From: Fuscovulum ytuae
GTDB taxonomy: Bacteria; Pseudomonadota; Alphaproteobacteria; Rhodobacterales; Rhodobacteraceae
Assembly (NCBI RefSeq): GCF_029953595.1
Contig: NZ_CP124535.1
Location: forward strand, 2,525,001 to 2,589,000
DNA: 64,000 nucleotides
Direction: 5' to 3'
Below the pieces are notes generated by a model. The model saw only the letters and a list, made by a program, of their open reading frames with translations. It searched no databases and had not been told where the DNA came from. Shown piece by piece: positions 1 to 64,000 of the stretch (positions are counted from its first letter, which is position 1; every line of letters begins with the position of its first letter). A program made the translations under genes and the position numbers.

Positions 1-258
1 ATAGAAGAAGGCGAGCAATCCGATCGCACGACGAAAGCGGATCAGATTCAGACCAACCCAGCGCAGAGGTGTGACCAGAAGGCCTGCCACAAGAAGTTGC
101 AGGCCCAGTTCGCCCAGCCGAAGTTCAATCTCTTTTACCGGGTCGGGGCCAAGGCCATTGCTGATGGCAAGCCAGACGATCCAGAGAAACGGCAGGATGC
201 CCGCGAGATAGACGGCATTCACCGGAACCCGGCGGGCAAGGCTGTTGATCTGGTCCAT
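1..258 (-). CDS. msrQ: MsrQ, haem-binding membrane subunit of MsrPQ (partial)
   Basis: Only the first 86 codons lie in the window; the gene runs off the left edge. MsrQ is the inner-membrane b-haem protein that passes electrons from the respiratory chain to the periplasmic methionine sulfoxide reductase MsrP. The visible part starts [18 protein letters not shown] and has two hydrophobic stretches (about residues 15-33 and 50-63) followed by PLRWVGLNLIRFRRAIGL, typical of the family. The ATG overlaps the msrP stop codon (TGATG), so the two genes are translationally coupled. Identification rests on this sequence and on the partner gene. Confidence 0.9.
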   Translation of the reverse strand, partial: MDQINSLARRVPVNAVYLAGILPFLWIVWLAISNGLGPDPVKEIELRLGELGLQLLVAGLLVTPLRWVGLNLIRFRRAIGLLAFFY

Positions 259-1169
259 CAGTAGAACTTCGTCAGATCCATGTCGGCATAGAGGGAGGCA
301 ACCTCGGACTCATAGCCGTTGAACATGAGCGTGTCCTGTCGTCCGGCGAAAAGGCCTGCGCCGATGCGGCGTTCCGTGGCCTGCGACCAGCGCGGGTGAT
401 CCACTGTCGGATTCACATTGGAGTAGAACCCGTATTCGGAAGGTTGCAGCATATTCCAAGTCGCAAGTGGCTGTTTATCGACAAGGCTGATGCGAACGAT
501 GCTCTTGATCGATTTGAAGCCGTATTTCCACGGAACGACCAGACGGATCGGTGCGCCGTTCTGGTTCGGCATCTCTTCCCCGTAAAGACCGGTGGCGAGA
601 ATTGTCAGAGGATGCATCGCCTCATCCAGACGCAGGCCTTCGCGGTAGGGCCAATCGAGGATTGGGGACCGTTGGCCCGGCATCTCCTCGGGTCGGACGA
701 GGGTTTCGAAGGCGACATATTTCGCGCCCGGCTGAACGCCGACGCGCTTGAGCAGACCGGAAAGTTCGAAGCCGATCCACGGGACGATCATCGACCATGC
801 CTCGACACAGCGAAAGCGGTAGATGCGTTCTTCAAGTGGCTGACCCTTGAGGACATCGGCAAGGTCATAGGTGCCGGGCTTGTCGACCATGCCGTCGATG
901 ACGATGGACCACGGATCGGTGGTCAGGCTGCCTGCGTTGCGGGCGGGGTCTTCTTTGCCGGTGCCGAATTCGTAGAAGTTGTTGTAGCTGGTGATGTCTT
1001 CAAAGCTGTTGGGCGCTTCGGCGGTGGAATAGCGGCTAGGCGAATAGGTCAGCTTCGCCGCAGCAGGGGCAGCGACAAGGGCAGCACCTGCCCCTGCGAT
1101 CAGGGCGCGGCGGTTGAGCCAGAGATGTTGCGGCGTAACATCCGACCAGCCGGGGGCGGTTCTTTTCAT
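258..1169 (-). CDS. msrP: MsrP, periplasmic methionine sulfoxide reductase, molybdenum-cofactor subunit
   Basis: MsrP (YedY) repairs oxidised methionines in periplasmic proteins using a molybdopterin centre. The 303-residue product begins with a twin-arginine signal ([10 protein letters not shown], residues 19-28, then an Ala-rich h-region), so it is exported folded with its cofactor. The molybdenum-binding cysteine is in [11 protein letters not shown], about residue 121. I chose the ATG at 1169 because GGAG lies a good distance upstream and the Tat signal then sits near the N terminus; the open frame extends 25 codons further but this looks like leader. It is followed directly by msrQ. Confidence 0.93.
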
Positions 1170-1458
1170 AGTCCAATCTCCTTCGCGGCATCTGCCATGG
1201 AGTGTGCGCCACTTGACGCAAAAGACAACGGGTGTGCCCTTCACCTTGGCTTTACGTGTGCAAAGGGCAAAGTGTTTCAGTCACGAATGGTAAATCCGCG
1301 TCACAGGTTTTTGACTGGAAGGCGAAACAGGGCGCGGCTTAGGCGTGGAGCGGTTTTCGGCAAGGCGGCGTAACGCATCTGTCAGCGTCATCCAATCGCA
1401 TTCGAACCCCATATGAGGGAGGCCAATTCTGGCGACAGATCAAATGGGAGTGACGCCA

Positions 1459-1944
1459 ATGATCCGCAGAACATTTCTTGCCCTGACCACCGCTATGGCC
1501 CTTTCGGCCCCGGCTTTTGCAGACAATCATTCGAAGGACATCGTCGACACCGCCGTGGGCGCGGGCAGCTTTACCACGCTGGTCGCGGCCGTTGAGGCGG
1601 CCGGCCTTGTCGATACCCTGAAGGGTGAGGGGCCGTTCACCGTCTTTGCGCCGACGGATGCCGCCTTTGCCGCGCTTCCGGCCGGCACGGTGGAAGACCT
1701 GCTGAAGCCCGAAAACAAGGACAAGCTGACCGCAATCCTGACCTATCACGTGGTTCCGGGCAAAGTGATGTCGACCGATCTGTCCGAAGGCCTGACGGCT
1801 GCAACGGTGCAGGGCGCAAATGTGACCATCACGCTGGAGGGTGGCGCGAAGGTCAATGGCGCGACCATCTCGACCGCCGATATCGAGGCTACGAATGGCG
1901 TGATCCACGTCATCGACGCGGTCATCCTTCCGCCCGAGGGCTGA
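1459..1944 (+). CDS. Secreted fasciclin (FAS1) domain protein
   Basis: A 161-residue protein with a clear signal peptide ([21 protein letters not shown], cleavage likely after residue 21) and one FAS1 domain over the rest. The FAS1 hallmarks are [14 protein letters not shown] and [10 protein letters not shown] followed by [12 protein letters not shown]. Such single-domain proteins are secreted or periplasmic and are thought to act in adhesion or surface interactions; no ligand can be assigned. The start at 1459 is preferred over the in-frame ATG at 1444 because GGGAG lies 8 bases before it. It stands alone, convergent with clpB. Confidence 0.88.
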
Positions 1945-1960
1945 TTTTTAACAGAATCAA

Positions 1961-1987
1961 AGGGGGCGCAGCAGCGCTGCGCCCCCT
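1961..1987. terminator. Shared hairpin between fasciclin gene and clpB
   Basis: A perfect 12-bp stem (AGGGGGCGCAGC with loop AGC and its complement) sits in the 47-base gap between the two convergent stop codons. The following T-tracts are weak on both strands, so termination in both directions is inferred from position and stem strength. Confidence 0.55.
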
Positions 1988-1991
1988 GTCT

Positions 1992-4604
1992 TCAGTGAAC
2001 GACTGCCTGAGACGGCCTTTCGCGGTTCGATGCGATGACCCGATCCCCAACGATCAGGCCTTCGGCACCCGCCGTCACGTGAACGGTACACCCATCAAGG
2101 ATATCGCCAGCAAGCAGCATCTCGGCCAGCGGGTCCTGCAACTGACGCTGGATCACCCGTTTAAGGGGGCGCGCACCATAGACGGGATCATAGCCTTCCT
2201 CGGCCAGCCATGCCTTGGCATCAGCGGCAAGGTCGAGCGTGATCTTGCGCTGTGCAAGACGCTTTTCCAGACGCCGAAGCTGAATTTCGACGATGCCGGT
2301 CATATCGGCGCGACCAAGGCGGTCAAAGATGATCGTCTCATCCAGACGGTTCAGGAATTCGGGGCGGAAATGAGCACGCACCGCTTCCATCACCTCACGC
2401 TTGGCCATCGCCGCATCCGACCCGTCGGGCAAGAGTGACAGCGCCTGCGACCCAAGGTTCGAGGTCAGAACGATGATCGTCTGCTTGAAATCCACCGTGC
2501 GGCCCTGACCATCGGTCAGGATGCCATCGTCCAGCACCTGAAGAAGAACGTTGAACACGTCGGGATGGGCCTTTTCCACCTCGTCAAACAGGACAACCTG
2601 ATAGGGCTTGCGGCGAACTGCCTCGGTCAACACGCCGCCTTCATCATAGCCGACATAGCCGGGGGGCGCGCCGATCAGGCGGGCCACGGCGTGTTTCTCC
2701 ATGAATTCGGACATGTCGATGCGCACCATCGCGGTTTCATCGTCAAAAAGGTATTCGGCCAGCGCCTTGGTCAATTCCGTCTTGCCCACCCCGGTGGGGC
2801 CGAGGAAGAGGAACGACCCCAGCGGGCGACCTTCGTCATTCAGGCCCGCGCGGGCGCGGCGGACGGCTTTCGACACCGCTTCCACTGCCTGAAGCTGTCC
2901 AATGACACGGCGGCCAAGCTCTTCCTCCATCCTTAGGAGTTTTTCCTTTTCGCCTTCCAGCATCTTGCTGGTGGGGATGCCGGTCCAGCGTTCGACAACC
3001 TCGGCGATCTGTTCGGGGCGCACGGCTTCACTGACCAAGGCCTCACCTTCGCGGGCTTCGGCTTCTGCCAGCGATTTTTCCAGCCCCGGAATGCGCCCGT
3101 ATTGGAGTTCGCCTGCCTTGGCGAAATCACCTTCGCGCTTGGCCTGCTCCAGTTCGGCACGGGCGCGGTCGAGTTGTTCCTTCAACTCACGCGCCTGTTC
3201 AAGGTTGTCACGTTCCGCCTGCCATTTGGCGGTCATCGCGGCGGATTGCTGTTGCAGATCCGAAAGCTCCTTCTCCAGCTTTTCCAGACGGTCGCGCGAG
3301 GCGGCGTCGTCTTCCTTTTTCAGCGCCTCGGATTCGATCTGGAATTGCAGGATCTGACGGTCAAGGGCGTCAAGCTCTTCGGGCTTGCTGTCCACTTCCA
3401 TCCGCAGGCGCGAAGCGGCCTCATCCACAAGGTCGATCGCCTTGTCGGGAAGGAAGCGGTCGGTGATGTAGCGATGCGACAGGGTCGCCGCCGCCACAAG
3501 CGCCGAGTCGCTGATGCGGACACCGTGATGAAGTTCGTATTTCTCCTTGATCCCCCGCAGGATAGAGATCGTGTCTTCCACCGTGGGTTCGTTCACCATC
3601 ACGGGCTGGAAACGGCGGGCAAGGGCTGCGTCCTTTTCCACATATTTGCGGTATTCATCCAGCGTAGTCGCGCCGACGCAATGCAATTCGCCCCGGGCAA
3701 GAGCGGGTTTGATCAGGTTCGCGGCATCCATCGCGCCGTCGGATTTGCCCGCGCCCACGAGGGTGTGCATTTCGTCGATGAAAAGGATGATCTCACCATT
3801 GGCAGAGGTCACCTCGTTCAGGATGGCTTTCAGCCGCTCCTCAAACTCGCCACGATACTTGGCCCCTGCGATAAGGGCGCCCATGTCCAGTGCCATCAGT
3901 TTCTTGTTGCGCAGGGATTCGGGCACGTCGCCGTTCACGATGCGCAGGGCAAGGCCTTCGGCGATGGCGGTCTTGCCAACGCCAGGTTCACCGATGAGGA
4001 CGGGGTTGTTCTTGGTGCGGCGCGACAGAACCTGCATGGCGCGGCGAATCTCTTCATCCCGGCCGATGATCGGGTCGATCTTGCCTTGTTCTGCCGCCTC
4101 GGTCAGGTCGCGGGCATACTTCTTCAACGCGTCATAGCCTTCTTCGGCGGATGCCGTGTCGGCGGTGCGACCCTTGCGGATGTCGTTGATCGCAGCGTTG
4201 AGTTTCTGTGCCGTGACTGCCCCGGCATCCAGTGCCTGCTTGGCGCCGCCGGGAACCATGGCCAGCGCCATAAGGATGCGTTCGACGGGAACAAAGCTGT
4301 CACCCGCTTTCTTGGCCAGTTTCTCAGCCTCATCCAGAACCTTCACAAGGCCCGGATCGGTGAAGGGCTGCGCATCGCCCGAAACCTTTGGCAGCTTGGA
4401 CAGCGCCAGATTGACGGCTTCGGCCACGCGGGCGGGTTCCCCCCCGGCGCGGCGAATGAGGTTGGACGCCAACCCCTGATCGTCATCCATGATCGCCTTT
4501 AGAAGATGTTCGGGCGCAAGCCGCTGGTGGCTTTCCCGCATCGCAATCGTCTGCGCGGCCTGAAGGAACCCGCGCGAGCGTTCCGTGAACTTTTCAAGGT
4601 TCAT
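1992..4604 (-). CDS. clpB: ClpB, protein disaggregase
   Basis: ClpB is the hexameric AAA+ disaggregase that works with DnaK to rescue heat-aggregated proteins in the cytosol. The 870-residue product has the Clp N-domain (starts [17 protein letters not shown]), the first ATPase module with Walker A GEPGVGKT, the coiled-coil middle domain (rich in E, K, Q around residues 410-525), and the second module with GPTGVGKT plus the C-terminal domain. The ATG at 4604 is chosen over one two codons upstream because AAGGAG is 8 bases from it. A sigma-32-like promoter lies upstream. Confidence 0.97.
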
Positions 4605-4677
4605 CGGCATTTCTCCTTTTCATAGCACCGTCCTGCGAACGCCCTGAAAAGGCACGCCCGCCCCGGCCTTGACAGAA

Positions 4678-4706
4678 AGATGGGACGCAGCCCTGCCTGA
4701 TGCAAG
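4678..4706 (-). promoter_or_regulatory. Candidate heat-shock (RpoH-type) promoter of clpB
   Basis: On the minus strand CTTGCAT is followed after 14 bases by TCCCATCT. The RpoH consensus of enterobacteria is CTTGAAA, 11-16 bases, CCCCATNT, so only two positions differ. The predicted leader of about 65 bases leads to the clpB start. clpB is a classical heat-shock gene, which supports the call. The rest of the 4605-4809 gap holds nothing I recognise. Confidence 0.55.
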
Positions 4707-4809
4707 ATTGCAACGCCGGGCTGCGGCAACTTTTCCTGAAAGCCGGCTTCATATTGGCCCAAGTACGCGCAGCGGAGACGCCCGGAACGGGCGGCGGGGG
4801 CGGCAGCCC

Positions 4810-5634
4810 CTAAGCTTCGTAGCGGATGAACGCAAAGGCATGGCCGTCAGGGGCCCAGTTTGGGACGTTCATCGTGCCCTGACCGCCTGTGAATTCAAGA
4901 ATGCGGCGACGGTCGCTGCCATCGGGGCGGCACAGAACAAGGGCAATGGGAAGGTCGGCGGGATGTCCTTCGGTTCCCGGAGGGTAGGCAAGATAGAGCA
5001 GGTGCTTGCCGCAGGGCGACGGATGGGGGAACCAGTTGACGTGATCATCGGCGAAAAGCCTGCGCTGATCCTTTCCATTGGCGGCCATGACCCAAATCTG
5101 CGCGTGACCGTCGCGGTCGCAGTTCCAATAGATCAGCCTGCCGTCGTGGCTGTAATCCGGTCCATCGGAATGGCCTTCGCCATGGGTAAGGCGGGTTTCG
5201 ATGCCGCCTTCGACAGGCAGGGTATAAACATCGATGACCCTGCTGCCGCCGCGAGCAGCGACATAGGCAAGTGATTTGCCATCGGACGACCAGCCGTGCC
5301 ACCAACTGGGTGCAGCGGGGCTGATAAGACGGGGGGTGCCGCCAGATGCGGGCATCAAGAAAATCTCAGACCCCGCACCGCGATGGTGGGAGAGAACAAT
5401 GGTCCTGCCATCCGGGCTGATACCATGATCATTGTTGCAGCGGTCAGCAAAGCCCGTATCGACTGGGATCAGACGAGGATCTGCAAGCGGCACGCGAAAC
5501 AGCCTGCCGCCGCCATTGACCAGCAGCGTATCACCGGACGGGTCCCAATTGGGGGCCTCGATCCGGTGTTCGACAGTCAGGATGGTGCGGGAAAGCCCAT
5601 CGGCGAGGGTCCAGAGAGTGAGGTGCGATCTCAC
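4810..5634 (-). CDS. TolB-like beta-propeller protein
   Basis: A 274-residue protein built of TolB/PD40-type repeats: SPDGRTIVLS, SSDGKSLAYV, SHDGRLIYWN and SPCGKHLLYL each open a blade and are followed by segments ending in LMPASGG, TLPVEGG or VMAANG. No signal peptide or TolB N-terminal domain is visible, so this is a cytoplasmic propeller, perhaps a binding protein or glycan-related enzyme, not TolB itself. The start overlaps the stop of the upstream gene by four bases, making it the last gene of a four-gene unit with a ROK kinase and CutC. Function unknown. Confidence 0.8.
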   Translation of the reverse strand: MRSHLTLWTLADGLSRTILTVEHRIEAPNWDPSGDTLLVNGGGRLFRVPLADPRLIPVDTGFADRCNNDHGISPDGRTIVLSHHRGAGSEIFLMPASGGTPRLISPAAPSWWHGWSSDGKSLAYVAARGGSRVIDVYTLPVEGGIETRLTHGEGHSDGPDYSHDGRLIYWNCDRDGHAQIWVMAANGKDQRRLFADDHVNWFPHPSPCGKHLLYLAYPPGTEGHPADLPIALVLCRPDGSDRRRILEFTGGQGTMNVPNWAPDGHAFAFIRYEA

Positions 5635-6401
5635 CTTTCCTTGGCCTTGAGAAGCTTGGCCGGGCGCAGCCGTTCAGCGTCGCGCATCAGGCTGAAGGTT
5701 TGGTTGACGTAATTCACCACGCCGGAAATCTGTTCCATATAAGCGGTGAGTTCGGGGGTTTTGTCGGCCTCGATCATCTGGACGGGCCTGTCGGGGCCTT
5801 CATGTTCGAACTGGCAATAGAACAGGGGTTCGCCCCGTTTCAGGATGATGTCCTTTTCCGGTTCGTGCCATTCGAAGGCCCACATGATGGGTCGTGGCCA
5901 GAGGTTCAACTGGAAGCGGCCACCAAAGATTGTGCCGGGAAGCGGATCCTTGCGGTAATGGGCGAAGGTGCCCACCTGCGTCATCCAGACGGGTTCATCC
6001 GCGATGAAAGTGTAGGGCAATTGCAGTTGGATCGTGGGGCGGTCGGGGTAGCGCCACTCTGCCTCAGCCACGAGGGTAAGCACCTCGTTCAGTTTGTTTG
6101 ACCGGATGGGAGAGGCGCTGCCTGCACGGTTGACCAGCACGGCCTTGCCCTTGTCATCGCGGGCAAAGCCGATCTGAAGGTCAAAGGGGCATTTGACAAC
6201 GAAATAGCGGCTTTCCATCTGGATGACGGCGGGGCAGCGGCTGGCGCTTTTGGCGTGCTGGCGGTTGACCTGTCGGGAGACCAGACGTTCGGGCGGCTCA
6301 TACAGCACCGCGCCCTTATCAGAGGACAGGAACCAGCCCACCTGCACGGGGCCTGAGCGGGGACCGTCTTGGGGGCGGTCATAGGTCACGGTGATCTGCA
6401 C
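5631..6401 (-). CDS. Conserved protein of unknown function, 256 residues
   Basis: I do not recognise a characterised family; a distant likeness to DUF6065-type proteins is possible but only from memory. The protein is soluble, without signal peptide or membrane segments, and is rich in aromatic residues and short beta-like segments (for example QLNLWPRPIMWAFEWH and PLFYCQFEHEGPDRPVQM). The C terminus, about residues 215-256, is basic and probably helical. The start is a GTG with AAGGT seven bases upstream, overlapping the end of cutC. Sits between cutC and the propeller gene, coupled to the latter. Confidence 0.7.
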   Translation of the reverse strand: MQITVTYDRPQDGPRSGPVQVGWFLSSDKGAVLYEPPERLVSRQVNRQHAKSASRCPAVIQMESRYFVVKCPFDLQIGFARDDKGKAVLVNRAGSASPIRSNKLNEVLTLVAEAEWRYPDRPTIQLQLPYTFIADEPVWMTQVGTFAHYRKDPLPGTIFGGRFQLNLWPRPIMWAFEWHEPEKDIILKRGEPLFYCQFEHEGPDRPVQMIEADKTPELTAYMEQISGVVNYVNQTFSLMRDAERLRPAKLLKAKER

Positions 6402-6405
6402 GGGT

Positions 6406-7137
6406 CTACCTTTTCTGATACTGTGTCGTCAGGGCCGCGAAGAGGGCACGCACCTGCGTTTCAGAGGTGACGTGCCGTTCGGGCGGGCCGAAGCCAAAGG
6501 CGGCGATGGTGGCGGCTTCGGGTTCCGGCATGGAACAGGAGGCGTGGATTTCACGCAAGGGCAGATGCGAAAGGGCGGGCAGCGTTTCGGGCCGGATGCC
6601 CGCTCCGGGCATAATCAGAATGCGCCCCGCCGCCTGATCCATGAGACGGGCAAGGGTCGCGGCACCTTCCGGGGCGGAGAGGGCGCCGCCCGAGGTAAGG
6701 ATGCGGCGGAAGCCCAAGGCGATGGCCGTTTCCAGCGCCCGCGCTTTGTCAGGCGTAAGGTCAAAGCAGCGGTGAAGGGTGGTGTCCATCCCTTCCGCCT
6801 CGGCCAGAAGGGTGGACAGCATCCATTCATCCAGCCGACCATCGGGGCGCGAGGCCCCAAGGACGACGCCTGCAAGGCCTGCAGCACGGGCGGCGGCGAT
6901 ATCGGCCTTCATCTGGCGCAGGTCTTCGGCAGACCAGACGAAACCGCCCGCGCGGGGGCGGATCATGGCCAACGCTGGGATCGGTGCACGTGCCGCCTCG
7001 GCCATCAGACCGGGGGATGGGGTCAAGCCGCCAAGGGCGAGGGCCGAGCAAAGCTCTGCCCGCCCTGCCCCGCCCCGGATCGCGGCGGCAAGGCCGGTGG
7101 CATCTTCGACGCAAACCTCAAGCAGGATGTCAGGCAA
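6406..7137 (-). CDS. cutC: CutC family protein
   Basis: CutC proteins form a TIM-barrel family named for copper homeostasis in E. coli, though their true biochemical role remains doubtful. The 243-residue product shows the family features: N-terminal LLEVCVEDATGL and GRAELCSAL, MIRPRAGGF, the LHRCFDL segment, RILTSGG and the PGAGIRPETL loop, and the EIHASCS motif. The start is a TTG overlapping the end of the ROK kinase gene by 8 bases with GAGGTG in front. Its place in a sugar-kinase unit suggests a role beside a carbohydrate pathway, by inference only. Confidence 0.92.
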   Translation of the reverse strand: MPDILLEVCVEDATGLAAAIRGGAGRAELCSALALGGLTPSPGLMAEAARAPIPALAMIRPRAGGFVWSAEDLRQMKADIAAARAAGLAGVVLGASRPDGRLDEWMLSTLLAEAEGMDTTLHRCFDLTPDKARALETAIALGFRRILTSGGALSAPEGAATLARLMDQAAGRILIMPGAGIRPETLPALSHLPLREIHASCSMPEPEAATIAAFGFGPPERHVTSETQVRALFAALTTQYQKR

Positions 7138-8023
7138 AGGCCACCTCGGCGGCGGCGGCAGCCCCGATCAGGCCGGGTTCGATGCGGCATAGGGCAGGAG
7201 TGACGATGGGCGCATCCGCGCGGCGCAGGATCATGGCGCGGACAGCTTGGTCGAGATGCGCAATGAGGGCAGGCACGTTGGAGAGGCCACCGCCCACGGG
7301 AACGATGGAAGCGCCGACCGTGTTCAGAATCATGGCAAGCGGCGGGGCGAGTATGGCACGCCAGATATCCACCGTTTGCGCCGCCTGTGGTTCGCCTGAA
7401 AGCCAGCTTTGCAGGATGGTTTCAGAGGAAAGCGCGGCTTGGTGCAGGGTCTGGTGCAGCCGTTCGATGCCGCGCGCCGAACAGACGGCATCAAGGCAGC
7501 CCGTCAGCCCGCAGCCGCAAGGATATTCGGGCAGGGTGACGCCTTCGACCTGTGTCCGCGCGACGGGGCCGTGGCCCCATTCCCCAGCAAATCCACCGGG
7601 GCCAGAGATGGGCTTGCCGTCGATCACCAGCCCGCCGCCTACGCCGGTGCCAAGGATGACGCCAAAGACGGTGCGGTGGCCCTGTCCTGCACCCTGCGTC
7701 GCCTCGGCCATCGCAAAGCAATCTGCGTCGTTGAGAATGAGGACGGGGAGGTTCAGATGCGCCTCAAGCTCTGGCCCCAATTGGCGGCCATCGGCGCAGG
7801 GGATGTTGGCAACGCGCAGGCATTGCGTTTCGGGGTCAACGACGCCTGCAATGGAAATGGCGATTGCCTTGGGATGCAGCCCTTGGGCAAAGCGGGCGAT
7901 GGCGGCGATGAAGGCCGTGAAATCCCCTGTCGGAGTGGGCGTGTCGCCCAGCGGCGTGAGGGTGCCGCCCGTAGAGGAGGCGGCCTTGATGCGGCTGCCG
8001 CCGATATCGAAACAGAGGATCAT
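7130..8023 (-). CDS. ROK-family sugar kinase
   Basis: A 297-residue ROK kinase, phosphorylating a hexose or amino sugar with ATP. It opens with the phosphate-binding DIGGSRIKAA, has the catalytic region LILNDADCFAMAE, the glycine-rich GVILGTGVGGGLV, the sugar-contact motif AGEWGHGPVA, and the zinc-binding CGCGLTGCLDAVCS. Sequence alone does not separate glucokinase, N-acetylglucosamine or fructose kinase; the GEWGH motif fits NagK-like enzymes. First gene of the minus-strand cluster with cutC, divergent from pyrF. ATG preceded by AGGGA. Confidence 0.88.
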   Translation of the reverse strand: MILCFDIGGSRIKAASSTGGTLTPLGDTPTPTGDFTAFIAAIARFAQGLHPKAIAISIAGVVDPETQCLRVANIPCADGRQLGPELEAHLNLPVLILNDADCFAMAEATQGAGQGHRTVFGVILGTGVGGGLVIDGKPISGPGGFAGEWGHGPVARTQVEGVTLPEYPCGCGLTGCLDAVCSARGIERLHQTLHQAALSSETILQSWLSGEPQAAQTVDIWRAILAPPLAMILNTVGASIVPVGGGLSNVPALIAHLDQAVRAMILRRADAPIVTPALCRIEPGLIGAAAAAEVAFA

Positions 8024-8125
8024 GCGCCATCCCTGCAGTTTTCGGCTAGATTAACGGGCTTCGCGCGGCTTGACAGCCCCGCCTGTGCGGATCATCTGGC
8101 GCGGGCTTTCATCGGGGGAATGCGG

Positions 8126-8821
8126 ATGTCTGACGACCGTCTGATCGTGGCGCTGGATGTGCCGAATGTGGTGCAGGGGTTGGACCTTGTCTCGCGCATC
8201 GGCGCGGCGGCGAATTTCTACAAGATCGGGCTTGGTATGCTGACGGGTGGCGGGCTGGCGCTGGCCAATGAGATCAAGGGCGAGATGGGCAAGCGGGTCT
8301 TTCTGGACCTGAAGCTGTTCGATATCGGCGCCACGATCGAAGCGGCGGTGCGGGGGATCGCGCGATACGATCTGGACCTGCTGACCGTGCATGGCGACCC
8401 GCAGGTGGTGCGGGCGGCAGCGGAAGGCAAGGGCGGCAGCGGGTTGAAGATCATGGCGGTGACGGTGCTGACATCGCTGGATCGGGCCGATCTGGATGCC
8501 AATCTGATCAAGGCGGGTGATATCCATGATATCACACTGGAACGGGCGGCACGGGCGTTAGAGGCCGGGGCGGATGGTGTGATCGCCAGCCCGCAAGAGG
8601 CCGCGATGATCCGGGCACTGCCGCAGGCCAAGGGCAAGCTGATCGTGACACCGGGGGTTCGGCCCGCAGGCGCGGCGGCAGGGGATCAGAAGCGGATCGC
8701 CACCCCGGCGCAGGCCATCGGGGATGGGGCAGATCACATCGTGGTGGGGCGTCCGATCTGGCAAGCCGCAGACCCGGCGGCGGCGGCGCGGGCTGTCATT
8801 GCGGAATTGCCAGCGCGGTAA
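8126..8821 (+). CDS. pyrF: Orotidine 5'-phosphate decarboxylase
   Basis: PyrF makes UMP from OMP, the last step of de novo pyrimidine synthesis. The 231-residue protein carries LIVALDVPN at the start, the catalytic VFLDLKLFDIGAT (Asp-x-Lys-x-x-Asp tetrad), the TVHGD segment and the phosphate loop VTPGVRP plus DHIVVGRPI near the end. The ATG at 8126 follows a GGGGGA six bases before; another ATG two codons upstream is possible. Its 3' end overlaps the convergent Nudix gene by 26 bases. Confidence 0.95.
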   Translation: MSDDRLIVALDVPNVVQGLDLVSRIGAAANFYKIGLGMLTGGGLALANEIKGEMGKRVFLDLKLFDIGATIEAAVRGIARYDLDLLTVHGDPQVVRAAAEGKGGSGLKIMAVTVLTSLDRADLDANLIKAGDIHDITLERAARALEAGADGVIASPQEAAMIRALPQAKGKLIVTPGVRPAGAAAGDQKRIATPAQAIGDGADHIVVGRPIWQAADPAAAARAVIAELPAR

Positions 8822-9230
8822 GGGCGCGGCGGACACGCGCCTTAAGGCCGGGTATCGCCTTGGGATGGTTCAGGAAATCGTCGATCAGCATCAAGGCCCA
8901 GCCCTGCCCTTCTGCCCCGAAGCGAACCGCCGCAACCTCTGCCTGTGTGATGTGACCGGCGAAGAAGACGGCGGGACGTGCCGGATCGACCAGACCGGGA
9001 AAGACGGCACGAAAAATCAGACGGGTGGCGGGAAGGCGTAGGCCGAATTCTTCTTGGAGTTCGCGCAGGAGGCAGGTTTCAGCGGTTTCATTACCGTCTC
9101 GGCCACCTCCGGGCAGGTCCCACATGCCCGGCCATGGCAGGCCGGGGCGATCATCGCGCAGGCAGGCAAGGAGGGCGTCACCGCAGAAAAGCGCGGCCTT
9201 GGCCCCCACAAAGCCTGACTCAGTTATCAT
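8796..9230 (-). CDS. Nudix hydrolase
   Basis: A 144-residue Nudix protein with the signature split over GGGRDGNETAETCLLREL and QEEFGL, including the RELQEE metal-binding helix. These enzymes cleave nucleoside diphosphates linked to another group; the substrate cannot be told. Family members of this size preceded by the WDLPGGG segment are often annotated as MutT-like or NADH-pyrophosphatase-like. The ATG overlaps the last 11 bases of the NfeD-like gene, so it may be read from the same transcript as the SPFH pair. Confidence 0.87.
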   Translation of the reverse strand: MITESGFVGAKAALFCGDALLACLRDDRPGLPWPGMWDLPGGGRDGNETAETCLLRELQEEFGLRLPATRLIFRAVFPGLVDPARPAVFFAGHITQAEVAAVRFGAEGQGWALMLIDDFLNHPKAIPGLKARVRRALTALAIPQ

Positions 9231-9492
9231 TGATATCGCGGTCCCAGCGTTTCACCTGTCCGGCGCGCACCCCCATCGTGCGGCGAAGCGCAACCCAAGC
9301 GACGAGAGAGCAGAGCGCGAAGATCAGAAACAGGAAGGCCGGACCACCGACAAGGATATCAAGGCCAAGTAAGATGCCCGTCACCACCGCGCCGATGGCA
9401 AAGCCGAGAAAGATATAGCCGGGCAGCAGCACCTCAAGCACACCGATCAAGAAACCGGCGACGATCCAGACCCACCAGATGGACCACCACAT
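9220..9492 (-). CDS. NfeD-like membrane protein
   Basis: A 90-residue protein with two or three hydrophobic segments (about residues 5-20, 24-45 and 50-68) and a short polar tail VRAGQVKRWDRDINDN. Small NfeD-type proteins are nearly always encoded next to SPFH/stomatin genes, as here: its start codon overlaps the stop of the SPFH gene. The pair is thought to organise membrane protein quality control or microdomains. The soluble OB-fold of longer NfeD proteins is mostly missing. Confidence 0.8.
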   Translation of the reverse strand: MWWSIWWVWIVAGFLIGVLEVLLPGYIFLGFAIGAVVTGILLGLDILVGGPAFLFLIFALCSLVAWVALRRTMGVRAGQVKRWDRDINDN

Positions 9493-10370
9493 CAGGATTT
9501 TCCCCGAACCAGTTTGAACGCATCCGAGAATGCCTCAAGCGCGTTCGCGGGCAAAAGGATCGTTTGCTTGCCTTCGCCCACAGCGACTTGGGCCAAGGCC
9601 TCTACCTGTTTCATGGCGATTTGGTATTGCGCAGCTTCAAGCCCATTGGCGGTGATGGCGGTGGCGATCACGCCTGTCGCATAGGCCTCGGCATCCGCGG
9701 TGATGCGCTTGGCCTTGGCGGCCTGCTCGGCGGCGTAAAGATCGGCATCGGCGGCAAGTTCGACCGCGCGTTTTTTCCCTTCAGCCTCGGTCACTTGGGC
9801 GCGGCGGGCGCGTTCGGCGTTCAGCTGTTGCAGCATGGCGGCACGCGTTGCATCGTCGAGATTGACGTCAAGGATTTCGGCGCGCGTCACCTCTACCCCC
9901 CAGTCATCGACCATCATGCGGACCTGTTCGCGCACCCTTTCAATGAGTTGCGCGCGGTTCGACTGGACCTGATCGAGTTCCAGCTTACCGATTTCCGACC
10001 GCACGATCCCGGCCACGGTGGTGGCAATGGCGGCATCCACGTCGCGGATGCGGTAGACCGTCTTTTCCGGCTCGGTGATGCGGTAGAAGACCGAAGTTTC
10101 CACCTTTACCAGCACGTTATCGGCGGTGATGGCGTCCTGCGAGGCATTGGGAAGTTGCCGTTCAAGGATCGAAATCTTGTGCGGCACCCGATCAAGGAAG
10201 GGGACGACGAAGTTGATCCCCGGTCCGAGGACCGACCGGAGGCGGCCAAAGCGTTCGACCACATGCTTTTCGGATTGCGGCACGATCCGCACGCCAAGGA
10301 AGATGCAGAGGATGATGAAGATCGCGATTGAAAGAAAGATCGCGTTGCCGCCGAAAAGTTCAGGCTCCAT
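9492..10370 (-). CDS. SPFH/Band 7 membrane protein (QmcA/stomatin type)
   Basis: A 292-residue stomatin-like protein. One N-terminal membrane anchor (about residues 10-29, AIFLSIAIFIILCIFLGV), then the SPFH domain starting IVPQSEKHVVERFGRL, with the typical GPGINFVVPFLDRV, and a long Ala/Glu-rich helix (about 190-260) ending in a short C-terminal part. These proteins oligomerise in the inner membrane and scaffold proteases such as FtsH. The start at 10370 has a perfect AGGAGGT seven bases upstream; the open frame continues upstream without a plausible start. Coupled to the NfeD-like gene. Confidence 0.93.
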   Translation of the reverse strand: MEPELFGGNAIFLSIAIFIILCIFLGVRIVPQSEKHVVERFGRLRSVLGPGINFVVPFLDRVPHKISILERQLPNASQDAITADNVLVKVETSVFYRITEPEKTVYRIRDVDAAIATTVAGIVRSEIGKLELDQVQSNRAQLIERVREQVRMMVDDWGVEVTRAEILDVNLDDATRAAMLQQLNAERARRAQVTEAEGKKRAVELAADADLYAAEQAAKAKRITADAEAYATGVIATAITANGLEAAQYQIAMKQVEALAQVAVGEGKQTILLPANALEAFSDAFKLVRGKS

Positions 10371-10474
10371 GCCCGCTACCTCCTGAAATGCTACGGGCGA
10401 ATCATGGGGGTTTGGCGTGTTGGGTGCAAGGGTCGGGCATGGACGCGCGAAAAGGGGCGGCGCATAATAGGGCC

Positions 10475-11728
10475 ATGCCAGCCCTGTGCCGCGACTGTCT
10501 GACGACCTTTGAGGATGCCCCGCGCTGCCCGGCCTGTCGTAGCCCGCGGGTTCTGGCGCATCCAGAACTGTTTGACCTGTCCATCGCGCATATGGACTGC
10601 GATGCCTTCTATGCCAGCGTGGAAAAGCGCGACAATCCCGATTTGCGGGACAAGGCCCTGATCGTGGGGGGCGGGACGCGGGGAGTGGTGTCAACCTGCT
10701 GTTATATCGCGCGAATCTCTGGCGTACGTTCGGCGATGCCGATGTTTCAGGCGTTGAAACTGTGCCCTGACGCGGTGGTGGTGAAGCCGCGCATGGCCGT
10801 CTATGCCGAGGAAAGCCGCAAGATCAGGGCGATGATGGAGGCGCTGACGCCGGATATCGAACCCCTGTCGCTGGACGAGGCATTTCTGGACCTGTCAGGG
10901 ACGGCGCGGCTGCATGGTGCGCCGCCTGCCGTGATGCTGGCGCGGCTGGTGCGCCGGATGGAGACAGAGTTGGGCCTGACCGGATCTATCGGCTTGAGTC
11001 ATAACAAGTTTTTGGCAAAGATCGCCTCCGACCTTGATAAGCCGAAGGGGTTTTCGGTGATCGGGCGGGCCGAGACGCAAGCCTTTCTGACGCCGAAACC
11101 CGTGCGGATCATCTGGGGGGTGGGGACGGCCACGCAATCCGCGCTGGAGGCGGCGGGTATAAGAACGATCGCAGACCTGCTGCGTTGGGACAGGGCCGAT
11201 CTGGTGGCGCGGTTCGGGAGCATGGGGGAGCGGCTTTATTATCTGGCGCGGGGGCAGGATCAGCGGCGTGTCAGCCGGGATGAGAGGCCGAAATCCATCA
11301 GCAAGGAGACGACCTTCAACGAAGATACGGGGGACCCAGATATCCTTGATGGGCATATCTGGCGGCTGGCAGAACAGGTGGCGGATCGGGCAAAGGCCAA
11401 GGACCTTGCCGGGCGGACGGTGGTATTGAAGCTGAAACGTGATGATTTTCAGACGGTTACGCGGCGGCATGCCTTGGGCGATGCGACGCAGATCGCGGAT
11501 CGCATCTATCGCGCGGCGCGGGACTTGTTCGATCAGGCGGGGGCGAAAGGGCCGTTTCGCCTGATCGGGGTAGGGATTGCCGATCTGGTGCAGGCCGATC
11601 AGGCGGATCGATCAGGTGACCTATTGGACCCCGGCGCGGGGCAAAGGGCAAAGGCAGAGCGGGCAGCGGATGCGATACGGGCGAGATTCGGCAAGGATGC
11701 GATCATCAAGGGCCGAAGCCTGCGCTGA
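10475..11728 (+). CDS. dinB: DNA polymerase IV (DinB) with an N-terminal zinc-ribbon-like segment
   Basis: Y-family translesion polymerase of 417 residues. The polymerase starts at about residue 35 with IAHMDCDAFYASVEKRD, contains SLDEAFLDLSG (catalytic acidic residues), the helix-hairpin-helix region around IWGVGTATQSALEAAG, and the little-finger domain after SISKETTFNED. Before it are two CxxC pairs (CRDC at residues 5-8 and CPAC at 18-21), absent in E. coli DinB, which could form a small zinc ribbon. I chose the ATG at 10475 since it includes both pairs; upstream ribosome binding is only weakly visible. Confidence 0.92.
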   Translation: MPALCRDCLTTFEDAPRCPACRSPRVLAHPELFDLSIAHMDCDAFYASVEKRDNPDLRDKALIVGGGTRGVVSTCCYIARISGVRSAMPMFQALKLCPDAVVVKPRMAVYAEESRKIRAMMEALTPDIEPLSLDEAFLDLSGTARLHGAPPAVMLARLVRRMETELGLTGSIGLSHNKFLAKIASDLDKPKGFSVIGRAETQAFLTPKPVRIIWGVGTATQSALEAAGIRTIADLLRWDRADLVARFGSMGERLYYLARGQDQRRVSRDERPKSISKETTFNEDTGDPDILDGHIWRLAEQVADRAKAKDLAGRTVVLKLKRDDFQTVTRRHALGDATQIADRIYRAARDLFDQAGAKGPFRLIGVGIADLVQADQADRSGDLLDPGAGQRAKAERAADAIRARFGKDAIIKGRSLR

Positions 11729-12589
11729 TCATTCCGCCGCAAGGGGCATATTGCCTGCCTGCGGGGCCGTCACATCAGCGATGACACGGGTTACAAGCCG
11801 TTGAAATTCCTTGAAATCGGGCCGTGGCTGGATGCGCTGTTCATCCATGTAGAGAGCGCGGTCAATTTCGATCTGCACCACGTGCTGTTGGCGCGAGGGG
11901 CGACCATAGGCTTGGGCGATATACGCCCCTGCAAAGGGCGCGTTGCGGGCGGTGCGCAGGCCTGCGGCGGCGAAGGCGCGTTCGATGCGTTCGACCACAT
12001 CACGAGAGGCGGCGGCACCAAAACGGTCGCCCAGAACCACATCGGGGCGCGGATAGCCGGGGCGGGAATGTGCCTCAATCGCCTCATGCGGCATGGAGTG
12101 GCAATCGATCAGGATCGCCTGACCGAACTGCGCAAGGTTTTCATCTAAAAGAGTTTTTAGCGCGGTGTGATAGGGGTGCCAGACAGAGGCGATGCGCCGT
12201 TCCGCCTCGGCCCGCGGGAGTTTGCCGCGATAGATGGCCCGGCCACCCGCGACGACGCGGGGAATGACGCCAAGCCCGGAAGAGACGCGGGGGTTGTGGG
12301 GGGCGCGGTCGATGCCTTCGATCACCGCCGGGTCGAGTTCGTCAGCAGCGCGATTGAGGTCGATATAGGCGCGGGGGATGCGGGCGGCGAGGAGGGGCGC
12401 GCCGTGCAGGGGGGCGGCGGAAAACAAGTGATCGACAAAGGCATCCTCTGACGAACGGATCGTGTGGCGATCAAGAAGGCTTTGCGAAACAAAGCTTTGC
12501 GGGTAGTCGGCGCCGGAATGTGGCGACGAAAAGACCACCGGGGTGGTCCGGCGGCGGGGAAGGTGGAGGGTGTATGCGTCGCTTTGCAT
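11729..12589 (-). CDS. N-formylglutamate amidohydrolase family protein
   Basis: A 286-residue member of the family that hydrolyses N-formylglutamate in histidine degradation (HutG type), or related N-acyl amino acids. Seen are PVVFSSPHSGADYP near the start, the SSEDAFVDHLF segment, ARIPRAYIDLNR, and LIDCHSMPHEA, which carry the probable metal ligands. No other hut gene is nearby, so the pathway is not confirmed. The ATG at 12589 gives the family-like N terminus; its ribosome site (TGTGGG) is weak, and a GTG 25 codons earlier is also open. Convergent with dinB, stop codons adjacent. Confidence 0.85.
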   Translation of the reverse strand: MQSDAYTLHLPRRRTTPVVFSSPHSGADYPQSFVSQSLLDRHTIRSSEDAFVDHLFSAAPLHGAPLLAARIPRAYIDLNRAADELDPAVIEGIDRAPHNPRVSSGLGVIPRVVAGGRAIYRGKLPRAEAERRIASVWHPYHTALKTLLDENLAQFGQAILIDCHSMPHEAIEAHSRPGYPRPDVVLGDRFGAAASRDVVERIERAFAAAGLRTARNAPFAGAYIAQAYGRPSRQQHVVQIEIDRALYMDEQRIQPRPDFKEFQRLVTRVIADVTAPQAGNMPLAAE

Positions 12590-12726
12590 CCCACAGATAT
12601 AGCCGTGTTTTTCCAGATGCCAAAACCCCTTGAACCTATGGGCGACTCCTTTTATAGACCCCACGACCGACGCGGACCCGCCCGCGTCCTTTTGTTTTGG
12701 GAACGGGCGGATAAGTGAAGGAGCGT

Positions 12727-12801
12727 GGGCGGTTAGCTCAGCGGTAGAGCACTACGTTGACATCGTAGTGGCCACTGGTTCGATCCCAGTACCGCCCACC
12801 A
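12727..12801 (+). tRNA. tRNA-Val (GAC)
   Basis: Seventy-five bases folding as a complete cloverleaf: acceptor GGGCGGT with ACCGCCC, D-arm with GCTCAGCGGTAGAGC, anticodon stem ACTAC/GTAGT with loop TTGACAT (anticodon GAC), T-loop GGTTCGATCC, and an encoded CCA end. The Val(GAC)-rpmJ neighbourhood is common in this group. Confidence 0.97.
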
Positions 12802-12872
12802 TTTCGCCGTTTCCTGACAAGGGAAACATCAAGGATTTCAAGGCGCTGCGCGCCGCGAATGGGAGAAGAACG

Positions 12873-12998
12873 ATGAAGGTTGCGAACTCGCTCCGCTCGC
12901 TCAAGACGCGTCATCGCGATTGCCAGGTCGTGCGCCGCAAAGGCCGCGTCTATGTGATCAACAAGACGCAGAAGCGGTACAAGGCTCGTCAGGGCTGA
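12873..12998 (+). CDS. rpmJ: 50S ribosomal protein L36 (41-residue, zinc-less form)
   Basis: A 41-residue basic protein starting [20 protein letters not shown] and ending [11 protein letters not shown], the variant of L36 in which the CxxC...H zinc knuckle is lost and only one cysteine remains. This form is standard in Alphaproteobacteria. GGGAGAA lies eight bases before the ATG. It stands outside any ribosomal protein operon, behind tRNA-Val, and is closed by a strong terminator. Confidence 0.96.
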
Positions 12999-13023
12999 TT
13001 TTTTCCGGGAGACCGGAGGACAG

Positions 13024-13052
13024 GGCCGCCCGGTGGGCGGCCTTTTGTTTTT
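13024..13052 (+). terminator. Rho-independent terminator of rpmJ
   Basis: Perfect 7-bp stem GGCCGCC / GGCGGCC with a five-base loop, followed by TTTTGTTTTT, 25 bases after the rpmJ stop codon. Confidence 0.88.
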
Positions 13053-13110
13053 CGTCGCGCCCAAGGCATTGAGAACGCTGGCTTAATCGGGGCTTTCGGG
13101 CGAAAACGGT

Positions 13111-13158
13111 TGTGCCCTGTTTTGTGCCGCCTTTTGTGCAGCATTCTGTGGGCACGCA
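13111..13158. repeat. 12-bp iteron array, copy 1
   Basis: Four units start exactly 12 bases apart at 13111, 13123, 13135 and 13147: TGTGCCCTGTTT, TGTGCCGCCTTT, TGTGCAGCATTC and TGTGGGCACGCA. The first 33 bases occur unchanged at 39811. The array lies in the gap between the rpmJ terminator and the PaiB-like gene, with a CGTTAACCTTAACG inverted repeat 18 bases further on. It could be an operator; no binding protein is known to me. Confidence 0.75.
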
Positions 13159-13175
13159 GCGCACGCTGGGGTGCG

Positions 13176-13189
13176 CGTTAACCTTAACG
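13176..13189. promoter_or_regulatory. Inverted repeat CGTTAACCTTAACG upstream of the PaiB-like gene
   Basis: Fourteen-base inverted repeat (six-base arms, two-base centre) ending 26 bases before the ATG at 13216. The reverse complement is identical to the motif repeated three times perfectly in the thiB-aroC gap, so both places may bind the same protein. Confidence 0.5.
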
Positions 13190-13215
13190 ACGCGAATCGT
13201 TTGGAGGGCCTTGTC

Positions 13216-13821
13216 ATGCATCCGAATCCCGCCTTTCGGGGCCAGCCTGAAGAGGAGAATCTGCGCTTTGCCACGGCGAAGGGCTTTGGGATGCTTTGCG
13301 TGAATGGCGCGGCGGGGCCACTCGCCGCGCATGTGCCTTTCGTGATGGCAGGGCCGCATGTGGTGGAGGTGCATCTGGCGCGGTCCAATGCGATGGCGCG
13401 GACAGGGTTGCCTGCGCCTGCGCTTTTGGCTGTACAGGGGCCGGATGCGTATATCTCGCCCGACTGGTATGGCGTGCCGGATCAGGTGCCGACATGGAAT
13501 TATGTGGCGGTGCATCTGCGCGGCGTGCTGCATCCGATGGAGGCAGAGGAACTTGAACCGCAGGTGGACGCGCTTTCGGCCATGTTCGAGGGGCGGATCG
13601 CGGGCAAGCGGCCATGGACCAAGGAGAAGATGGGCGAGGGGGTGATGGCCCGGATGATGCGGGGTATCCTGCCCTTTCGCCTTGAGGTCACCGAGATCGA
13701 CGGGACGTGGAAGTTGAACCAGAACAAGAGCCCGGAGGCGCGGGCGAGGGTGATCGCGGCGCTGGAGGCGCAGGGCGGGATGGCGGCGCAGATCGCGGCC
13801 CTGATGCAGGCGCTGGACTGA
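13216..13821 (+). CDS. FMN-binding PaiB-like protein
   Basis: A 201-residue member of the PaiB family (FMN-binding split-barrel fold), known in Bacillus as a repressor of sporulation and protease genes and elsewhere annotated as FMN-binding negative transcriptional regulator. Seen: NPAFRGQPEEENLRFATAKGFG at the start (split barrel), the LARSNAM loop, AYISPDWYG and the WNYVAVHLRG strand, then a C-terminal region ending in the NQNKSPEARARVIAALE helix. GGAGG lies eight bases before the ATG at 13216. No DNA-binding domain is visible; function in this organism is unknown. Confidence 0.85.
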   Translation: MHPNPAFRGQPEEENLRFATAKGFGMLCVNGAAGPLAAHVPFVMAGPHVVEVHLARSNAMARTGLPAPALLAVQGPDAYISPDWYGVPDQVPTWNYVAVHLRGVLHPMEAEELEPQVDALSAMFEGRIAGKRPWTKEKMGEGVMARMMRGILPFRLEVTEIDGTWKLNQNKSPEARARVIAALEAQGGMAAQIAALMQALD

Positions 13822-13938
13822 GGGAGCGGGATGGGCCGGAGGTTGGGGCGGCGGAAGGGCGCGGTTCCACTGTGGAAATCGCTTTTCCAGGAAGCGGGGC
13901 GGGCCTAGGGTTTGGCCAAAGCCGAAGGAGCCTGTGAC

Positions 13939-14556
13939 ATGCGTCTCTTTTTCTCGCCCACCTCGCCTTATGTTCGCAAGGTGATGGTCCTGTTGCATGA
14001 GACGGGGCAATTGGACGAGGTCGAACTTGTGACGGGGTCGGGAAGCCCGGTTGACCCCGGTGCGGCGCCGCTGGAGGCCAATCCTCTTGGCAAGGTGCCT
14101 GCGTTGGAGCGGGGGGATGGGCCTGCCATTTATGACAGCCGGGTGATCTGCCAGTTTCTGGATGCGCGGGCCAAGGCGGGCGCGGGGGCCGGGCTTTATC
14201 CGACGGATGGGCGTCGCTGGGACACGCTGGTGGTGGAGGCGACAGGGGATGGCATTCTGGATGCCGCGCTGCTGATGGTTTACGAGGGGCGACTGCGCCC
14301 GGAAGAGATGCGCTTTGCCCCTTGGGTGGAGGGGCAATGGGCCAAGGTGGACCGGTCGTTGGATGCGCTGGAACAGCGCTGGATGGCGCATCTGGACGGG
14401 CCTTTGGATGCCGGGCAGATCGCGGTGGCCTGCGCGCTGGGTTATCTGGATTTTCGGCATGATGCGCGGGGTTGGCGGACGGGGCGGCCTGCGCTGGCGG
14501 AATGGTATGCGCGCTTTGCCGCGCGGCCTTCGATGATGGCGACGATGCCTGTCTGA
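13939..14556 (+). CDS. Glutathione S-transferase family protein
   Basis: A 205-residue cytosolic GST. N-terminal thioredoxin-like domain begins MRLFFSPTSPYVRKVMVLLHE (catalytic Ser/Pro region), with NPLGKVPAL (cis-Pro) and YDSRVICQFLD, followed by an all-helical C-terminal domain. Such proteins conjugate or reduce small molecules with glutathione; the substrate is unknown. AAGGAG precedes the ATG at 13939 by eight bases. The next gene (LysE family) starts one base after the stop, so the two are probably co-transcribed. Confidence 0.9.
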   Translation: MRLFFSPTSPYVRKVMVLLHETGQLDEVELVTGSGSPVDPGAAPLEANPLGKVPALERGDGPAIYDSRVICQFLDARAKAGAGAGLYPTDGRRWDTLVVEATGDGILDAALLMVYEGRLRPEEMRFAPWVEGQWAKVDRSLDALEQRWMAHLDGPLDAGQIAVACALGYLDFRHDARGWRTGRPALAEWYARFAARPSMMATMPV

Positions 14557-14557
14557 C

Positions 14558-15193
14558 ATGTCTTTGCCTTTCGGCGCCTTTGTCACGGTGTGGCTGTTTC
14601 TGGCGGCCAATATCGCCTCGCCCGGGCCGAATGTTTTGAACACGATCGCGCTGGCGATGGGATCGGGGCGGCGGGCCGGGCTTGGATCGGCCTGCGGGGT
14701 GGGTCTGGGCATCGGGTTGTGGTGCCTGTCGATGCTGCTGGGTCTGGCGGCGGTGATCGCGGTTGCGCCGTGGATGGCGGAGGTGCTGCGCTGGGCGGCG
14801 GTGGGGCTGCTTTTGTTGTTTGCGGGGCGCTATCTGCGGGCGGCGCTGGCGGGGTATCGGGCGCGCGGCATGGCGGTGCCGGAGGCGCGGCGCGGTGCGG
14901 GATTTGCAACAGGGTTTCGGCGGGCCCTGGCGGTGATTGCGGTCAACCCCAAGGCGCTGACGAGTTGGCTGGCGGTGATGGGCATGTTTCCGGTGGCGGA
15001 TGCGCAGGCGGGGGATATGGCGGTCCTTTGCGCCGGGGCCTGTGTCCTGTCGTTTTCGATTCACGGCATCTACATGATTCTGTTTTCAACTGCGCCGGCC
15101 TTGCGGTTCTATCTGCGCGCGGGCTGGCTGTTGCAGGGGGTGGCGGGCCTCCTGTTCGCTGGCTTTGCGCTACGACTTGTCGCAGGGGGTTGA
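14558..15193 (+). CDS. LysE/RhtB family amino acid exporter
   Basis: A 211-residue integral membrane protein with about six hydrophobic segments and the LysE-family marks: N-terminal SPGPNVLNTIALAMGSGRRAG and the central NPKALTSWLAVMG. Members export amino acids or derivatives through the inner membrane using the proton gradient. The substrate is not predictable here. The start follows the GST stop codon immediately. Confidence 0.88.
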   Translation: MSLPFGAFVTVWLFLAANIASPGPNVLNTIALAMGSGRRAGLGSACGVGLGIGLWCLSMLLGLAAVIAVAPWMAEVLRWAAVGLLLLFAGRYLRAALAGYRARGMAVPEARRGAGFATGFRRALAVIAVNPKALTSWLAVMGMFPVADAQAGDMAVLCAGACVLSFSIHGIYMILFSTAPALRFYLRAGWLLQGVAGLLFAGFALRLVAGG

Positions 15194-15433
15194 GCGGGAC
15201 CGCTGCCGTTACATCCTTTGCGCATGGCCTTTGGCCGGTGCGGGGCGGTTTGCGCGCCCGTCCGGCCACAGGGCGAAATTTTCCGCAGGCTTTGGCAGGG
15301 TCTGCGCCCGTTTGTCCGCTGGACGATCCGGCGCGCCTTGTCTAAAAGCCGCCCGGCAAGGCTGCGGGTGACCGCGGCCCTATCGACAATGGGTCGCGGG
15401 AGCCCCCCGCGCCTGTGAAAGGGAGAATATCTC

Positions 15434-15994
15434 GTGTCCCACGCTGACGAAAACGCAGGTACCCGGCGGGATTTCCTGTACTACGCGACGGCAGGGGCCG
15501 GTGCGGTTGCCACGGGCGCCGCTGTCTGGCCGCTGATCAACCAGATGAACCCTTCCGCCGATGTTCAGGCGCTGTCGTCGATTTTCGTCGACGTGTCGGG
15601 CGTGGATGTCGGGACGCAGCTGACGGTGAAGTGGCTGGGCAAGCCCGTCTTCATCCGTCGCCGCACGCCGGAAGAGATCGAGGCAGGGCGCGCTGTCCCG
15701 CTGACCGATCTGGTCGATCCGCTGTCGGACAACGCGAACAAGCCGGGGGCAGATGCCTCGGACGAAAACCGCACCTTGGACGAGGCGGGCGAGTGGCTGG
15801 TGATGATGGGGGTCTGCACCCATCTGGGCTGCGTGCCGCTGGGCGATGGCGCCGGTGAATTCGGCGGCTGGTTCTGCCCCTGCCACGGGTCGCATTACGA
15901 TACCGCGGGCCGCATCCGCAAAGGGCCTGCACCGCGCAACCTGCCGGTGCCGGTGGCGGCTTTCGAAGACGAATCCACGATCAAGCTCGGGTAA
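15434..15994 (+). CDS. petA: Rieske iron-sulfur subunit of cytochrome bc1
   Basis: The 186-residue Rieske protein transfers electrons from ubiquinol to cytochrome c1. It carries a twin-arginine type N terminus ([19 protein letters not shown], also the membrane anchor) and the 2Fe-2S ligands in CTHLGC and CPCHGSHY, about residues 133-155. The start is GTG with GGGAG ten bases upstream. First gene of the petABC operon; the 240-base gap in front holds no other gene, and its promoter is not obvious to me. Confidence 0.97.
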
Positions 15995-16006
15995 GGAACA
16001 CAAGAG

Positions 16007-17344
16007 ATGGCCGGAATTCCGCACGACCATTACGAGCCCAAGAGCTCTGGCGAGAAGTGGCTGCACAAGCGCCTGCCGATCGCGGGGCTTCTGTATGACA
16101 CGATCATGATCCCCACACCCAAGAACCTGAACTGGATGTGGATCTGGGGGATCATCCTGACCTTCTGCCTTGCGTTGCAGATCATCACGGGCATCATCCT
16201 GGTGATGCACTACACGCCGCATGTCGATTACGCCTTCGCGTCGGTCGAACATATCATGCGCAATGTGAATGGCGGCTATATGATCCGCTATCTGCACCAG
16301 AACGGCGCGTCGCTGTTCTTTGTGGCGGTTTATCTGCACATCTTCCGCGGTCTTTATTACGGGTCCTACAAGGCCCCGCGTGAGATCACCTGGATCGTGG
16401 GCATGTTGATCTATCTGCTGATGATGGGCACGGCCTTTATGGGCTATGTGTTGCCGTGGGGTCAGATGTCCTTCTGGGGCGCGACCGTGATCACCGGCCT
16501 GTTTGGCGCCATCCCCGGCATCGGGCCGAGCATTCAGACTTGGCTTCTGGGCGGGCCTGCGGTGGATAATGCCACGCTGAACCGGTTCTTCAGCCTGCAC
16601 TATCTGCTGCCCTTCGTGATCGCGGGCCTTGTGGCCGTGCATATCTGGGCGTTCCACACCACGGGCAACAATAACCCGACCGGGGTGGAAGTGCGCCGCG
16701 GGTCGAAGGAAGAGGCGGCCAAGGATACCGTGCCCTTCTGGCCCTATTACGTGATCAAGGACCTGTTCGCGCTGGCGGTCATTCTGGCGGTGTTCTTCGC
16801 CATCGTGGGCTTCATGCCGAACTATCTGGGTCACCCGGACAACTATATCGAGGCGAACCCGCTTGCGACGCCTGCGCATATCGTGCCGGAATGGTACTTC
16901 CTGCCCTTCTACGCCATCCTGCGCGCCTTTACGGCCGATGTCTGGGTGGTGATCGCGGCGGAATGGATCACCTTCGGGATCGTCGACGCCAAGTTCTTCG
17001 GCGTGCTGGCGATGTTCGGGGCCATCGCTGTGATGGCGCTGGCGCCGTGGCTGGATACCTCGTCCGTCCGGTCGGGCCGCTATCGCCCGATGTTCAAGTG
17101 GTGGTTCGCGCTGCTGGTTGTCGACTTCATGGTTCTGATGTGGGTCGGTGCAATGCCTGCGGAAGAGCCCTATGCGACCATCTCGTTGATCGCGTCGGCC
17201 TATTGGTTCGCCTACTTCCTTGTGATCCTGCCGCTTCTGGGGGTGATCGAGAAGCCGCTGCCGCAGCCGGCGACCATCGAGGATGACTTCAATGCCCACT
17301 ACGGCAAGCCCGGCGGCAATGCCGTGGCGCAACCGGCCGAGTGA
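16007..17344 (+). CDS. petB: Cytochrome b subunit of bc1 complex
   Basis: A 445-residue di-haem cytochrome b with eight membrane helices, carrying the quinol oxidation and reduction sites. Recognisable parts are the N-terminal [40 protein letters not shown] with the first haem region, the Qo-site [14 protein letters not shown] (PEWY motif) and the C-terminal helices. Starts 12 bases after petA and ends where petC's leader begins. Confidence 0.98.
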
Positions 17345-17361
17345 GAAGGGAACTGAGCAAG

Positions 17362-18207
17362 ATGATCAGGAAGATCGCACTCACAACCGCTGCCGTTCTG
17401 GCGCTGTCCTCCGGGGTGGCGCTGGCGGCGGGCGGGCATAAAGAAATCACCGATGTGGACTTCGCCCATGAAGGCCCCTTCGGGAAGTTCGACCAGTTTC
17501 AGCTTCAACGCGGGTTGCAGGTCTATACCGAGGTCTGTTCGGCCTGCCACGGGCTGAAATACGTGCCGATCCGCACGCTGGCCGATCCCGGTGGCCCGCA
17601 GCTGCCGGAAGATCAGGTGCGCGCCTATGCGGCGCAGTTCACCGTGACCGACAAGGAAACGGGGGAAGATCGCGAAGGCAAGCCGACGGACCACTTCCCG
17701 GTTTCGGGGATGGAAGGCGCGCCGGACCTGTCGCTGATGACCAAGGCGCGGGCCGGATTCTCGGGGCCCTATGGCACCGGGATGAGCCAGCTGTTCAACG
17801 GCATGGGCGGGGCGGAATACATGTATTCCATCCTGACACATTACGAAGAGAACCCGGAATGCGCCCCCGATGGCATCGACGGGTTCTATTACAACACCTC
17901 TTTCGACAAGGGTGCGATTCCTGACTCCTGCAAAGACGAGAAGGGGATTTCCACCATTCCGGGCAGCTGGATCGCGATGCCGCAGCCGCTTGGAGATGAT
18001 CAGGTGACCTATGCCGACGGCACCCCGGCAACGGTGAGCCAGATGGCAGAGGATGTGTCGGCCTTCCTGATGTGGGCGGCTGAGCCGAAGCTGATGGATC
18101 GTCGTGAGGCCGGGTTCAAGGCGGTCATCTTCTTGATCATCCTTGCCTCGCTTCTGTATCTGACGAACAAGCGGATCTGGGCGAGCGTGAAGGGCAAGAC
18201 GGCCTGA
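17362..18207 (+). CDS. petC: Cytochrome c1 subunit of bc1 complex
   Basis: A 281-residue periplasmic cytochrome c1 anchored by a C-terminal helix. Signal peptide [22 protein letters not shown], haem motif CSACH at about residue 55, and the tail [27 protein letters not shown] as membrane anchor. The start at 17362 has AAGGGA upstream; an earlier GTG overlaps the petB stop but lacks a signal peptide directly behind it. Last gene of the operon, followed by a strong terminator. Confidence 0.97.
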
Positions 18208-18226
18208 GCCATCCGGTGATGTGAAT

Positions 18227-18258
18227 AAAAAACCCCGCCTGAAAGGGCGGGGTTTTTT
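18227..18258 (+). terminator. Rho-independent terminator of petABC
   Basis: AAAAAACCCCGCC, loop TGAAAG, GGCGGGGTTTTTT, 20 bases after the petC stop. The A-tract also gives a T-tract on the other strand, so it may stop thiQ transcription too. Confidence 0.92.
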
Positions 18259-18276
18259 ATTTGGCGCGTTGGGGAG

Positions 18277-18323
18277 GCGGAATTTGACGCAAATTCCGCG
18301 GCGATTTCTGGCGCAGAAATCGC
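18277..18323. repeat. Double-hairpin palindrome, unit A
   Basis: Two perfect 10-3-10 hairpins separated by one base: GCGGAATTTG/CAAATTCCGC with loop ACG (18277-18299) and GCGATTTCTG/CAGAAATCGC with loop GCG (18301-18323). The same architecture recurs 28 bases on as unit B. Resembles REP/BIME-like elements in layout. Confidence 0.85.
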
Positions 18324-18351
18324 ACTGGGGCCGTTGTGCATCGGTTGTTGA

Positions 18352-18398
18352 GCGGAATTTGCGTCAAATTCCGCCGCGGTTCCTGCGTCAGGAACCGC
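18352..18398. repeat. Double-hairpin palindrome, unit B
   Basis: GCGGAATTTG/CAAATTCCGC with loop CGT (18352-18374) then, after one base, GCGGTTCCTG/CAGGAACCGC with loop CGT (18376-18398). The first hairpin has the same arms as the first of unit A; the second hairpin overlaps the last codons and stop of thiQ on the minus strand. Confidence 0.85.
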
Positions 18399-19092
18399 CC
18401 TGGCCCAGATACGCGGTGAGGGCCTTGGGGGGCGTGGCGAAAAGCATGGCCGTGTCTTGTGGCGGATGAGCCAGCCCGTCGGCGACAAGGATCGTCTGAT
18501 CGGCGAAGGTTTTCGCATCCTGCGGATCATGGGTGACCATCAGGACGGTGGCCCCAGTCTCTGCTGCGACCTCGGCCACTAAGGCGAGCATGTCCCGTTT
18601 CAGCGCGGGGCCAAGCGCGGCAAAGGGTTCGTCAAGCAAAAGAAGCGGTCGCGCCCGCAAAAGCGCGCGGGCAAGGGCCGCCCTGCCCTGCTGACCGCCC
18701 GACAATTGGCCCGGTTTGCGCTGGGCCAGACCATGCAGCCCGGTCCGGTCGAGCGCCTTGGCAACCTTGTCCCGGATATCCGGGATCAGCCGCCCATCCG
18801 GGGCAAGGCCCAGCGCGAGGTTCCGTTCCAGCGTCAGATGGGGAAAGAGGTTCTGATCCTGAAACAGGATCGTGACGGGGCGCTGACCGGGATTTGTTTC
18901 AGTGATGCTCTGGCCCTGCCAGAGGATGCGGCCGGATTGCGGGGGGACAAAGCCTGCGATGGCATTCAAGAGGGTGGATTTCCCTGCGCCTGATGGGCCG
19001 ATCAGCGCGACCCGCGCGCCTTGCGAGATGGTCAGGTTGGCCATCAGGCGAAAGTCGGGGGCCGTGAGGGTGAGGTGGTCAAGCAGGAGCAT
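18388..19092 (-). CDS. thiQ: Thiamine ABC transporter ATP-binding protein
   Basis: A 234-residue ABC ATPase powering thiamine import. Walker A GPSGAGKST (about residues 33-41), signature LSGGQQGRAALARAL, Walker B LLLLDEPFAALGP, and switch His in MVTHDP. It overlaps thiP by 14 bases. Its last three codons and stop lie inside the final palindrome of the double-hairpin element, suggesting that the repeat fixed or replaced the gene end. Confidence 0.93.
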   Translation of the reverse strand: MLLLDHLTLTAPDFRLMANLTISQGARVALIGPSGAGKSTLLNAIAGFVPPQSGRILWQGQSITETNPGQRPVTILFQDQNLFPHLTLERNLALGLAPDGRLIPDIRDKVAKALDRTGLHGLAQRKPGQLSGGQQGRAALARALLRARPLLLLDEPFAALGPALKRDMLALVAEVAAETGATVLMVTHDPQDAKTFADQTILVADGLAHPPQDTAMLFATPPKALTAYLGQGGS

Positions 19093-20638
19093 GGCGGCGA
19101 CCGATCCCGTCGAAAAGGGCGAAGAGGGTGAAGGAAAGCGTCAGCAAAAGAAGGGAGGCGGCGGCCGCCTGTTCCATCCGGTAGCTGCCCATCAGGCTGT
19201 GGATATAGAGCGGTAGGGTGGCATTCGTCTGGCCGGCAAAAAGCGTGATGACGCCCAGATCGCCCATCGAGAGCGCCGCCGTGATGCCCGCACCAAAGCC
19301 CAAGGGGCGGGCGAGCTGCGGGAGGGTGACAAGGCGGAACTTGGCGGCAGGGGTCAGGGCGAGGGCCGCCGTCAGCCTGCCATAATCGGCAAGCAGCGCG
19401 CGGGCGGGCGGGGAGAGGAGGCGATAGCTGTAAGGCAGCGCGAGGGTGGCGTTGGTGGCGATGGTGACCGGGATTGCAAGGTCGGATGGCGCAGCAAAGG
19501 GGCGGAGCATCAGGAAGAGGCCGGTGCCGATAACGAGGGACGAGGCGGCAAGGGGGAAGGTGGCTGCGGCGTCGAAAAGGCGATGGCCCATGGCGCGGCG
19601 GGCGGTGGCCAGCGCAAGGGCCAGCGCGGCGGCGGTGGCCAGCGCGGCGGAGGCCAGCGCTATGGCAAGAGAGCGGGTGGTCGCACCGATCAGGCCTTGG
19701 GGAAGGTTCGTCAGGCCGGGCAGGCCGCGGGCCACAAGCGCGGCAAGCGGCAGGATCAGGAAAGCGGCGGCCAGCGTGATGGCGGCGGCATCCAGCGCGC
19801 GGCGCCAGCCTTTCGGGGCGGGAAGTTCGGGGGGGCGGCCAAGGCCCGCGCCAAAGCCCGTGTCACGGATCAGCGCCCAGCCCGCCAGAAGGGCGGCAGT
19901 GGTGAGGGCGAATTGGAGCAGGGCAAGGGTGGCGGCGCGGTCAGGGGCGAAGTCGAAGCGGAGCGCTTGGTAGATGGCCAATTCCACCGTCGTGGCGGCG
20001 GGACCGCCGCCGAGGATGAGGGCAGTGGCAAAGCTGGCAAGGCAGAGAGTGAAGATGGTGAGAAAGGCCCCCGGCAGGGTGGCGCGCAGCATGGGGAATT
20101 CCAGGTGGCGGAACTGGGCCATGGGTGTGAGGGCGAGGGACCGGGCAAGACGGAACCGTTCCGCCGGGATGGCCTGCCAGCCTTGCAGGATCATGCGGGT
20201 GGCGAGGGGCAGGTTGAGGAAGACATGCGCCAGCAGGACGCCGTGCAGGCCATAGGGGGAGATCGGCGGCAGGCCTGCGGTGGTGAGGAGTTGGTTCAGC
20301 GTGCCCCCCCGACCGAAGATGGCAAGAAGGCCAAGGATCGCCACGATAACCGGAAGCAGGAAGGGCGCCCCCATCAAGGTGATCAGCGCCCCGCGACCGG
20401 GAAAGCGGCGACGGGCCAGCGCACGGGCCACGGGGATTGCGAGGGCGGTGGAGATGAGCGCCGAGAGGAAGGCTTGCAAAAGGGTGAAGCGAAGCGCCGC
20501 CCAGTCGGCGGGGCCAATGGGGGCCGCGCCTGCATGAATCGCCACGGCACCGACGGTGCCGAGCGTCATGGCCCCAAGAAGGGCGGCGGCAAGCGCCGCC
20601 CCCATGGGGAGCCTTAGCGGGCGAGCGCGGCTTGCCAT
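19079..20638 (-). CDS. thiP: Thiamine ABC transporter permease
   Basis: A 519-residue permease made of two fused half-permeases, each with a cytoplasmic EAA-like loop (LARSLALTPMAQFRHLEFPML around residue 180 and AALALTPAAKFRLVTLPQL in the second half), as in ThiP. About twelve membrane segments. The start at 20638 overlaps the end of thiB by 25 bases; an ATG 11 codons later (20605) lies just after the thiB stop and cannot be excluded, since neither has a strong ribosome site. Confidence 0.92.
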   Translation of the reverse strand: MASRARPLRLPMGAALAAALLGAMTLGTVGAVAIHAGAAPIGPADWAALRFTLLQAFLSALISTALAIPVARALARRRFPGRGALITLMGAPFLLPVIVAILGLLAIFGRGGTLNQLLTTAGLPPISPYGLHGVLLAHVFLNLPLATRMILQGWQAIPAERFRLARSLALTPMAQFRHLEFPMLRATLPGAFLTIFTLCLASFATALILGGGPAATTVELAIYQALRFDFAPDRAATLALLQFALTTAALLAGWALIRDTGFGAGLGRPPELPAPKGWRRALDAAAITLAAAFLILPLAALVARGLPGLTNLPQGLIGATTRSLAIALASAALATAAALALALATARRAMGHRLFDAAATFPLAASSLVIGTGLFLMLRPFAAPSDLAIPVTIATNATLALPYSYRLLSPPARALLADYGRLTAALALTPAAKFRLVTLPQLARPLGFGAGITAALSMGDLGVITLFAGQTNATLPLYIHSLMGSYRMEQAAAASLLLLTLSFTLFALFDGIGRRHAPA

Positions 20639-21603
20639 TCGGACAGCGCCGCGTCGCGGATGGTGGCGGCCTCATCCGGGGAAAGGAGGAGGGAGGTTTC
20701 GGGCTGGATCAGCGTTTCGAACCCGGCGGGCAGGCCTACGGCTGGTGTCACGGCGGGATACATCCAGTTCGTGGTGGGGATCACCGATTGGAAGGCTTCG
20801 GATCCGATGAAGGCGAGGAAGGCATTGGCCAATTCGGGTTGATCGGTGGCGGCCAGTTTTCCGGCCACTTCGACCTGCATGTAATGGCCTTCAGTGAAGG
20901 GGGCGGCGGCCTTCGTATCATCCTCTTCCGCGATCAGGTGATAGGCGGGAGAGGTGGTGTAGGAGAGGACCATGTCAGCCTCACCTTCCAAGAAAAGGCC
21001 ATAAGCCTCGGACCAGCCGGGGGTGACGGTGACGATATTATCGGCCAGCGCTGCCCAGATTTCGGCAGCACGGTCGCCATAGGCGGCCTTGACCCACATC
21101 AGAAGGCCGAGGCCGGGGGTGGAAGAGCGGGGGTCCTGAATCAGAATCTTCACATCCGAGGCGGCGAGATCTTCAAAGGATTTTGGCGGTTCGGGGAGTT
21201 TCGCCTTGTCATGGACGAAGGCGAACCAGCCCCAGTCGAAGGGGACGAAGTTGGGATCTTCAAAAGGCACGGGAAGGGTGTTGGCCCAGGTCTGGCCATG
21301 CGGGGCGAAAAGGCCCGTGGCGGTGGCGGCTGCGGTCAGGTTCGTATCAAGGCCGAGGACGATATCGGCATCCGAGGCCGCGCCTTCCATCTGGATACGG
21401 GCGAGAAGGGCTGCGCCATCGCCCGCGGCCACGAATTGCAGGTCGCAGGCACAGGTTGCCTCGAACGCCATTTCGACCGCCGGTCCGGGGCCCCATTCGG
21501 CGGTGAAGCTGTCATAGGTCAGGACGGTGAGGATGGGCTTGTCTTGTGCCGTGGCTGCGGTGGCAACGGTGGCAAGGCCCAGCGCAAGTATGGAAGGTTT
21601 CAT
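20614..21603 (-). CDS. thiB: Thiamine ABC transporter substrate-binding protein
   Basis: A 329-residue periplasmic thiamine-binding protein. Signal peptide MKPSILALGLATVATAATAQ, then KPILTVLTYDSFTAEWGPGP, which is the family's N-terminal strand, and the ligand-region WSEAYGLFLEGEADMVLSYTTSP. I chose the ATG at 21603 because GGAGA is six bases upstream. First gene of thiBPQ, directly behind a TPP riboswitch. Confidence 0.94.
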   Translation of the reverse strand: MKPSILALGLATVATAATAQDKPILTVLTYDSFTAEWGPGPAVEMAFEATCACDLQFVAAGDGAALLARIQMEGAASDADIVLGLDTNLTAAATATGLFAPHGQTWANTLPVPFEDPNFVPFDWGWFAFVHDKAKLPEPPKSFEDLAASDVKILIQDPRSSTPGLGLLMWVKAAYGDRAAEIWAALADNIVTVTPGWSEAYGLFLEGEADMVLSYTTSPAYHLIAEEDDTKAAAPFTEGHYMQVEVAGKLAATDQPELANAFLAFIGSEAFQSVIPTTNWMYPAVTPAVGLPAGFETLIQPETSLLLSPDEAATIRDAALSEWQAALAR

Positions 21604-21651
21604 ATTTCTCTCCATTTGCGACGGGTGGTCGGAGATGGAGATCGAATTCCA

Positions 21652-21736
21652 TGCACCTTCCCTCCGCCGGTATGATCCGGTTCAGGTTCAACGGGTCCGC
21701 TTTCGCATCTCAGCCCTATGGGCACCCCGAGGTAGG
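21652..21736 (-). promoter_or_regulatory. TPP (THI-box) riboswitch
   Basis: On the minus strand the leader shows the conserved THI-box parts: CTCGGGGTGCCC, GGGCTGAGATG, ACCCGTTGAACCTGA and CCGGATCATACCGGCGGAGG then GAAGGTG. The element ends about 50 bases before the thiB start, so ligand binding probably masks the ribosome site and lowers thiBPQ expression when thiamine pyrophosphate is plentiful. Confidence 0.96.
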
Positions 21737-21740
21737 GGGG

Positions 21741-21768
21741 AAGATAAGGGATGGCGAGGCGGGTGCAA
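21741..21768 (-). promoter_or_regulatory. Candidate promoter of the thiBPQ leader
   Basis: Minus-strand TTGCAC, 16 bases, TATCTT, placed so that the transcript would begin at the 5' edge of the riboswitch. Match to the sigma-70 consensus is moderate. Confidence 0.5.
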
Positions 21769-21800
21769 GGGGGATCGTTGGCGCTTGTGGTGCGGGAGGA

Positions 21801-21852
21801 CCGGGGGTTTCACACCCCCGGACCCCCGTGGAGTATTTTTCCCAAGATGAAG
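21801..21852 (+). repeat. Hairpin plus GAGTATTTTT/CCAAGATGAAG element, copy 1
   Basis: Hairpin CCGGGGG/CCCCCGG with loop TTTCACA, then ACCCCCGTG, GAGTATTTTT, two bases, and AAGATGAAG preceded by CC. Two further copies are at 33164-33209 and 38174-38240. The hairpin plus T-run resembles a terminator, though no plus-strand gene ends immediately before this copy. Confidence 0.8.
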
Positions 21853-21857
21853 CCGGG

Positions 21858-21951
21858 CGTTAAGGTTAACGGGGCGGGGTCGGGAGTGATCGGCAGGCGT
21901 TAAGGTTAACGGGCAGTCATTAGGGTTAATGCTGGGGCGTTAAGGTTAACG
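21858..21951. promoter_or_regulatory. Four CGTTAAGGTTAACG inverted repeats on a 20-bp lattice
   Basis: Perfect copies start at 21858, 21898 and 21938; a degenerate one, CATTAGGGTTAATG, starts at 21918. Distances are 40, 20 and 20 bases, two helical turns each step, so bound proteins would lie on one face of the DNA. The lattice ends 24 bases before an 8-bp minisatellite and 246 bases before aroC. It may be a regulator array; the binding protein is unknown. Confidence 0.7.
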
Positions 21952-21974
21952 TGGATGGATCGGAGTCGGGGACA

Positions 21975-22068
21975 CTGGGAGGCTGGGAGGCTGGGAGGCT
22001 GGGAGGCTGGGAGGCTGGGAGGCTGGGAGGCTGGGAGGCTGGGAGGCTGGGAGGCTGGGAGGCTGGGA
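21975..22068. repeat. 8-bp minisatellite, 11 perfect copies of CTGGGAGG
   Basis: Eleven uninterrupted CTGGGAGG units fill 21975-22062, followed by a twelfth partial unit CTGGGA. It lies in the long leader of aroC. Because 8 is not a multiple of 3 and no stop codon arises, it keeps reading frames open and creates a spurious upstream extension of aroC. Copy number is likely to vary between strains. The remaining 128 bases to aroC show nothing recognisable. Confidence 0.95.
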
Positions 22069-22196
22069 AAAATGCCGCGGGGCGCGGGCCTGTCAACCGG
22101 GTTTTCGGGTGGGGTGCCATGGGCGAGCCTGCCAAACCCCTTTGCGCCCTGCCCCGCTTTGGCCTATGGACGGGGCCGGATCAGGGAGCCTTTGCG

Positions 22197-23297
22197 ATGT
22201 CCTTCAACACCTTCGGCCATATCTTTCGCGTGACGACATGGGGCGAGAGCCATGGGCCAGCGCTGGGCTGCACGGTAGATGGGGTGCCGCCGGGGGTGGC
22301 CTTGGCGGAGGCGGATATCCAGCCGTGGATGGACAAGCGGAAGCCGGGGCAGAACAAGTTCACCACGCAGCGGAAGGAACCCGATGAGGTGCGCATCCTC
22401 TCGGGCGTGTTCGAAGGGGTGACGACCGGCACGCCGATCCAGTTGATGATCGAGAATACCGACCAGCGGTCGAAGGACTATGGCGAGATCGCGCAGGCCT
22501 TCCGGCCGGGTCATGCCGACATCACCTATCACCAGAAATACGGGGTGCGGGATTATCGCGGCGGCGGGCGGTCCAGCGCGCGGGAAACGGCGGCGCGGGT
22601 GGCGGCGGGGGCCGTGGCGCGGGCGGTGCTGGCGCGGATGGTGCCGGGGCTGCGGATCGCGGGATATATGGTGCAGATGGGTGTGAAGGGGATTGACCGC
22701 GCGCGGATTGATCTGGCGGAGGTGGAACGGAACCCGTTCTGGTGCCCGGATGCCGTCGCAGCAGAGGAATGGGCCGTCTATCTGGATGAGTTGCGGCTGT
22801 CGCATAATTCGGTGGGCGCGGTGATCGAGGTCGTGGCGGAGGGGGTTCCGGCCGGGTTGGGGGCACCTTTGTATGGCAAGCTGGATAGCGATCTGGCTTC
22901 GGCGATGATGTCGATCAATGCCGTGAAGGGGGTGGAGATCGGGGACGGTATGGCCTCGGCCGCGTTGACGGGGGTGGAGAATGCCGACGAGATCCGCATG
23001 GGGGCGGAGGGGCCGGAGTTCCTGTCGAACCATGCGGGTGGGATTTTGGGCGGGATTTCGACGGGGCAGCCGGTGGTGTGCCGGTTTGCGGTGAAACCCA
23101 CGTCATCGATCCTGACGCCGCGACGGACGGTGAATGTGAAGGGCGAAGAGATCGACCTGATCACCAAGGGGCGGCATGACCCCTGCGTGGGCATCCGCGC
23201 CGTGCCGGTGGGCGAGGCGATGATGGCCTGCGTGCTGCTGGACCATCTGCTTTTGGATCGTGGGCAGACGGGCGGCGTGCGGGGGAAGATCGGCTAA
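22197..23297 (+). CDS. aroC: Chorismate synthase
   Basis: AroC makes chorismate from EPSP with reduced FMN, the last step of the shikimate pathway to aromatic amino acids. The 366-residue protein starts [20 protein letters not shown] and has the three family signatures: [24 protein letters not shown] and [14 protein letters not shown], plus the ending region near [10 protein letters not shown]. The ATG at 22197 follows GGGAG at a good distance; the open frame upstream comes only from the minisatellite. It ends overlapping a convergent DMT transporter gene by three bases. Confidence 0.97.
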
Positions 23298-24172
23298 GCC
23301 GGTTTGCGTGACAGCTGCACGGCCAGAATGCCGGCGGCAACGATGGCTGCGCCGAGGATGTCGGTCAGCTGAAGGGTTTCATTCAGAAGCAGCGCCGCGA
23401 TGGCCGTGCCGAAGGCAGGGTTGAGGAAGTGATAGGTGGCCGCGCGGGTGGGGCCGATGCGGCGGACGAGGGCGAACCAGATCAGCGTGGCGGCGAGGCC
23501 GGGGATGAAGATCTGGTAGGCAAAGGCCAGCGCGAGCGGCAGGGTGGGCGTCAGGCGGAAGGGCTCCGTCAGCGCGGCGATTATGGCCAGGGCGGCGGAG
23601 CCTGCGAGCATCTGCAAGCCCACGACCAGAAGAAGCGGGCCAAGGCCGCCTTGCGCGCCCGAGGCGGAGCGCAGAGTCAGGGTGGCGATCGCGAGGGCCA
23701 GCGCGCCGAGGATGCAGAGCAGGGTCCCCAAGGGATCGGCCCCGCCGGAAAGGCGCGTGCCCATGATGAGGGCGGTTCCGGCAAAGCCTGCGACAAGGCC
23801 CGCAAGACCGAGGGCAGGCAGGCGTTCGCCCCGGAAGGCCCATGACAGGGCGGCCACCATCAGGGGCATGGAAGCGGCGATGATCACGGCAAGCGATGCC
23901 TCGACCCATTGCAGGGCGATGAAGTTAAGGCCGAGATAGGCCGTGTTCTGCAAGAGGCCGAAGGCCGCAACAGAGCGCCATTGCGCGCGCGTGAGGGTGG
24001 CGCGCGCGCCAAGGGCCAGCGCGACGCCCACCGCCAAGAGGCCGGAAATCAGGAAACGGGCCGCCAGTGCGGCAAGGGGTGCGGCATCGGCAACGATGAT
24101 GCGGGCCGTGGCAAAGGCCGAGGACCACATCAGGGCGAAGATCAGGCCCATCAGAAGGGCGCGCAGGTCCAT
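23294..24172 (-). CDS. EamA/DMT-family transporter
   Basis: A 292-residue inner-membrane protein with ten predicted helices and two EamA repeats (each about 130 residues; first begins [19 protein letters not shown]). Typical pieces are [21 protein letters not shown] and the C-terminal [21 protein letters not shown]. Such drug/metabolite transporters export small metabolites; the substrate is unknown. GAGG lies six bases before the ATG. Confidence 0.88.
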
Positions 24173-24186
24173 CGGTAGCCTCGACG

Positions 24187-24217
24187 CAAAAAGGGCCGCC
24201 CGGGATGGGGCGGCCCT
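24187..24217 (-). terminator. Terminator of the HU gene
   Basis: Minus strand AGGGCCGCCC, loop CATCCC, GGGCGGCCCT followed by TTTTTG, about 20 bases after the HU stop codon. Perfect ten-base stem. Confidence 0.9.
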
Positions 24218-24238
24218 GCATTCAGTCCATGCCTGAGA

Positions 24239-24526
24239 TCAGGCGTTGACGCTGTCCTTCAGCGCCTTGGCGATGGAGAACTTCACCTGCTTGTCGGCCG
24301 GTTTGGTCACGGTTTCGCCGGTGGCCGGGTTGCGCACCTGACGTTCCGGGCGGGCGCGGCAGACGACCTTGCCCAGACCCGGCAGCGTCACGGCACCGCC
24401 GGCCGCCACTTCGCGCGCGACGACGGCGGCGATGGCATCAAGGGCGGCAGAAGCCGTTTTTTTGTCCGACCCCATCGTTTCGGCGAGGGCAGCGACGAGC
24501 TGGGTCTTGGTCATCGGTTTCGACAT
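24239..24526 (-). CDS. HU-family DNA-binding protein
   Basis: A 95-residue HU/IHF-like nucleoid protein. It has the N-terminal helical part MTKTQLVAALAETMGSDKKT, the GAVTLPGLGKV beta region, and the DNA-contacting arm around RPERQVRNPATGETVTKPA (note the RNPxTGE motif with the minor-groove proline). Bends and compacts DNA non-specifically. AAGGA precedes the ATG by seven bases. The 153-base gap upstream to amn holds its promoter, though no clear boxes are seen. Confidence 0.93.
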   Translation of the reverse strand: MSKPMTKTQLVAALAETMGSDKKTASAALDAIAAVVAREVAAGGAVTLPGLGKVVCRARPERQVRNPATGETVTKPADKQVKFSIAKALKDSVNA

Positions 24527-24679
24527 GTCATGTTCCTTCGTTTGCGGGCCCCATTATGCGGCGGGGCTTTCCCTGTCCATGAAGCGACTGGATGTCGCTA
24601 AATTCTGTTTCGCCGAACAAATCAAGCCCATTCTGACGGATTTGGCCGGTTTACGCTGCGCGGGCCTTGCGATTGTGGC

Positions 24680-26161
24680 CTAGAGGAAGGCCGTTTCGTC
24701 AAAGCTGCGCAGCTTGCGGCTGTGGATACGTTCGATGGGCATGGCACGCAACCGTTCCATCGCCTTGATCCCGATCTGAAGGTGGCGGGCGACCTGCGTC
24801 TTGTAGAATTCCGAGGCCATGCCGGGAAGCTTTAGCTCGCCATGCAGGGGTTTGTCGGACACGCAGAGAAGGGTGCCGTAGGGGACGCGGAAGCGGAAGC
24901 CATTCGCCGCGATGGTGGCGGATTCCATATCAAGCGCGATGGCGCGGGATTGCGAGAGGCGCTGAACGGGGCCGGACTGATCGCGCAATTCCCAATTGCG
25001 GTTGTCGATGGTGGCGACGGTGCCCGTACGCATGATGCGTTTGAGTTCGTAGCCTTCGAGTTGGGTCACCTGTTCCACCGCGTCTTCAAGGGCGATCTGG
25101 ATCTCGGCCAGCGCGGGGATGGGGACCCAGATGGGAAGGTCGTCATCAAGGACGTGATCTTCGCGCAGGTAGGCATGGGCGAGGACGAAATCGCCCAAGG
25201 ACTGCGAATTGCGAAGGCCCGCGCAATGGCCGACCATCAGCCAAGCGTGGGGGCGCAGGACGGCGATATGGTCGGTGGCGGTTTTCGCGTTCGAGGGGCC
25301 GACGCCGATATTGACCAGCGTAATGCCATTCCCGTCGGCCCGTTTCAGGTGGTAGCTGGGCATCTGGGGCATCTTTGCGGGCGGCGGCAGGGTGCCGTCG
25401 GATGCCGTGATGATCTGGTTTCCGGGGGCGACGAATTCGGTATAGCCCGAGGCTGGATCGCCCAGCGCGTGGCGGGCGTAGGATTCGAATTCATCGACGT
25501 AAAACTGATAGTTGGTGAAAAGGACGTGGTTCTGGAAATGCGCCGCATCGGTGGCGGTGTAATGCGACAGCCGCGCGAGCGAGTAATCCACGCGCTGTGC
25601 CGTGAAGGGCGCGAGCGGGCGCGACCCATCGGGATGAACCTGACGTGTGCCATTGACGATATCGTCATTGGTGGTGGCGAGGTCGGGCACATCAAAGATG
25701 TCGCGGAGCGAAAATTCCAGCACGCCTTCTTGTGGGACGGACACTTTGGGGTTTCCAGCAACTGCGAAATGCACGGGGATGGGCGTGTCGGAAGGGCCGA
25801 TCACGATGGGCTGGCCGTGGTGGCGGATCAGAAGATCAAGCTGCTGGGTCAGGTAGTTGCGGAACAGGTCGGGGCGCGTGACGGTCGTGGAATAGGTGCC
25901 CGGTTCCGCGACATGGCCAAAGGAAAGGCGCGAGTCGGTCTTTACATGGCTGGTCGTGGTCAGGCGAATTTCCGGATAGAAGGCCCGGATGCGGGCATGG
26001 GGTTTGCCCCCGGTCACGGCGGCGGTGAAATGCTGAGAAAGGAAGGCGGTGGCGTTGAAATAAAGCTCTTCCAGACGGGCGACGGCGGCGGCGGGATCGG
26101 TAAAGGACTCGGCCACGGGGTTGCTGTCGGGGGTCAGAAGGGGAAGGGCATCTTCGTTCAT
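24680..26161 (-). CDS. amn: AMP nucleosidase
   Basis: Amn splits AMP into adenine and ribose 5-phosphate, buffering adenylate levels. The 493-residue length matches the E. coli enzyme. Seen are the N-terminal Amn-specific domain (about residues 20-180, with ARIRAFYPEIRLTTTSHVKTDS) and the C-terminal nucleoside-phosphorylase fold with NIGVGPSNAKTATDHIAVL, WLMVGHCAGLR and the catalytic-region ALDMESATIAANGFRFRVPY. Ribosome site before the ATG is weak. Confidence 0.95.
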   Translation of the reverse strand: MNEDALPLLTPDSNPVAESFTDPAAAVARLEELYFNATAFLSQHFTAAVTGGKPHARIRAFYPEIRLTTTSHVKTDSRLSFGHVAEPGTYSTTVTRPDLFRNYLTQQLDLLIRHHGQPIVIGPSDTPIPVHFAVAGNPKVSVPQEGVLEFSLRDIFDVPDLATTNDDIVNGTRQVHPDGSRPLAPFTAQRVDYSLARLSHYTATDAAHFQNHVLFTNYQFYVDEFESYARHALGDPASGYTEFVAPGNQIITASDGTLPPPAKMPQMPSYHLKRADGNGITLVNIGVGPSNAKTATDHIAVLRPHAWLMVGHCAGLRNSQSLGDFVLAHAYLREDHVLDDDLPIWVPIPALAEIQIALEDAVEQVTQLEGYELKRIMRTGTVATIDNRNWELRDQSGPVQRLSQSRAIALDMESATIAANGFRFRVPYGTLLCVSDKPLHGELKLPGMASEFYKTQVARHLQIGIKAMERLRAMPIERIHSRKLRSFDETAFL

Positions 26162-26297
26162 TCGTTATTGTTCTTTCTACGTCTTCGGTTTGATCCGGCA
26201 TCTAATCCGAAACCGGGGGGCGAGGGCAAGTGAAGGCTTTGCAACGTGCGGCCGGGTGGCCTTGCGGTGGCGGCGCGGGCGGGAGATAGTCGCCGCC

Positions 26298-27167
26298 ATG
26301 AAAACGCTTCTTTCCATAGGGCATGGCTATTCGGCCGAGGCGCTGGCGCGGCGGCTTTTGCCACAGGGCTGGCGGGTGATCGGGACCACGCGGCGGGCGG
26401 AAAAGGCACGGCGCATGGCGGCCACAGGGGTTGAGGCAGTGCTGCTGCCCGGCCCCTTGGCGGGGGCCTTGGCGGAGGCGACGCATATCCTTGTCTCCGT
26501 GGCCCCGGATGAGGCGGGCGACCCGATCCTGCGCGAGCATGCGGAAGAAATGCGCGCGGCGCGGCCGGAATGGGTGGGCTATCTTTCAACGACCGCCGTC
26601 TATGGCGACCATGCAGGCGGTTGGGTGGATGAGGATACAGCGCTAACCCCCACGACCGCACGGGGCCAAGCGCGGGTGGCGGCAGAGCGGGGCTGGACAG
26701 CGCTGGGGCTGCCTTTGCACATCTTTCGGCTGGCGGGGATCTATGGATCGGGGCGCGGGCCGTTCGAGAAGGTGCGCGACGGGACGGCGCGGCGGATCAT
26801 CAAGCCGGGGCAGGTGTTCAGCCGCATCCATGTGGAGGATATCGCGCAGGTTCTGGCGGCATCCATCGCGCGGCCAAGCCCGGGCAGGATTTACAATGTC
26901 TGCGACGACGACCCTGCCCCGCCCGAGGATGTGATCGGCCATGCGGCGGAATTGCTGGGCCTGCCGCTGCCAGAGGCCGTACCCTATGACGCGGCGGAGA
27001 TGACGCCGATGGCCCGCAGTTTCTATGCCGAGAGCAAGCGGGTGCGGAATGACCGGATCAAGGCCGAACTGGGCGTGCGGCTGATCTACCCAACCTATCG
27101 CGAAGGATTGGCGGCTTTGCTTGCGGCAGAGCGGGGCCAGTTCACGGGCCAGTTCACGGGGCTGTGA
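26298..27167 (+). CDS. SDR-family NAD(P)-dependent epimerase (YeeZ-like)
   Basis: A 289-residue Rossmann-fold protein of the extended SDR family. The N terminus MKTLLSIGHGYSAEALARRL gives a glycine-rich nucleotide loop of the YeeZ type; YLSTTAVYGD and the region with AERGWTALGLPLHIFRLAGIYG are typical, but the usual YxxxK catalytic pair is not clearly present. Substrate unknown. Ends with a short duplicated GQFTGQFTGL. Divergent from amn. The frame stays open far upstream, but the ATG at 26298 begins the nucleotide-binding strand. Confidence 0.82.
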   Translation: MKTLLSIGHGYSAEALARRLLPQGWRVIGTTRRAEKARRMAATGVEAVLLPGPLAGALAEATHILVSVAPDEAGDPILREHAEEMRAARPEWVGYLSTTAVYGDHAGGWVDEDTALTPTTARGQARVAAERGWTALGLPLHIFRLAGIYGSGRGPFEKVRDGTARRIIKPGQVFSRIHVEDIAQVLAASIARPSPGRIYNVCDDDPAPPEDVIGHAAELLGLPLPEAVPYDAAEMTPMARSFYAESKRVRNDRIKAELGVRLIYPTYREGLAALLAAERGQFTGQFTGL

Positions 27168-27348
27168 AAATTCTGCGGTGCAGAGGGTTGAATTCGTGAC
27201 TCCCCTACCCACCTTTGGAACGCGGGCCGGGCCCCTCTGACGCGAAAGCGCCATGTCGGACCGCATCGAGTGCGCCTCGATGTCATGCCCGGACCTGATC
27301 GGCTGACTTCCCGGCGTTTGATACGTGTTCGAGAGAGGTCGTCGGGGA

Positions 27349-28341
27349 ATGGAATTTCTCTATCTGCTGTTCTTAGGCAAGCCCATGTGGATGTGGCTGC
27401 TGTTCATCATCTTGGTCATTTCGCTTTTGGCCTTTGACCTTGGGGTTTTGCACAAGGATGGAAATCACGAGATCGGGGTGGCCGAGAGCCTAAAGCTTTC
27501 GGCGATGTATATCGCGCTGGGACTAAGCTTTTCCGGGTTTGTCTATTGGCAGATGGGGTGGGAAAGCACCGCGCATTACCTGACGGCCTTTGTGGTGGAA
27601 AAGACGCTGGCGATGGACAACGTCTTTGTCATCGCGCTGATTTTTACCTATTTCGCGATCCCCCGCGCCTATCAGCACCGGGTGCTGTTCTGGGGTATCC
27701 TTGGCGTGATCGTGCTGCGTGGCATCATGATCGGGCTGGGGGCGACGATTGTCGCGTCCTACGCTTGGGTTCTGTATCTTTTCGCCGTGTTCCTGATCTT
27801 TACCGGGATCAAGATGCTTTTCGTGGGCGATGAGGAGCATGACATCGCCGGGAACCCGATCCTGAAATTCGTCAAGGGGCGGTTCCGTGTGACGGAAGAG
27901 TTGGAGGGCAACCGTTTCTTCGTGAAGCGGGCGGATGCGAGCGGCAAGGTGGTGCGCTATGCGACGCCCCTGTTCATCGCGCTGATCCTGATCGAGATTG
28001 CCGATCTGGTCTTTGCGGTCGACTCGGTGCCTGCGGTGTTCACGATCACGACGGACCCTTACATCGTTTACACGTCGAACATCTTTGCCATCCTTGGCCT
28101 TCGGGCGCTGTATTTCGCGCTGGCCGCGATCCTGCATCGCTTTGCCTATCTGAAATATGCGCTGTCGCTGCTTTTGGTGTTCATTGGTTCGAAAATCTTC
28201 ATCGCGGATGCGATGGGATGGGAGAAGTTCCCGCCGAGTTGGTCCTTGGGGATCACTTTTGCGATCCTTGGGGCGGGCGTGATCTTTTCGCTGTGGAAGA
28301 CGAAAGGCGATAAGGGCGAGATGGTGAAACCCGCAGAGTGA
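27349..28341 (+). CDS. TerC/Alx-family membrane protein
   Basis: A 330-residue inner-membrane protein with about nine helices. It has the family's metal-binding acidic motifs: LLAFDLGVLHKDGNHE near residue 30, KTLAMDNVFVIALIF around 80, and IEIADLVFAVDSVPAVFTI around 225. Alx/TerC proteins export manganese or protect against tellurite and alkaline stress. The ATG at 27349 is preferred over a GTG eight codons upstream. I looked for a manganese riboswitch in the 181-base leader and saw none. Followed by a sodium channel gene. Confidence 0.9.
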   Translation: MEFLYLLFLGKPMWMWLLFIILVISLLAFDLGVLHKDGNHEIGVAESLKLSAMYIALGLSFSGFVYWQMGWESTAHYLTAFVVEKTLAMDNVFVIALIFTYFAIPRAYQHRVLFWGILGVIVLRGIMIGLGATIVASYAWVLYLFAVFLIFTGIKMLFVGDEEHDIAGNPILKFVKGRFRVTEELEGNRFFVKRADASGKVVRYATPLFIALILIEIADLVFAVDSVPAVFTITTDPYIVYTSNIFAILGLRALYFALAAILHRFAYLKYALSLLLVFIGSKIFIADAMGWEKFPPSWSLGITFAILGAGVIFSLWKTKGDKGEMVKPAE

Positions 28342-28407
28342 CGGGTTGAAATTGGAGTGGTGCGCCCGGGCTGGAATGCCCGGGCGTCCTGCGTTGTGGC
28401 GCGAGGG

Positions 28408-29184
28408 ATGGATAAAGTGATGCGCGAGCAAGTGGCGATGTTTCTGGAGCGGCCCGTGGTGACCCGGTTCATCATGGGGGTGATCCTGTTCAATGCGGTT
28501 CTCCTAGGGTTGGAGACATCCAAGCCGGTGATGGCGGCGGCGGGTGGGGTGATCCTGACGCTGGATCGAATCTGTCTTGCGATCTTTGTCGTGGAAATCG
28601 CGCTGAAGCTTTTCGCGCTGGGGGGGCGGTTCTTCCGATCGGGGTGGAACCTGTTCGATCTGGCGGTGGTGGGCGTTGCACTGATGCCCGCGACGGGGGG
28701 GCTTTCGGTGCTGCGGGCCTTGCGGGTGCTGCGGGTGTTGCGGCTGATTTCCATCGCGCCCAGCCTGCGGCGTGTCGTGGAAGGGTTCCTTCTGGCACTG
28801 CCGGGGATGGGGTCGGTGACGCTGCTGATCGCGCTGATTTACTACATCGCCTCTGTGATGGCGACGAAGCTTTTCGCGGCGTCCTTCCCCGATTGGTTCG
28901 GCGATCTGGGTCGGTCGGCCTATACGCTGTTTCAGGTGATGACGCTGGAAAGCTGGTCCATGGGGATCGTGCGCCCGGTGATGGAGGTCTATCCCTATGC
29001 GTGGATGTTCTTCGTGACCTTCATCCTTGTGACCACCTTTGCCGTCATCAACCTGTTCGTCGGTCTGGTGGTGAACTCGATGCAAGAGGCCGCTGAGGCC
29101 GACAAGCCGGATGAGGCGGCGGCGCGTCATGCGGAACTGATGGCGCGGCTGGAGGCGTTGGAGAAGCGATTGGCGGACCGCTAG
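28408..29184 (+). CDS. Bacterial voltage-gated sodium channel (NavBac/NaChBac type)
   Basis: A 258-residue six-helix channel subunit forming tetramers. The voltage sensor S4 (about residues 101-122) has arginines every third residue in [13 protein letters not shown], and the pore holds the selectivity filter [14 protein letters not shown] (about 179-192), nearly the same as in NaChBac (TLESWAS). The C terminus is a short coiled-coil ([18 protein letters not shown]). Related channels are known from marine Rhodobacteraceae. Start uncertain: 28408 or 28420. A 9-bp hairpin (28363-28386) lies between terC and this gene. Convergent with dxs. Confidence 0.93.
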
Positions 29185-31094
29185 GCCCGCCGCCCCACCA
29201 TCGCCACGCCAAGGGTCGACAGCACTTTCGCCTCGATCTGGGCGGCATCCATTCCGGCGATCTGATACATGCGGTCGGGGTTGGCCTGATCGATGAAGAT
29301 GTCCGGCAGGACCATGCTGCGGAATTTCAGCCCCGTGTCAAAGACGCCCTCATCGGCGAGGAGTTGGGCCACATGGGAGCCGAAGCCGCCTACGGCACCC
29401 TCTTCCACGGTGATCAGCGCCTCGTGGTGGCGGGCGGCGTGAAGGATCAGGTCGCGGTCGAGCGGTTTGGCAAAACGCGCATCGATCACGGTGGGGGCGA
29501 GGCCGCGCTGGGCGAGGGATTCGGCGGCCTTCAGCACCTCGGACAGCCGCGTGCCGAAGGAGAGGATGGCGGCGCGGCCGCCTTCGAGGATTACGCGGCC
29601 TTTGCCGATGGTAAGGGGCGTGCCGCGCGCGGGCATGTCGCAACCGACGCCTTCGCCGCGCGGATAGCGGAAGGCGATGGGGCCTTCGTCATACGCTGCG
29701 GCGGTGGCGACCATATGCATCAGGTCCGCCTCATCCGCCGCGGCCATCACCACGATGCCGGGCAGGTTGGCAAGGAAGGCCACGTCAAAGCTGCCTGCAT
29801 GCGTGGCGCCGTCGGCACCGACCAGCCCCGCGCGGTCGATGGCGAAGCGGACGGGAAGGCGTTGGATCGCCACGTCATGGACGACCTGATCATAGCCGCG
29901 TTGCAGGAAGGTCGAATAGATCGCGCAGAAGGGCCGCAGGCCCCCAGCGGCAAGACCCGCCGAGAAAGTCACGGCATGCTGTTCGGCGATGCCCACGTCA
30001 AAGCAGCGGCGGGGGAAGCGGTCGGCAAAAAGGTTCAGCCCCGTGCCATCGGGCATGGCTGCGGTGACGGCAACGATTTTTTCATCGCGCTCGGCCTCGG
30101 CGATCAAGCCTTGGGCGAAGACCTTGGTATAGGCGGGGGCGTTCGACACGGCCTTGGCCTGCACGCCGGTCAGCACGTCGAATTTGCCGGTGGCGTGGCC
30201 ACGGTCGCGTGCAGCCTCGGCCGGGGCATAGCCTTTGCCCTTCTTCGTGAGCACATGGATAAGCGTCGGCCCCGTGGCGCGGGCGCGGGCCGTGCGCAGG
30301 ACGGGGAGAAGCTGATCCAGATCATGCCCGTCGATGGGGCCGATGTAGTTGAAACCCAGCTCTTCGAACAAAGTGCCGCCGACGGCCATGCCCTTGAGCA
30401 TTTCCTTCGCCCGCCGCGCGCCTTCCTGAAAGGGTTCGGGCAGGAAGCTGACCGCGCTTTTGGCGGCGGCCTTGAAATCCTGGAACGGGGCTTCGGCATA
30501 AAGGCGCGACAGGTAGGAGGACAGCGCGCCAACAGGCGGCGCAATGGACATTTCATTGTCATTGAGGATGACGAAGAGACGGGTCTTGAGGTGCCCTGCG
30601 TTATTCATCGCCTCGAACGCCATGCCGGCGGACATGGACCCGTCGCCGATCACCGCGATGGCATCACCCGGATCGCCGCCCAAATCGCGCGCCGCGGCAA
30701 AGCCAAGGGCCGCCGAGATAGAGGTGGAGCTATGGGCCGCGCCAAAGGGATCATAGGGCGATTCGCTGCGCTTGGTAAAACCGGATAGACCGCCTTCGGT
30801 CCGCAGGGTACGGATGCGGTCGCGCCGCCCGGTCAGGATCTTGTGCGGGTAGCATTGGTGGCCCACGTCCCAGATCAGCTTGTCCCGTGGGGTGTCGAAA
30901 ACGGCATGTATGGCAACGGTCAGTTCCACCACGCCCAGACCCGCGCCAAGATGGCCGCCGGTGACAGAAACGGCGCTGATGGTTTCCGCGCGCAGTTCAT
31001 CGGCCAGTTGCCGCAATTCGCGGTCCGAGAGCGCCTTCATATCCGAAGGCGCGGCGATACGGTCCAGAAGCGGGGTCTTGGGTCGGTCGGTCAT
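29181..31094 (-). CDS. dxs: 1-deoxy-D-xylulose 5-phosphate synthase
   Basis: Dxs joins pyruvate and glyceraldehyde 3-phosphate with thiamine pyrophosphate in the first step of the MEP isoprenoid pathway. The 637-residue protein has [18 protein letters not shown], the TPP motif [18 protein letters not shown] (about residue 150), VTKKGKGY-like [13 protein letters not shown], and the transketolase-type [22 protein letters not shown] stands six bases before the ATG. Last gene of deacetylase-xseB-ispA-dxs; thiamine demand ties it loosely to thiBPQ. Confidence 0.97.
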
Positions 31095-31122
31095 GCGGCC
31101 CTCCGATCGGGCGAAAAGGGCG

Positions 31123-31992
31123 TCAGGTGTCGCGGCTGATAACGAAGCGGGCGCAGGCGATCAAGTTCGCGGCCCTGTCGCCATAGGGGGAAAGGTGGCT
31201 TTCCGCTTCGGAAATCAAAGACCGGGCGCGCGTCTTTGCCGCATCAAGGCCGAGGAGCGAAACGAAGGTCGCCTTGCCCGCATCGGCATCCTTATGCAGG
31301 CGCTTGCCGGTCTTTTCTGGGTCACCTTCCACGTCCAACACATCATCCCAAATCTGGAAGGCAAGGCCCAGCGCCGTGGCATAACGTGCCAAAGGCTGCG
31401 GATCGGCGCCGGCAAGGATGGCCCCCGCCTCTGCCGACCAGCGGATCAGGGCACCTGTCTTGCCCGCCTGCAATTCGGTGATCTGCTGGAGCGTCAGGGG
31501 CGCGGTGGCGGTTTCGGCCGCGATGTCAAGCGCCTGACCCAGCACCATGCCTTCGGCCCCGGATGCCTTGGCAAGCCCCGCCACAAGGGCGATGCGGGTA
31601 TCGCCCGAGCCCAGCGCGGGATCGGCCAGCAATTCGAAGGCAAGGGTTTGCAGCGCGTCCCCTGCCAGCACTGCCGTCGCCTCATCCCATGTCACGTGGA
31701 TGGTGGGCTGGCCCCGGCGCAGATCATCGTCATCCATGCAGGGCATGTCGTCATGGACAAGGGAATAGGCATGCAGGGATTCGACAGCCGCCGCCGCGGG
31801 CAGGGCTTGAGTGGTGGCAAGACCGTGCATCCGCGCGCCTTCCAGCACGAGGAAGCCGCGCAGGCGTTTGCCGCCCCGCAGGGCATAGCGCATGGCGTGG
31901 ATCACGGGCTGATCGGCGCGATGGGCCAGCGTGGCCATCAGATGCGCCTCGATCCGGGCGGCATCCTGCGTCAGGGTTTCGGGAAAGGTCAC
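31123..31992 (-). CDS. ispA: Polyprenyl synthetase (farnesyl/geranylgeranyl diphosphate synthase type)
   Basis: A 289-residue short-chain prenyltransferase with both aspartate-rich motifs: the first in [18 protein letters not shown] (about residue 83) and the second in [19 protein letters not shown] (about 225). Family knowledge suggests chain elongation to farnesyl diphosphate. The start is a GTG inside the xseB end (ATGTGA overlap), behind GGAGG. It feeds isoprenoid, quinone and possibly carotenoid synthesis together with dxs. Confidence 0.93.
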
Positions 31993-32228
31993 ATCCCCTC
32001 CGCCGGGGTGGTGCCGGTGGCGCGGCCTTCCTGCGCACGGATGAGTTCGACCTTTTCCTCGGCGGCCTTGAGCTTGTCCGAGCAATGCACCTTCAGGGCC
32101 GCGCCGCGTTCATAAAGCGCGATGGATTCCTCCAACGCGACCTCGCCACGTTCAAGCTGAGTCACGACCTGCTCCAGCGCGGCCATCGCCTCTTCGAAGG
32201 TCATTTCGGATACGGGTTTTGTCGTCAT
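31989..32228 (-). CDS. xseB: Exodeoxyribonuclease VII small subunit
   Basis: A 79-residue XseB, with the conserved TFEEAMAALEQVVTQLERGEVALEESIALYERG helices (about residues 9-41, shown here only in part by position) and a charged tail. It pairs with the large subunit XseA to degrade single-stranded DNA. The gene overlaps both neighbours by four bases, as is usual for xseB-ispA-dxs clusters. Confidence 0.95.
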   Translation of the reverse strand: MTTKPVSEMTFEEAMAALEQVVTQLERGEVALEESIALYERGAALKVHCSDKLKAAEEKVELIRAQEGRATGTTPAEGM

Positions 32229-33151
32229 CTGCCACGTTCCTCCAACACGCCAACATGCGCGGCCACCGAGGCCTGAAGCGCAGGAAGATCATATCCGCCT
32301 TCAAGTGTCGAGACGATGCGGCCATGCGCATGGGCATCCGCAATGTCGCAGAGGCGGTGGGTGAGCCAAGCGTAATCCTCGGTCTTCCAGTTCAGCGCGG
32401 CAAGGGGGTCATCCTCATGCGCGTCGAACCCGGCAGAGATCAGGATGAATTCGGGCGCATATGCCTCCAACGCGGGAAGGATATGGGTGTCATAGGCCGC
32501 ACGCATCGCGGCGCTGCCGGTCTCAGGGCGCAGGGGGTGGTTCAGGATATTCCCGTGGGCGCCGCATTCCGACGCGCTGCCCGTGCCGGGATAAAGTGGC
32601 ATCTGATGGGTCGAGGCAAAGAGGATGCGCGGTTCGTCCCACAAAAGGTCTTGCGTGCCATTGCCGTGATGAACGTCGAAATCAACAATCGCCACGCGCG
32701 ACAGGCCGTGATGATCCAACAGCCGCTTGGCCGCGATGGCAACGGTACCAAAAAGGCAGAACCCCATGGCCGTTTCCGTTTCCGCATGATGCCCCGGCGG
32801 GCGGGCGGCGACAAAGGCATTCTGCGCCTGACCCGCCATGACCGCATCGACCGCCGCCGCGATCCCCCCCACGGCGCGCAGGGCGGCGTTCAGCGATCCG
32901 GGCGACAGGATCGTATCCCCGTCCAGTGCAACCCAACCCGTTGTCGGCACGGCGCGGCGCACCTTGGCCAGATAGGCGGAGGGATGGCAGCGCAGCACCT
33001 CATCCGCTGCCGCAAGCGGTGCCTCTTCGCGGGTTACCGGCAAAGCGGCAAGGCCACGCTCTACCGCATGCAGACGGTCCACGCATTCTGGATGGCCGGG
33101 GGGCGTTACATGGGTCATGCAGTCGAGATGCGCATAGACGATGGTTGCCAA
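32225..33151 (-). CDS. Histone-deacetylase family hydrolase (acetylpolyamine amidohydrolase type)
   Basis: A protein of about 308 residues of the arginase/deacetylase fold. Active-site histidines are in ARPPGHHAET, zinc ligands in VDFDVHHGNGT and GFDAHEDDPL, and the catalytic tyrosine lies in the TLEGGYD region. Substrates may be acetylated polyamines or other acyl-amines. I favour the TTG at 33151, which has AAGGAGG eight bases upstream and gives MATIVYAHLD; an ATG at 33169 inside a repeat element is the alternative. Heads the xseB-ispA-dxs cluster. Confidence 0.87.
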   Translation of the reverse strand: MATIVYAHLDCMTHVTPPGHPECVDRLHAVERGLAALPVTREEAPLAAADEVLRCHPSAYLAKVRRAVPTTGWVALDGDTILSPGSLNAALRAVGGIAAAVDAVMAGQAQNAFVAARPPGHHAETETAMGFCLFGTVAIAAKRLLDHHGLSRVAIVDFDVHHGNGTQDLLWDEPRILFASTHQMPLYPGTGSASECGAHGNILNHPLRPETGSAAMRAAYDTHILPALEAYAPEFILISAGFDAHEDDPLAALNWKTEDYAWLTHRLCDIADAHAHGRIVSTLEGGYDLPALQASVAAHVGVLEERGR

Positions 33152-33163
33152 AGGACCAGCCTC

Positions 33164-33209
33164 CTTCATCTTGGCGAAAAATACTCTGGGGTCCGGGGCA
33201 AAGCCCCGG
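33164..33209 (-). repeat. Hairpin plus GAGTATTTTT/CCAAGATGAAG element, copy 2
   Basis: Minus strand: hairpin CCGGGGC/GCCCCGG with loop TTT, then ACCCCA, GAGTATTTTT, two bases, CCAAGATGAAG. It follows the petR stop codon by about 13 bases, where it may serve as terminator, and its end supplies the Shine-Dalgarno AAGGAGG and a possible ATG of the deacetylase gene. Confidence 0.8.
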
Positions 33210-33222
33210 GTGCGTCCACCCC

Positions 33223-33927
33223 TCAGTCCGGTTGCAGCATATAGCCTTCGCCGCGCACGGTTTGCAGGTAACGGGGTTGGCGGGGATCATCCTCGATCTT
33301 GCGGCGCAGGCGGGTGATCTGCACATCGACGGCGCGTTCCTGTGCCCCCTCTTCGCCGCCGCGGCCAAGGTCGCCCACCAGTCGCTCACGCGGGATGGGC
33401 TGGCCGGGTTGCGCCGCAAAAAGGCGCATCAGGGCAGATTCGGTTGCCGTCAGGCGAACAAGATCGGGGCCGCGCCACAATTCGCCCCGGTCCATGTCAT
33501 AGCGCACGGCCCCCATATGCAGCACTTTCGGCGCCGGCGGCGCAGGCTGTGCCTGCGGCACCCGGCGCAGAATGGCGTTGATCCGCAGCAGCAATTCCTT
33601 CGGCTCAAACGGTTTTGCAAGGTAATCATCGGCCCCCGCCTCGAACCCTTCGATGCGGTTTTGGGTTTCGCCGCGGGCTGTAAGCAGCAGGATCGGCACG
33701 GCATTTTTGGCTCGCAATTCGCGCGTCAGACTGATGCCATCCTCGCCGGGCATCATCACATCCAGCACGATCATATCGAATTCCAGCCCGGCCAGCAGGC
33801 GGCGGGCCTGCGCGGAGTCGCGCGCGACAGTCACCAGAAAGCCGTTGCGCATCAGGAATTTCTGCAACAGGCCGCGAATGCGTTCGTCGTCATCGACGAC
33901 CAGAAGATGGGCTTGCGGTTCGGTCAT
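33223..33927 (-). CDS. petR: OmpR-family response regulator PetR
   Basis: A 234-residue regulator: receiver domain (LLVVDDDERIRG, phospho-acceptor Asp56 in MIVLDVMMPGEDG, conserved Lys in DDYLAKPF) and a winged-helix DNA-binding domain ending GEGYMLQPD. The pairing with an upstream MarR-type gene through an ATGA overlap is the arrangement of petP-petR in Rhodobacter capsulatus, which from memory lies next to petABC there; here petABC is 15-18 kb away. No histidine kinase gene is adjacent. Symbol assigned by context. Confidence 0.85.
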   Translation of the reverse strand: MTEPQAHLLVVDDDERIRGLLQKFLMRNGFLVTVARDSAQARRLLAGLEFDMIVLDVMMPGEDGISLTRELRAKNAVPILLLTARGETQNRIEGFEAGADDYLAKPFEPKELLLRINAILRRVPQAQPAPPAPKVLHMGAVRYDMDRGELWRGPDLVRLTATESALMRLFAAQPGQPIPRERLVGDLGRGGEEGAQERAVDVQITRLRRKIEDDPRQPRYLQTVRGEGYMLQPD

Positions 33928-34424
33928 TTCTCTCCCTCGCGGAGGGATTGATACTGCCTGCGCATTTCCGGGTCCATCATCGCCTCAAGCACGGTGCGAA
34001 AGCCTTGCACGGCGGCAGGGCCTGCGGCGCGGTAGGCGGCGCGCATGCGGGCGCGCTGCGCATCGGAAAGCTGGCGTTCCAAATCCTGCCCTTTCGGTGT
34101 CAGGAAAAGGTTGCGTTCGCGCTTGTCGGATTTGCCAACGCGCGCCTCAACCAGACCATCGTCGATCAGGCTGCGCAGCACGCGGTTCAGGCTTTGCTTT
34201 GTCACACCAAGAATGGCGAGAAGGTTCGAAACGGTGGTGCCGGGCGAGCGGTGGATGAAATGGATCGCGCGATGATGCGCGCGGCCATAGTCCATGGTTT
34301 CAAGGATGCGGTCAGGATCGGCGGTGAAACCGCGATAGGCGAAGAACATCGCCTCGATCCCCTTTCTCAGCTGTTCGTCGGTAAGGAAGAGCAGGCTTTC
34401 ACCACCCGTATTGCCCTCTGCCAT
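33924..34424 (-). CDS. petP: MarR-family regulator PetP
   Basis: A 166-residue MarR-type winged-helix repressor: DNA-binding region from about residue 55 (GTTVSNLLAILGVTKQSLNRVLRSLI) and the wing DKRERNLFLTPKG, flanked by dimerisation helices. Linked to petR by a four-base overlap. GGGAGG precedes the ATG by five bases. An inverted repeat TGACTT-TCC-AAGTCA 43 bases upstream could be its own operator. The signal it senses is unknown. Confidence 0.85.
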   Translation of the reverse strand: MAEGNTGGESLLFLTDEQLRKGIEAMFFAYRGFTADPDRILETMDYGRAHHRAIHFIHRSPGTTVSNLLAILGVTKQSLNRVLRSLIDDGLVEARVGKSDKRERNLFLTPKGQDLERQLSDAQRARMRAAYRAAGPAAVQGFRTVLEAMMDPEMRRQYQSLREGEK

Positions 34425-34466
34425 GCGCGCCTCCCTGTGTTGCCAAGGAATTTACGTCAGCCTTGT

Positions 34467-34481
34467 TGACTTTCCAAGTCA
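34467..34481. promoter_or_regulatory. Inverted repeat between petP and ilvE, possible MarR operator
   Basis: TGACTT, three bases, AAGTCA, in the AT-richer 151-base gap between the divergent petP and ilvE genes. MarR proteins usually bind inverted repeats of this size near their own promoter. A second small one, GTCCG-AAG-CGGAC, lies at about 34519-34531. Confidence 0.4.
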
Positions 34482-34575
34482 CAACTGTTAGCTCAGCCTC
34501 GCTTTTGCGCAATATTATGTCCGAAGCGGACTTAATCGGCGCAACAATCGGAAATTCTGCCCTTGGGAGTGGGAC

Positions 34576-35442
34576 ATGGCTGGCTACGACGATCGCGACG
34601 GGTTCATCTGGATGGATGGCAAGCTGGTGGAATGGCGCGGCGCGAATGTCCACATCCTGACCCATGCACTGCATTATGCCAGCGCGGTGTTCGAGGGGGA
34701 GCGTTGCTATAACGGCAAGATCTTCAAATCGTCCGAGCATTCCGAACGGCTGCGGACGTCGGGCGAACTTTTGGACATGCCGCTGCCCTATTCGGTGGAA
34801 GAGATCAACGCCGCCAAGGAAGCGGTGCTGAAGGCCAATAACCTGACCGATGCCTATGTGCGTGCCATCGCCTGGCGCGGTGCCGGTGAGGATATGGGGG
34901 TCGCATCGAAGCGGAACCCGATCCGGCTGGCCGTCGCCGCCTGGACCTGGGGCAATTACTATGGCGATGCAAAGTTCAAGGGCGCGAAGCTGGACATCGC
35001 CAAGTGGAAGCGCCCCTCGCCCGAGACAATCCCCCATGCGGCCAAGGCGGCGGGTCTGTACATGATCTGCACCATGTCCAAGCACGCAGCTGAAGCGAAA
35101 GGCTGTTCCGACGCGATGATGTTCGACTATCGCGGTTATGTGGCCGAGGCGACGGGGGCGAATATCTTCTTCGTGAAGGACGGAGAGGTGCATACGCCGA
35201 TCCCGGATGCGATCCTGAACGGAATCACGCGGCAGACGGTCATCGGGATGCTGAAGGACATGCAGATCAAGGTGCATGAGCGCCGGATCGAAGCGCATGA
35301 GTTGGAAGGGTTCCAGCAATGCTTCCTGACCGGGACGGCGGCGGAAGTCACCCCTGTGGGCCAGATCGGCGATTACAATTTCGAGGTGGGTGATCTGACA
35401 AAGCGGATCGCCACCGAATACGAACGCATGGTCCGCGCCTGA
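34576..35442 (+). CDS. ilvE: Branched-chain amino acid aminotransferase
   Basis: A 288-residue fold-type IV PLP enzyme interconverting Leu, Ile, Val and their keto acids. N-terminal FIWMDGKLVEWRGANVHILTH, the region AVFEGERCYNGKIF, the PLP lysine in HAAEAKGCSDAMM and phosphate-binding NGITRQTVIGML are all present. GGGAG lies six bases before the ATG. Followed by a hairpin terminator. Divergent from petPR. Confidence 0.94.
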   Translation: MAGYDDRDGFIWMDGKLVEWRGANVHILTHALHYASAVFEGERCYNGKIFKSSEHSERLRTSGELLDMPLPYSVEEINAAKEAVLKANNLTDAYVRAIAWRGAGEDMGVASKRNPIRLAVAAWTWGNYYGDAKFKGAKLDIAKWKRPSPETIPHAAKAAGLYMICTMSKHAAEAKGCSDAMMFDYRGYVAEATGANIFFVKDGEVHTPIPDAILNGITRQTVIGMLKDMQIKVHERRIEAHELEGFQQCFLTGTAAEVTPVGQIGDYNFEVGDLTKRIATEYERMVRA

Positions 35443-35463
35443 CGGGCATCTGCCGCAAGCGAT

Positions 35464-35507
35464 AAAGGGGTGCCGCTACTTCGGGTCGCGGTGCCCCTTT
35501 TCCTTTG
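35464..35507 (+). terminator. Terminator of ilvE
   Basis: AAAGGGGTGCCGC pairs with GCGGTGCCCCTTT (13 bp with two G-U pairs, loop of 11), followed by TTCCTTT, about 20 bases after the ilvE stop. It overlaps the end of the small convergent gene on the other strand and may work both ways. Confidence 0.8.
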
Positions 35508-35754
35508 GGTCTTCGGTCAACCGAAGCGTCAGGATCGGCAGGCCGGCAATACCCCGGCGTGCCGCCCTTTCGCGAAGGCTGCGCGCAAGGGTCAGGATGG
35601 CCGCCCCATCGAGCGCGATGTCCCCCGGCAGATCAACCATGACGTGAAGGGGTGTTATTGGCCCGCCTTCAACCGCCACCCGCATCTTTGCGCCGCGCGG
35701 CACATATTGCGCCAACGCACGGCGCACCAATCCCGCAATCAGAAGTCTGTCCAT
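35476..35754 (-). CDS. Small hypothetical protein, 92 residues
   Basis: No family recognised. From the ATG at 35754 (GGGGGA nine bases upstream) the protein is MDRLLIAGLVRRALAQYVP... with alternating hydrophobic strands (TPLHVMVDLPGDIAL, LPILTLRLTED) and a basic KEKGHRDPK end, which looks like a real small soluble protein. Its stop lies within the ilvE terminator. Starts 57 bases after the amidinotransferase-like gene ends, so it may share that transcript. Coding status moderately supported. Confidence 0.5.
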   Translation of the reverse strand: MDRLLIAGLVRRALAQYVPRGAKMRVAVEGGPITPLHVMVDLPGDIALDGAAILTLARSLRERAARRGIAGLPILTLRLTEDPKEKGHRDPK

Positions 35755-35811
35755 CCATCTGTCCCCCATTCCCACATGGATGACGATGGCAGACAGCGTT
35801 TTCGATTCGGT

Positions 35812-36810
35812 TCACAGCCTGTCGCGGATCAACGGCGTGGTGGAACAATGCAGGCCGCCGCCATTCTTTTGCACCTCGGCATAGGGGATGGTCACCCATG
35901 ACACGCCCGCCGCCGCCAGCCGATCAAGCGTGCGGTTGGTCGCGCCTTCGGGCATCAGCACCCTGCCCGGCGCGATGGCCAGCGAATTGACGATCCAGCC
36001 ATCATCGGCGGGATCGGTTTCGATCCAGCGGATGCCGCGTGCCCTAAGCTCTTCTAGGAATGAGAAGGGCAGACCCATCGGGTTGAGGATGGCAAGATCG
36101 CGGTCGATCATCAGGAAGCTGACATCCAGATGGATGTCATAGCCGACCAGATCAACGATCAGGAGTTCGACGCCCTGCCGCGCCAGCACGTCGCGCACCT
36201 GTTCGGCACCGTCGCGGTTGACGCGAACGCCCACGCCTATGGCGCAGGTCTTGTCATTCAGCCACGCAAAGCTGCCGCCTTCCATGACGCCTGTGCCGTT
36301 GATCGTGCGCAAGATCGGGATGCCAAGGCGGGCAAGGGTGCGGGTGACGGCCAATTCCTCGCCGCGCCGGATACGCGCGCCCATGCGGCAGATGATGGCT
36401 CCGCCCTTCACCATGATCAGCGGATCGCGGGTATAGACCTGCTTTAGGCGGTTGCCTGCCTCTCCATCCAGATAGTGGACGATGACCCCTTCGGATTCGA
36501 GTGCGGCGACAAAGGCGGCATGCTGGCGCTGCATCAGGGGAATGTCTGGCGGGGTATCGGATTGGAAATACCAGCCCACGGAAGGGTCGCCGAAAGACCC
36601 GATTTCAGGCAGGCGTTTTGATGGGTCCACCACCGCCATTTCGGGGCCGGGGCGGTGCATCAGGATTTCGCGGATACGGCCCACGTCATTGTCGATGCCC
36701 CAGACCTTGCCCCATGTCGCAGCAAGTTCTCCGGGGTCTTCGAAACCGGGTTCGGCCCCTGCGGCAAAGGTCTTGATCGTCTGGGTATAAATCCAGTGCG
36801 GATTGGTCAT
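35812..36810 (-). CDS. Amidinotransferase/dimethylarginine dimethylaminohydrolase family protein
   Basis: A 332-residue guanidino-group-modifying enzyme of the pentein fold. Substrate and catalytic features: VYTRDPLIMVKGGAI (Asp), GTGVMEGGSFAWL (Glu/Gly), YDIHLDVSFLMID (catalytic His) and Cys322 in GGGLHCSTTPL. It may hydrolyse dimethylarginine or arginine, or be an ornithine-cyclising relative; sequence alone does not decide. A hairpin sits three bases before the start codon and holds the only G-rich stretch, so translation may be controlled by it. Confidence 0.88.
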   Translation of the reverse strand: MTNPHWIYTQTIKTFAAGAEPGFEDPGELAATWGKVWGIDNDVGRIREILMHRPGPEMAVVDPSKRLPEIGSFGDPSVGWYFQSDTPPDIPLMQRQHAAFVAALESEGVIVHYLDGEAGNRLKQVYTRDPLIMVKGGAIICRMGARIRRGEELAVTRTLARLGIPILRTINGTGVMEGGSFAWLNDKTCAIGVGVRVNRDGAEQVRDVLARQGVELLIVDLVGYDIHLDVSFLMIDRDLAILNPMGLPFSFLEELRARGIRWIETDPADDGWIVNSLAIAPGRVLMPEGATNRTLDRLAAAGVSWVTIPYAEVQKNGGGLHCSTTPLIRDRL

Positions 36811-36813
36811 GGC

Positions 36814-36836
36814 GGCCCCGATTGCTGTTCGGGGCC
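36814..36836 (-). promoter_or_regulatory. Hairpin masking the start region of the amidinotransferase-like gene
   Basis: Minus strand GGCCCCGA, loop ACAGCAA, TCGGGGCC, perfect eight-base stem ending three bases before the ATG. No free Shine-Dalgarno is present outside it. It lies between the 55-residue gene and this gene. Confidence 0.5.
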
Positions 36837-36876
36837 AGCCTATGCCCCCGACCCATGCACCCGCAAGCGGGCCTGA

Positions 36877-37044
36877 TCAGGCGCTGCGCCCGCGTGCGAT
36901 GCGCAGGAATTGGATCAAGCGGCTGGACCCAGCAGCGGGGCGCGAGTGATGCCATGTTTCGCGCGGGCTGCGCGACAGGCGAAGGAATTGCTGCACACGG
37001 CTGCCGGACGAGGGGCTACGCTTATCGGCGATATGCTTGGTCAT
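36877..37044 (-). CDS. Unannotated small basic protein with internal duplication, 55 residues
   Basis: Not a family I know. The ATG at 37044 has GGGAGG five to six bases upstream, better than most genes here. The product begins MTKHIADKRSPSSG and ends RGRSA; it has 12 Arg, few acidic residues, and two copies of one motif, SRVQQFLRLSRSPR (about residues 15-28) and SRLIQFLRIARGRS (41-54), with the pattern SRxxQFLRxxRxxR. Same strand as queG before it and the amidinotransferase-like gene after it. Could bind nucleic acid or membrane by charge; this is a guess. Confidence 0.7.
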   Translation of the reverse strand: MTKHIADKRSPSSGSRVQQFLRLSRSPRETWHHSRPAAGSSRLIQFLRIARGRSA

Positions 37045-37144
37045 GTCTGCCTCCCTTCAAGGACGGAGAGACAGGGTAACAGAAAAGCCCGCCTCGCCAA
37101 AGCGACCGATCCGAACCAATGCGGGCATTTGCCCAAAAGCCACC

Positions 37145-38179
37145 TTAAGACAGGCGCTGGATCGCCCAGCGCGCGGCCTCGGCCACGGTGGGATCGGGGT
37201 CGGAGAGAAGCGTCTCGGCGGCGGGGCGCAAGGCAGGAAGGCCAGAATTTCCAATGGCGTAAAGGACGTTGCGGATGAAACGGTCACGCCCGATGCGTTT
37301 GATCGGGCTGCCTGCGAAACGGGCACGGAAGGCGGCATCGTCCAGCATCGCAAGATCGGCAAGATCTGGCGCGCCAATGCGGTTCTGATAGCCGATCTCG
37401 GTGGCGGCCTTGGCGAATTTGTTCCATGGGCAGATGGCAAGGCAATCGTCGCAGCCATAGATTCGGTTGCCCATCAGGGCGCGAAGGTCCGGGTCCACCG
37501 GGCCTTTATGTTCAATCGTCAGATAGGAAATGCAGCGCCGCGCGTCGAGTTGGTAGGGCGCGGGGAAGGCACGGGTCGGGCAGATATCGAGACAGGCGGT
37601 GCAACTCCCGCAATGCGATATCTCGGGCGCGTCCTTTGGCAGGTCGATGGTGGTGAAGATTGCGCCCAGAAAGACCCAATTTCCGAAATCGCGGGACAGA
37701 AGATTGGTGTGCTTGCCCTGCCAACCAAGACCTGCGGCCTGCGCCAGCGGTTTTTCCATCACGGGGGCCGTGTCGACAAAGACCTTGATCGCCTCGCCCT
37801 GCCCGGCTTGATCCAGCAGCCAGCGCCCCAGCCGTTTCAGCCGCCGCTTGACCAGATCGTGGTAATCCTTCCCCTGCGCATAGACAGAGATGGCGGCCCG
37901 CTCTGGTTGGGACAGGACGGCAAGCGGATCGGTTTCGGGACTGTAGACCTCGGCCAGCATGATGATGGACCGCGCTTCTGGCCAAAGCGCGGCAGGGTTG
38001 CCACGCCATTCGGCACGGTCGGCCATCCATTGCATCTGCCCGTGATGGTCTTGGTCAAGAAACCGCATCAGGCGCGGCGCGGCGTCGGGGATAGCATCTG
38101 GGGCGCAGATGCCCATGGCGGCGAAGCCTTCCGCAAGGGCCTGATTTGACAACCGTTCTTTCAGATCGTCAGGCTTCAT
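37145..38179 (-). CDS. queG: Epoxyqueuosine reductase
   Basis: QueG reduces epoxyqueuosine to queuosine in tRNA, using cobalamin and two 4Fe-4S clusters. The 344-residue protein has the cobalamin-binding N-terminal half (with GYD/Ser-type [16 protein letters not shown] and [11 protein letters not shown]), clusters in [12 protein letters not shown] and [10 protein letters not shown], and a HEAT-like C-terminal tail. The ATG lies at the end of a dispersed repeat element (copy 3), without a clear ribosome site. Confidence 0.95.
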
Positions 38180-38240
38180 CTTGGCAAAAATACTCTCGGG
38201 GGGAGGCGCGGCACGCGCCGTGGGGGGCAGACAGCCCCCC
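38174..38240 (-). repeat. Hairpin plus GAGTATTTTT/CCAAGATGAAG element, copy 3
   Basis: Minus strand: hairpin GGGGGGC/GCCCCCC, a second hairpin GGCGCG/CGCGCC, then CTCCCCCC, GAGAGTATTTTT, GCCAAGATGAAG. It fills the gap between the fzlA-like gene and queG, and its last bases are the queG start codon and second codon. Confidence 0.8.
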
Positions 38241-38254
38241 TGCCCGGGTTGGGT

Positions 38255-38920
38255 CTAAAAATCCAGATCCGCATAATGCGGCGGCGGCGGGAAGCCCGGC
38301 ACCTGATCGGCAAGAAGGGTGCGGAAACTGGGGCGGGATTTCACCTTGGCATACCAGTCCTTGACCGTGGCAGAGCGGTTCCAGTCCACATCCGAGATGT
38401 AATCCAGACAGGACAGATGCGCGGCGGCGGTGAAATCGGCCAGCGTCATCACATCGCCGGCAAGCCAACGGCGCTGATCCAAGAGCCAGCCGAGGTAATC
38501 CAGATGATACTTGATCCGGCTCGCGCCGAATTTGACATTCTTGCTGTCCGGGTAGCCCTGCCCCATGACCTTTTTGTTCACACGTTCATAGAGCAGTTTC
38601 GACGTGACCTCGTCGTGAAACTTGTCATCGAACCATGCGCAGAGGCGGCGCACCTCATAGCGTTGTTCGGGGTCGCGGGGCATAAGTTGCGGGGTGGGAA
38701 CGGTTTCTTCCAGAAACTCACATATCGCCTGGCTTTCCGACATCACGCGGCTGTCCCAGCGCAGGACAGGGATTTTTCCGGCGGGATTGCGGCGCAGGAA
38801 ATCGGGGGTGGGTTCCCAGTAGCGCTCTTCGACCAATTCCACCTCCAGCCGCTTTTCGGCAAGGGTCAGGCGGACCTTGCGGCAAAAGGGCGAGAGCGGG
38901 AAATGATAGAGACGGATCAT
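38255..38920 (-). CDS. fzlA: GST-family protein, probable FzlA (FtsZ-binding division protein)
   Basis: A 221-residue GST fold: N-terminal IRLYHFPLSPFCRKVRLTLAEK, NPAGKIPVL and SESQAICEFLEE, helical second domain with WLAGDVMTLADFTAAAHLSCLDY, and a distinctive tail PGFPPPPHYADLDF. In Caulobacter the GST-like FzlA binds FtsZ and sets constriction; the conserved tail is, from memory, what marks alphaproteobacterial FzlA. Its neighbour is the cell-wall enzyme mtgA. If not FzlA, it is a general GST. Confidence 0.7.
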   Translation of the reverse strand: MIRLYHFPLSPFCRKVRLTLAEKRLEVELVEERYWEPTPDFLRRNPAGKIPVLRWDSRVMSESQAICEFLEETVPTPQLMPRDPEQRYEVRRLCAWFDDKFHDEVTSKLLYERVNKKVMGQGYPDSKNVKFGASRIKYHLDYLGWLLDQRRWLAGDVMTLADFTAAAHLSCLDYISDVDWNRSATVKDWYAKVKSRPSFRTLLADQVPGFPPPPHYADLDF

Positions 38921-38993
38921 AGGGAGGGCTTACCCCGGCGGATCTTGTAACGGATTGGAGTCTCTTGCCCTTTTGGGGGCGGGAATTCAACGG

Positions 38994-39743
38994 TCATTCC
39001 TGAAAACAGGCGGCGCGGCCGTCGGCGGCGATGGTTTCGGCGCCGGAGAGGATGGCGCGGGTTCTTTGGCGGACGAAGTTGGAGGGGTTGGAGGCGCTGC
39101 GGTTTTTCGGATCGGGGAGGACGGCGGCGAGGCGGGCGGCTTGGGTGGGTGTGAGATCACGCGCATCGACGCCGAAATGGTGCTGCGCGGCGGCCTGCAC
39201 GCCGAAGACGCCTTCGTCAAATTCGGCGACGTTCAGGTAAACTTCAAGGATGCGCCGCTTGGACCAGAGGGTTTCCACGACCGGGGTCAGCGCGGCCTCG
39301 GCGGCCTTGCGTGCCCAGGACCGCCCATGCCAGAGGAAGACGTTCTTGACCGTCTGCTGGCTGATGGTCGAGGCCCCGCGGTTGGAGCCTTCGGCCACCG
39401 CCTCGCGGATGGCGGCCATGTCGAAACCCCAATGAAGACAATAGTTTGCGTCCTCGGCGGCCACTGCGGCGCGGGCCATGACGGGGGCAATATCCTCCAT
39501 CGGGACCCAGTCCTTTTCGATCCCGCCAAGGCGGAAGCTTTCGCCCAGTTGGTAGAAATTGATGGGGGGCGGGAGGAAGGAAAAGAGGAGGATGAGGAGG
39601 AGGTAAAGCCCCGCGATGCCGCCTGCGATGCGGCCCGCCCAGCGCAGGACACGGCGGCGCAGGGGCTGCGCGACGGGGGTCGGCGCGGCCTTGGCGGCGG
39701 TCTTTTTCGGCTTGGCCTTGGGCTTTTCGGGACTGTCGGTCAT
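38994..39743 (-). CDS. mtgA: Monofunctional biosynthetic peptidoglycan transglycosylase
   Basis: A 249-residue GT51 enzyme polymerising lipid II into glycan strands. A basic Lys/Ala/Pro-rich cytoplasmic head (residues 5-30), one membrane helix (about 45-62), then the GT51 motifs: AAVAAEDANYCLHWGFD (catalytic Glu), GASTISQQTVKNVFLW, KRRILEVYLNVAEF (second Glu region) and LPDPKNRSASNPS. The ATG at 39743 fits; the frame upstream is open without good start. An iteron array (39811) lies about 70 bases upstream. Confidence 0.94.
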   Translation of the reverse strand: MTDSPEKPKAKPKKTAAKAAPTPVAQPLRRRVLRWAGRIAGGIAGLYLLLILLFSFLPPPINFYQLGESFRLGGIEKDWVPMEDIAPVMARAAVAAEDANYCLHWGFDMAAIREAVAEGSNRGASTISQQTVKNVFLWHGRSWARKAAEAALTPVVETLWSKRRILEVYLNVAEFDEGVFGVQAAAQHHFGVDARDLTPTQAARLAAVLPDPKNRSASNPSNFVRQRTRAILSGAETIAADGRAACFQE

Positions 39744-39810
39744 GGCGGGGACTAGAACCACGGGCGGGGGCACGCGGTCAAGAGACGGCAAGGGAAAGCG
39801 CTGCAACGGC

Positions 39811-39858
39811 TGTGCCCTGTTTTGTGCCGCCTTTTGTGCAGCAAACTGTGGGCACAGA
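39811..39858. repeat. 12-bp iteron array, copy 2
   Basis: Units start at 39811, 39823, 39835 and 39847: TGTGCCCTGTTT, TGTGCCGCCTTT, TGTGCAGCAAAC, TGTGGGCACAGA. First 33 bases equal those at 13111. A half CGTTAAGG lies at 39880, at nearly the same distance as the full inverted repeat of copy 1. The array stands between mtgA and the gltB end; the rest of this 296-base gap, apart from the gltB terminator, holds no gene I can support. Confidence 0.75.
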
Positions 39859-40007
39859 GCGCGCGGTGGATGAAGGGGGCGTTAAGGCGACGGTTTGGGT
39901 CTAAGTGAGTTGGGTAGGATCGGCAGATGGATGCAGAGAGCAAAGCCGCACCCAAGGGCGACGGGGTTTCGATCCTGCATATCCCGCGCTGCGGAACGGG
40001 TGAAAGA

Positions 40008-40031
40008 AAAGGCCCCCTCGCGGGGGCCTTT
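40008..40031 (-). terminator. Terminator of gltB
   Basis: Perfect ten-base stem AAAGGCCCCC/GGGGGCCTTT, loop of four, followed on the minus strand by TTTTCTTTC, nine bases after the gltB stop. The plus strand also has a T-rich follow-on, so it can act both ways. Confidence 0.9.
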
Positions 40032-40039
40032 CTGTTTCG

Positions 40040-43000
40040 TCACTCTGCCGGAACCTTTGCCGCCTCGTCCGAGAGGGGGTGCGCCAGATGGGGGAGCATC
40101 TCTTTCGGGCAGACTTGCAGGAAGTTGCGCTTCTCAGCCTCCCAGTTCGCAAGGATGCGTTCGGCGATGCGCGAGCCTGTCTCGGCGTGGTGGCGTTCGA
40201 TCAGGCCCTTCACCTGTGCCTCCCAATGGGGATGGCCGATGCCGCAGGTGAGGATCGACTCGAGGTTCATGAAATCCTCGGCCACGCCATCGGGATCGTA
40301 GACATAGGCCATGCCGCCCGTCATGCCCGCGCCGAAGTTCGCGCCGATCCGGCCAAGGATCACCGCGACGCCGCCCGTCATGTATTCGCAGCCGTTCGAG
40401 CCACAGCCTTCGACCACCACCTTGGCGCCGGAGTTCCGCACCGCAAAACGCTCGCCCGCGCGGCCCGATGCGAAGAGGAAGCCATCGGTCGCCCCATAAA
40501 GGACTGTGTTGCCGATGATGGTGTTCTCTTCCGCCTTGAGGGGGGAGGACATCATCGGGCGCACGGTGATCGTGCCGCCCGACAGGCCCTTGCCGACATA
40601 GTCGTTGGCATCCCCCTGCACCTCGATCTTCAAACCGCGCACGGAGAAGGCACCGAGCGACTGGCCGCAAGAACCGGTGAGTTTCACCGTCAGGTGATCC
40701 GGTTGCAGGCTGTTTCGCATGCCGAACTTCTTGACGATATGCGACGAGGCGCGCGTGCCGATGGTGCGGAGCGTGTTCCGCACGGCATAGGACAGTTGCA
40801 TCTTTTCGCCGTCTTCGAAGAAGCGGTGGCCGTCCTTGATAATCTCGGCATCGAGCGTATCGGGCACGGCATTGCGCGGCTTGGACCGATCATAGGTGAT
40901 CTTCTGCGCCCCATCGACGGTGATGAGAAGGGGGTTGAGATCAAGATCATCGAGCGCTGCGTGGCCCCGGCTGACCTGCGTCAGAAGATCGGCGCGACCG
41001 ATGATTTCATCCAAAGACCGCGCGCCGATGGAAGCGAGGATTTCCCGCACTTCCTGCGCATAGAAGGTGATGAGGTTGACCACCTTATCCGCGCTGCCTG
41101 TGAATTTCTGGCGCAGCGCTTCGTTCTGCGTGCAGACGCCCACGGGGCAGGTGTTGGATTGGCACTGGCGCACCATGATGCAGCCCATGGCGATCAGGGC
41201 GGCGGTGCCGATGCCGTATTCTTCGGCCCCCATCATGGCGGCCATCACCACGTCGCGCCCGGTGCGGAGGCCGCCATCGGTGCGCAGCGTGACCCGTTCG
41301 CGCAGGTTGTTCATGGCGAGGACCTGATGCGCCTCGGTCAGGCCCATTTCCCACGGCAGGCCCGCATATTTGATGGAGGTCGCGGGGGAGGCCCCGGTGC
41401 CGCCATTGTGGCCGGAGATCAGGATGACATCGGCCTTGGCCTTGGCCACGCCTGCCGCGATGGTGCCGACGCCAGAGGCCGAGACGAGTTTCACCGTGAC
41501 CTTGGCGCGCGGGTTGATCTGTTTGAGGTCATAGATCAGCTGGGCGAGGTCTTCGATGGAATAAATGTCGTGATGCGGCGGCGGCGAGATCAGCGTCACG
41601 CCGGGGGTGGAATGGCGCAGCCGCGCGATGAGGGCGGTGACCTTCATCCCCGGAAGCTGCCCGCCTTCGCCGGGCTTGGCGCCTTGGGCGACCTTGATTT
41701 CAAGTTCTTCGCAGGCGTTCAGGTATTCGGCGGTGACACCGAAGCGGCCTGAGGCGACCTGCTTGATCTTGGCGGATGGGTTGTCGCCATTGGGTTCGGG
41801 GTGGAAATGCGCCGGGTCTTCGCCGCCTTCGCCGCTGTCGGATTTCGCGCCGATGCGGTTCATGGCGACGTTGAGGGTTTTGTGCGCCTCGGGCGACAGG
41901 GCACCCAGCGACATGCCGGGGGTGACGAAGCGCTTGCGGATCGAGGTGATGGATTCCACTTCCTCGATCGGGACGGGTTTGCCCAGCGGTTTGATATCCA
42001 GAAGGTCGCGGATATGGATGGGCGGGTTGGCGCGCATCGCGGCGGAGTACTGCTTCCAGATGTCATAGCTGGCGCGGTCGCAGGCGGATTGCAGCATGTG
42101 CATGGTCTGCGCCTCCCATGCGTGCTTTTCGCCAGAGCGGCGGGCCTTGTAGAAGCCGCCGATGGGCAGGACATCGGTGCCGCCGAGCCAGCCTTTGGCG
42201 TGGACCTCTTCCAGTTTCTGTTCGATGCCAGTGAGGCCGATGCCGGAGATGCGGGACTGCATGCCGGGGAAGTATTCGGCCACCATCGCGCGGGAGAGGC
42301 CGACGGCTTCGAAGTTGAGGCCGCCGCGGTAGGAGGAGATGACCGAGATGCCCATCTTGGACATGATCTTGAGAAGGCCCGCGTCGATGGCGTCGCGGTA
42401 GCGGCGCATGGCATCGGTGAGGGTGCCGTCAAGAAGCCCGCGCGAGATGCGGTCGGCGATGGAGTCTTGGGCGAGGTAGGCGTTCACCGTCGTCGCGCCG
42501 CAGCCGATGAGGACGGCGAAGTAATGCGGGTCGATGCATTCGGCGGAACGGACATTGATGGAGCAGAAGGTCCGCAGGCCCTTGCGCGTCAGCCATGAAT
42601 GCACGGCAGAGGTGGCAAGGATCATGGGCATGGGCACGCGGTCGGGGCCCTGATGCTGATCCGTCAGCACCAGATGGCCCGCGCCGGAGCGGACGGCATC
42701 TTCGGCCTCGGCCCTGATGCGTTCCAGCCCTTGGCGCAGATCGTCGAGTTCGGGCGAGACGGGGAAGGTGCAGTCGATGAAGGCGACCTGATCACCGAAT
42801 TGCCGCACCATCACGTCGAATTCGGCATTGGCGATGAAGGGGCTTTCCAGAACGAGGATTTCGGTCTGGCTGCTGTTTTCATCCAGCACGTTGCGGAGGT
42901 TGCCGAAGCGGGTTTTCAGCGACATCACGCGGCCTTCGCGCAGGCTGTCGATCGGCGGGTTGGTGACCTGGCTGAAGTTCTGGCGGAAGAAATGCGACAG

Positions 43001-44578
43001 TGGGCGGTAGACCTTGGACAGGACTGCGGCGGGCGTGTCGTCGCCCATGGAGGCGACCATTTCCTTGCCGTCTTCGGCCATGGGGGCGAGGATTTGTTCC
43101 AATTCCTCGACCGTGTAGCCAGCGGCGATCTGGCGGCGGCGAAGGTCGGCGCCGGAGAAGAGGGCGGCTTCCGGCACGTCGCGCAGCAGGCTGTTCAGAT
43201 CGACGATCTTTTCGATCCATTCGCCATAGGGCTGGCTGGCGGCCAGTTTGTCCTTCATTTCGGCGTCGTGGTAGAGTTTGCCTTCCGCCATATCCACCGC
43301 GATCATCTGGCCGGGGCCAAGCGCGCCTTTTTCGCGCACGGTGGTTTCATCGACGGGGACCATGCCCGCCTCGGACCCGGCGATGAGCATGCCGTCGCCG
43401 GTGATGACATAGCGCATCGGGCGCAGGCCGTTGCGATCCAGCCCGCCGCAGACCCAGCGGCCATCGGTCATGGCAAGGGCGGCGGGGCCGTCCCACGGTT
43501 CCATGACGGAGTTGCAATAGGCATACATATCCGCCCATGCCTGCGGCATGTCGGTGGTGGTTTTGGACCAGGCTTCCGGCACCAGCATCGTCTTGGCCAT
43601 GGGGGCCGAGCGGCCCGATCTGACCAGCACTTCGAACACAGCATCCAAGGCGCCGGAGTCCGACGTGCCCGACGGGATGATCGGCTTGATGTCTTCGGCG
43701 GCATCGCCGAAGTTGTTGGACGCCATGCGAATTTCGTGGCTGCGCATCCAGTTGACGTTGCCCTTCAGCGTGTTGATTTCGCCGTTATGGGCAAGCATGC
43801 GGAAGGGTTGGGCGAGCCACCATTGCGGGAAGGTGTTGGTCGAATAGCGCTGATGGTAGATCGCGAAGGAGGATTCGAAACGGTCATCCATCAGATCGGG
43901 GTAGAAGACGGCGACCTGTTCGGCCAGCATCATCCCCTTGTAGATGATCGATTGGCAGGAGAGGGAGCAGAGGTAAAGCCCCTGAATCTGCGCCGCGACG
44001 GCGGCTTTTTCGATGCGGCGACGGATGATGTAAAGTTCGCGTTCGAACTGTTCCCGATCGATGTCCTTTTCGCAGCGGATCAGGATCTGTTCGATTTCCG
44101 GGCGGGTGGCATTGGCCTTTTCGCCCAGAACTTCGGTGTTCACCGGGACGTGACGCCAGCCATAGATGTAATGGCCCATGCGCAGGACTTCGGTTTCCAC
44201 GATGGTCCGGCAGCGTTCCTGCGCGCCGAAATCGGTGCGGGGCAGGAAGACCTGACCCACGGCGACGAGCTTGTTCAGATCGGGTTCATGGCCCGTGCGG
44301 CGGATCACGTCATAGAAGAACCGCACCGGGATTTGCACATGGATGCCCGCGCCATCACCCGTCTTGCCATCGGCATCGACCGCGCCCCGGTGCCAGACGG
44401 CCTTGAGCGCGTTGATCCCGTTTTCCACCACCTTGCGGGACGGTTTGCCAGAGATCGACACCACCAGCCCCACACCGCAGGAGGAATGTTCATCCTCGGT
44501 CTTGTAGAGGCTGTGTTCGTCCATCCACTGGCGCTTGGCTTCTTCGGCCTTCACCCAGGATTCGTCATAGATCGTCAT
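40040..44578 (-). CDS. gltB: Glutamate synthase (NADPH) large subunit
   Basis: GltB (1512 residues) takes ammonia from glutamine and makes glutamate from 2-oxoglutarate. N-terminal glutamine amidotransferase: the nucleophile Cys34 in HSSCGVGLV after a 33-residue propeptide. Then the central domain, the FMN-binding synthase domain (with LISGHNGGTGASPATSIKYAG and the 3Fe-4S cysteines in CIMVRQCQSNTCPVGVC), and the C-terminal GXGXG beta-helix (GSNGCEYMTGGVAVILG). AAGGAG precedes the ATG. Third gene of gltD-orf-gltB. Confidence 0.97.
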   Translation of the reverse strand: MTIYDESWVKAEEAKRQWMDEHSLYKTEDEHSSCGVGLVVSISGKPSRKVVENGINALKAVWHRGAVDADGKTGDGAGIHVQIPVRFFYDVIRRTGHEPDLNKLVAVGQVFLPRTDFGAQERCRTIVETEVLRMGHYIYGWRHVPVNTEVLGEKANATRPEIEQILIRCEKDIDREQFERELYIIRRRIEKAAVAAQIQGLYLCSLSCQSIIYKGMMLAEQVAVFYPDLMDDRFESSFAIYHQRYSTNTFPQWWLAQPFRMLAHNGEINTLKGNVNWMRSHEIRMASNNFGDAAEDIKPIIPSGTSDSGALDAVFEVLVRSGRSAPMAKTMLVPEAWSKTTTDMPQAWADMYAYCNSVMEPWDGPAALAMTDGRWVCGGLDRNGLRPMRYVITGDGMLIAGSEAGMVPVDETTVREKGALGPGQMIAVDMAEGKLYHDAEMKDKLAASQPYGEWIEKIVDLNSLLRDVPEAALFSGADLRRRQIAAGYTVEELEQILAPMAEDGKEMVASMGDDTPAAVLSKVYRPLSHFFRQNFSQVTNPPIDSLREGRVMSLKTRFGNLRNVLDENSSQTEILVLESPFIANAEFDVMVRQFGDQVAFIDCTFPVSPELDDLRQGLERIRAEAEDAVRSGAGHLVLTDQHQGPDRVPMPMILATSAVHSWLTRKGLRTFCSINVRSAECIDPHYFAVLIGCGATTVNAYLAQDSIADRISRGLLDGTLTDAMRRYRDAIDAGLLKIMSKMGISVISSYRGGLNFEAVGLSRAMVAEYFPGMQSRISGIGLTGIEQKLEEVHAKGWLGGTDVLPIGGFYKARRSGEKHAWEAQTMHMLQSACDRASYDIWKQYSAAMRANPPIHIRDLLDIKPLGKPVPIEEVESITSIRKRFVTPGMSLGALSPEAHKTLNVAMNRIGAKSDSGEGGEDPAHFHPEPNGDNPSAKIKQVASGRFGVTAEYLNACEELEIKVAQGAKPGEGGQLPGMKVTALIARLRHSTPGVTLISPPPHHDIYSIEDLAQLIYDLKQINPRAKVTVKLVSASGVGTIAAGVAKAKADVILISGHNGGTGASPATSIKYAGLPWEMGLTEAHQVLAMNNLRERVTLRTDGGLRTGRDVVMAAMMGAEEYGIGTAALIAMGCIMVRQCQSNTCPVGVCTQNEALRQKFTGSADKVVNLITFYAQEVREILASIGARSLDEIIGRADLLTQVSRGHAALDDLDLNPLLITVDGAQKITYDRSKPRNAVPDTLDAEIIKDGHRFFEDGEKMQLSYAVRNTLRTIGTRASSHIVKKFGMRNSLQPDHLTVKLTGSCGQSLGAFSVRGLKIEVQGDANDYVGKGLSGGTITVRPMMSSPLKAEENTIIGNTVLYGATDGFLFASGRAGERFAVRNSGAKVVVEGCGSNGCEYMTGGVAVILGRIGANFGAGMTGGMAYVYDPDGVAEDFMNLESILTCGIGHPHWEAQVKGLIERHHAETGSRIAERILANWEAEKRNFLQVCPKEMLPHLAHPLSDEAAKVPAE

Positions 44579-44591
44579 GGCAAAGGTCTCC

Positions 44592-45293
44592 TTACGACTT
44601 GGGCGGCAGCGGCAGCGACGACAGAACGGCGTCGCAATCGAAGAGCGGTTGGGTGCTGGCGAAACCGGGTTCGCCGGGGAAGATGAATTGCAGGGGCGAG
44701 CCGTCTATCGGGACGAAATTGCCGTTGCCGCCATCCCATTGTGAGGGGCCGGAAAAGAACAGCCGCCATTCGGGATGGATATATTCGTTGCCGCGCGACC
44801 GCCGCAGGACGTTTCCGGCAAGGTCCGTCTCGGTGAAGTTGAAGGCGGTTTCCTGCAACTCGATCCCGTCGATGACGACCACGCGGCCCGTCAGCGTATC
44901 GGCGCCGCGCACGCGGGTGCGTTCGCCCGTGTCATCGGAGAGGCCGAAGATGTAATTGTCGCTGCCCGTGGCCAGAAGGTCCGAGAAGGAGGCCGGATCG
45001 GCGGGATTGGGGTCGAGCGTCTGGCGGACCGGCGGGTCGATTTCATAGCTTTCGACCCATTCCGCCTCGTAGTTAACACGCGAGGAGAAGAAGGGGCCTT
45101 CCTGATCGAAATCGGTGCGCCACTGGTCGCCCGGCGCATCGGCGGTGCATTTGAAATGGTTCGAAACGCGGCAGCCTTTCGATTGCACGGTCATGAAGGT
45201 GGTGCAGCCTTCGGGCGGCGTGAAGGTGCCCTGTGCCGCCGCAGGGGTGGCGAGGACCATAGCCAGCAGGGGCAGGAGGATGCGGGCGGTCAT
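44592..45293 (-). CDS. Secreted protein of unknown function inside the glutamate synthase operon
   Basis: A 233-residue protein with a signal peptide (MTARILLPLLAMVLATPAAA, cut near residue 20). The mature part has six cysteines (for example PEGCTTF, SKGCRVSNHFKC, FDCDAV) and beta-rich stretches such as RVVVIDGIELQETAFNF and WRLFFSGPSQWDG, suggesting a periplasmic disulfide-bonded beta protein. No known family recognised. It overlaps gltD by four bases and ends 13 bases before gltB, so it must be co-transcribed with them. Confidence 0.8.
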   Translation of the reverse strand: MTARILLPLLAMVLATPAAAQGTFTPPEGCTTFMTVQSKGCRVSNHFKCTADAPGDQWRTDFDQEGPFFSSRVNYEAEWVESYEIDPPVRQTLDPNPADPASFSDLLATGSDNYIFGLSDDTGERTRVRGADTLTGRVVVIDGIELQETAFNFTETDLAGNVLRRSRGNEYIHPEWRLFFSGPSQWDGGNGNFVPIDGSPLQFIFPGEPGFASTQPLFDCDAVLSSLPLPPKS

Positions 45294-46726
45294 TCGGCGG
45301 CCACCTGTGCGGGCTGGGCGAGATAGGCGAGGATGGCATCCGCCGCCTCGCGCCCGTCACGGATGGCCCAAACGACAAGGGACGCGCCGCGCACGATATC
45401 GCCCGCGGCATAGACGCCGGGCAAGCTGGTGGCGTGGGTCTGGAAATCGGCCTTGATCGTGCCCCAGCGCGTGACGGCGAGTTCCGGCACGCCCCAGAGG
45501 GTGGGGATTTCCTCGGGCTCAAATCCGAGTGCCTGAATGACGAGGTCGGCGGGTTCCACATAGTCGGCCCCTTCGATCAGTTCAGGGGATTGGCGGCCCG
45601 TGGCATCGGGGGCGCCAAGGCGCATGCGTTGGACCATGACACCTTCGACATGGGGCGACCCGGTGAAGCCTTTGGGGGCGGTAAGCCAGACGAATTCGAC
45701 GCCTTCTTCTTCGGCGTTCTGCACCTCGCGCTGGGAGCCGGGCATATTGGCGCGGTCGCGGCGGTAGAGGCATTTCACGGAGGTTGCGCCTTGGCGGATG
45801 GCGGTGCGGACACAGTCCATCGCGGTGTCGCCGCCGCCAATCACGACGACGCGCTTGCCTTCGGCGTTCAATTCGCCGCTGTCGAATTCGGCGACGTCAT
45901 CGCCAAAGGATTTGCGGTTGGAGGCGGTGAGGTAGTCCAGCGCCTTGACGATGCCCGTGGCGCCCACGCCGGGGGCCTGAATATCGCGGGCCTTGTAGAC
46001 GCCGGTGGCGATAAGGACGGCGTCATGCTGGCCACGGATGGCGTCGAAGCTGATGGTTTCGCCGACGGTGCAGTTCATGACGAATTGGACGCCCGCCTCG
46101 GCCAGTTGGTCGATGCGCTGCATGACGACGGGCTTTTCCAGCTTGAACCCCGGAATGCCGTAGGTCAGCAGGCCGCCTGCGCGATCATAGCGGTCGTAGA
46201 CGGTGACCTGCACGCCCTTGCGGCGGAGCATGTCGGCAGCGGCAAGGCCGCCGGGGCCTGCGCCGATGATGCCGACGGATTCGGTGCGTTCGGCATGGGG
46301 TTTGATCGGCTGGACCCAGCCGTTTTCCCATGCGGTGTCGGTGATGTATTTTTCGACCGACCCGATGGTGACGGTGCCGTGGCCGGATTGTTCAATCACG
46401 CAATTGCCTTCGCAAAGCCGATCCTGCGGGCAGATGCGGCCGCAGATTTCGGGGAAGGTGTTGGTGGCTTGGCTGATCTCATAGGCCTCTTGCAGGCGGC
46501 CTTCGGCGGTGAGGCGGAGCCAGTCGGGGATGTTGTTGTGCAGCGGGCAATGCGATTGGCAGTAGGGCACGCCGCATTGGCTGCACCGTCCAGCCTGTTC
46601 GGCGGCCTTTTCGGCGGCGTATTCGCGGTAGATTTCATGGAAATCCTGCGCGCGCAGATTGGCGGGGCGTTTTTCGGGCGTCTCCTTCGCGACGGTGACG
46701 AATTGGAGCATGCGGTTCTTTGCCAT
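45290..46726 (-). CDS. gltD: Glutamate synthase (NADPH) small subunit
   Basis: The 478-residue GltD brings NADPH electrons through FAD and two 4Fe-4S clusters to GltB. N-terminal cluster cysteines are in CSQCGVPYCQSHCPLHNN and CGRICPQDRLCEGNC; FAD site VGIIGAGPGGLAAADML; NADPH site VVVIGGGDTAMDCVRTA; and ending GVYAAGDIVRGASLVVWAI. The ATG at 46726 has GAAAGGG about eight bases before it. First gene of the operon, downstream of a low-GC regulatory gap. Confidence 0.97.
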   Translation of the reverse strand: MAKNRMLQFVTVAKETPEKRPANLRAQDFHEIYREYAAEKAAEQAGRCSQCGVPYCQSHCPLHNNIPDWLRLTAEGRLQEAYEISQATNTFPEICGRICPQDRLCEGNCVIEQSGHGTVTIGSVEKYITDTAWENGWVQPIKPHAERTESVGIIGAGPGGLAAADMLRRKGVQVTVYDRYDRAGGLLTYGIPGFKLEKPVVMQRIDQLAEAGVQFVMNCTVGETISFDAIRGQHDAVLIATGVYKARDIQAPGVGATGIVKALDYLTASNRKSFGDDVAEFDSGELNAEGKRVVVIGGGDTAMDCVRTAIRQGATSVKCLYRRDRANMPGSQREVQNAEEEGVEFVWLTAPKGFTGSPHVEGVMVQRMRLGAPDATGRQSPELIEGADYVEPADLVIQALGFEPEEIPTLWGVPELAVTRWGTIKADFQTHATSLPGVYAAGDIVRGASLVVWAIRDGREAADAILAYLAQPAQVAAE

Positions 46727-46804
46727 GAGGGCGCCCTTTCCAACCGGGGTTACCTGGGTGCGCCTTGATACTTTGGTGGCGAGGGGAATAAAAGTCAGTA
46801 TGTT

Positions 46805-46871
46805 TGACCTAAATACCGGTTTTTGCCCGGTTGGGTCAATTCTGCTGTCCAATTTTGTGGAATTTAGGTCA
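46805..46871. promoter_or_regulatory. Perfect 10-bp inverted repeat flanking the gltD promoter region
   Basis: TGACCTAAAT at 46805-46814 and ATTTAGGTCA at 46862-46871, 47 bases apart, inside a gap of markedly lower GC. Between them are an ACCGG/CCGGT mini-hairpin (46815-46831) and another GGTCA (46834-46838). On the minus strand TTGACC (46839-46834), 18 bases, TATTTA could be the gltD promoter. A regulator binding both outer sites could loop across it. Confidence 0.5.
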
Positions 46872-46890
46872 GCAAAGTTTACATTTACGG

Positions 46891-47694
46891 TCAGAAGCCC
46901 AGCGAAAGCAGGATCAGGGCGGCGGTGCCGACGATGATTCGCCACCAACCGAAGATCGCGAAACCGTGGCGCGAGACGAAATCCAGCGTCCAGCGCACCA
47001 CGAGGACGGCGGAAAGGAAGGCGAGGAGGAAGCCCACGGCGATGTCCGTCAGCGCCGAGAAGTCGAGGATGTGGCGGCTTTTCCAAAGGTCATAGGTGAA
47101 GGCCCCCGCCATGGTGGGCATGGAGAGGAAGAAGGAGAATTCCGCCGATGCCCGCTTGCCCACGCCCATCAGGCGCGCACCGACGATGGTGGCGCCCGAA
47201 CGGCTGACGCCGGGGATCATGGCAAGGCATTGGATCAGGCCGATGGACAGCGCCTTGCGGAAGGGCAGTTGCATCGCGTCTTCATGGAGGGGCGCGGGGG
47301 CGATGCGGTCGACCACCAGAAGGACAAGGCCGCCGAGGATGAGCATGGTCGCGATCAGGACCGGGGTTTCAAAAAGGATCGTTTTGATGATGTCATGCGC
47401 CAAGACGCCGATCACGGCGGCGGGGAAGAAGGCCAAGAGCACCGAGGCCACGAACCGCGCCGAGGCCGGGTCAGTGTGCATGGTGGAGGCGACCTGCCAA
47501 AGCTTTGCCGCATAGACGGTGAGGATGGCCAGCACCGCGCCAAGCTGGATCACCACCTCGAACGTGCGACCGGGGCTGTCGAAGCCAAGGAAATGGCCCA
47601 AGAGCAACAGGTGACCGGTGGAGGAGACGGGAATGAATTCGGTCAGCCCTTCGACAAGGCCGAGGATCGCCGCGACGAGGGTGTTCATGTCCAT
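46891..47694 (-). CDS. uppP: Undecaprenyl-diphosphatase
   Basis: UppP (BacA) recycles the lipid carrier for peptidoglycan and other surface polymers by removing a phosphate from undecaprenyl diphosphate. The 267-residue membrane protein has the two signature motifs: [20 protein letters not shown] near residue 12 and [19 protein letters not shown] near 160. Either of two close ATGs (47694, 47688) may be the start. It follows the cytochrome c gene by nine bases. Confidence 0.96.
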
Positions 47695-47703
47695 GGGAAT
47701 GTC

Positions 47704-48591
47704 CTAGCGGGCGCGCAGGCGGGTGGCGCGGACGGTGCCGTCTGGCTGCACCTCGCCGCGCATTTCGGCAGAGCCGCCAACGGTGGGCGGTTTATCAAGG
47801 CGGGTTCCCGCGTCCACGGTGAAGCGGGCGCCGTCCACCTCATTCTTGCCGGTCAGGGTGCCCCGTAGGCGGACGCGCGCGCCGACCGGGATGGGGGCAG
47901 GGGTGCCATCGGCGGCACGGGCGCCTTGAGCGATCCAATCGCGGATCAGGCGGATATCGTCATCGGGCAGCCATGGCGGGCCGTCAAAGGGCATGCGCGG
48001 ATCAGCAAGGCCCGTGATGCGCCGCCAGATTTCCGACATTTCCGGATTGCCGGGGACCACGGCCACACGTTCATCGGCGGAAAGCGCGTGTTCCCACGTA
48101 TCGAGCCGCAGCCCTTCGGGCGGGCCGCCGACCTTGGAATTGTCGGAATGGCACTTGGCGCAGACCTTGAGGAAAATGGGTTCCACATCGGCCCAGAGCA
48201 CGTCTTCGCCGGGGGCGGGGCGCGTGCGTTCGGGCAGGGCGGTGAAGGTGGCGGTGCCTTCGGGCATGCCTGCGCCGACCCAGTCGGCGACAAGCTGAAT
48301 CTCGGGTTCCGACAGGAAGGGCGGGCCGTCGAGCGGCATCTGCGGTTCGGCCTGCCCGCGCAGGCGTTGGAGCAGGGGACTCATGCCATCGCCCGCAATG
48401 ACGACGGGGCCGTTTTCGGACCTGTTCAGCACGCCTTGATAGCTATCGAGGTGCAGGCCCAAAGGGGCATCGCTGCCGGAATGGCAGATCACGCAGCGTT
48501 CGGCGAAAAGCGTGCCGATGGCGGCGAAATCGGGCGCGTCCTGCGCATGGCCTGCGCTGGCCATGAGGAGAAGGGCCAGCGCAGCCCGCAT
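47704..48591 (-). CDS. Exported cytochrome c with two haem modules and a C-terminal beta domain
   Basis: A 295-residue periplasmic protein. Signal peptide MRAALALLLMASAGHA, then two similar cytochrome modules: CVICH (about residue 32) and CAKCH (about 145), each followed by a planctomycete-type segment with the paired QMPLDGPPFLSEPEIQLVADW and RMPFDGPPWLPDDDIRLIRDW stretches (methionine ligand region). The last 70 residues, from RVRLRGTLTGKNEV, look like a DUF5666-type beta domain. Electron-transfer partner unknown. Starts four bases after the NDUFA9-like gene. Confidence 0.85.
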   Translation of the reverse strand: MRAALALLLMASAGHAQDAPDFAAIGTLFAERCVICHSGSDAPLGLHLDSYQGVLNRSENGPVVIAGDGMSPLLQRLRGQAEPQMPLDGPPFLSEPEIQLVADWVGAGMPEGTATFTALPERTRPAPGEDVLWADVEPIFLKVCAKCHSDNSKVGGPPEGLRLDTWEHALSADERVAVVPGNPEMSEIWRRITGLADPRMPFDGPPWLPDDDIRLIRDWIAQGARAADGTPAPIPVGARVRLRGTLTGKNEVDGARFTVDAGTRLDKPPTVGGSAEMRGEVQPDGTVRATRLRAR

Positions 48592-48595
48592 AGGA

Positions 48596-49582
48596 TCAGG
48601 CTTTCCGCAGGTTCTTGGCCGATTCCTTGATGGCGGCATATTGGCCCGAGGGACGATAGCGCCAGAGATATTCGGGCAGCACTGCCTCCATCGCGGTGGG
48701 GGTGATGCCGAGTTCGGCAAAGCCCTTGGCACCGGGGGTAACCACGTTATCGGCGCGCAGGTTGCGGACCTGATCGCGGGTGACCATGCCGTTCTGGATA
48801 AGGCCGAGGGTGACCGCCTGAAGCAGGTCGAAGGCCCCGCCCATGATGGAGGCCGCGAAGAAGGGGATGTTCACAATCAGGCGACGGCGGCGGATGACGG
48901 CCAGCATCTGGCGCATCAGATCGCGGAAGGTTTCCACATCGGGACCGCCAAGTTCATAGATCCCCGGCGCGGCCTGCCCGGTGATGCCAAGGACGGCGGC
49001 CTGTGCCACGTCATCGACATAGACGGGTTGAAAGCGGGTCTCGGCCCCAACGACGGGCAGGATCGGCCCGAAACGGGCCATGGCGGCGAAGCGGTTGAAG
49101 AAGCCATCTTCGTTGCCGAAGATGACCGAGGGGCGCAGGATCACGGCCTTGGGGAAGGCGGCGAGGATCGCCTTTTCGCCTGCGGCCTTGGTCTGCTGAT
49201 ATTCCGAGGGGCTGTTTTCATCCGCGCCGATGGCCGAGAGGTGGACGAGGTTGGCCACGCCCTCTTCGGCGGCGATGCGGGCGATGCGGGCGGCGCCTTC
49301 GGCCTGCACGGAATCGAAGGTGTTCTTGCCAGAGCGGTTGAGGATGCCCACGCAGTTCACCACCGCATCAGCCCCCTTCATCACCGCGCGGACCGAGGCA
49401 TCGTCACGGATGTTGCAGGCGACGGGTTCAACCTGCCCGACAACGCCATAGGGTTTGACGAAGAGCGCATCATTGGGGCGGCGGACGGCGACGCGGACCC
49501 GCCAGCCTTCCTTGGCCATGCGGCGCGCGATGTAGCGGCCGACGAAGCCCGAACCGCCGTAGATGGTGACAAGCTTGTTCAT
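48596..49582 (-). CDS. NAD(P)-binding protein, complex I NDUFA9-like
   Basis: A 328-residue atypical SDR. It begins [22 protein letters not shown] (glycine-rich nucleotide loop), has [34 protein letters not shown] (the YxxxK pair) and [15 protein letters not shown]. In Alphaproteobacteria this family is annotated as the NDUFA9-type accessory protein of respiratory complex I. GGGGA precedes the ATG by seven bases. Heads a unit with the cytochrome c gene and uppP. Confidence 0.88.
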
Positions 49583-49742
49583 GTCCGGTTCCCCAATTCT
49601 TTGTTGGGGGGTGATTACACCCTTGTGGCGCGAAGGCCAAGCATCCGCTGCGCCGCAGGGGGCCAAAGCGGGCCGGAAGATTCTTTTTGGCGACCGTTGA
49701 CAGTGCCTTGGGCGTTCTTTACATCGCCCTCCATCGACTTGG

Positions 49743-49827
49743 GCCCAGATGGCGGAATTGGTAGACGCACTGGTTTCAGGTACCAGCGCCGCAAGGCGTG
49801 GAGGTTCGAGTCCTCTTCTGGGCACCA
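49743..49827 (+). tRNA. tRNA-Leu (CAG)
   Basis: Eighty-five bases: acceptor GCCCAGA with TCTGGGC, D-arm GGAATTGGTAGACGC, anticodon stem CTGGT/ACCAG with anticodon CAG, a long variable arm (CGCCGCAAGGCG), T-loop GGTTCGAGTCC and encoded CCA. Confidence 0.97.
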
Positions 49828-49840
49828 TGTCGATCTTGCG

Positions 49841-49876
49841 AAGGGGCGCTGGCTTTGGCCGCGCCCCTTGGTGTTT
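49841..49876 (+). terminator. Possible terminator of tRNA-Leu
   Basis: AAGGGGCGC pairs with GCGCCCCTT (nine bases, loop 11), 13 bases after the tRNA, followed by a weak T-run GGTGTTTG. Confidence 0.55.
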
Positions 49877-49902
49877 GCGGAACGGTTTTGGGTGTGGCGC
49901 GG

Positions 49903-50433
49903 TCAGTTTCCAGCCGGACCCGTGGCGCTCATGGCGGCGGCGACGCTTTTCTGGGCCCCTTCCATCGCGGTGGCGATCGAGTTGGCAACATCCTGTTGGG
50001 CCTGTTGGAACGCCTGTTCGGCTGCGGCCATGTTCGCCTCGTTTACTGCCGAAGCGCTGGCCCATGAGCCGTTAACGTCGGAGGCGGCGTCGGGCCCATT
50101 CATGAAGGCGTTTCTCCTGGCAGCGCCAGCCACGCCGGATTGGTGGGAGTAACCCGTCGGGGCCTGACTGTCGGCGGTTCGGTTGCCTCGTGGTGCGAGA
50201 GAGGGTTTCGCGCTGTCCATCCGGTCTGCGAACATGGAAATCGCCGACCCTTTCAGAAGCGATGCGCGGGCAGAGGGCGAGGGCGTCTCTGCGGGAACGG
50301 GGCGCTTTGTGCTGTCTGCGCATAGCTGGGCCTTTGGGGACGTGTCACAGGGCGCCGCTTCGCTGACGGCAACTTGGGCAGAAAACAGGGAAAGGCATAG
50401 GGCGAGGGCGGAGGTCGAGGTGGTTCGAGACAT
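49903..50433 (-). CDS. Secreted hypothetical protein, Ala-rich
   Basis: About 176 residues, no family recognised. It has a signal peptide ([26 protein letters not shown]), a low-complexity Ser/Pro/Ala middle, and a C-terminal predicted helix rich in Ala, Gln and Asn ([19 protein letters not shown]). Two cysteines soon after the signal could form a disulfide. The start is uncertain (50433 or three codons earlier, both with poor ribosome sites). It lies alone between tRNA-Leu and the rnd gene; the 270 bases upstream show nothing further. Confidence 0.5.
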
Positions 50434-50703
50434 GGTGACCATTTACTTTCACACGCGTTACAAAGATCGCGCCAAGACAGCGTGGAGATGCGGCGCAAGC
50501 ATGACCTTTCCGTGCCAGAGCCGCGGCAAATGCATCTGCAAAAGAGGTGTTGTCCTCTGCCCGCCCTTTGCCTGAACCGTGGACAGGTAACATCGGGAAT
50601 GCGGGTAAAGGCGGCGGGAGATGACGCAGCGATCCACAGCAGGTTGACCCAATGGGGCAGCAGGGTTACTGGACCCCAATCCCCTGCCGAAAGGACGCCT
50701 GCC

Positions 50704-51318
50704 TTGGCCATTTTCCTGCATCAGAACGACCTGCCCGATGGCCTGACCCTTGGCCCCGTCGTGGCGATTGATACCGAGACGATGGGGTTGGACCCTCGGC
50801 GGGATCGGCTGTGTCTGGTGCAGTTGTCGGATGGGAATGGGGATGCGCATCTGGTGCAGATCGCGCGGGGGCAGAGGTCGGCGCCCAATCTGGAGCGCCT
50901 GTTGACGGACCCTGAGACGCTGAAGCTGTTTCATTTTGGGCGGTTCGATATTGCGGCCTTGCAGAAGGCCTTTGGCGTGGTGACGGCCCCGGTGTGGTGC
51001 ACGAAGATCGCGTCGAAGCTGATCCGCACCTTCACGGATCGGCATGGGTTGAAATACCTGCTTTTGGAACTGGTGGGCGTGGATGTTTCCAAGCAGCAGC
51101 AGACGAGCGATTGGGGCGCAGAGGTTCTGACCGAGGCGCAGAAGGAATATGCGGCGTCGGATGTGCTGTATCTGCATCCCTTGAAGGCGGCGCTGGAGGC
51201 GCGGCTGCTGCGCGAGGGGCGGATGGAGCTGGCGCAGCGCTGTTTCGATTTCCTGCCCGCGCGGGCGGAGTTGGACCTGCTGGGATGGGAAGAACCCAAT
51301 GACATCTTCCACCACTGA
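50704..51318 (+). CDS. rnd: Short ribonuclease D (DEDD 3'-5' exonuclease)
   Basis: A 204-residue protein consisting of the exonuclease domain only: DTETMG (Asp23, Glu25), HFGRFDIAAL (Asp), and YAASDVLYLHPL (Tyr and Asp) form the DEDDy catalytic set. The HRDC domains of E. coli RNase D are missing, as is usual for the short alphaproteobacterial form. It trims 3' ends of RNAs. The start is a TTG with AAAGGA eight bases ahead. The last 20 bases overlap kdsD. Confidence 0.88.
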   Translation: MAIFLHQNDLPDGLTLGPVVAIDTETMGLDPRRDRLCLVQLSDGNGDAHLVQIARGQRSAPNLERLLTDPETLKLFHFGRFDIAALQKAFGVVTAPVWCTKIASKLIRTFTDRHGLKYLLLELVGVDVSKQQQTSDWGAEVLTEAQKEYAASDVLYLHPLKAALEARLLREGRMELAQRCFDFLPARAELDLLGWEEPNDIFHH

Positions 51319-52264
51319 CCTTTTGGCGACGGGGCAGCGCGTCATCCGGCGCGAGGCGGAGGCGCTGACTCTTTTGGCGGATGGGCTGGATGGGGCCTTT
51401 ACGGCGGCGGTGGAGATGATCCTGCGGGCCGAAGGCCGGGTGATCGTGTCGGGGATGGGAAAGTCTGGGCATATCGCGCGGAAGATCGCGGCGACCTTTG
51501 CCTCGACCGGGACGCCGGCGCAATTCGTGCATCCCGCCGAGGCGAGCCATGGCGATCTGGGCATGGTGATGAAGGGCGATGTGGCGCTGGTGCTTTCCAA
51601 TAGTGGCGAGACGCCGGAACTGGCCGATATCATCGCGCATACGCGGCGGTTCGACATTCCGTTGATCGGCGTGGCGGGGCGGGCCGACTCCACCCTTATG
51701 CGGGCGGCGGATGTGGCGATCGTGCTGCCTGCGGCACCCGAGGCCTGCGAGACGGGGATTGTGCCTACGACATCCACCACCATGACGCTGGCCTTGGGCG
51801 ATGCGCTGGCGGTGGCGTTGATGGAGCATCGGGAATTCACGCCAGATCAGTTCCGGGTGTTCCATCCAGGCGGCAAGCTGGGGGCGCGGCTGGCGCGGGT
51901 GGGTGATCTGATGCATGCCGATGCGCCCTTGATCGCGCATGATGCGCCGATGAGCGAGGCCTTACTGGCGATGTCGTCCAAGGGGTTTGGCGTGGTTGGC
52001 GTGACGGATTCGGACGGGTATCTTCAAGGCATCATCACCGACGGCGACCTGCGGCGGCATATGGCCGGGCTTTTGGACCTGTCGGCGGGGGATGTGATGA
52101 CGGCGGGGCCGCGGACCATCGGGCCGCAGGCGCTGGCCGAGACGGCGGTCAGGGTGATGAACGAGAAAAAGATCACCTGCCTTTTCGTGGTCGACCCCGA
52201 CGGCAGCCAGAGCGTGGCGGGTGTGTTGCACATCCATGATTGCCTGCGGGCCGGGATCGCGTGA
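51299..52264 (+). CDS. kdsD: Arabinose 5-phosphate isomerase
   Basis: KdsD/KpsF (321 residues) converts ribulose 5-phosphate to arabinose 5-phosphate, the first step to Kdo of LPS. SIS domain: VIVSGMGKSGHIARKIAATFASTG and SNSGETPELADI; then two CBS domains (about residues 205-320), with GDLMHADAPL and ITDGDLRRHMAG. Overlaps rnd by 20 bases and lptC by one codon-sharing overlap (TGATG). Opens the LPS part of the window. Confidence 0.95.
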   Translation: MTSSTTDLLATGQRVIRREAEALTLLADGLDGAFTAAVEMILRAEGRVIVSGMGKSGHIARKIAATFASTGTPAQFVHPAEASHGDLGMVMKGDVALVLSNSGETPELADIIAHTRRFDIPLIGVAGRADSTLMRAADVAIVLPAAPEACETGIVPTTSTTMTLALGDALAVALMEHREFTPDQFRVFHPGGKLGARLARVGDLMHADAPLIAHDAPMSEALLAMSSKGFGVVGVTDSDGYLQGIITDGDLRRHMAGLLDLSAGDVMTAGPRTIGPQALAETAVRVMNEKKITCLFVVDPDGSQSVAGVLHIHDCLRAGIA

Positions 52265-52881
52265 TGGCGCGGGCGGCGGGCAGCGGGGATGGCTGGTCGC
52301 GGCTTGTGGCGCTGCTGAAGGTGGTATTGCCCTTGGCCGCGCTGGGGGCTTTGTCGACGCTGTTCCTTTTGTCGGATCGGATCAATCCGGAGGACGCGCT
52401 GCCCTTTGCCGATGTGGATGTGGAGGCGCGGCTGCGCGAGCCGCGGATGACGCTGCCCACCTATGCGGGCGTGACCGAGGATGGAAGTTCCATCGAAGTG
52501 CAGGCCTCCGAGGCCCGCCCCGCGCAAGATGGCGTGAAAGGCCAATCGGCGGTGGATGTGGCGGGCGTGATGACGACGCCCGACGGGGTGGTGACGCATC
52601 TGGTGGCCGATGCCGCCGACCTGCCCTTGGATCAGAGCGAAGTGACCTTTACCGGGAATGTCGTGCTGGATCACGAAACGGGCTATCGGGTGCGCAGCGA
52701 GGCAATGACGGCCAGCTTGCAACGCACGGACGTGCGGTCGGATGTTCCTGTCATTGCGGATGGGCCTTTGGGGCAAGTCACCGCCGATACGATGCGCCTG
52801 ACGCAGGGTGGGGCTGGTGCCAATGGATATCTTCTGGTTTTCAACGGAAACGTTAGGCTGATATACCTACCCAAGAAGTAA
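52264..52881 (+). CDS. lptC: LptC, LPS export inner-membrane protein
   Basis: A 205-residue bitopic protein with an N-terminal membrane anchor (about residues 14-34, LVALLKVVLPLAALGALSTLF) and a periplasmic beta-jellyroll (GSSIEVQASEARPAQ, LDHETGYRVRSEAMTA). It receives LPS from LptB2FG and passes it to LptA. The start was set at 52264 because of the overlap with the kdsD stop codon. Sequence conservation is low in this family; the order kdsD-lptC-lptA-lptB gives strong support. Confidence 0.9.
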   Translation: MARAAGSGDGWSRLVALLKVVLPLAALGALSTLFLLSDRINPEDALPFADVDVEARLREPRMTLPTYAGVTEDGSSIEVQASEARPAQDGVKGQSAVDVAGVMTTPDGVVTHLVADAADLPLDQSEVTFTGNVVLDHETGYRVRSEAMTASLQRTDVRSDVPVIADGPLGQVTADTMRLTQGGAGANGYLLVFNGNVRLIYLPKK

Positions 52882-52902
52882 TGCGAATGTATTGAGGATC
52901 GG

Positions 52903-53406
52903 ATGCCATTGTCTTTGCGCGCGATAATCGTCCCGATGACGCTGTGGGCGATGGCAATCGCGGCGGCAGCGCAGGCGCAAACGACGGTCGCGCTGACGGG
53001 ATTGAAGCAGGACTCATCCCTTCCGGTGGAAGTCGAAAGCGATACGCTGAGCGTGGATCAGGGCACGGGCGAGGCGGTCTTTACCGGAAATGTGAAGGTT
53101 GTTCAGGGGGATATGACCATCACCTCAGAGCGCGCGCGGGTGGAATACACGCCCGGCGGCAACGAGGTGCATAAGGTTTTCTTTTACGAAAACGTGCTGT
53201 TCACCAGCCCCACCGATGCGGCGGAAGGGGATGAGGCGGTCTATACGCTGGCCACGGGTGAAGTGGTCATGACGGGCAATGTGCTGTTGACGCAGGGGAC
53301 GACGACCATCGCGGGGCCGCGCCTTGTGTATAATCTGGATGCCGGGACCGGGGTGATGGAAGGCCGCGTGCAGACCGTCTTTGTTCCCGGCAGTGGCACA
53401 CCATGA
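52903..53406 (+). CDS. lptA: LptA, periplasmic LPS bridge protein
   Basis: A 167-residue protein with signal peptide (MPLSLRAIIVPMTLWAMAIAAAAQA) and an OstA-type beta-jellyroll: VEVESDTLSVDQGTGEAVFTGNV, MTITSERARVEYTPGG, GEVVMTGNVLLTQGTTTI. LptA oligomers bridge the periplasm to bring LPS to the outer membrane. GAGG precedes the ATG by five bases. Overlaps lptB by four bases. Confidence 0.93.
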   Translation: MPLSLRAIIVPMTLWAMAIAAAAQAQTTVALTGLKQDSSLPVEVESDTLSVDQGTGEAVFTGNVKVVQGDMTITSERARVEYTPGGNEVHKVFFYENVLFTSPTDAAEGDEAVYTLATGEVVMTGNVLLTQGTTTIAGPRLVYNLDAGTGVMEGRVQTVFVPGSGTP

Positions 53407-54164
53407 GGGCGGGGCCCGATCTGACGGTGACGCAAGGATCGGCCGGATTGGCGGTCCGGTCGCTGCGCAAGAGTTACAAGCGGCGTCCGGTGATCCGGGA
53501 TGTATCAATGCATCTGAACCGGGGCGAGGTGGTGGCACTGCTTGGCCCGAACGGATCGGGGAAGACGACCTGTTTCTACGCCATCGCGGGGCTGGTGACG
53601 CCGGAAGGCGGCGAAGTGCTGATCGATGGGCGGGATGTGACCATGCTGCCGATGTATCGCCGCGCGCGGTTGGGGATCGGCTATCTGCCACAGGAGGTTT
53701 CGATCTTTCGGGGCCTATCGGTCGAGGACAATATCCTTGCCGTGCTGGAGATTACCTATTCCGACCGCCACAAGCAGCGCGAGCGGTTGGAGGAATTGCT
53801 GTCGGAATTTTCCATCACCCATCTGCGGCGCGCGCCTGCGCTGGCGCTGTCGGGGGGGGAGCGGCGGCGGGTGGAAATCGCGCGCTGTCTGGCGGCGGAC
53901 CCGAAATACCTGCTGCTGGACGAACCCTTTGCCGGGGTGGACCCGATCGCGGTGGGCGAGATCCGGCATCTGGTGCAGGATCTGAAGGCGCGGGGAATCG
54001 GGGTTCTGATCACCGATCACAATGTGCGGGAAACGCTGGAGATCGTTGACCGCGCCTATATCCTGCATGACGGCAAGGTCCTGATGAGCGGCACCACCGA
54101 TGAGGTGGTCCGCGACGAGATGGTGCGCCGCGTCTATCTGGGTCAGAATTTCAGGATCAGCTAA
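53403..54164 (+). CDS. lptB: LptB, LPS export ATPase
   Basis: A 253-residue ABC ATPase that drives LPS extraction from the inner membrane. Walker A GPNGSGKTT (residues 48-56), LptB-type LPQEVSIFRGLSVEDNI, signature LSGGERRRVEIARCL, Walker B YLLLDEPFAGVDPI, and switch ITDHNVRETL. The downstream gene that normally follows in many Proteobacteria, rpoN, is not here; 234 bases without a gene separate it from hpf. Confidence 0.96.
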   Translation: MRAGPDLTVTQGSAGLAVRSLRKSYKRRPVIRDVSMHLNRGEVVALLGPNGSGKTTCFYAIAGLVTPEGGEVLIDGRDVTMLPMYRRARLGIGYLPQEVSIFRGLSVEDNILAVLEITYSDRHKQRERLEELLSEFSITHLRRAPALALSGGERRRVEIARCLAADPKYLLLDEPFAGVDPIAVGEIRHLVQDLKARGIGVLITDHNVRETLEIVDRAYILHDGKVLMSGTTDEVVRDEMVRRVYLGQNFRIS

Positions 54165-54398
54165 CACGCAGGTGCCGGGTTTCCCCGGGTCTGTAAGACT
54201 CAGTTGACAAGTGGGCAGTGGCGGATGCCAAATGCTTGTGATGCGTGTGCAAATCGCCCTTGTCGATCCCACCCGGACCGCCGCCATGACGGCAGGTCAC
54301 CTTGCGGGATCGGACCTTCGGACCCAAGTCAGATTCATGAGGCCGAGAACGTTCCCGATCCCGGGGCGCGATGGCCTGTTTCACGCGGAGGACCCAGC

Positions 54399-54977
54399 AT
54401 GCGTTACCAGATCAGTGGAAAACAGATCGACATTGGAGAGGCGCTGCAAACGCATGTGAAGGCGGAATTGGGCGAGGTGGTGGAGAAATACGCCCAGCGC
54501 CCGACCGATGCCGTGGTGATCTTTTCGCGCGTGGCGCATGAATTCGTCTGTGAAGCAACGATCCATCTTTCCACTGGCCTGACGGCGCAGGCCAAGGGGC
54601 ATGCAGCGGAAATCTATGCCGCTTTCGAATCCTGCCGCGAAAAAATGGACAAGCAGCTGCGTCGCTATAAGCGGCGTTTGCGCAGCCATCACAGTGCGCG
54701 GACGGCCCCTGTTGAATTCGGCGCCGGGTCTGCATATATCCTCGCGCCAAGCGAGGAACCCGAGGACGACGACCACAGCACCGATCCACAGCCCATCGTG
54801 ATTGCCGAGATGGAGACGAAGATCCCTTCGATCACCGTCGGCGAAGCGGTCATGCAGCTGGAATTGGGGGGTCAGAAGATGCTCGTGTTCCGCAATGAGG
54901 GACATGGCGGCGTGAATGTCGTGTACCGTCGGGATGACGGGAACATCGGCTGGATCGATCCGCGCAACAGCAAATGA
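54399..54977 (+). CDS. hpf: Ribosome hibernation promoting factor, long form
   Basis: The 192-residue long HPF dimerises 70S ribosomes into inactive 100S particles in stationary phase. N-terminal domain (YQISGKQIDIGEALQTHV...RLRSHH, about 1-105) binds the decoding site; the C-terminal dimerisation domain (about 130-190) has EAVMQLELGGQKMLVFRNEGHGGVNVVYRR. GGAG precedes the ATG by eight bases. A perfect TTGACA at 54204 in the gap might be a -35 box but no good -10 follows. Confidence 0.94.
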   Translation: MRYQISGKQIDIGEALQTHVKAELGEVVEKYAQRPTDAVVIFSRVAHEFVCEATIHLSTGLTAQAKGHAAEIYAAFESCREKMDKQLRRYKRRLRSHHSARTAPVEFGAGSAYILAPSEEPEDDDHSTDPQPIVIAEMETKIPSITVGEAVMQLELGGQKMLVFRNEGHGGVNVVYRRDDGNIGWIDPRNSK

Positions 54978-55009
54978 CGCCCCTGCGGCGGATAGGAACG
55001 ACGTAAGGC

Positions 55010-55474
55010 ATGGACCTTTCCAAGCTTTTGATCCCCGGCGCGGTGCGTGTTGTCGGGCAGTTGACGAGCAAGAAGCGGCTTTTCCAGGAATTGGGAGAGC
55101 TTGCCGCGCAGGCCTATGGGATGAGCGGGGCGACCGCCATCGACGGGCTGCAAGAGCGGGAAAGTCTGGGACCGACCGGCGTGGGGCATGGCATCGCCCT
55201 GCCCCATGCGCGGCTGGAGGATCTGGCACAAATCCGGGGCGTGTTCATCCGCCTGGAAAAGCCCTTGGATTATGACAGCGTGGATCGGCAGCCGGTTGAT
55301 CTTGTCTTTGGGCTGTTCGCGCCAAAGGATTCGGGCGTGGATCATCTGAAGGCGTTGGCCTTGGTCAGCCGGACGATGCGGGATCAGGCGGTGGTGGCGA
55401 AACTGCGCGCCAATAACGACCCGGCCAAGATCTATGCGATCCTGACCGAGGCGCGGACGACGCAGGCGGCCTAA
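55010..55474 (+). CDS. ptsN: PTS IIA-like nitrogen-regulatory protein
   Basis: PtsN (154 residues) is the EIIA-Ntr of the nitrogen PTS, which reports nitrogen and potassium state. The phosphorylation histidine is His66 in GIALPHARLED. DLVFGLFAPKDSGVDHLKAL is typical. The gene follows hpf by 32 bases, the usual pair. Convergent with the sulfotransferase gene (four-base overlap). Confidence 0.95.
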   Translation: MDLSKLLIPGAVRVVGQLTSKKRLFQELGELAAQAYGMSGATAIDGLQERESLGPTGVGHGIALPHARLEDLAQIRGVFIRLEKPLDYDSVDRQPVDLVFGLFAPKDSGVDHLKALALVSRTMRDQAVVAKLRANNDPAKIYAILTEARTTQAA

Positions 55475-56868
55475 CGCAGGGGGTAGAACCCCAATCCCTG
55501 ATAATCGCGGGTGTAGGCGTCGCGCGCGGCCTCTTCCAATTCGCCATCGCGGATGGTGTCGAGAAGCGCATCCTCGGGGTCTTGCGGGGGAAGCGGCGGC
55601 GGGGCGGGCAGGCCCAATTCGGCAGCAAGATAGGCCATGCCTTCGGCAAGGCGGTCTTCACGCAGGATCAGATCGGGCGATTGCAGGGTGGCAAAGCCTT
55701 GCAGAACGGCCGATTGCGTGGCCCATGCGGGATCGGTCTTGAACGAGGTCTGCCCGGCAAGGTTGCGTTTGAGAAAACGCAGGAAGGCGAGGAAGGCCGT
55801 ACGGCGTTCGGCGGGATCGGTGAAGGGTTGGCCGGGGGCGGGCAGCGTGATGCCGTATAGGCGCGCGAGTTGCCGGCGTTGATCACCTTGGAGCGGGCCT
55901 TTTTCCAGCGCGCAAAAGGCGCGGTGGGCACGGTTAAGGGGATGGCGCAGAACGGTAAAGCTGCGGCTGCCGGGATGCGCACGACGCCACAGGCGGAGCG
56001 TTTTATGCGTGAAATCCGTTTCCGTGCCGCCAAGAGAGGCGAACCAGTTCAAAACGGGTTTCAGAGGCGCGCCCTTGATCGGCATGAAAAGAAGCGGGGC
56101 CGTTTGAGAGGCGATATAGCCCGGCACGGCGGCGGCGCGGCGGGGTTCGAAATTGGGCGTGCGGGCAAGGTTGAAGCGATCCAGCCGCGCCAGCGACAGT
56201 TCCATCGCGGCGGGGTTGGTGACCTTGTCGGCCAAGGGTTCGGGGTTCTGGACGGTCAGGCTGGTATCGACGGACTCAAGCCGCCCTTCGACCCCCAGAA
56301 AGGCCGCTAGGCCGTTCAGGACGGCCAGATCGGGGATATCGTCATAATCGATCCAAAAGGCCGTCTGCCCGCGCGTCTGAAGCGCGTTGAGAAGGCGGAT
56401 CTGGGCCTGCTGCACCTGATCGAGATGGGTGGTGAATTCCACGGCGTCAAAGCGGGCCTTGGCCTGTTTGAGGTTCTTGGGGTTGGTCAGTTTCCACTGA
56501 CCTGTGGCCTGCGCGATCTTCAGGCTGACATAGCTTTCCAACGGGTTGCGGGTCAGGATGATCTTGGCGCAGCGCGGATCATCCATGACCAGATCGAAGA
56601 TGCGGGGGTCATGATCGTGGAAATAGCGAAAACCCGACAGGCCCGGCGTGCGTTCGCGCATGCGGCGCAGAAGAAGGGCGGGGTCCGCCTCGCGTTCGGC
56701 AAGGGTGACGCCGAACATCTCTGTCTGGTCCTTTTTGCCGATGAAATAGGGATTGAACGCCTCGCCATGACAGGCGATGCCGGAGATGGCGTTCAGATTG
56801 GCTTCGAGGAAGTTGGAGCCTGTCCGCATTTCCGCGAACATGACAAAGGAATCGAACGGGCGGGTCAC
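55471..56868 (-). CDS. Two-domain sulfotransferase-like protein (NodH type)
   Basis: A 465-residue protein made of two sulfotransferase-like halves. The first has the PAPS 5' loop region FAEMRTGSNFLEANLN and the 3'-phosphate region KIILTRNPLESYVSLKIAQ. The second (from about residue 260) has LLFMPIKGAPLKPVLNWF and SFTVLRHPLNRAHRAF, a degenerate copy. In Rhodobacterales such proteins are often labelled nodulation protein NodH, without evidence for nodulation. A role in sulfating a surface glycan fits the neighbouring glycosyltransferases. Confidence 0.8.
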   Translation of the reverse strand: MTRPFDSFVMFAEMRTGSNFLEANLNAISGIACHGEAFNPYFIGKKDQTEMFGVTLAEREADPALLLRRMRERTPGLSGFRYFHDHDPRIFDLVMDDPRCAKIILTRNPLESYVSLKIAQATGQWKLTNPKNLKQAKARFDAVEFTTHLDQVQQAQIRLLNALQTRGQTAFWIDYDDIPDLAVLNGLAAFLGVEGRLESVDTSLTVQNPEPLADKVTNPAAMELSLARLDRFNLARTPNFEPRRAAAVPGYIASQTAPLLFMPIKGAPLKPVLNWFASLGGTETDFTHKTLRLWRRAHPGSRSFTVLRHPLNRAHRAFCALEKGPLQGDQRRQLARLYGITLPAPGQPFTDPAERRTAFLAFLRFLKRNLAGQTSFKTDPAWATQSAVLQGFATLQSPDLILREDRLAEGMAYLAAELGLPAPPPLPPQDPEDALLDTIRDGELEEAARDAYTRDYQGLGFYPLR

Positions 56869-56872
56869 TGGT

Positions 56873-58618
56873 TCACTTCACTAGGTAAGGGCGGCCCCGC
56901 CGTGAATCGGTGGGACGCGGGTCGCCCGTGGCGGGAAAATCGCCCATCAGGACGGGTTGCATGCCTTGGTTGCGGAGGTTTTGCAGGAATTGGCCGAAGC
57001 CGGAAAGATCGGTCAGACGCGGCGCCTCGGTCAGGCGGCGCAGCGAGCGGGGGCTGATTTCATCGACGATGGTTTGCAGAGGTTCCATCGGGTTTTCGAT
57101 GAATTCGGCAAGGTTCCAGACGCGGATGCGCGCCTTGCAAGAGGCGTGGCGGAGGATGGCGAGGTGGTCAATCTCGATCTTTTGGAGGCGGGCGGCATCG
57201 CGGCGGATATCGGCGAAGTTGCGGTTGGATTTGAAAAGCGGGATCGCCCAAGCCCCTGAGATGACCGAGATTTGGGCGTTGGAATCAAGCGCCATGAACC
57301 AGTTGAGATCCTGATTATCGGCGGGGCCGAACTGGAAGCATTGGCGTTCGCCGCGCGTGGCCCAGATCAGGTTGGCGAGGAAAGATTTCGGGTTGTAATC
57401 GCGGATTGCGGCGCTGTCGGACAGGGCGCCGTTGAACACCGCCTCACCCCCCGCGAATTCGACGCGATCAGGGGCGAAGAGATGGCCATGCACGCGGGTG
57501 CCCGTCACTTTGCCCAGCCAGCCTTCGAAACCTTCGAACACATCAGAGAAGCCTTGGAACACCGAATAGGCGGCGGCGGAGCGGCCGTTTTCCCAATGTT
57601 CATTCGGAAACCGGCTTTGCATGTAAAGACCGGGGCGGCCCTTCACGCGGCGTTCGACGGCCTTGGAAAACAGGCGATCAATCTTGCCGGGATTGGGTTC
57701 GCCGCCCGCCTGCCCTTCGGCATCATCGGACAGGAAGGTGGAGTAGAGCTTATTCGCATGCGGCCAGATCTTGCGCGCGACAAAGCAATCGGAGCGGCGC
57801 AGGAGTTGCAGGTGATCGTCGTAGAAGATGTGGGGCTTGCCCTGAAAGTCGAACTTGGACAGCGTGAGCGAGCGGCTTTCGACATTGGCCGAGACCTGCC
57901 GGACAAGCGTCTGGAAATAGCTTTCATCCGGAATCCAGACCCGGCGGAAGTAGCGGTCATAGGTGGCGCGGTCGGGACCTTGGAGAATGGTGGAAAGCGT
58001 CTGGCGGGTGAGGCACCACCATTGGCTGCCCAGATGCGGGACGATGCCATTGGGGATGGCACGCTGGAACCGCACCGCGCGTTGCAGCTTCACGTAGCGG
58101 TCAAAGAGCCAGCGCTGCGTGCGCCATGAAAAGGGGAAACGCAGGGTGAAGCGTTCCATGTTCAACCCGCCGATTGTCCAGCCCACCTCTTCGGTGGTGA
58201 CGGATTCGATGAAATCGGTGCGGGGGCGTTCGTCGAGATAGGCGATGAGTTCCTTGACCGGGCGCAGCGGCAGGCAGGACCCAGAGGCAAGGTAGACGTG
58301 GCGGACGGAGGGGAATTCGGCCAGCATCACCTCAGACGCGGATTGCGTGGCGGCGACGATGCCCCAGGTGCCCCATTCACAGGCGAAGCGTTCCGAGAAG
58401 CGGATATTGGGCAGATCGGAAAGGTCGGATTGAAGTTTCTCAACGCTCCACTTGCCGACGCGCTTGTCGACGTGGATGACGACGGGGCAGCCGCGTTCGG
58501 CCCAGTGGCGCGCGGTATCGGCGGCGCGGTGCAGCGCTGTGTGGCACAGCATGACGAAGCCGAGCGTGCCGTTCTGGCGCGGGGTGGTGGTGGGGAGCGT
58601 GTCATCCGTTGCGGTCAT
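56873..58618 (-). CDS. Core-2/I-branching-type beta-1,6-N-acetylglucosaminyltransferase family protein
   Basis: A 581-residue protein. The first 300 residues are a GT14-like (core-2/I-branching) glycosyltransferase: LGFVMLCHTALHRAADTARHW, VIHVDKRVGKW, YLASGSCLPLRPVKELIAYL, GSQWWCLTRQTLSTIL and DESYFQTLVRQV. The remaining 280 residues form a region I do not recognise, with HGHLFAPDRVEFAGG and a predicted helical end. It overlaps the upstream glycosyltransferase gene by four bases. Probably decorates a surface polysaccharide. Confidence 0.82.
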   Translation of the reverse strand: MTATDDTLPTTTPRQNGTLGFVMLCHTALHRAADTARHWAERGCPVVIHVDKRVGKWSVEKLQSDLSDLPNIRFSERFACEWGTWGIVAATQSASEVMLAEFPSVRHVYLASGSCLPLRPVKELIAYLDERPRTDFIESVTTEEVGWTIGGLNMERFTLRFPFSWRTQRWLFDRYVKLQRAVRFQRAIPNGIVPHLGSQWWCLTRQTLSTILQGPDRATYDRYFRRVWIPDESYFQTLVRQVSANVESRSLTLSKFDFQGKPHIFYDDHLQLLRRSDCFVARKIWPHANKLYSTFLSDDAEGQAGGEPNPGKIDRLFSKAVERRVKGRPGLYMQSRFPNEHWENGRSAAAYSVFQGFSDVFEGFEGWLGKVTGTRVHGHLFAPDRVEFAGGEAVFNGALSDSAAIRDYNPKSFLANLIWATRGERQCFQFGPADNQDLNWFMALDSNAQISVISGAWAIPLFKSNRNFADIRRDAARLQKIEIDHLAILRHASCKARIRVWNLAEFIENPMEPLQTIVDEISPRSLRRLTEAPRLTDLSGFGQFLQNLRNQGMQPVLMGDFPATGDPRPTDSRRGRPYLVK

Positions 58619-59625
58619 GCCCAGTTCCCTTTGGACATGAGGCCGAGGATTTCGAGCTGGCGCCAGTTGATGTATTTTTCCGACCACTTGCACCAGAGAT
58701 CGGGTTGGTTCTTCACCCCGTCCAGATAGGCGCGGTATTCGACGCTGTTGGCATAGTGCTGGTGGCGGGATAGTTCCTCTTGGGCCTTGACGGCGAAAGT
58801 GTCGAGGAATTTGGCATGGAGCAGGCAGCCCGACGCCTTTTCGCCGCCCCATTCATCATAGACGAGGTTCAGGCCGCGGGGCAGAAGGCTGTGAGTGGAA
58901 CTGTTATAGGCGTAGGCGCGGTTCCATTTCACGAGCGGGATCTTGTTCAGCGCGGGTGCCTTTTTCGGTTCTTCGGGAAAGAAGACGCGGGCGCGGGGGC
59001 CACCTTGAATCCAGAGGTTGCCATCGCCGGGGTTGCGTTTGACGGAATAGTTGGCGCTGTCGAACCATTGGGCGATTTCGAACGGGTCCTGCCCTTCGCG
59101 GTAGGGCTGCGCGTCCATCGGCCCCTTGGGATACATGTCCAGAAGCATGGCCGAAAAAGAGCGGACCCCGGAACTTTCCAGCCAATCCGTCAGCGCGCGC
59201 AGGGGGCGGGTTTCGCAGAAGGGGTAGACGAGGAATTCGTCCGGGTCGACCACCAGCGTCCAATGGCCGTGGCAATATTTGCGCTGAAGCGCGGTGATCC
59301 AATCCATCCCGAAGCGCGAGCGTTTATAGCTTGCTTGCGTTGACCAGAGCGAGACATCGGGTTGCTGCTGGAGATATTCGCGCGACCCGTCATCCGACCC
59401 GTTGTCGACGATCAGGAAATGGTTCACCCCGAGATCGCGGTAGTAGCGCAGGAAATAGGGCAGGCGGATGCGTTCGTTCCGCAGGGTGGAGAGGAGAAGG
59501 ATGCTATCCCCCCTTATCGCCCCGGTGCGGTTGACGACGGGTGACATTTCGCGCCGCTTGGCCCAAGCGCGAAGGTGCAGACGTCTGCGGCGCAGCCTCA
59601 GCCGATATGCCCCGACAATCCCCAC
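58615..59625 (-). CDS. Glycosyltransferase family 2-like protein, paralogue 1
   Basis: A 336-residue glycosyltransferase of the Glyco_tranf_2_4 type: TLRNERIRLPYFLRYYRDLGVNHF, IVDNGSDDGSREYL, and the DxD-like VVDPDEFLVYPF. Conserved with its paralogue at 59828-60853 are the N-terminal AYRLR...RRR start and NLWIQGGPRARVFF. The start is a GTG at 59625, chosen because alignment with the paralogue extends that far; ribosome site weak. In the 202-base gap upstream is an 8-bp hairpin (59653-59677). Confidence 0.82.
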   Translation of the reverse strand: MGIVGAYRLRLRRRRLHLRAWAKRREMSPVVNRTGAIRGDSILLLSTLRNERIRLPYFLRYYRDLGVNHFLIVDNGSDDGSREYLQQQPDVSLWSTQASYKRSRFGMDWITALQRKYCHGHWTLVVDPDEFLVYPFCETRPLRALTDWLESSGVRSFSAMLLDMYPKGPMDAQPYREGQDPFEIAQWFDSANYSVKRNPGDGNLWIQGGPRARVFFPEEPKKAPALNKIPLVKWNRAYAYNSSTHSLLPRGLNLVYDEWGGEKASGCLLHAKFLDTFAVKAQEELSRHQHYANSVEYRAYLDGVKNQPDLWCKWSEKYINWRQLEILGLMSKGNWA

Positions 59626-59827
59626 TGGCCCTGCCCGTCCTTACCTTTACCCTTCGCCGCCATGCTTTTGCGGCGAAAGCTGTTCCCGAAACTTCCGTGC
59701 CTCTGCGCCGTTTCAGAACGATCCGCCCAGCGGGCACCCGTCCGGCATTTTGCGACAGGATAGTATGTGGCATGGGGCAAGTAAACAATTGCTGGACGGC
59801 AGTGAAATTTGCATGGATCGGGCCGGA

Positions 59828-60853
59828 TCAGACCCAGCCGCCGCGTGACATGAGACCAAGGGATTCCAGCGCGCGCCATGTGGTCAGGCGGCGGGAATGC
59901 GGGGTCCAGAGATCGGGGTTTTCGGTCAGCGCGTCATAGTAGCGGTCATAGAGGGCGGAATTGGAGAAATGTTCGCCCCGTTCCTGTTCGACGCGGGCCC
60001 GATCCACGATGGTGTGGAGGAATTTCGTGTGGAGGAGAAGGCCGGAAGGCGCCTCACCCCCATCCTTGTCATAGATGCGGTTGAGGGGCGGGGGCAGGAG
60101 GGAATGGGTGGAATTCACATAGGCATAGCGCCAGTGCCATTTTACCAAGGGCACCTTGTTCAAGGTGGGCGCGCGGCGGGGATCGGCGGCGAAAAAGGCA
60201 CGGGCGCGTGGGCCGCCTTGAATCCAAAGGTTGCCCATGGGTTGCTGCACCCGGATGCCATAGCCCGCCGGATCGAACCAGTGGAGATTGGCGAGCGGAT
60301 CTTCACCCGCGCGATAGGGGAAATCGCCGACCGGGCCTTTTGGATAAAGGTCAAGCATCATGGCCCCGAACATGGGGCGCCCTTGCCCATCCAGCCAACG
60401 GGTCAGGGCCCGCAGATCGCGGCTGTCCCAGTAGGGGTAGATCAGGAGTTCGTCGGCATCGAGGGTGAGGCACCAATGGCCGTTCCCATGGCGCATGAGC
60501 AGCCAGTTGATCCAATCCATCCCAAAGCGAGACGCCTTGTAAGAGGCGGTGGTTGTCCAGAGCGAGACATCCGGTTGAGCGGCGAGGAGATCGGTGGTGC
60601 CGTCATCGCTGCCGTTGTCGACGATCAGGAAATGCGACACGCCGAGGCGGCGGTGATGGTCAAGAAACCACGGCAGGCGGATGGATTCATTCCGAACGGT
60701 GGCGAAGGCGAGGATGTCGCCCTTGCCGATTGCGGCCGTGCGGTCGTGGCGGGGGGTCAGGTCGTGGCGATGGCGGACGGCGTGAGCCAGATACCTGCGC
60801 CGTTTCCAGCGCAGGCGGTAGGCCTGCCAAAGGTCATCGGGCGTGGTGGTCAA
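59828..60853 (-). CDS. Glycosyltransferase family 2-like protein, paralogue 2
   Basis: A 341-residue paralogue of the preceding gene: TVRNESIRLPWFLDHHRRLGVSHF, IVDNGSDDGTTDLL, TLDADELLIYPYW, NLWIQGGPRARAFF and PLVKWHWRYAYVNSTHSLLP. The start is a TTG at 60853 giving MTTTPDDLWQAYRLRW, which aligns with the paralogue; GC-rich sequence in front gives only weak ribosome-site support. The pair probably arose by tandem duplication. It begins 17 bases after the end of galU. Confidence 0.82.
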   Translation of the reverse strand: MTTTPDDLWQAYRLRWKRRRYLAHAVRHRHDLTPRHDRTAAIGKGDILAFATVRNESIRLPWFLDHHRRLGVSHFLIVDNGSDDGTTDLLAAQPDVSLWTTTASYKASRFGMDWINWLLMRHGNGHWCLTLDADELLIYPYWDSRDLRALTRWLDGQGRPMFGAMMLDLYPKGPVGDFPYRAGEDPLANLHWFDPAGYGIRVQQPMGNLWIQGGPRARAFFAADPRRAPTLNKVPLVKWHWRYAYVNSTHSLLPPPLNRIYDKDGGEAPSGLLLHTKFLHTIVDRARVEQERGEHFSNSALYDRYYDALTENPDLWTPHSRRLTTWRALESLGLMSRGGWV

Positions 60854-60870
60854 CCTGCCCCCGGCGCCGC

Positions 60871-61764
60871 CTATTGGGCGGCCTTCTGAAGGGCGACCAT
60901 GTCGTTCAGGTAGACCGAGAATTCGTCGCGCAGATCGGGGCGCGACAGGCCGAAGGCCACTGTGGCCTGAAGGAAGCCTGCCTTGGAGCCACAATCATAG
61001 CGCTGACCACGGAAGCGGTAGCCATAGACCTTGCCTGCGGCGGTTTCTTCGGCAATCGCGTCGGTCAACTGAATCTCGCCACCCGCGCCCTGTTTCATGC
61101 GGTTGAGATTCGTCAGGACTTGCGACGACAGGATGTAACGGCCGATCACGGCGAGGTTCGAGGGCGCGGTGCCGGGCGCGGGCTTTTCGACCATCCCTTT
61201 GGCCTTGACGATGGCGCCCATGTCTTCGCCGATATCAAGGATGCCGTAGGATTTCGTCTTTTCGGGTGACACTTCCATCGCGGCGACCATATTGCCGCCG
61301 GTTTCGGCATAGGCTTCGACCATCTGCTGGAGGCAGGGCTTTTCGGCGGCGATCACGTCATCGGGCAGAAGCACGGCGAAGGGTTCGTTGCCGATCAGGC
61401 GGCGCGCGCACCAAACCGCATGGCCAAGGCCGAGTGGGCGGTTCTGGCGGATATAGGCGATGGCGCCGGAATCCATGTTGGTTTCCTTGAGCACCTCAAG
61501 CAGGTCTTCCTTGCCGGCTTTGCGCAGCGCGCTTTCCAGTTCGGGGGCGTTGTCGAAGTAATCCTCCAAAGCGGATTTGCCGCGCGAGGTGACGAAGATG
61601 AATTCCTTGATGCCAGCGGCGCGCGCCTCATCGATTGCGTATTGGATCAGGGGGCGGTCGACCAGCGTCATGATCTCTTTCGGGATCGACTTGGTCGCGG
61701 GGAGGAAGCGGGTTCCAAGACCTGCAACTGGAAAAACAGCCTTGGTGACCTTACGGACCTTCAT
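60871..61764 (-). CDS. galU: UTP-glucose-1-phosphate uridylyltransferase
   Basis: GalU makes UDP-glucose for surface polysaccharides. The 297-residue protein has VTKAVFPVAGLGTRFLPATK (nucleotide loop with the Arg), MTLVDRPLIQYAIDEA, RPLGLGHAVWCAR, AVLLPDDVI and the KPAPG-type VEKPAPGTAPSNLAVIGRY. The ATG at 61764 has AGGTG six bases upstream. The 247 bases to kdsB hold no gene; a small inverted repeat CCTTGG...CCAAGG is at about 61834-61853. Confidence 0.96.
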   Translation of the reverse strand: MKVRKVTKAVFPVAGLGTRFLPATKSIPKEIMTLVDRPLIQYAIDEARAAGIKEFIFVTSRGKSALEDYFDNAPELESALRKAGKEDLLEVLKETNMDSGAIAYIRQNRPLGLGHAVWCARRLIGNEPFAVLLPDDVIAAEKPCLQQMVEAYAETGGNMVAAMEVSPEKTKSYGILDIGEDMGAIVKAKGMVEKPAPGTAPSNLAVIGRYILSSQVLTNLNRMKQGAGGEIQLTDAIAEETAAGKVYGYRFRGQRYDCGSKAGFLQATVAFGLSRPDLRDEFSVYLNDMVALQKAAQ

Positions 61765-62011
61765 ATTCAGCACCTACTTCTGGCCCCGGACTGCCCAGGG
61801 CATCACCTGCCTAAATGCACAGCTCTGGCCCGCCTTGGGCGACATGCCAAGGGCAGATTAGCAGCGTTCTTCGCAAGAAGAAACGAATGCCTTCTGCGGT
61901 AGCGCGGCATTTGCCCCAAGGCAAGGAGCCTGCCTCATCAAGCATCAGGCCAAGGCTGTTTTATGGCAAAGGGTCGCCGATCTGTGGGCCGAAATGCCTG
62001 CGTGCAAGGCA

Positions 62012-62800
62012 CTATGCCATGGCGGCGAGCATGGCTTCGATCACCGGCACGTCGGAAGGGTTGTTGAGTTCCCAGAACTGACGCCCCTTTGCCGCTACCT
62101 CGACGCAGAGGACGGAGCGACCATTTTCGAGGAAGCGGAGCTGTTCGAGGCCTTCGAGTTTTTCCAAGGGGCCTGTCTGCCAGCCGGGATAGGCGGCAAG
62201 GGCGGCGGGGCGATAGGCATAGACGCCGACATGGTGGAAGACGGGGGTGGGTTCGTCATCGCCATAGGCGCGGCCCGTGTAGGGGATGACTTCCTTTGAA
62301 AAATAAAGTCCGCGCATGCCTGCGCCGAAAACGGCGGTGGTGCCGCCGACGCGGCCATGGCGGCGGTCTTCCAGAAGCTTGGCCAGCATCGCGCCTTCGC
62401 AGCGCAGGACGGGGGTGGCCACTTCGGCCCCCGGATCGGCGAGGAGGCCAGCAACGAGGTCTTCGATGAACCATGCAGGCGTCAGGGGGGCATCGCCCTG
62501 CAGGTTCACGATGATGTCGTGGCCGGGAAGTTTCGCCGCCACCTCGGCGCAGCGTTCGGTGCCGTTCTGGCAATCGGGGGATGTCATCACCACCTCGGCG
62601 CCGAAGGATGCGGCGTGATCGGCAATGCGGGTGTCATCAGTGGCGACCACCACGCGGTCGGCGCCACGGACGGCCATCGCGGCCTCCCACGACCGGCGGA
62701 TGAGGGTCTTGCGGCCATCGGGACCGTTCAGTTCCACCAGCGGTTTGCCGGGATAGCGGGTGGAGGCATAGCGGGCGGGGATGGCGATAAGGACGGTCAT
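62012..62800 (-). CDS. kdsB: CMP-Kdo synthetase
   Basis: KdsB (262 residues) activates Kdo as CMP-Kdo for LPS. Marks: VLIAIPARYASTRYPGKPLV, VVVATDD, MTSPDCQNGTERCAEVAAKL, IIVNLQGDAPL and HVGVYAYRPAALA. Its ATG overlaps the cysQ stop by four bases. It completes, with kdsD, two steps of the Kdo path in this window. Confidence 0.95.
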   Translation of the reverse strand: MTVLIAIPARYASTRYPGKPLVELNGPDGRKTLIRRSWEAAMAVRGADRVVVATDDTRIADHAASFGAEVVMTSPDCQNGTERCAEVAAKLPGHDIIVNLQGDAPLTPAWFIEDLVAGLLADPGAEVATPVLRCEGAMLAKLLEDRRHGRVGGTTAVFGAGMRGLYFSKEVIPYTGRAYGDDEPTPVFHHVGVYAYRPAALAAYPGWQTGPLEKLEGLEQLRFLENGRSVLCVEVAAKGRQFWELNNPSDVPVIEAMLAAMA

Positions 62801-63591
62801 TTCTTCAGGTCCACTCCGGGGGCAAAGGCGATGAAGAAGGGATTGTCCCAGCCCGGCTTGCCATAGGTCAGCGGTTCGTGCGTGTCGAAGCGGACGACAT
62901 GGCCCCCTGCCCCGCGCAGGACGGCATCGCCTGCGGCGGTGTCCCATTCCATGGTGCGGCCAAGGCGGGGATAAAGGTCGGCCTCGCCCGTGGCGACGAG
63001 ACAGAATTTCAGGCTGGAGCCAGCGCTTTTGGAATCGCGGACGGCGTATTTGCCGATGTAGTCATCGGTGGCCTGATCGCGGTGGGATTTCGACGCCACG
63101 ACCATGAGCGCGGTATTGTCGGGGGTGGACACGCGGATGGGGCGGGTTTCGCCGGGGTGGTTTTGGTCGAAGGGACCCGTTTCCTCGACCGCCATGCCAT
63201 CGGGGAGGGTGTAGAAGAGGCGGCCCTGCGCCGGGGCATAGACCACGCCGCGCCGGGGGATGCCGTCTTCGACATAGGCGATGTTCACGGTGAAATCGCC
63301 GCGGCGCTGAACGAATTCCTTGGTGCCATCCAGCGGATCGACGATCAGGAAGGTGCGGGCGGTCAGGGCGTGGCTTTCGGCCTGTTCTTCGGTGATGAGC
63401 GTCACTTCGGGGAAGGCCGCGCGCAGGCCTGCCGAGATGAGGGCATCGGCGGCCTCGTCCGCCTCGGTCACGGGGGAGGCGTCGGATTTCGACTTCACCT
63501 CGAAATCGGGGCCATTATAGACCGCGAGGATGGCATCGCCCGCCTGAAGCGCCAAGCGGCGGATGACCGGGATGAGGGTGTCGAAATCCAT
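62797..63591 (-). CDS. cysQ: 3'(2'),5'-bisphosphate nucleotidase CysQ
   Basis: CysQ removes 3'-phosphoadenosine 5'-phosphate, the by-product of PAPS-dependent sulfation. The 264-residue inositol-monophosphatase-fold protein has the metal motifs ADEAADALI...LITEEQ (Glu), IVDPLDGTKEFVQRRGDFTVN and EWDTAAGDAVLRGAGG. GAGG lies six bases before the ATG at 63591; the longer open frame upstream is not needed. Its presence near a sulfotransferase gene is consistent with sulfated surface glycans. Confidence 0.93.
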   Translation of the reverse strand: MDFDTLIPVIRRLALQAGDAILAVYNGPDFEVKSKSDASPVTEADEAADALISAGLRAAFPEVTLITEEQAESHALTARTFLIVDPLDGTKEFVQRRGDFTVNIAYVEDGIPRRGVVYAPAQGRLFYTLPDGMAVEETGPFDQNHPGETRPIRVSTPDNTALMVVASKSHRDQATDDYIGKYAVRDSKSAGSSLKFCLVATGEADLYPRLGRTMEWDTAAGDAVLRGAGGHVVRFDTHEPLTYGKPGWDNPFFIAFAPGVDLKK

Positions 63592-63726
63592 AAGAAACCT
63601 CGCATCGGCGGATTTTCCGCCACAGTTGAACGATACACGTGGTCGCCTTATCATGCCGGAAAGGAAAAACGGCAAGATTGAGCGGTACCGGGGTCGAAAG
63701 CGCCCCGCAGCACGAGGTGACGGCAG

Positions 63727-64000
63727 GTGCGGTTTTACGCAGAGGTCAAGCGGACACGGGCGCGGACGGCGTTCGGCATGTTGGAACTGGTGTTCCACGG
63801 CGCGGTGCACAATGTGCGCAAGACCCATACCAGCGCGGTGATCGGCCTTTTGCTGAACCTTACGCAAATGGTGATCATGATCGGGTTCTTTTACCTGATG
63901 ATGAACTTTGCGGGGATGCGCGGGACGTCCATACGGGGCGACTATGTGCTGTTCCTGATGTCCGGCATTTTCATGTTCATGACGCATGTGAAGACGTTGC
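63727..64000 (+). CDS. ABC-2 type polysaccharide export permease, KpsM-like (partial)
   Basis: The first 91 codons are visible; the gene leaves the window at the right edge. The start is a GTG with GAGGTG seven bases upstream. The product begins with a basic stretch (RFYAEVKRTRARTAFGML), then ELVFHGAVHNVRKTHTSAV and two membrane helices (about 43-61 and 74-88). This matches permeases of capsule or O-antigen ABC exporters. Divergent from cysQ. A conclusive name needs the rest of the gene. Confidence 0.75.
   Translation, partial: MRFYAEVKRTRARTAFGMLELVFHGAVHNVRKTHTSAVIGLLLNLTQMVIMIGFFYLMMNFAGMRGTSIRGDYVLFLMSGIFMFMTHVKTL

Follow-up and report, generated by a model that had tools for sequence, protein, structure and literature searches.

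A replication-aligned family of intergenic 12-base-step arrays in Fuscovulum ytuae and related genomes, with possible polar DNA sites as a tentative reading

Within the 64,000-nucleotide stretch of Fuscovulum ytuae DNA analysed here, called the window (2525001-2589000 of C1 in the 4.19 Mb source genome, G000), nearly the same short repeat array stands at two places beside unrelated genes, which raises the question of what such arrays are and what they might do. Array A (13111..13155, + strand) and array B (39811..39855, + strand) were delimited from the sequence and by genome pattern search, and a search of the whole window returned these two copies only. In each, four 12-base units follow one another with starts exactly 12 bases apart (13111, 13123, 13135 and 13147 in array A; 39811, 39823, 39835 and 39847 in array B), the last unit being TGTGGGCAC in both. 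Their first 33 bases are identical, a two-base mismatch (TT/AA) follows, and then CTGTGGGCAC is found in both, so that step, identity and mismatch are as the original prediction had described them. Array A lies between rpmJ (ribosomal protein L36; 12873..12998, +, PF00444) on its left and the gene for a PaiB-like FMN-binding protein (FMN_bind_2; 13216..13821, +, PF04299) on its right, and array B between the gene for an mtgA-like transglycosylase (38994..39743, -, PF00912) on its left and a gltB-like gene (40040..44578, -), named from its translation alone, on its right. Both copies are noncoding and their neighbours unrelated, as had been claimed, and a longer coding duplication behind the 33-base identity was looked for and is not the case.

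Several boxes accompany the arrays. Immediately to the left of array A is an AACGGT box (13105..13110, +), common in the family, and its left box, GAACGCTGGCTTAATC (13073..13088, +), can be made out here in eight of nine further aligned genomes and elsewhere in one subtype. The right box of array A, CACGCAGCGCACGCTG (13153..13168, +), is typical of the family's largest subtype, and that of array B is CACAGAGCGCGCGGTG (39853..39868, +). A following site had been reported 65-69 bases from the array start, and it is indeed there: CGTTAACC begins at +65 from the start of array A (13176), with a GTTAAGGTTAAC site at 13177..13188 (-), and a CGTTAAGG half site lies downstream of array B at +69 from its start (39880..39887, +). 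These TTAA sites (CGTTAAGG, GTTAAGGTTAAC) are a separate, dispersed companion motif, often found after the arrays, and not part of the minimal array element. GTTAAGGTTAAC occurs four times in the window, where 0.01 matches would be expected, and three of these lie at a distance from the arrays. At L223 the whole gap from stop codon to start codon is taken up by the array, leaving no TTAA-type site; the CGTTAAGG/TTAA site is therefore not essential to the element. Three exact copies of GTTAAGGTTAAC stand at 21859, 21899 and 21939 (21859-21950) on a 20-base step, a diverged copy separating the second from the third, and directly after this cluster an intergenic perfect tandem repeat of CTGGGAGG occupies 21975-22068 (11.8 copies).

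The array had been taken as a sequence duplicated at two loci, which is exact for the window but falls short for the genome. The genome-wide search at 12-base spacing that had been suggested, run with TGTGCC-N6-TGTGCC-N6-TGTGC (N5 to N7 allowed), gave 81 matches in G000 and 0 when the pattern was read backwards, so that the recurrence is beyond chance, and a sequence profile built from 40 copies, with up to 150 candidates scored in each genome and matches counted at E up to 0.1, found at least 101. Profile matches number at least 101 in G008 (Tabrizicola sp. TH137), at least 99 in G010, at least 117 in G012 and at least 70 in G005 (Rhodobacter amnigenus), with lower counts in G017 (36), G018 (26), G006 (25), G004 (R. 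ruber; 19), G001 (13) and G014 (R. kunshanensis; 3), all of these being open to undercounting because the profile misses some diverged dialects. By the profile search, carriers make up 11 of the 19 genomes of the genus, and the initial doubt whether any related genome has the array does not apply; of the non-carriers, G015 has one weak profile match and seven others have none. In the family's other genera, a loose pattern gave one to seven matches in 61 of 392 genomes, mostly singles or simple tandem repeats, and its reversed form scored in about 33 of the 392, which leaves a mild excess for the forward pattern. No second amplified family was seen in these 392 genomes with the loose pattern, which would miss diverged dialects. 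A published description of this array family was not found in the open-access papers searched.

The anatomy of the element was established on 80 elements from the window and 73 loci of 5.1 kb in G000, one chance row (L142, on the other strand) having been dropped from the 81 array rows listed and leading TGTGAAAA units trimmed. Units run head to tail, as direct and not inverted repeats, and number four in 75 of the 80 elements, five in three and three in two. The right-hand end, sorted by regular expression (n=80), takes the form CACGCAGCG in 48, CACGCGCGG in 15 and CATACAAATTT in 17. In addition, close tandem pairs of elements occur, about 115-160 bases apart.

The orientation of the elements follows local GC skew. 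For 78 elements of the 73 G000 loci, the strand agrees with local GC skew, calculated with the element removed, in 75, and in 71 of 72 where the skew exceeds 0.05; where genes oppose the skew, the element follows the skew in all 25 cases. The window itself has positive skew in eight of eight 8-kb steps, with arrays A and B both on the + strand. Agreement extends to seven of eight additional G000 copies, among them the two found on replicon C3, to 21 of 21 in G010 and to 19 of 20 in G008, where the exception (L225) is orthologous to L128, itself one of the three exceptions in G000. Additional loci drawn from ten genomes agree in 52 of 53 rows; these represent 46 distinct copies, of which 45 agree and two belong to G008, and the single miss is the weak match in G015, a non-carrier. 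One of the C3 copies (L340:2537-2602, from G000:C3:14400-19500) lies about 0.4 kb from a stretch resembling plasmid ParA/ParB-type genes.

When present replication arms are used instead, with the G000 origin placed by skew probably near 2.32 Mb, 63, 65 or 68 of 85 copies point from origin to terminus, depending on whether the terminus is set at 0.37, 0.28 or 0.85 Mb. Many of the arm-discordant copies sit in segments whose skew is reversed too. In G000:C1, at about 1.44-1.46, 1.71-1.76, 1.96-1.98, 2.83-2.91 and 3.06 Mb, skew is opposite to its own arm and the elements inside are reversed as well; these five regions are likely inversions within an arm. Given that the arm-discordant elements lie in reversed-skew segments, orientation seems to have been left uncorrected after inversions, and the polarity looks older than the inversions themselves. 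A strict polar function would predict correction after inversion, so that the present-arm result is the main evidence against a strict polar function.

The elements are also more evenly spaced than random placement would give. In an incomplete set of 85 known chromosomal positions, reduced to 80 by merging tandem pairs less than 500 bases apart, the coefficient of variation of the gaps is 0.65 against 0.99 for random placement (p 0.0002; 1 in 5000 simulations as low), the mean gap is 48.7 kb, and density is uniform along the origin-terminus axis (KS p 0.997). Moreover, positions are shared between species. Loci matching a G000 element locus by flank, with the element in the same orientation, account for 19 of 20 in G010 and 17 of 20 in G008, by both flanks in 34 of the 36 and by one flank in two, at 77-92% identity. 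The G010 loci were the first 20 of 28 matches to a pattern requiring TTT spacers, which biases spacer identity in that genome; the G008 loci came from two contigs, with several listed ones left out, and were picked before outcomes were known. Those unmatched among the 40 are L202, L223, L218 and L227, and the G000 ortholog array is shortened at L202 and diverged at L223. Diverged copies located by position retain the 12-base step. A different dispersed repeat, the double-hairpin AAATTCCTTCGAAGGAATTTGCAAAATTCTTCGAAGAATTTTG, is present at L202 (about 2945-3006), and a similar one upstream of paiB in several of L269-L290; it has short matches in G005, G008, G009, G010, G012 and G016 among the matches listed, and at the L202 place G005 lacks it and G000 has other hairpins instead.

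Sequence within the arrays behaves differently from position. Ortholog pairs were drawn from 18 of 19 G010 and 15 of 17 G008 matches, tandem or unclear pairs being left out, and the G000-G008 comparison is the fair one. For its 15 pairs, spacer 1 identity is 0.32 between orthologs and 0.32 between non-orthologs, whereas comparisons within one genome give 1.00 (G000) and 0.53 (G008); for spacer 2, the corresponding values are 0.50, 0.52, 0.76 and 0.63. The 14 bases after the array, by comparison, are 0.73 identical between orthologs against 0.37-0.38 otherwise, and the further 3' flank 0.59 against 0.30-0.31. Spacer 3 is nearly invariant (0.97 and 0.92), and core identity is 0.98-1.00 both inside a species and from one species to another, a figure partly built in since the loci were found via core patterns. 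The sequence changes in step across each genome while the sites stay in place. The first spacer is CTGTTT in 75 of 84 G000 copies (79 begin with CTG, and the other five are unrelated G-initial words) and in 21 of 23 G010 copies, the latter a biased sample; G008 has a mixture of GTATCC, GGATCC and others. The fourth unit carries GGC in 17 of 21 G008 copies and CAG in 11 of 16 G012 copies, and in the other clade of carriers TGTATGCACGC occurs often. At L223, TGTACCGCAAACTGTGCATAC is common to the G000 copy and its ortholog in G012, and this, together with the near all-or-none spacer 1 of G000, favours block copying over gradual change.

On a gltB tree of 18 genomes, the carriers fall into two groups with the non-carriers G009 and G016 nested among them, and the carrier label needs two changes, meaning either loss or two gains. 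Because elements stand at rpmJ and paiB in both carrier groups, loss is likelier than two gains; in G016, rpmJ still adjoins paiB with no array between. Since G009 and G016 are nested among carriers and lack arrays, any function would be dispensable. Copies have also been gained over time, as the array at locus B occurs in some relatives only: it is present beside mtgA in G010, G008 and G012, and absent by eye in G005 and six genomes of the other carrier clade. In G004, G006, G017 and G018, rpmJ and paiB lie apart and each has an element (L053, L054, L056 and L066 for rpmJ; L055, L067, L068 and L069 for paiB), and the adjacent pair shares one, so that a rearrangement junction coincides with the element.

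As to what the arrays are, their gene context bears first on regulation. All 80 elements are intergenic according to a home-made codon-usage gene caller, and among gaps of at least 60 bases they occupy 31 of 43 convergent, 34 of 127 tandem and 9 of 61 divergent ones, with an odds ratio of 8.7 for convergent against other gaps that applies to gaps within element-selected loci only. Put otherwise, convergent gaps are 31 of the 74 that bear an element against 12 of the 157 without one in the same loci, and divergent gaps are 9 of the 74. As a class, the elements avoid divergent promoters, and their strand is unrelated to the net gene strand (agreement in 39 of 78). Iteron-like arrays commonly go with cooperative DNA binding, and the original prediction had offered a multi-site operator or a mobile regulatory cassette. 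Multi-site operators of a global transcription factor would suit array A, which keeps its place 5' of paiB even where the other neighbour differs: in nine other genomes, the profile matches there in six, the array is diverged by eye in R. kunshanensis and R. ruber, and it is degenerate in BC.021. In L269-L339, which come mostly from other genera and include L270 (G016), inspection of the 175 bases preceding paiB showed no array. Given their intergenic placement with concentration in convergent gaps, however, the arrays are not mainly operators; for the family, this reading is rejected on gap type and orientation and must be rated very improbable. What stands of the earlier proposal is a dispersed multi-site cassette: an array of four fixed units has the look of one that binds protein, and copies have been gained. 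Convergent gaps are gene 3' ends, which might instead suggest an RNA-level element such as a terminator, a 3' UTR signal or a small RNA, but this is scarcely credible, as orientation is independent of gene strand, no Rfam match falls on the element in eight loci, and folding of six copies as single-stranded DNA, with DNA parameters, gave no structure in excess of shuffles (z 0.57, 0.32, 1.12, 0.89, -0.61 and -1.00).

In two further explanations, the array is a repeat. An old functionless repeat could have been homogenised by the host through ectopic RecA-type conversion, other arrangements being lost by deletions and inversions; the rearrangement junction between clades at rpmJ/paiB coincides with an element, and even spacing would follow from losing close direct repeats. 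This is nonetheless improbable, because orthologous sites retain the 12-base step and TGTGC-like cores even as their spacers change, and because same-arm direct repeats are the deletion-prone arrangement, which purging would not favour. A miniature mobile or self-spreading repeat, the main rival of the reading adopted below, is conceivable, if on the unlikely side. Single-strand entry at the fork on the lagging-strand template (the TGTG strand) would set its polarity, and annealing or gene conversion between copies would overwrite residents, giving dialects at stable positions. Polarity that follows skew even in reversed-skew segments is what a mark left at insertion would produce, and the same reading is favoured by the block-like character of spacer 1 in G000 and G010, which extends to replicon C3, by the loss of orthology in spacers 1 and 2 while flanks keep it, by the gain of copies at locus B, by the close tandem pairs and by the occurrence of reverse transcriptases in carriers only (three of the 19 genomes). 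Reversed-segment polarity and block-like dialects are in fact better explained by a self-homogenising repeat than by a polar binding array. On the other hand, no known enzyme to drive such a repeat was found in G000. No IS200/REP-type (Y1) transposase exceeds the Pfam cut-off in the 19 genomes, one weak match in G008 aside, and on this and the lack of structure in six copies a REP/IS200-type element is rejected. The reverse transcriptases are those of G010, G014 and G017; none was found in G000, G008, G012 or G005, and a retron or group II intron is rejected as driver given the absence from G000. An IS91-type transposase occurs in one of the 19 only, the non-carrier G013, in a search that gave no match in any of its 14 control genomes, and that element type is likewise rejected. 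Hairpins are lacking in the six copies folded, even spacing and fixed unit number are not predicted by mobility, and we know of no mechanism for homogenising a 48-base array at about 100 stable sites.

A polar protein-binding array is favoured because the unit number is fixed, the core and step are kept, spacing is even and positions are stable. That the arrays are polar DNA sites for a putative protein at work on the chromosome during its replication or segregation is therefore the reading adopted here, tentatively and at somewhat less than an even chance. Each array would be a double-stranded directional site on which four protomers of one sequence-specific protein might sit head to tail, one protomer per 12 bases on the TGTGC core, with the odd fourth unit (TGTNNNYAC, often then GCAGCG) marking the front end. 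With some 100 such sites spread evenly and pointing from origin to terminus, a replisome or segregation translocase would always meet the same face, and if the protein's preference drifted by species and the sites followed, dialects would arise. We infer that a protein reads the arrays, that it acts in replication or segregation and that the dialects track it. The more ambitious form of this reading is a chromosome-wide polarity system, in which about 100 evenly spaced multi-protomer arrays would tell a moving DNA machine the direction of the terminus in a species dialect rewritten at nearly all sites, on the chromosome and a second replicon, with the sites themselves fixed; as a whole, this is rather doubtful.

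Dispersed repeats and signals of several kinds invite comparison. The polar chromosome signals known to us are very short words, and KOPS are bound by the gamma domain of FtsK; REP elements sit in the 3' regions of genes, a placement that the arrays share. DNA uptake sequences, which have species dialects, resemble the arrays as a dispersed signal whose dialect changes genome-wide, but they come as thousands of short copies not strictly aligned with replication, whereas the arrays are about 100, some 48 bases long and replication-aligned. KOPS and AIMS are polar sequences guiding FtsK-type translocases (PMC2680272, PMC5993296). Their leading-strand orientation from origin to terminus is the point of comparison; the arrays agree with local skew in 75/78 but with the present arm in only 63-68/85. 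KOPS and AIMS are 8-base words, with AIMS enriched toward the terminus, and the arrays are about 48 bases long, in about 100 copies, intergenic and of uniform density along the origin-terminus axis. The STAR elements of staphylococci are likewise interspersed intergenic direct repeats, in the manner of the arrays (80/80 intergenic), but STAR loci are species-variable, expand and contract, and have locus-specific sequences (PMC3532100), in contrast to arrays at shared loci with four units in 75/80 and a genome-wide spacer 1 in 75/84. REP/REPIN sequences with RAYT transposases also form high-copy intergenic repeats in persistent species-specific families (PMC3116915, PMC8049555, PMC6006769), but are palindromic; the arrays are direct repeats, six folded copies gave no hairpin, and in 19 genomes no Y1 transposase exceeds the cut-off. 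In Beggiatoaceae, each genome has more than 100 intergenic sets of the short direct repeat TAACTGA (PMC4679880); those units are 7 bases long and mostly placed directly before start codons, whereas the units of the arrays measure 12 bases and are aligned with replication irrespective of gene strand.

A long, fixed and evenly spaced polar array, if truly one, would offer a direct handle on how bacteria mark the direction of their DNA. With dialects that span the genome at conserved positions, a further question becomes testable, namely, whether about 100 dispersed sites are rewritten together by copying between sites or by a changing protein. If the arrays are a selfish repeat instead, insertion polarity would have recorded the direction of replication, and the copies would overwrite each other in place.
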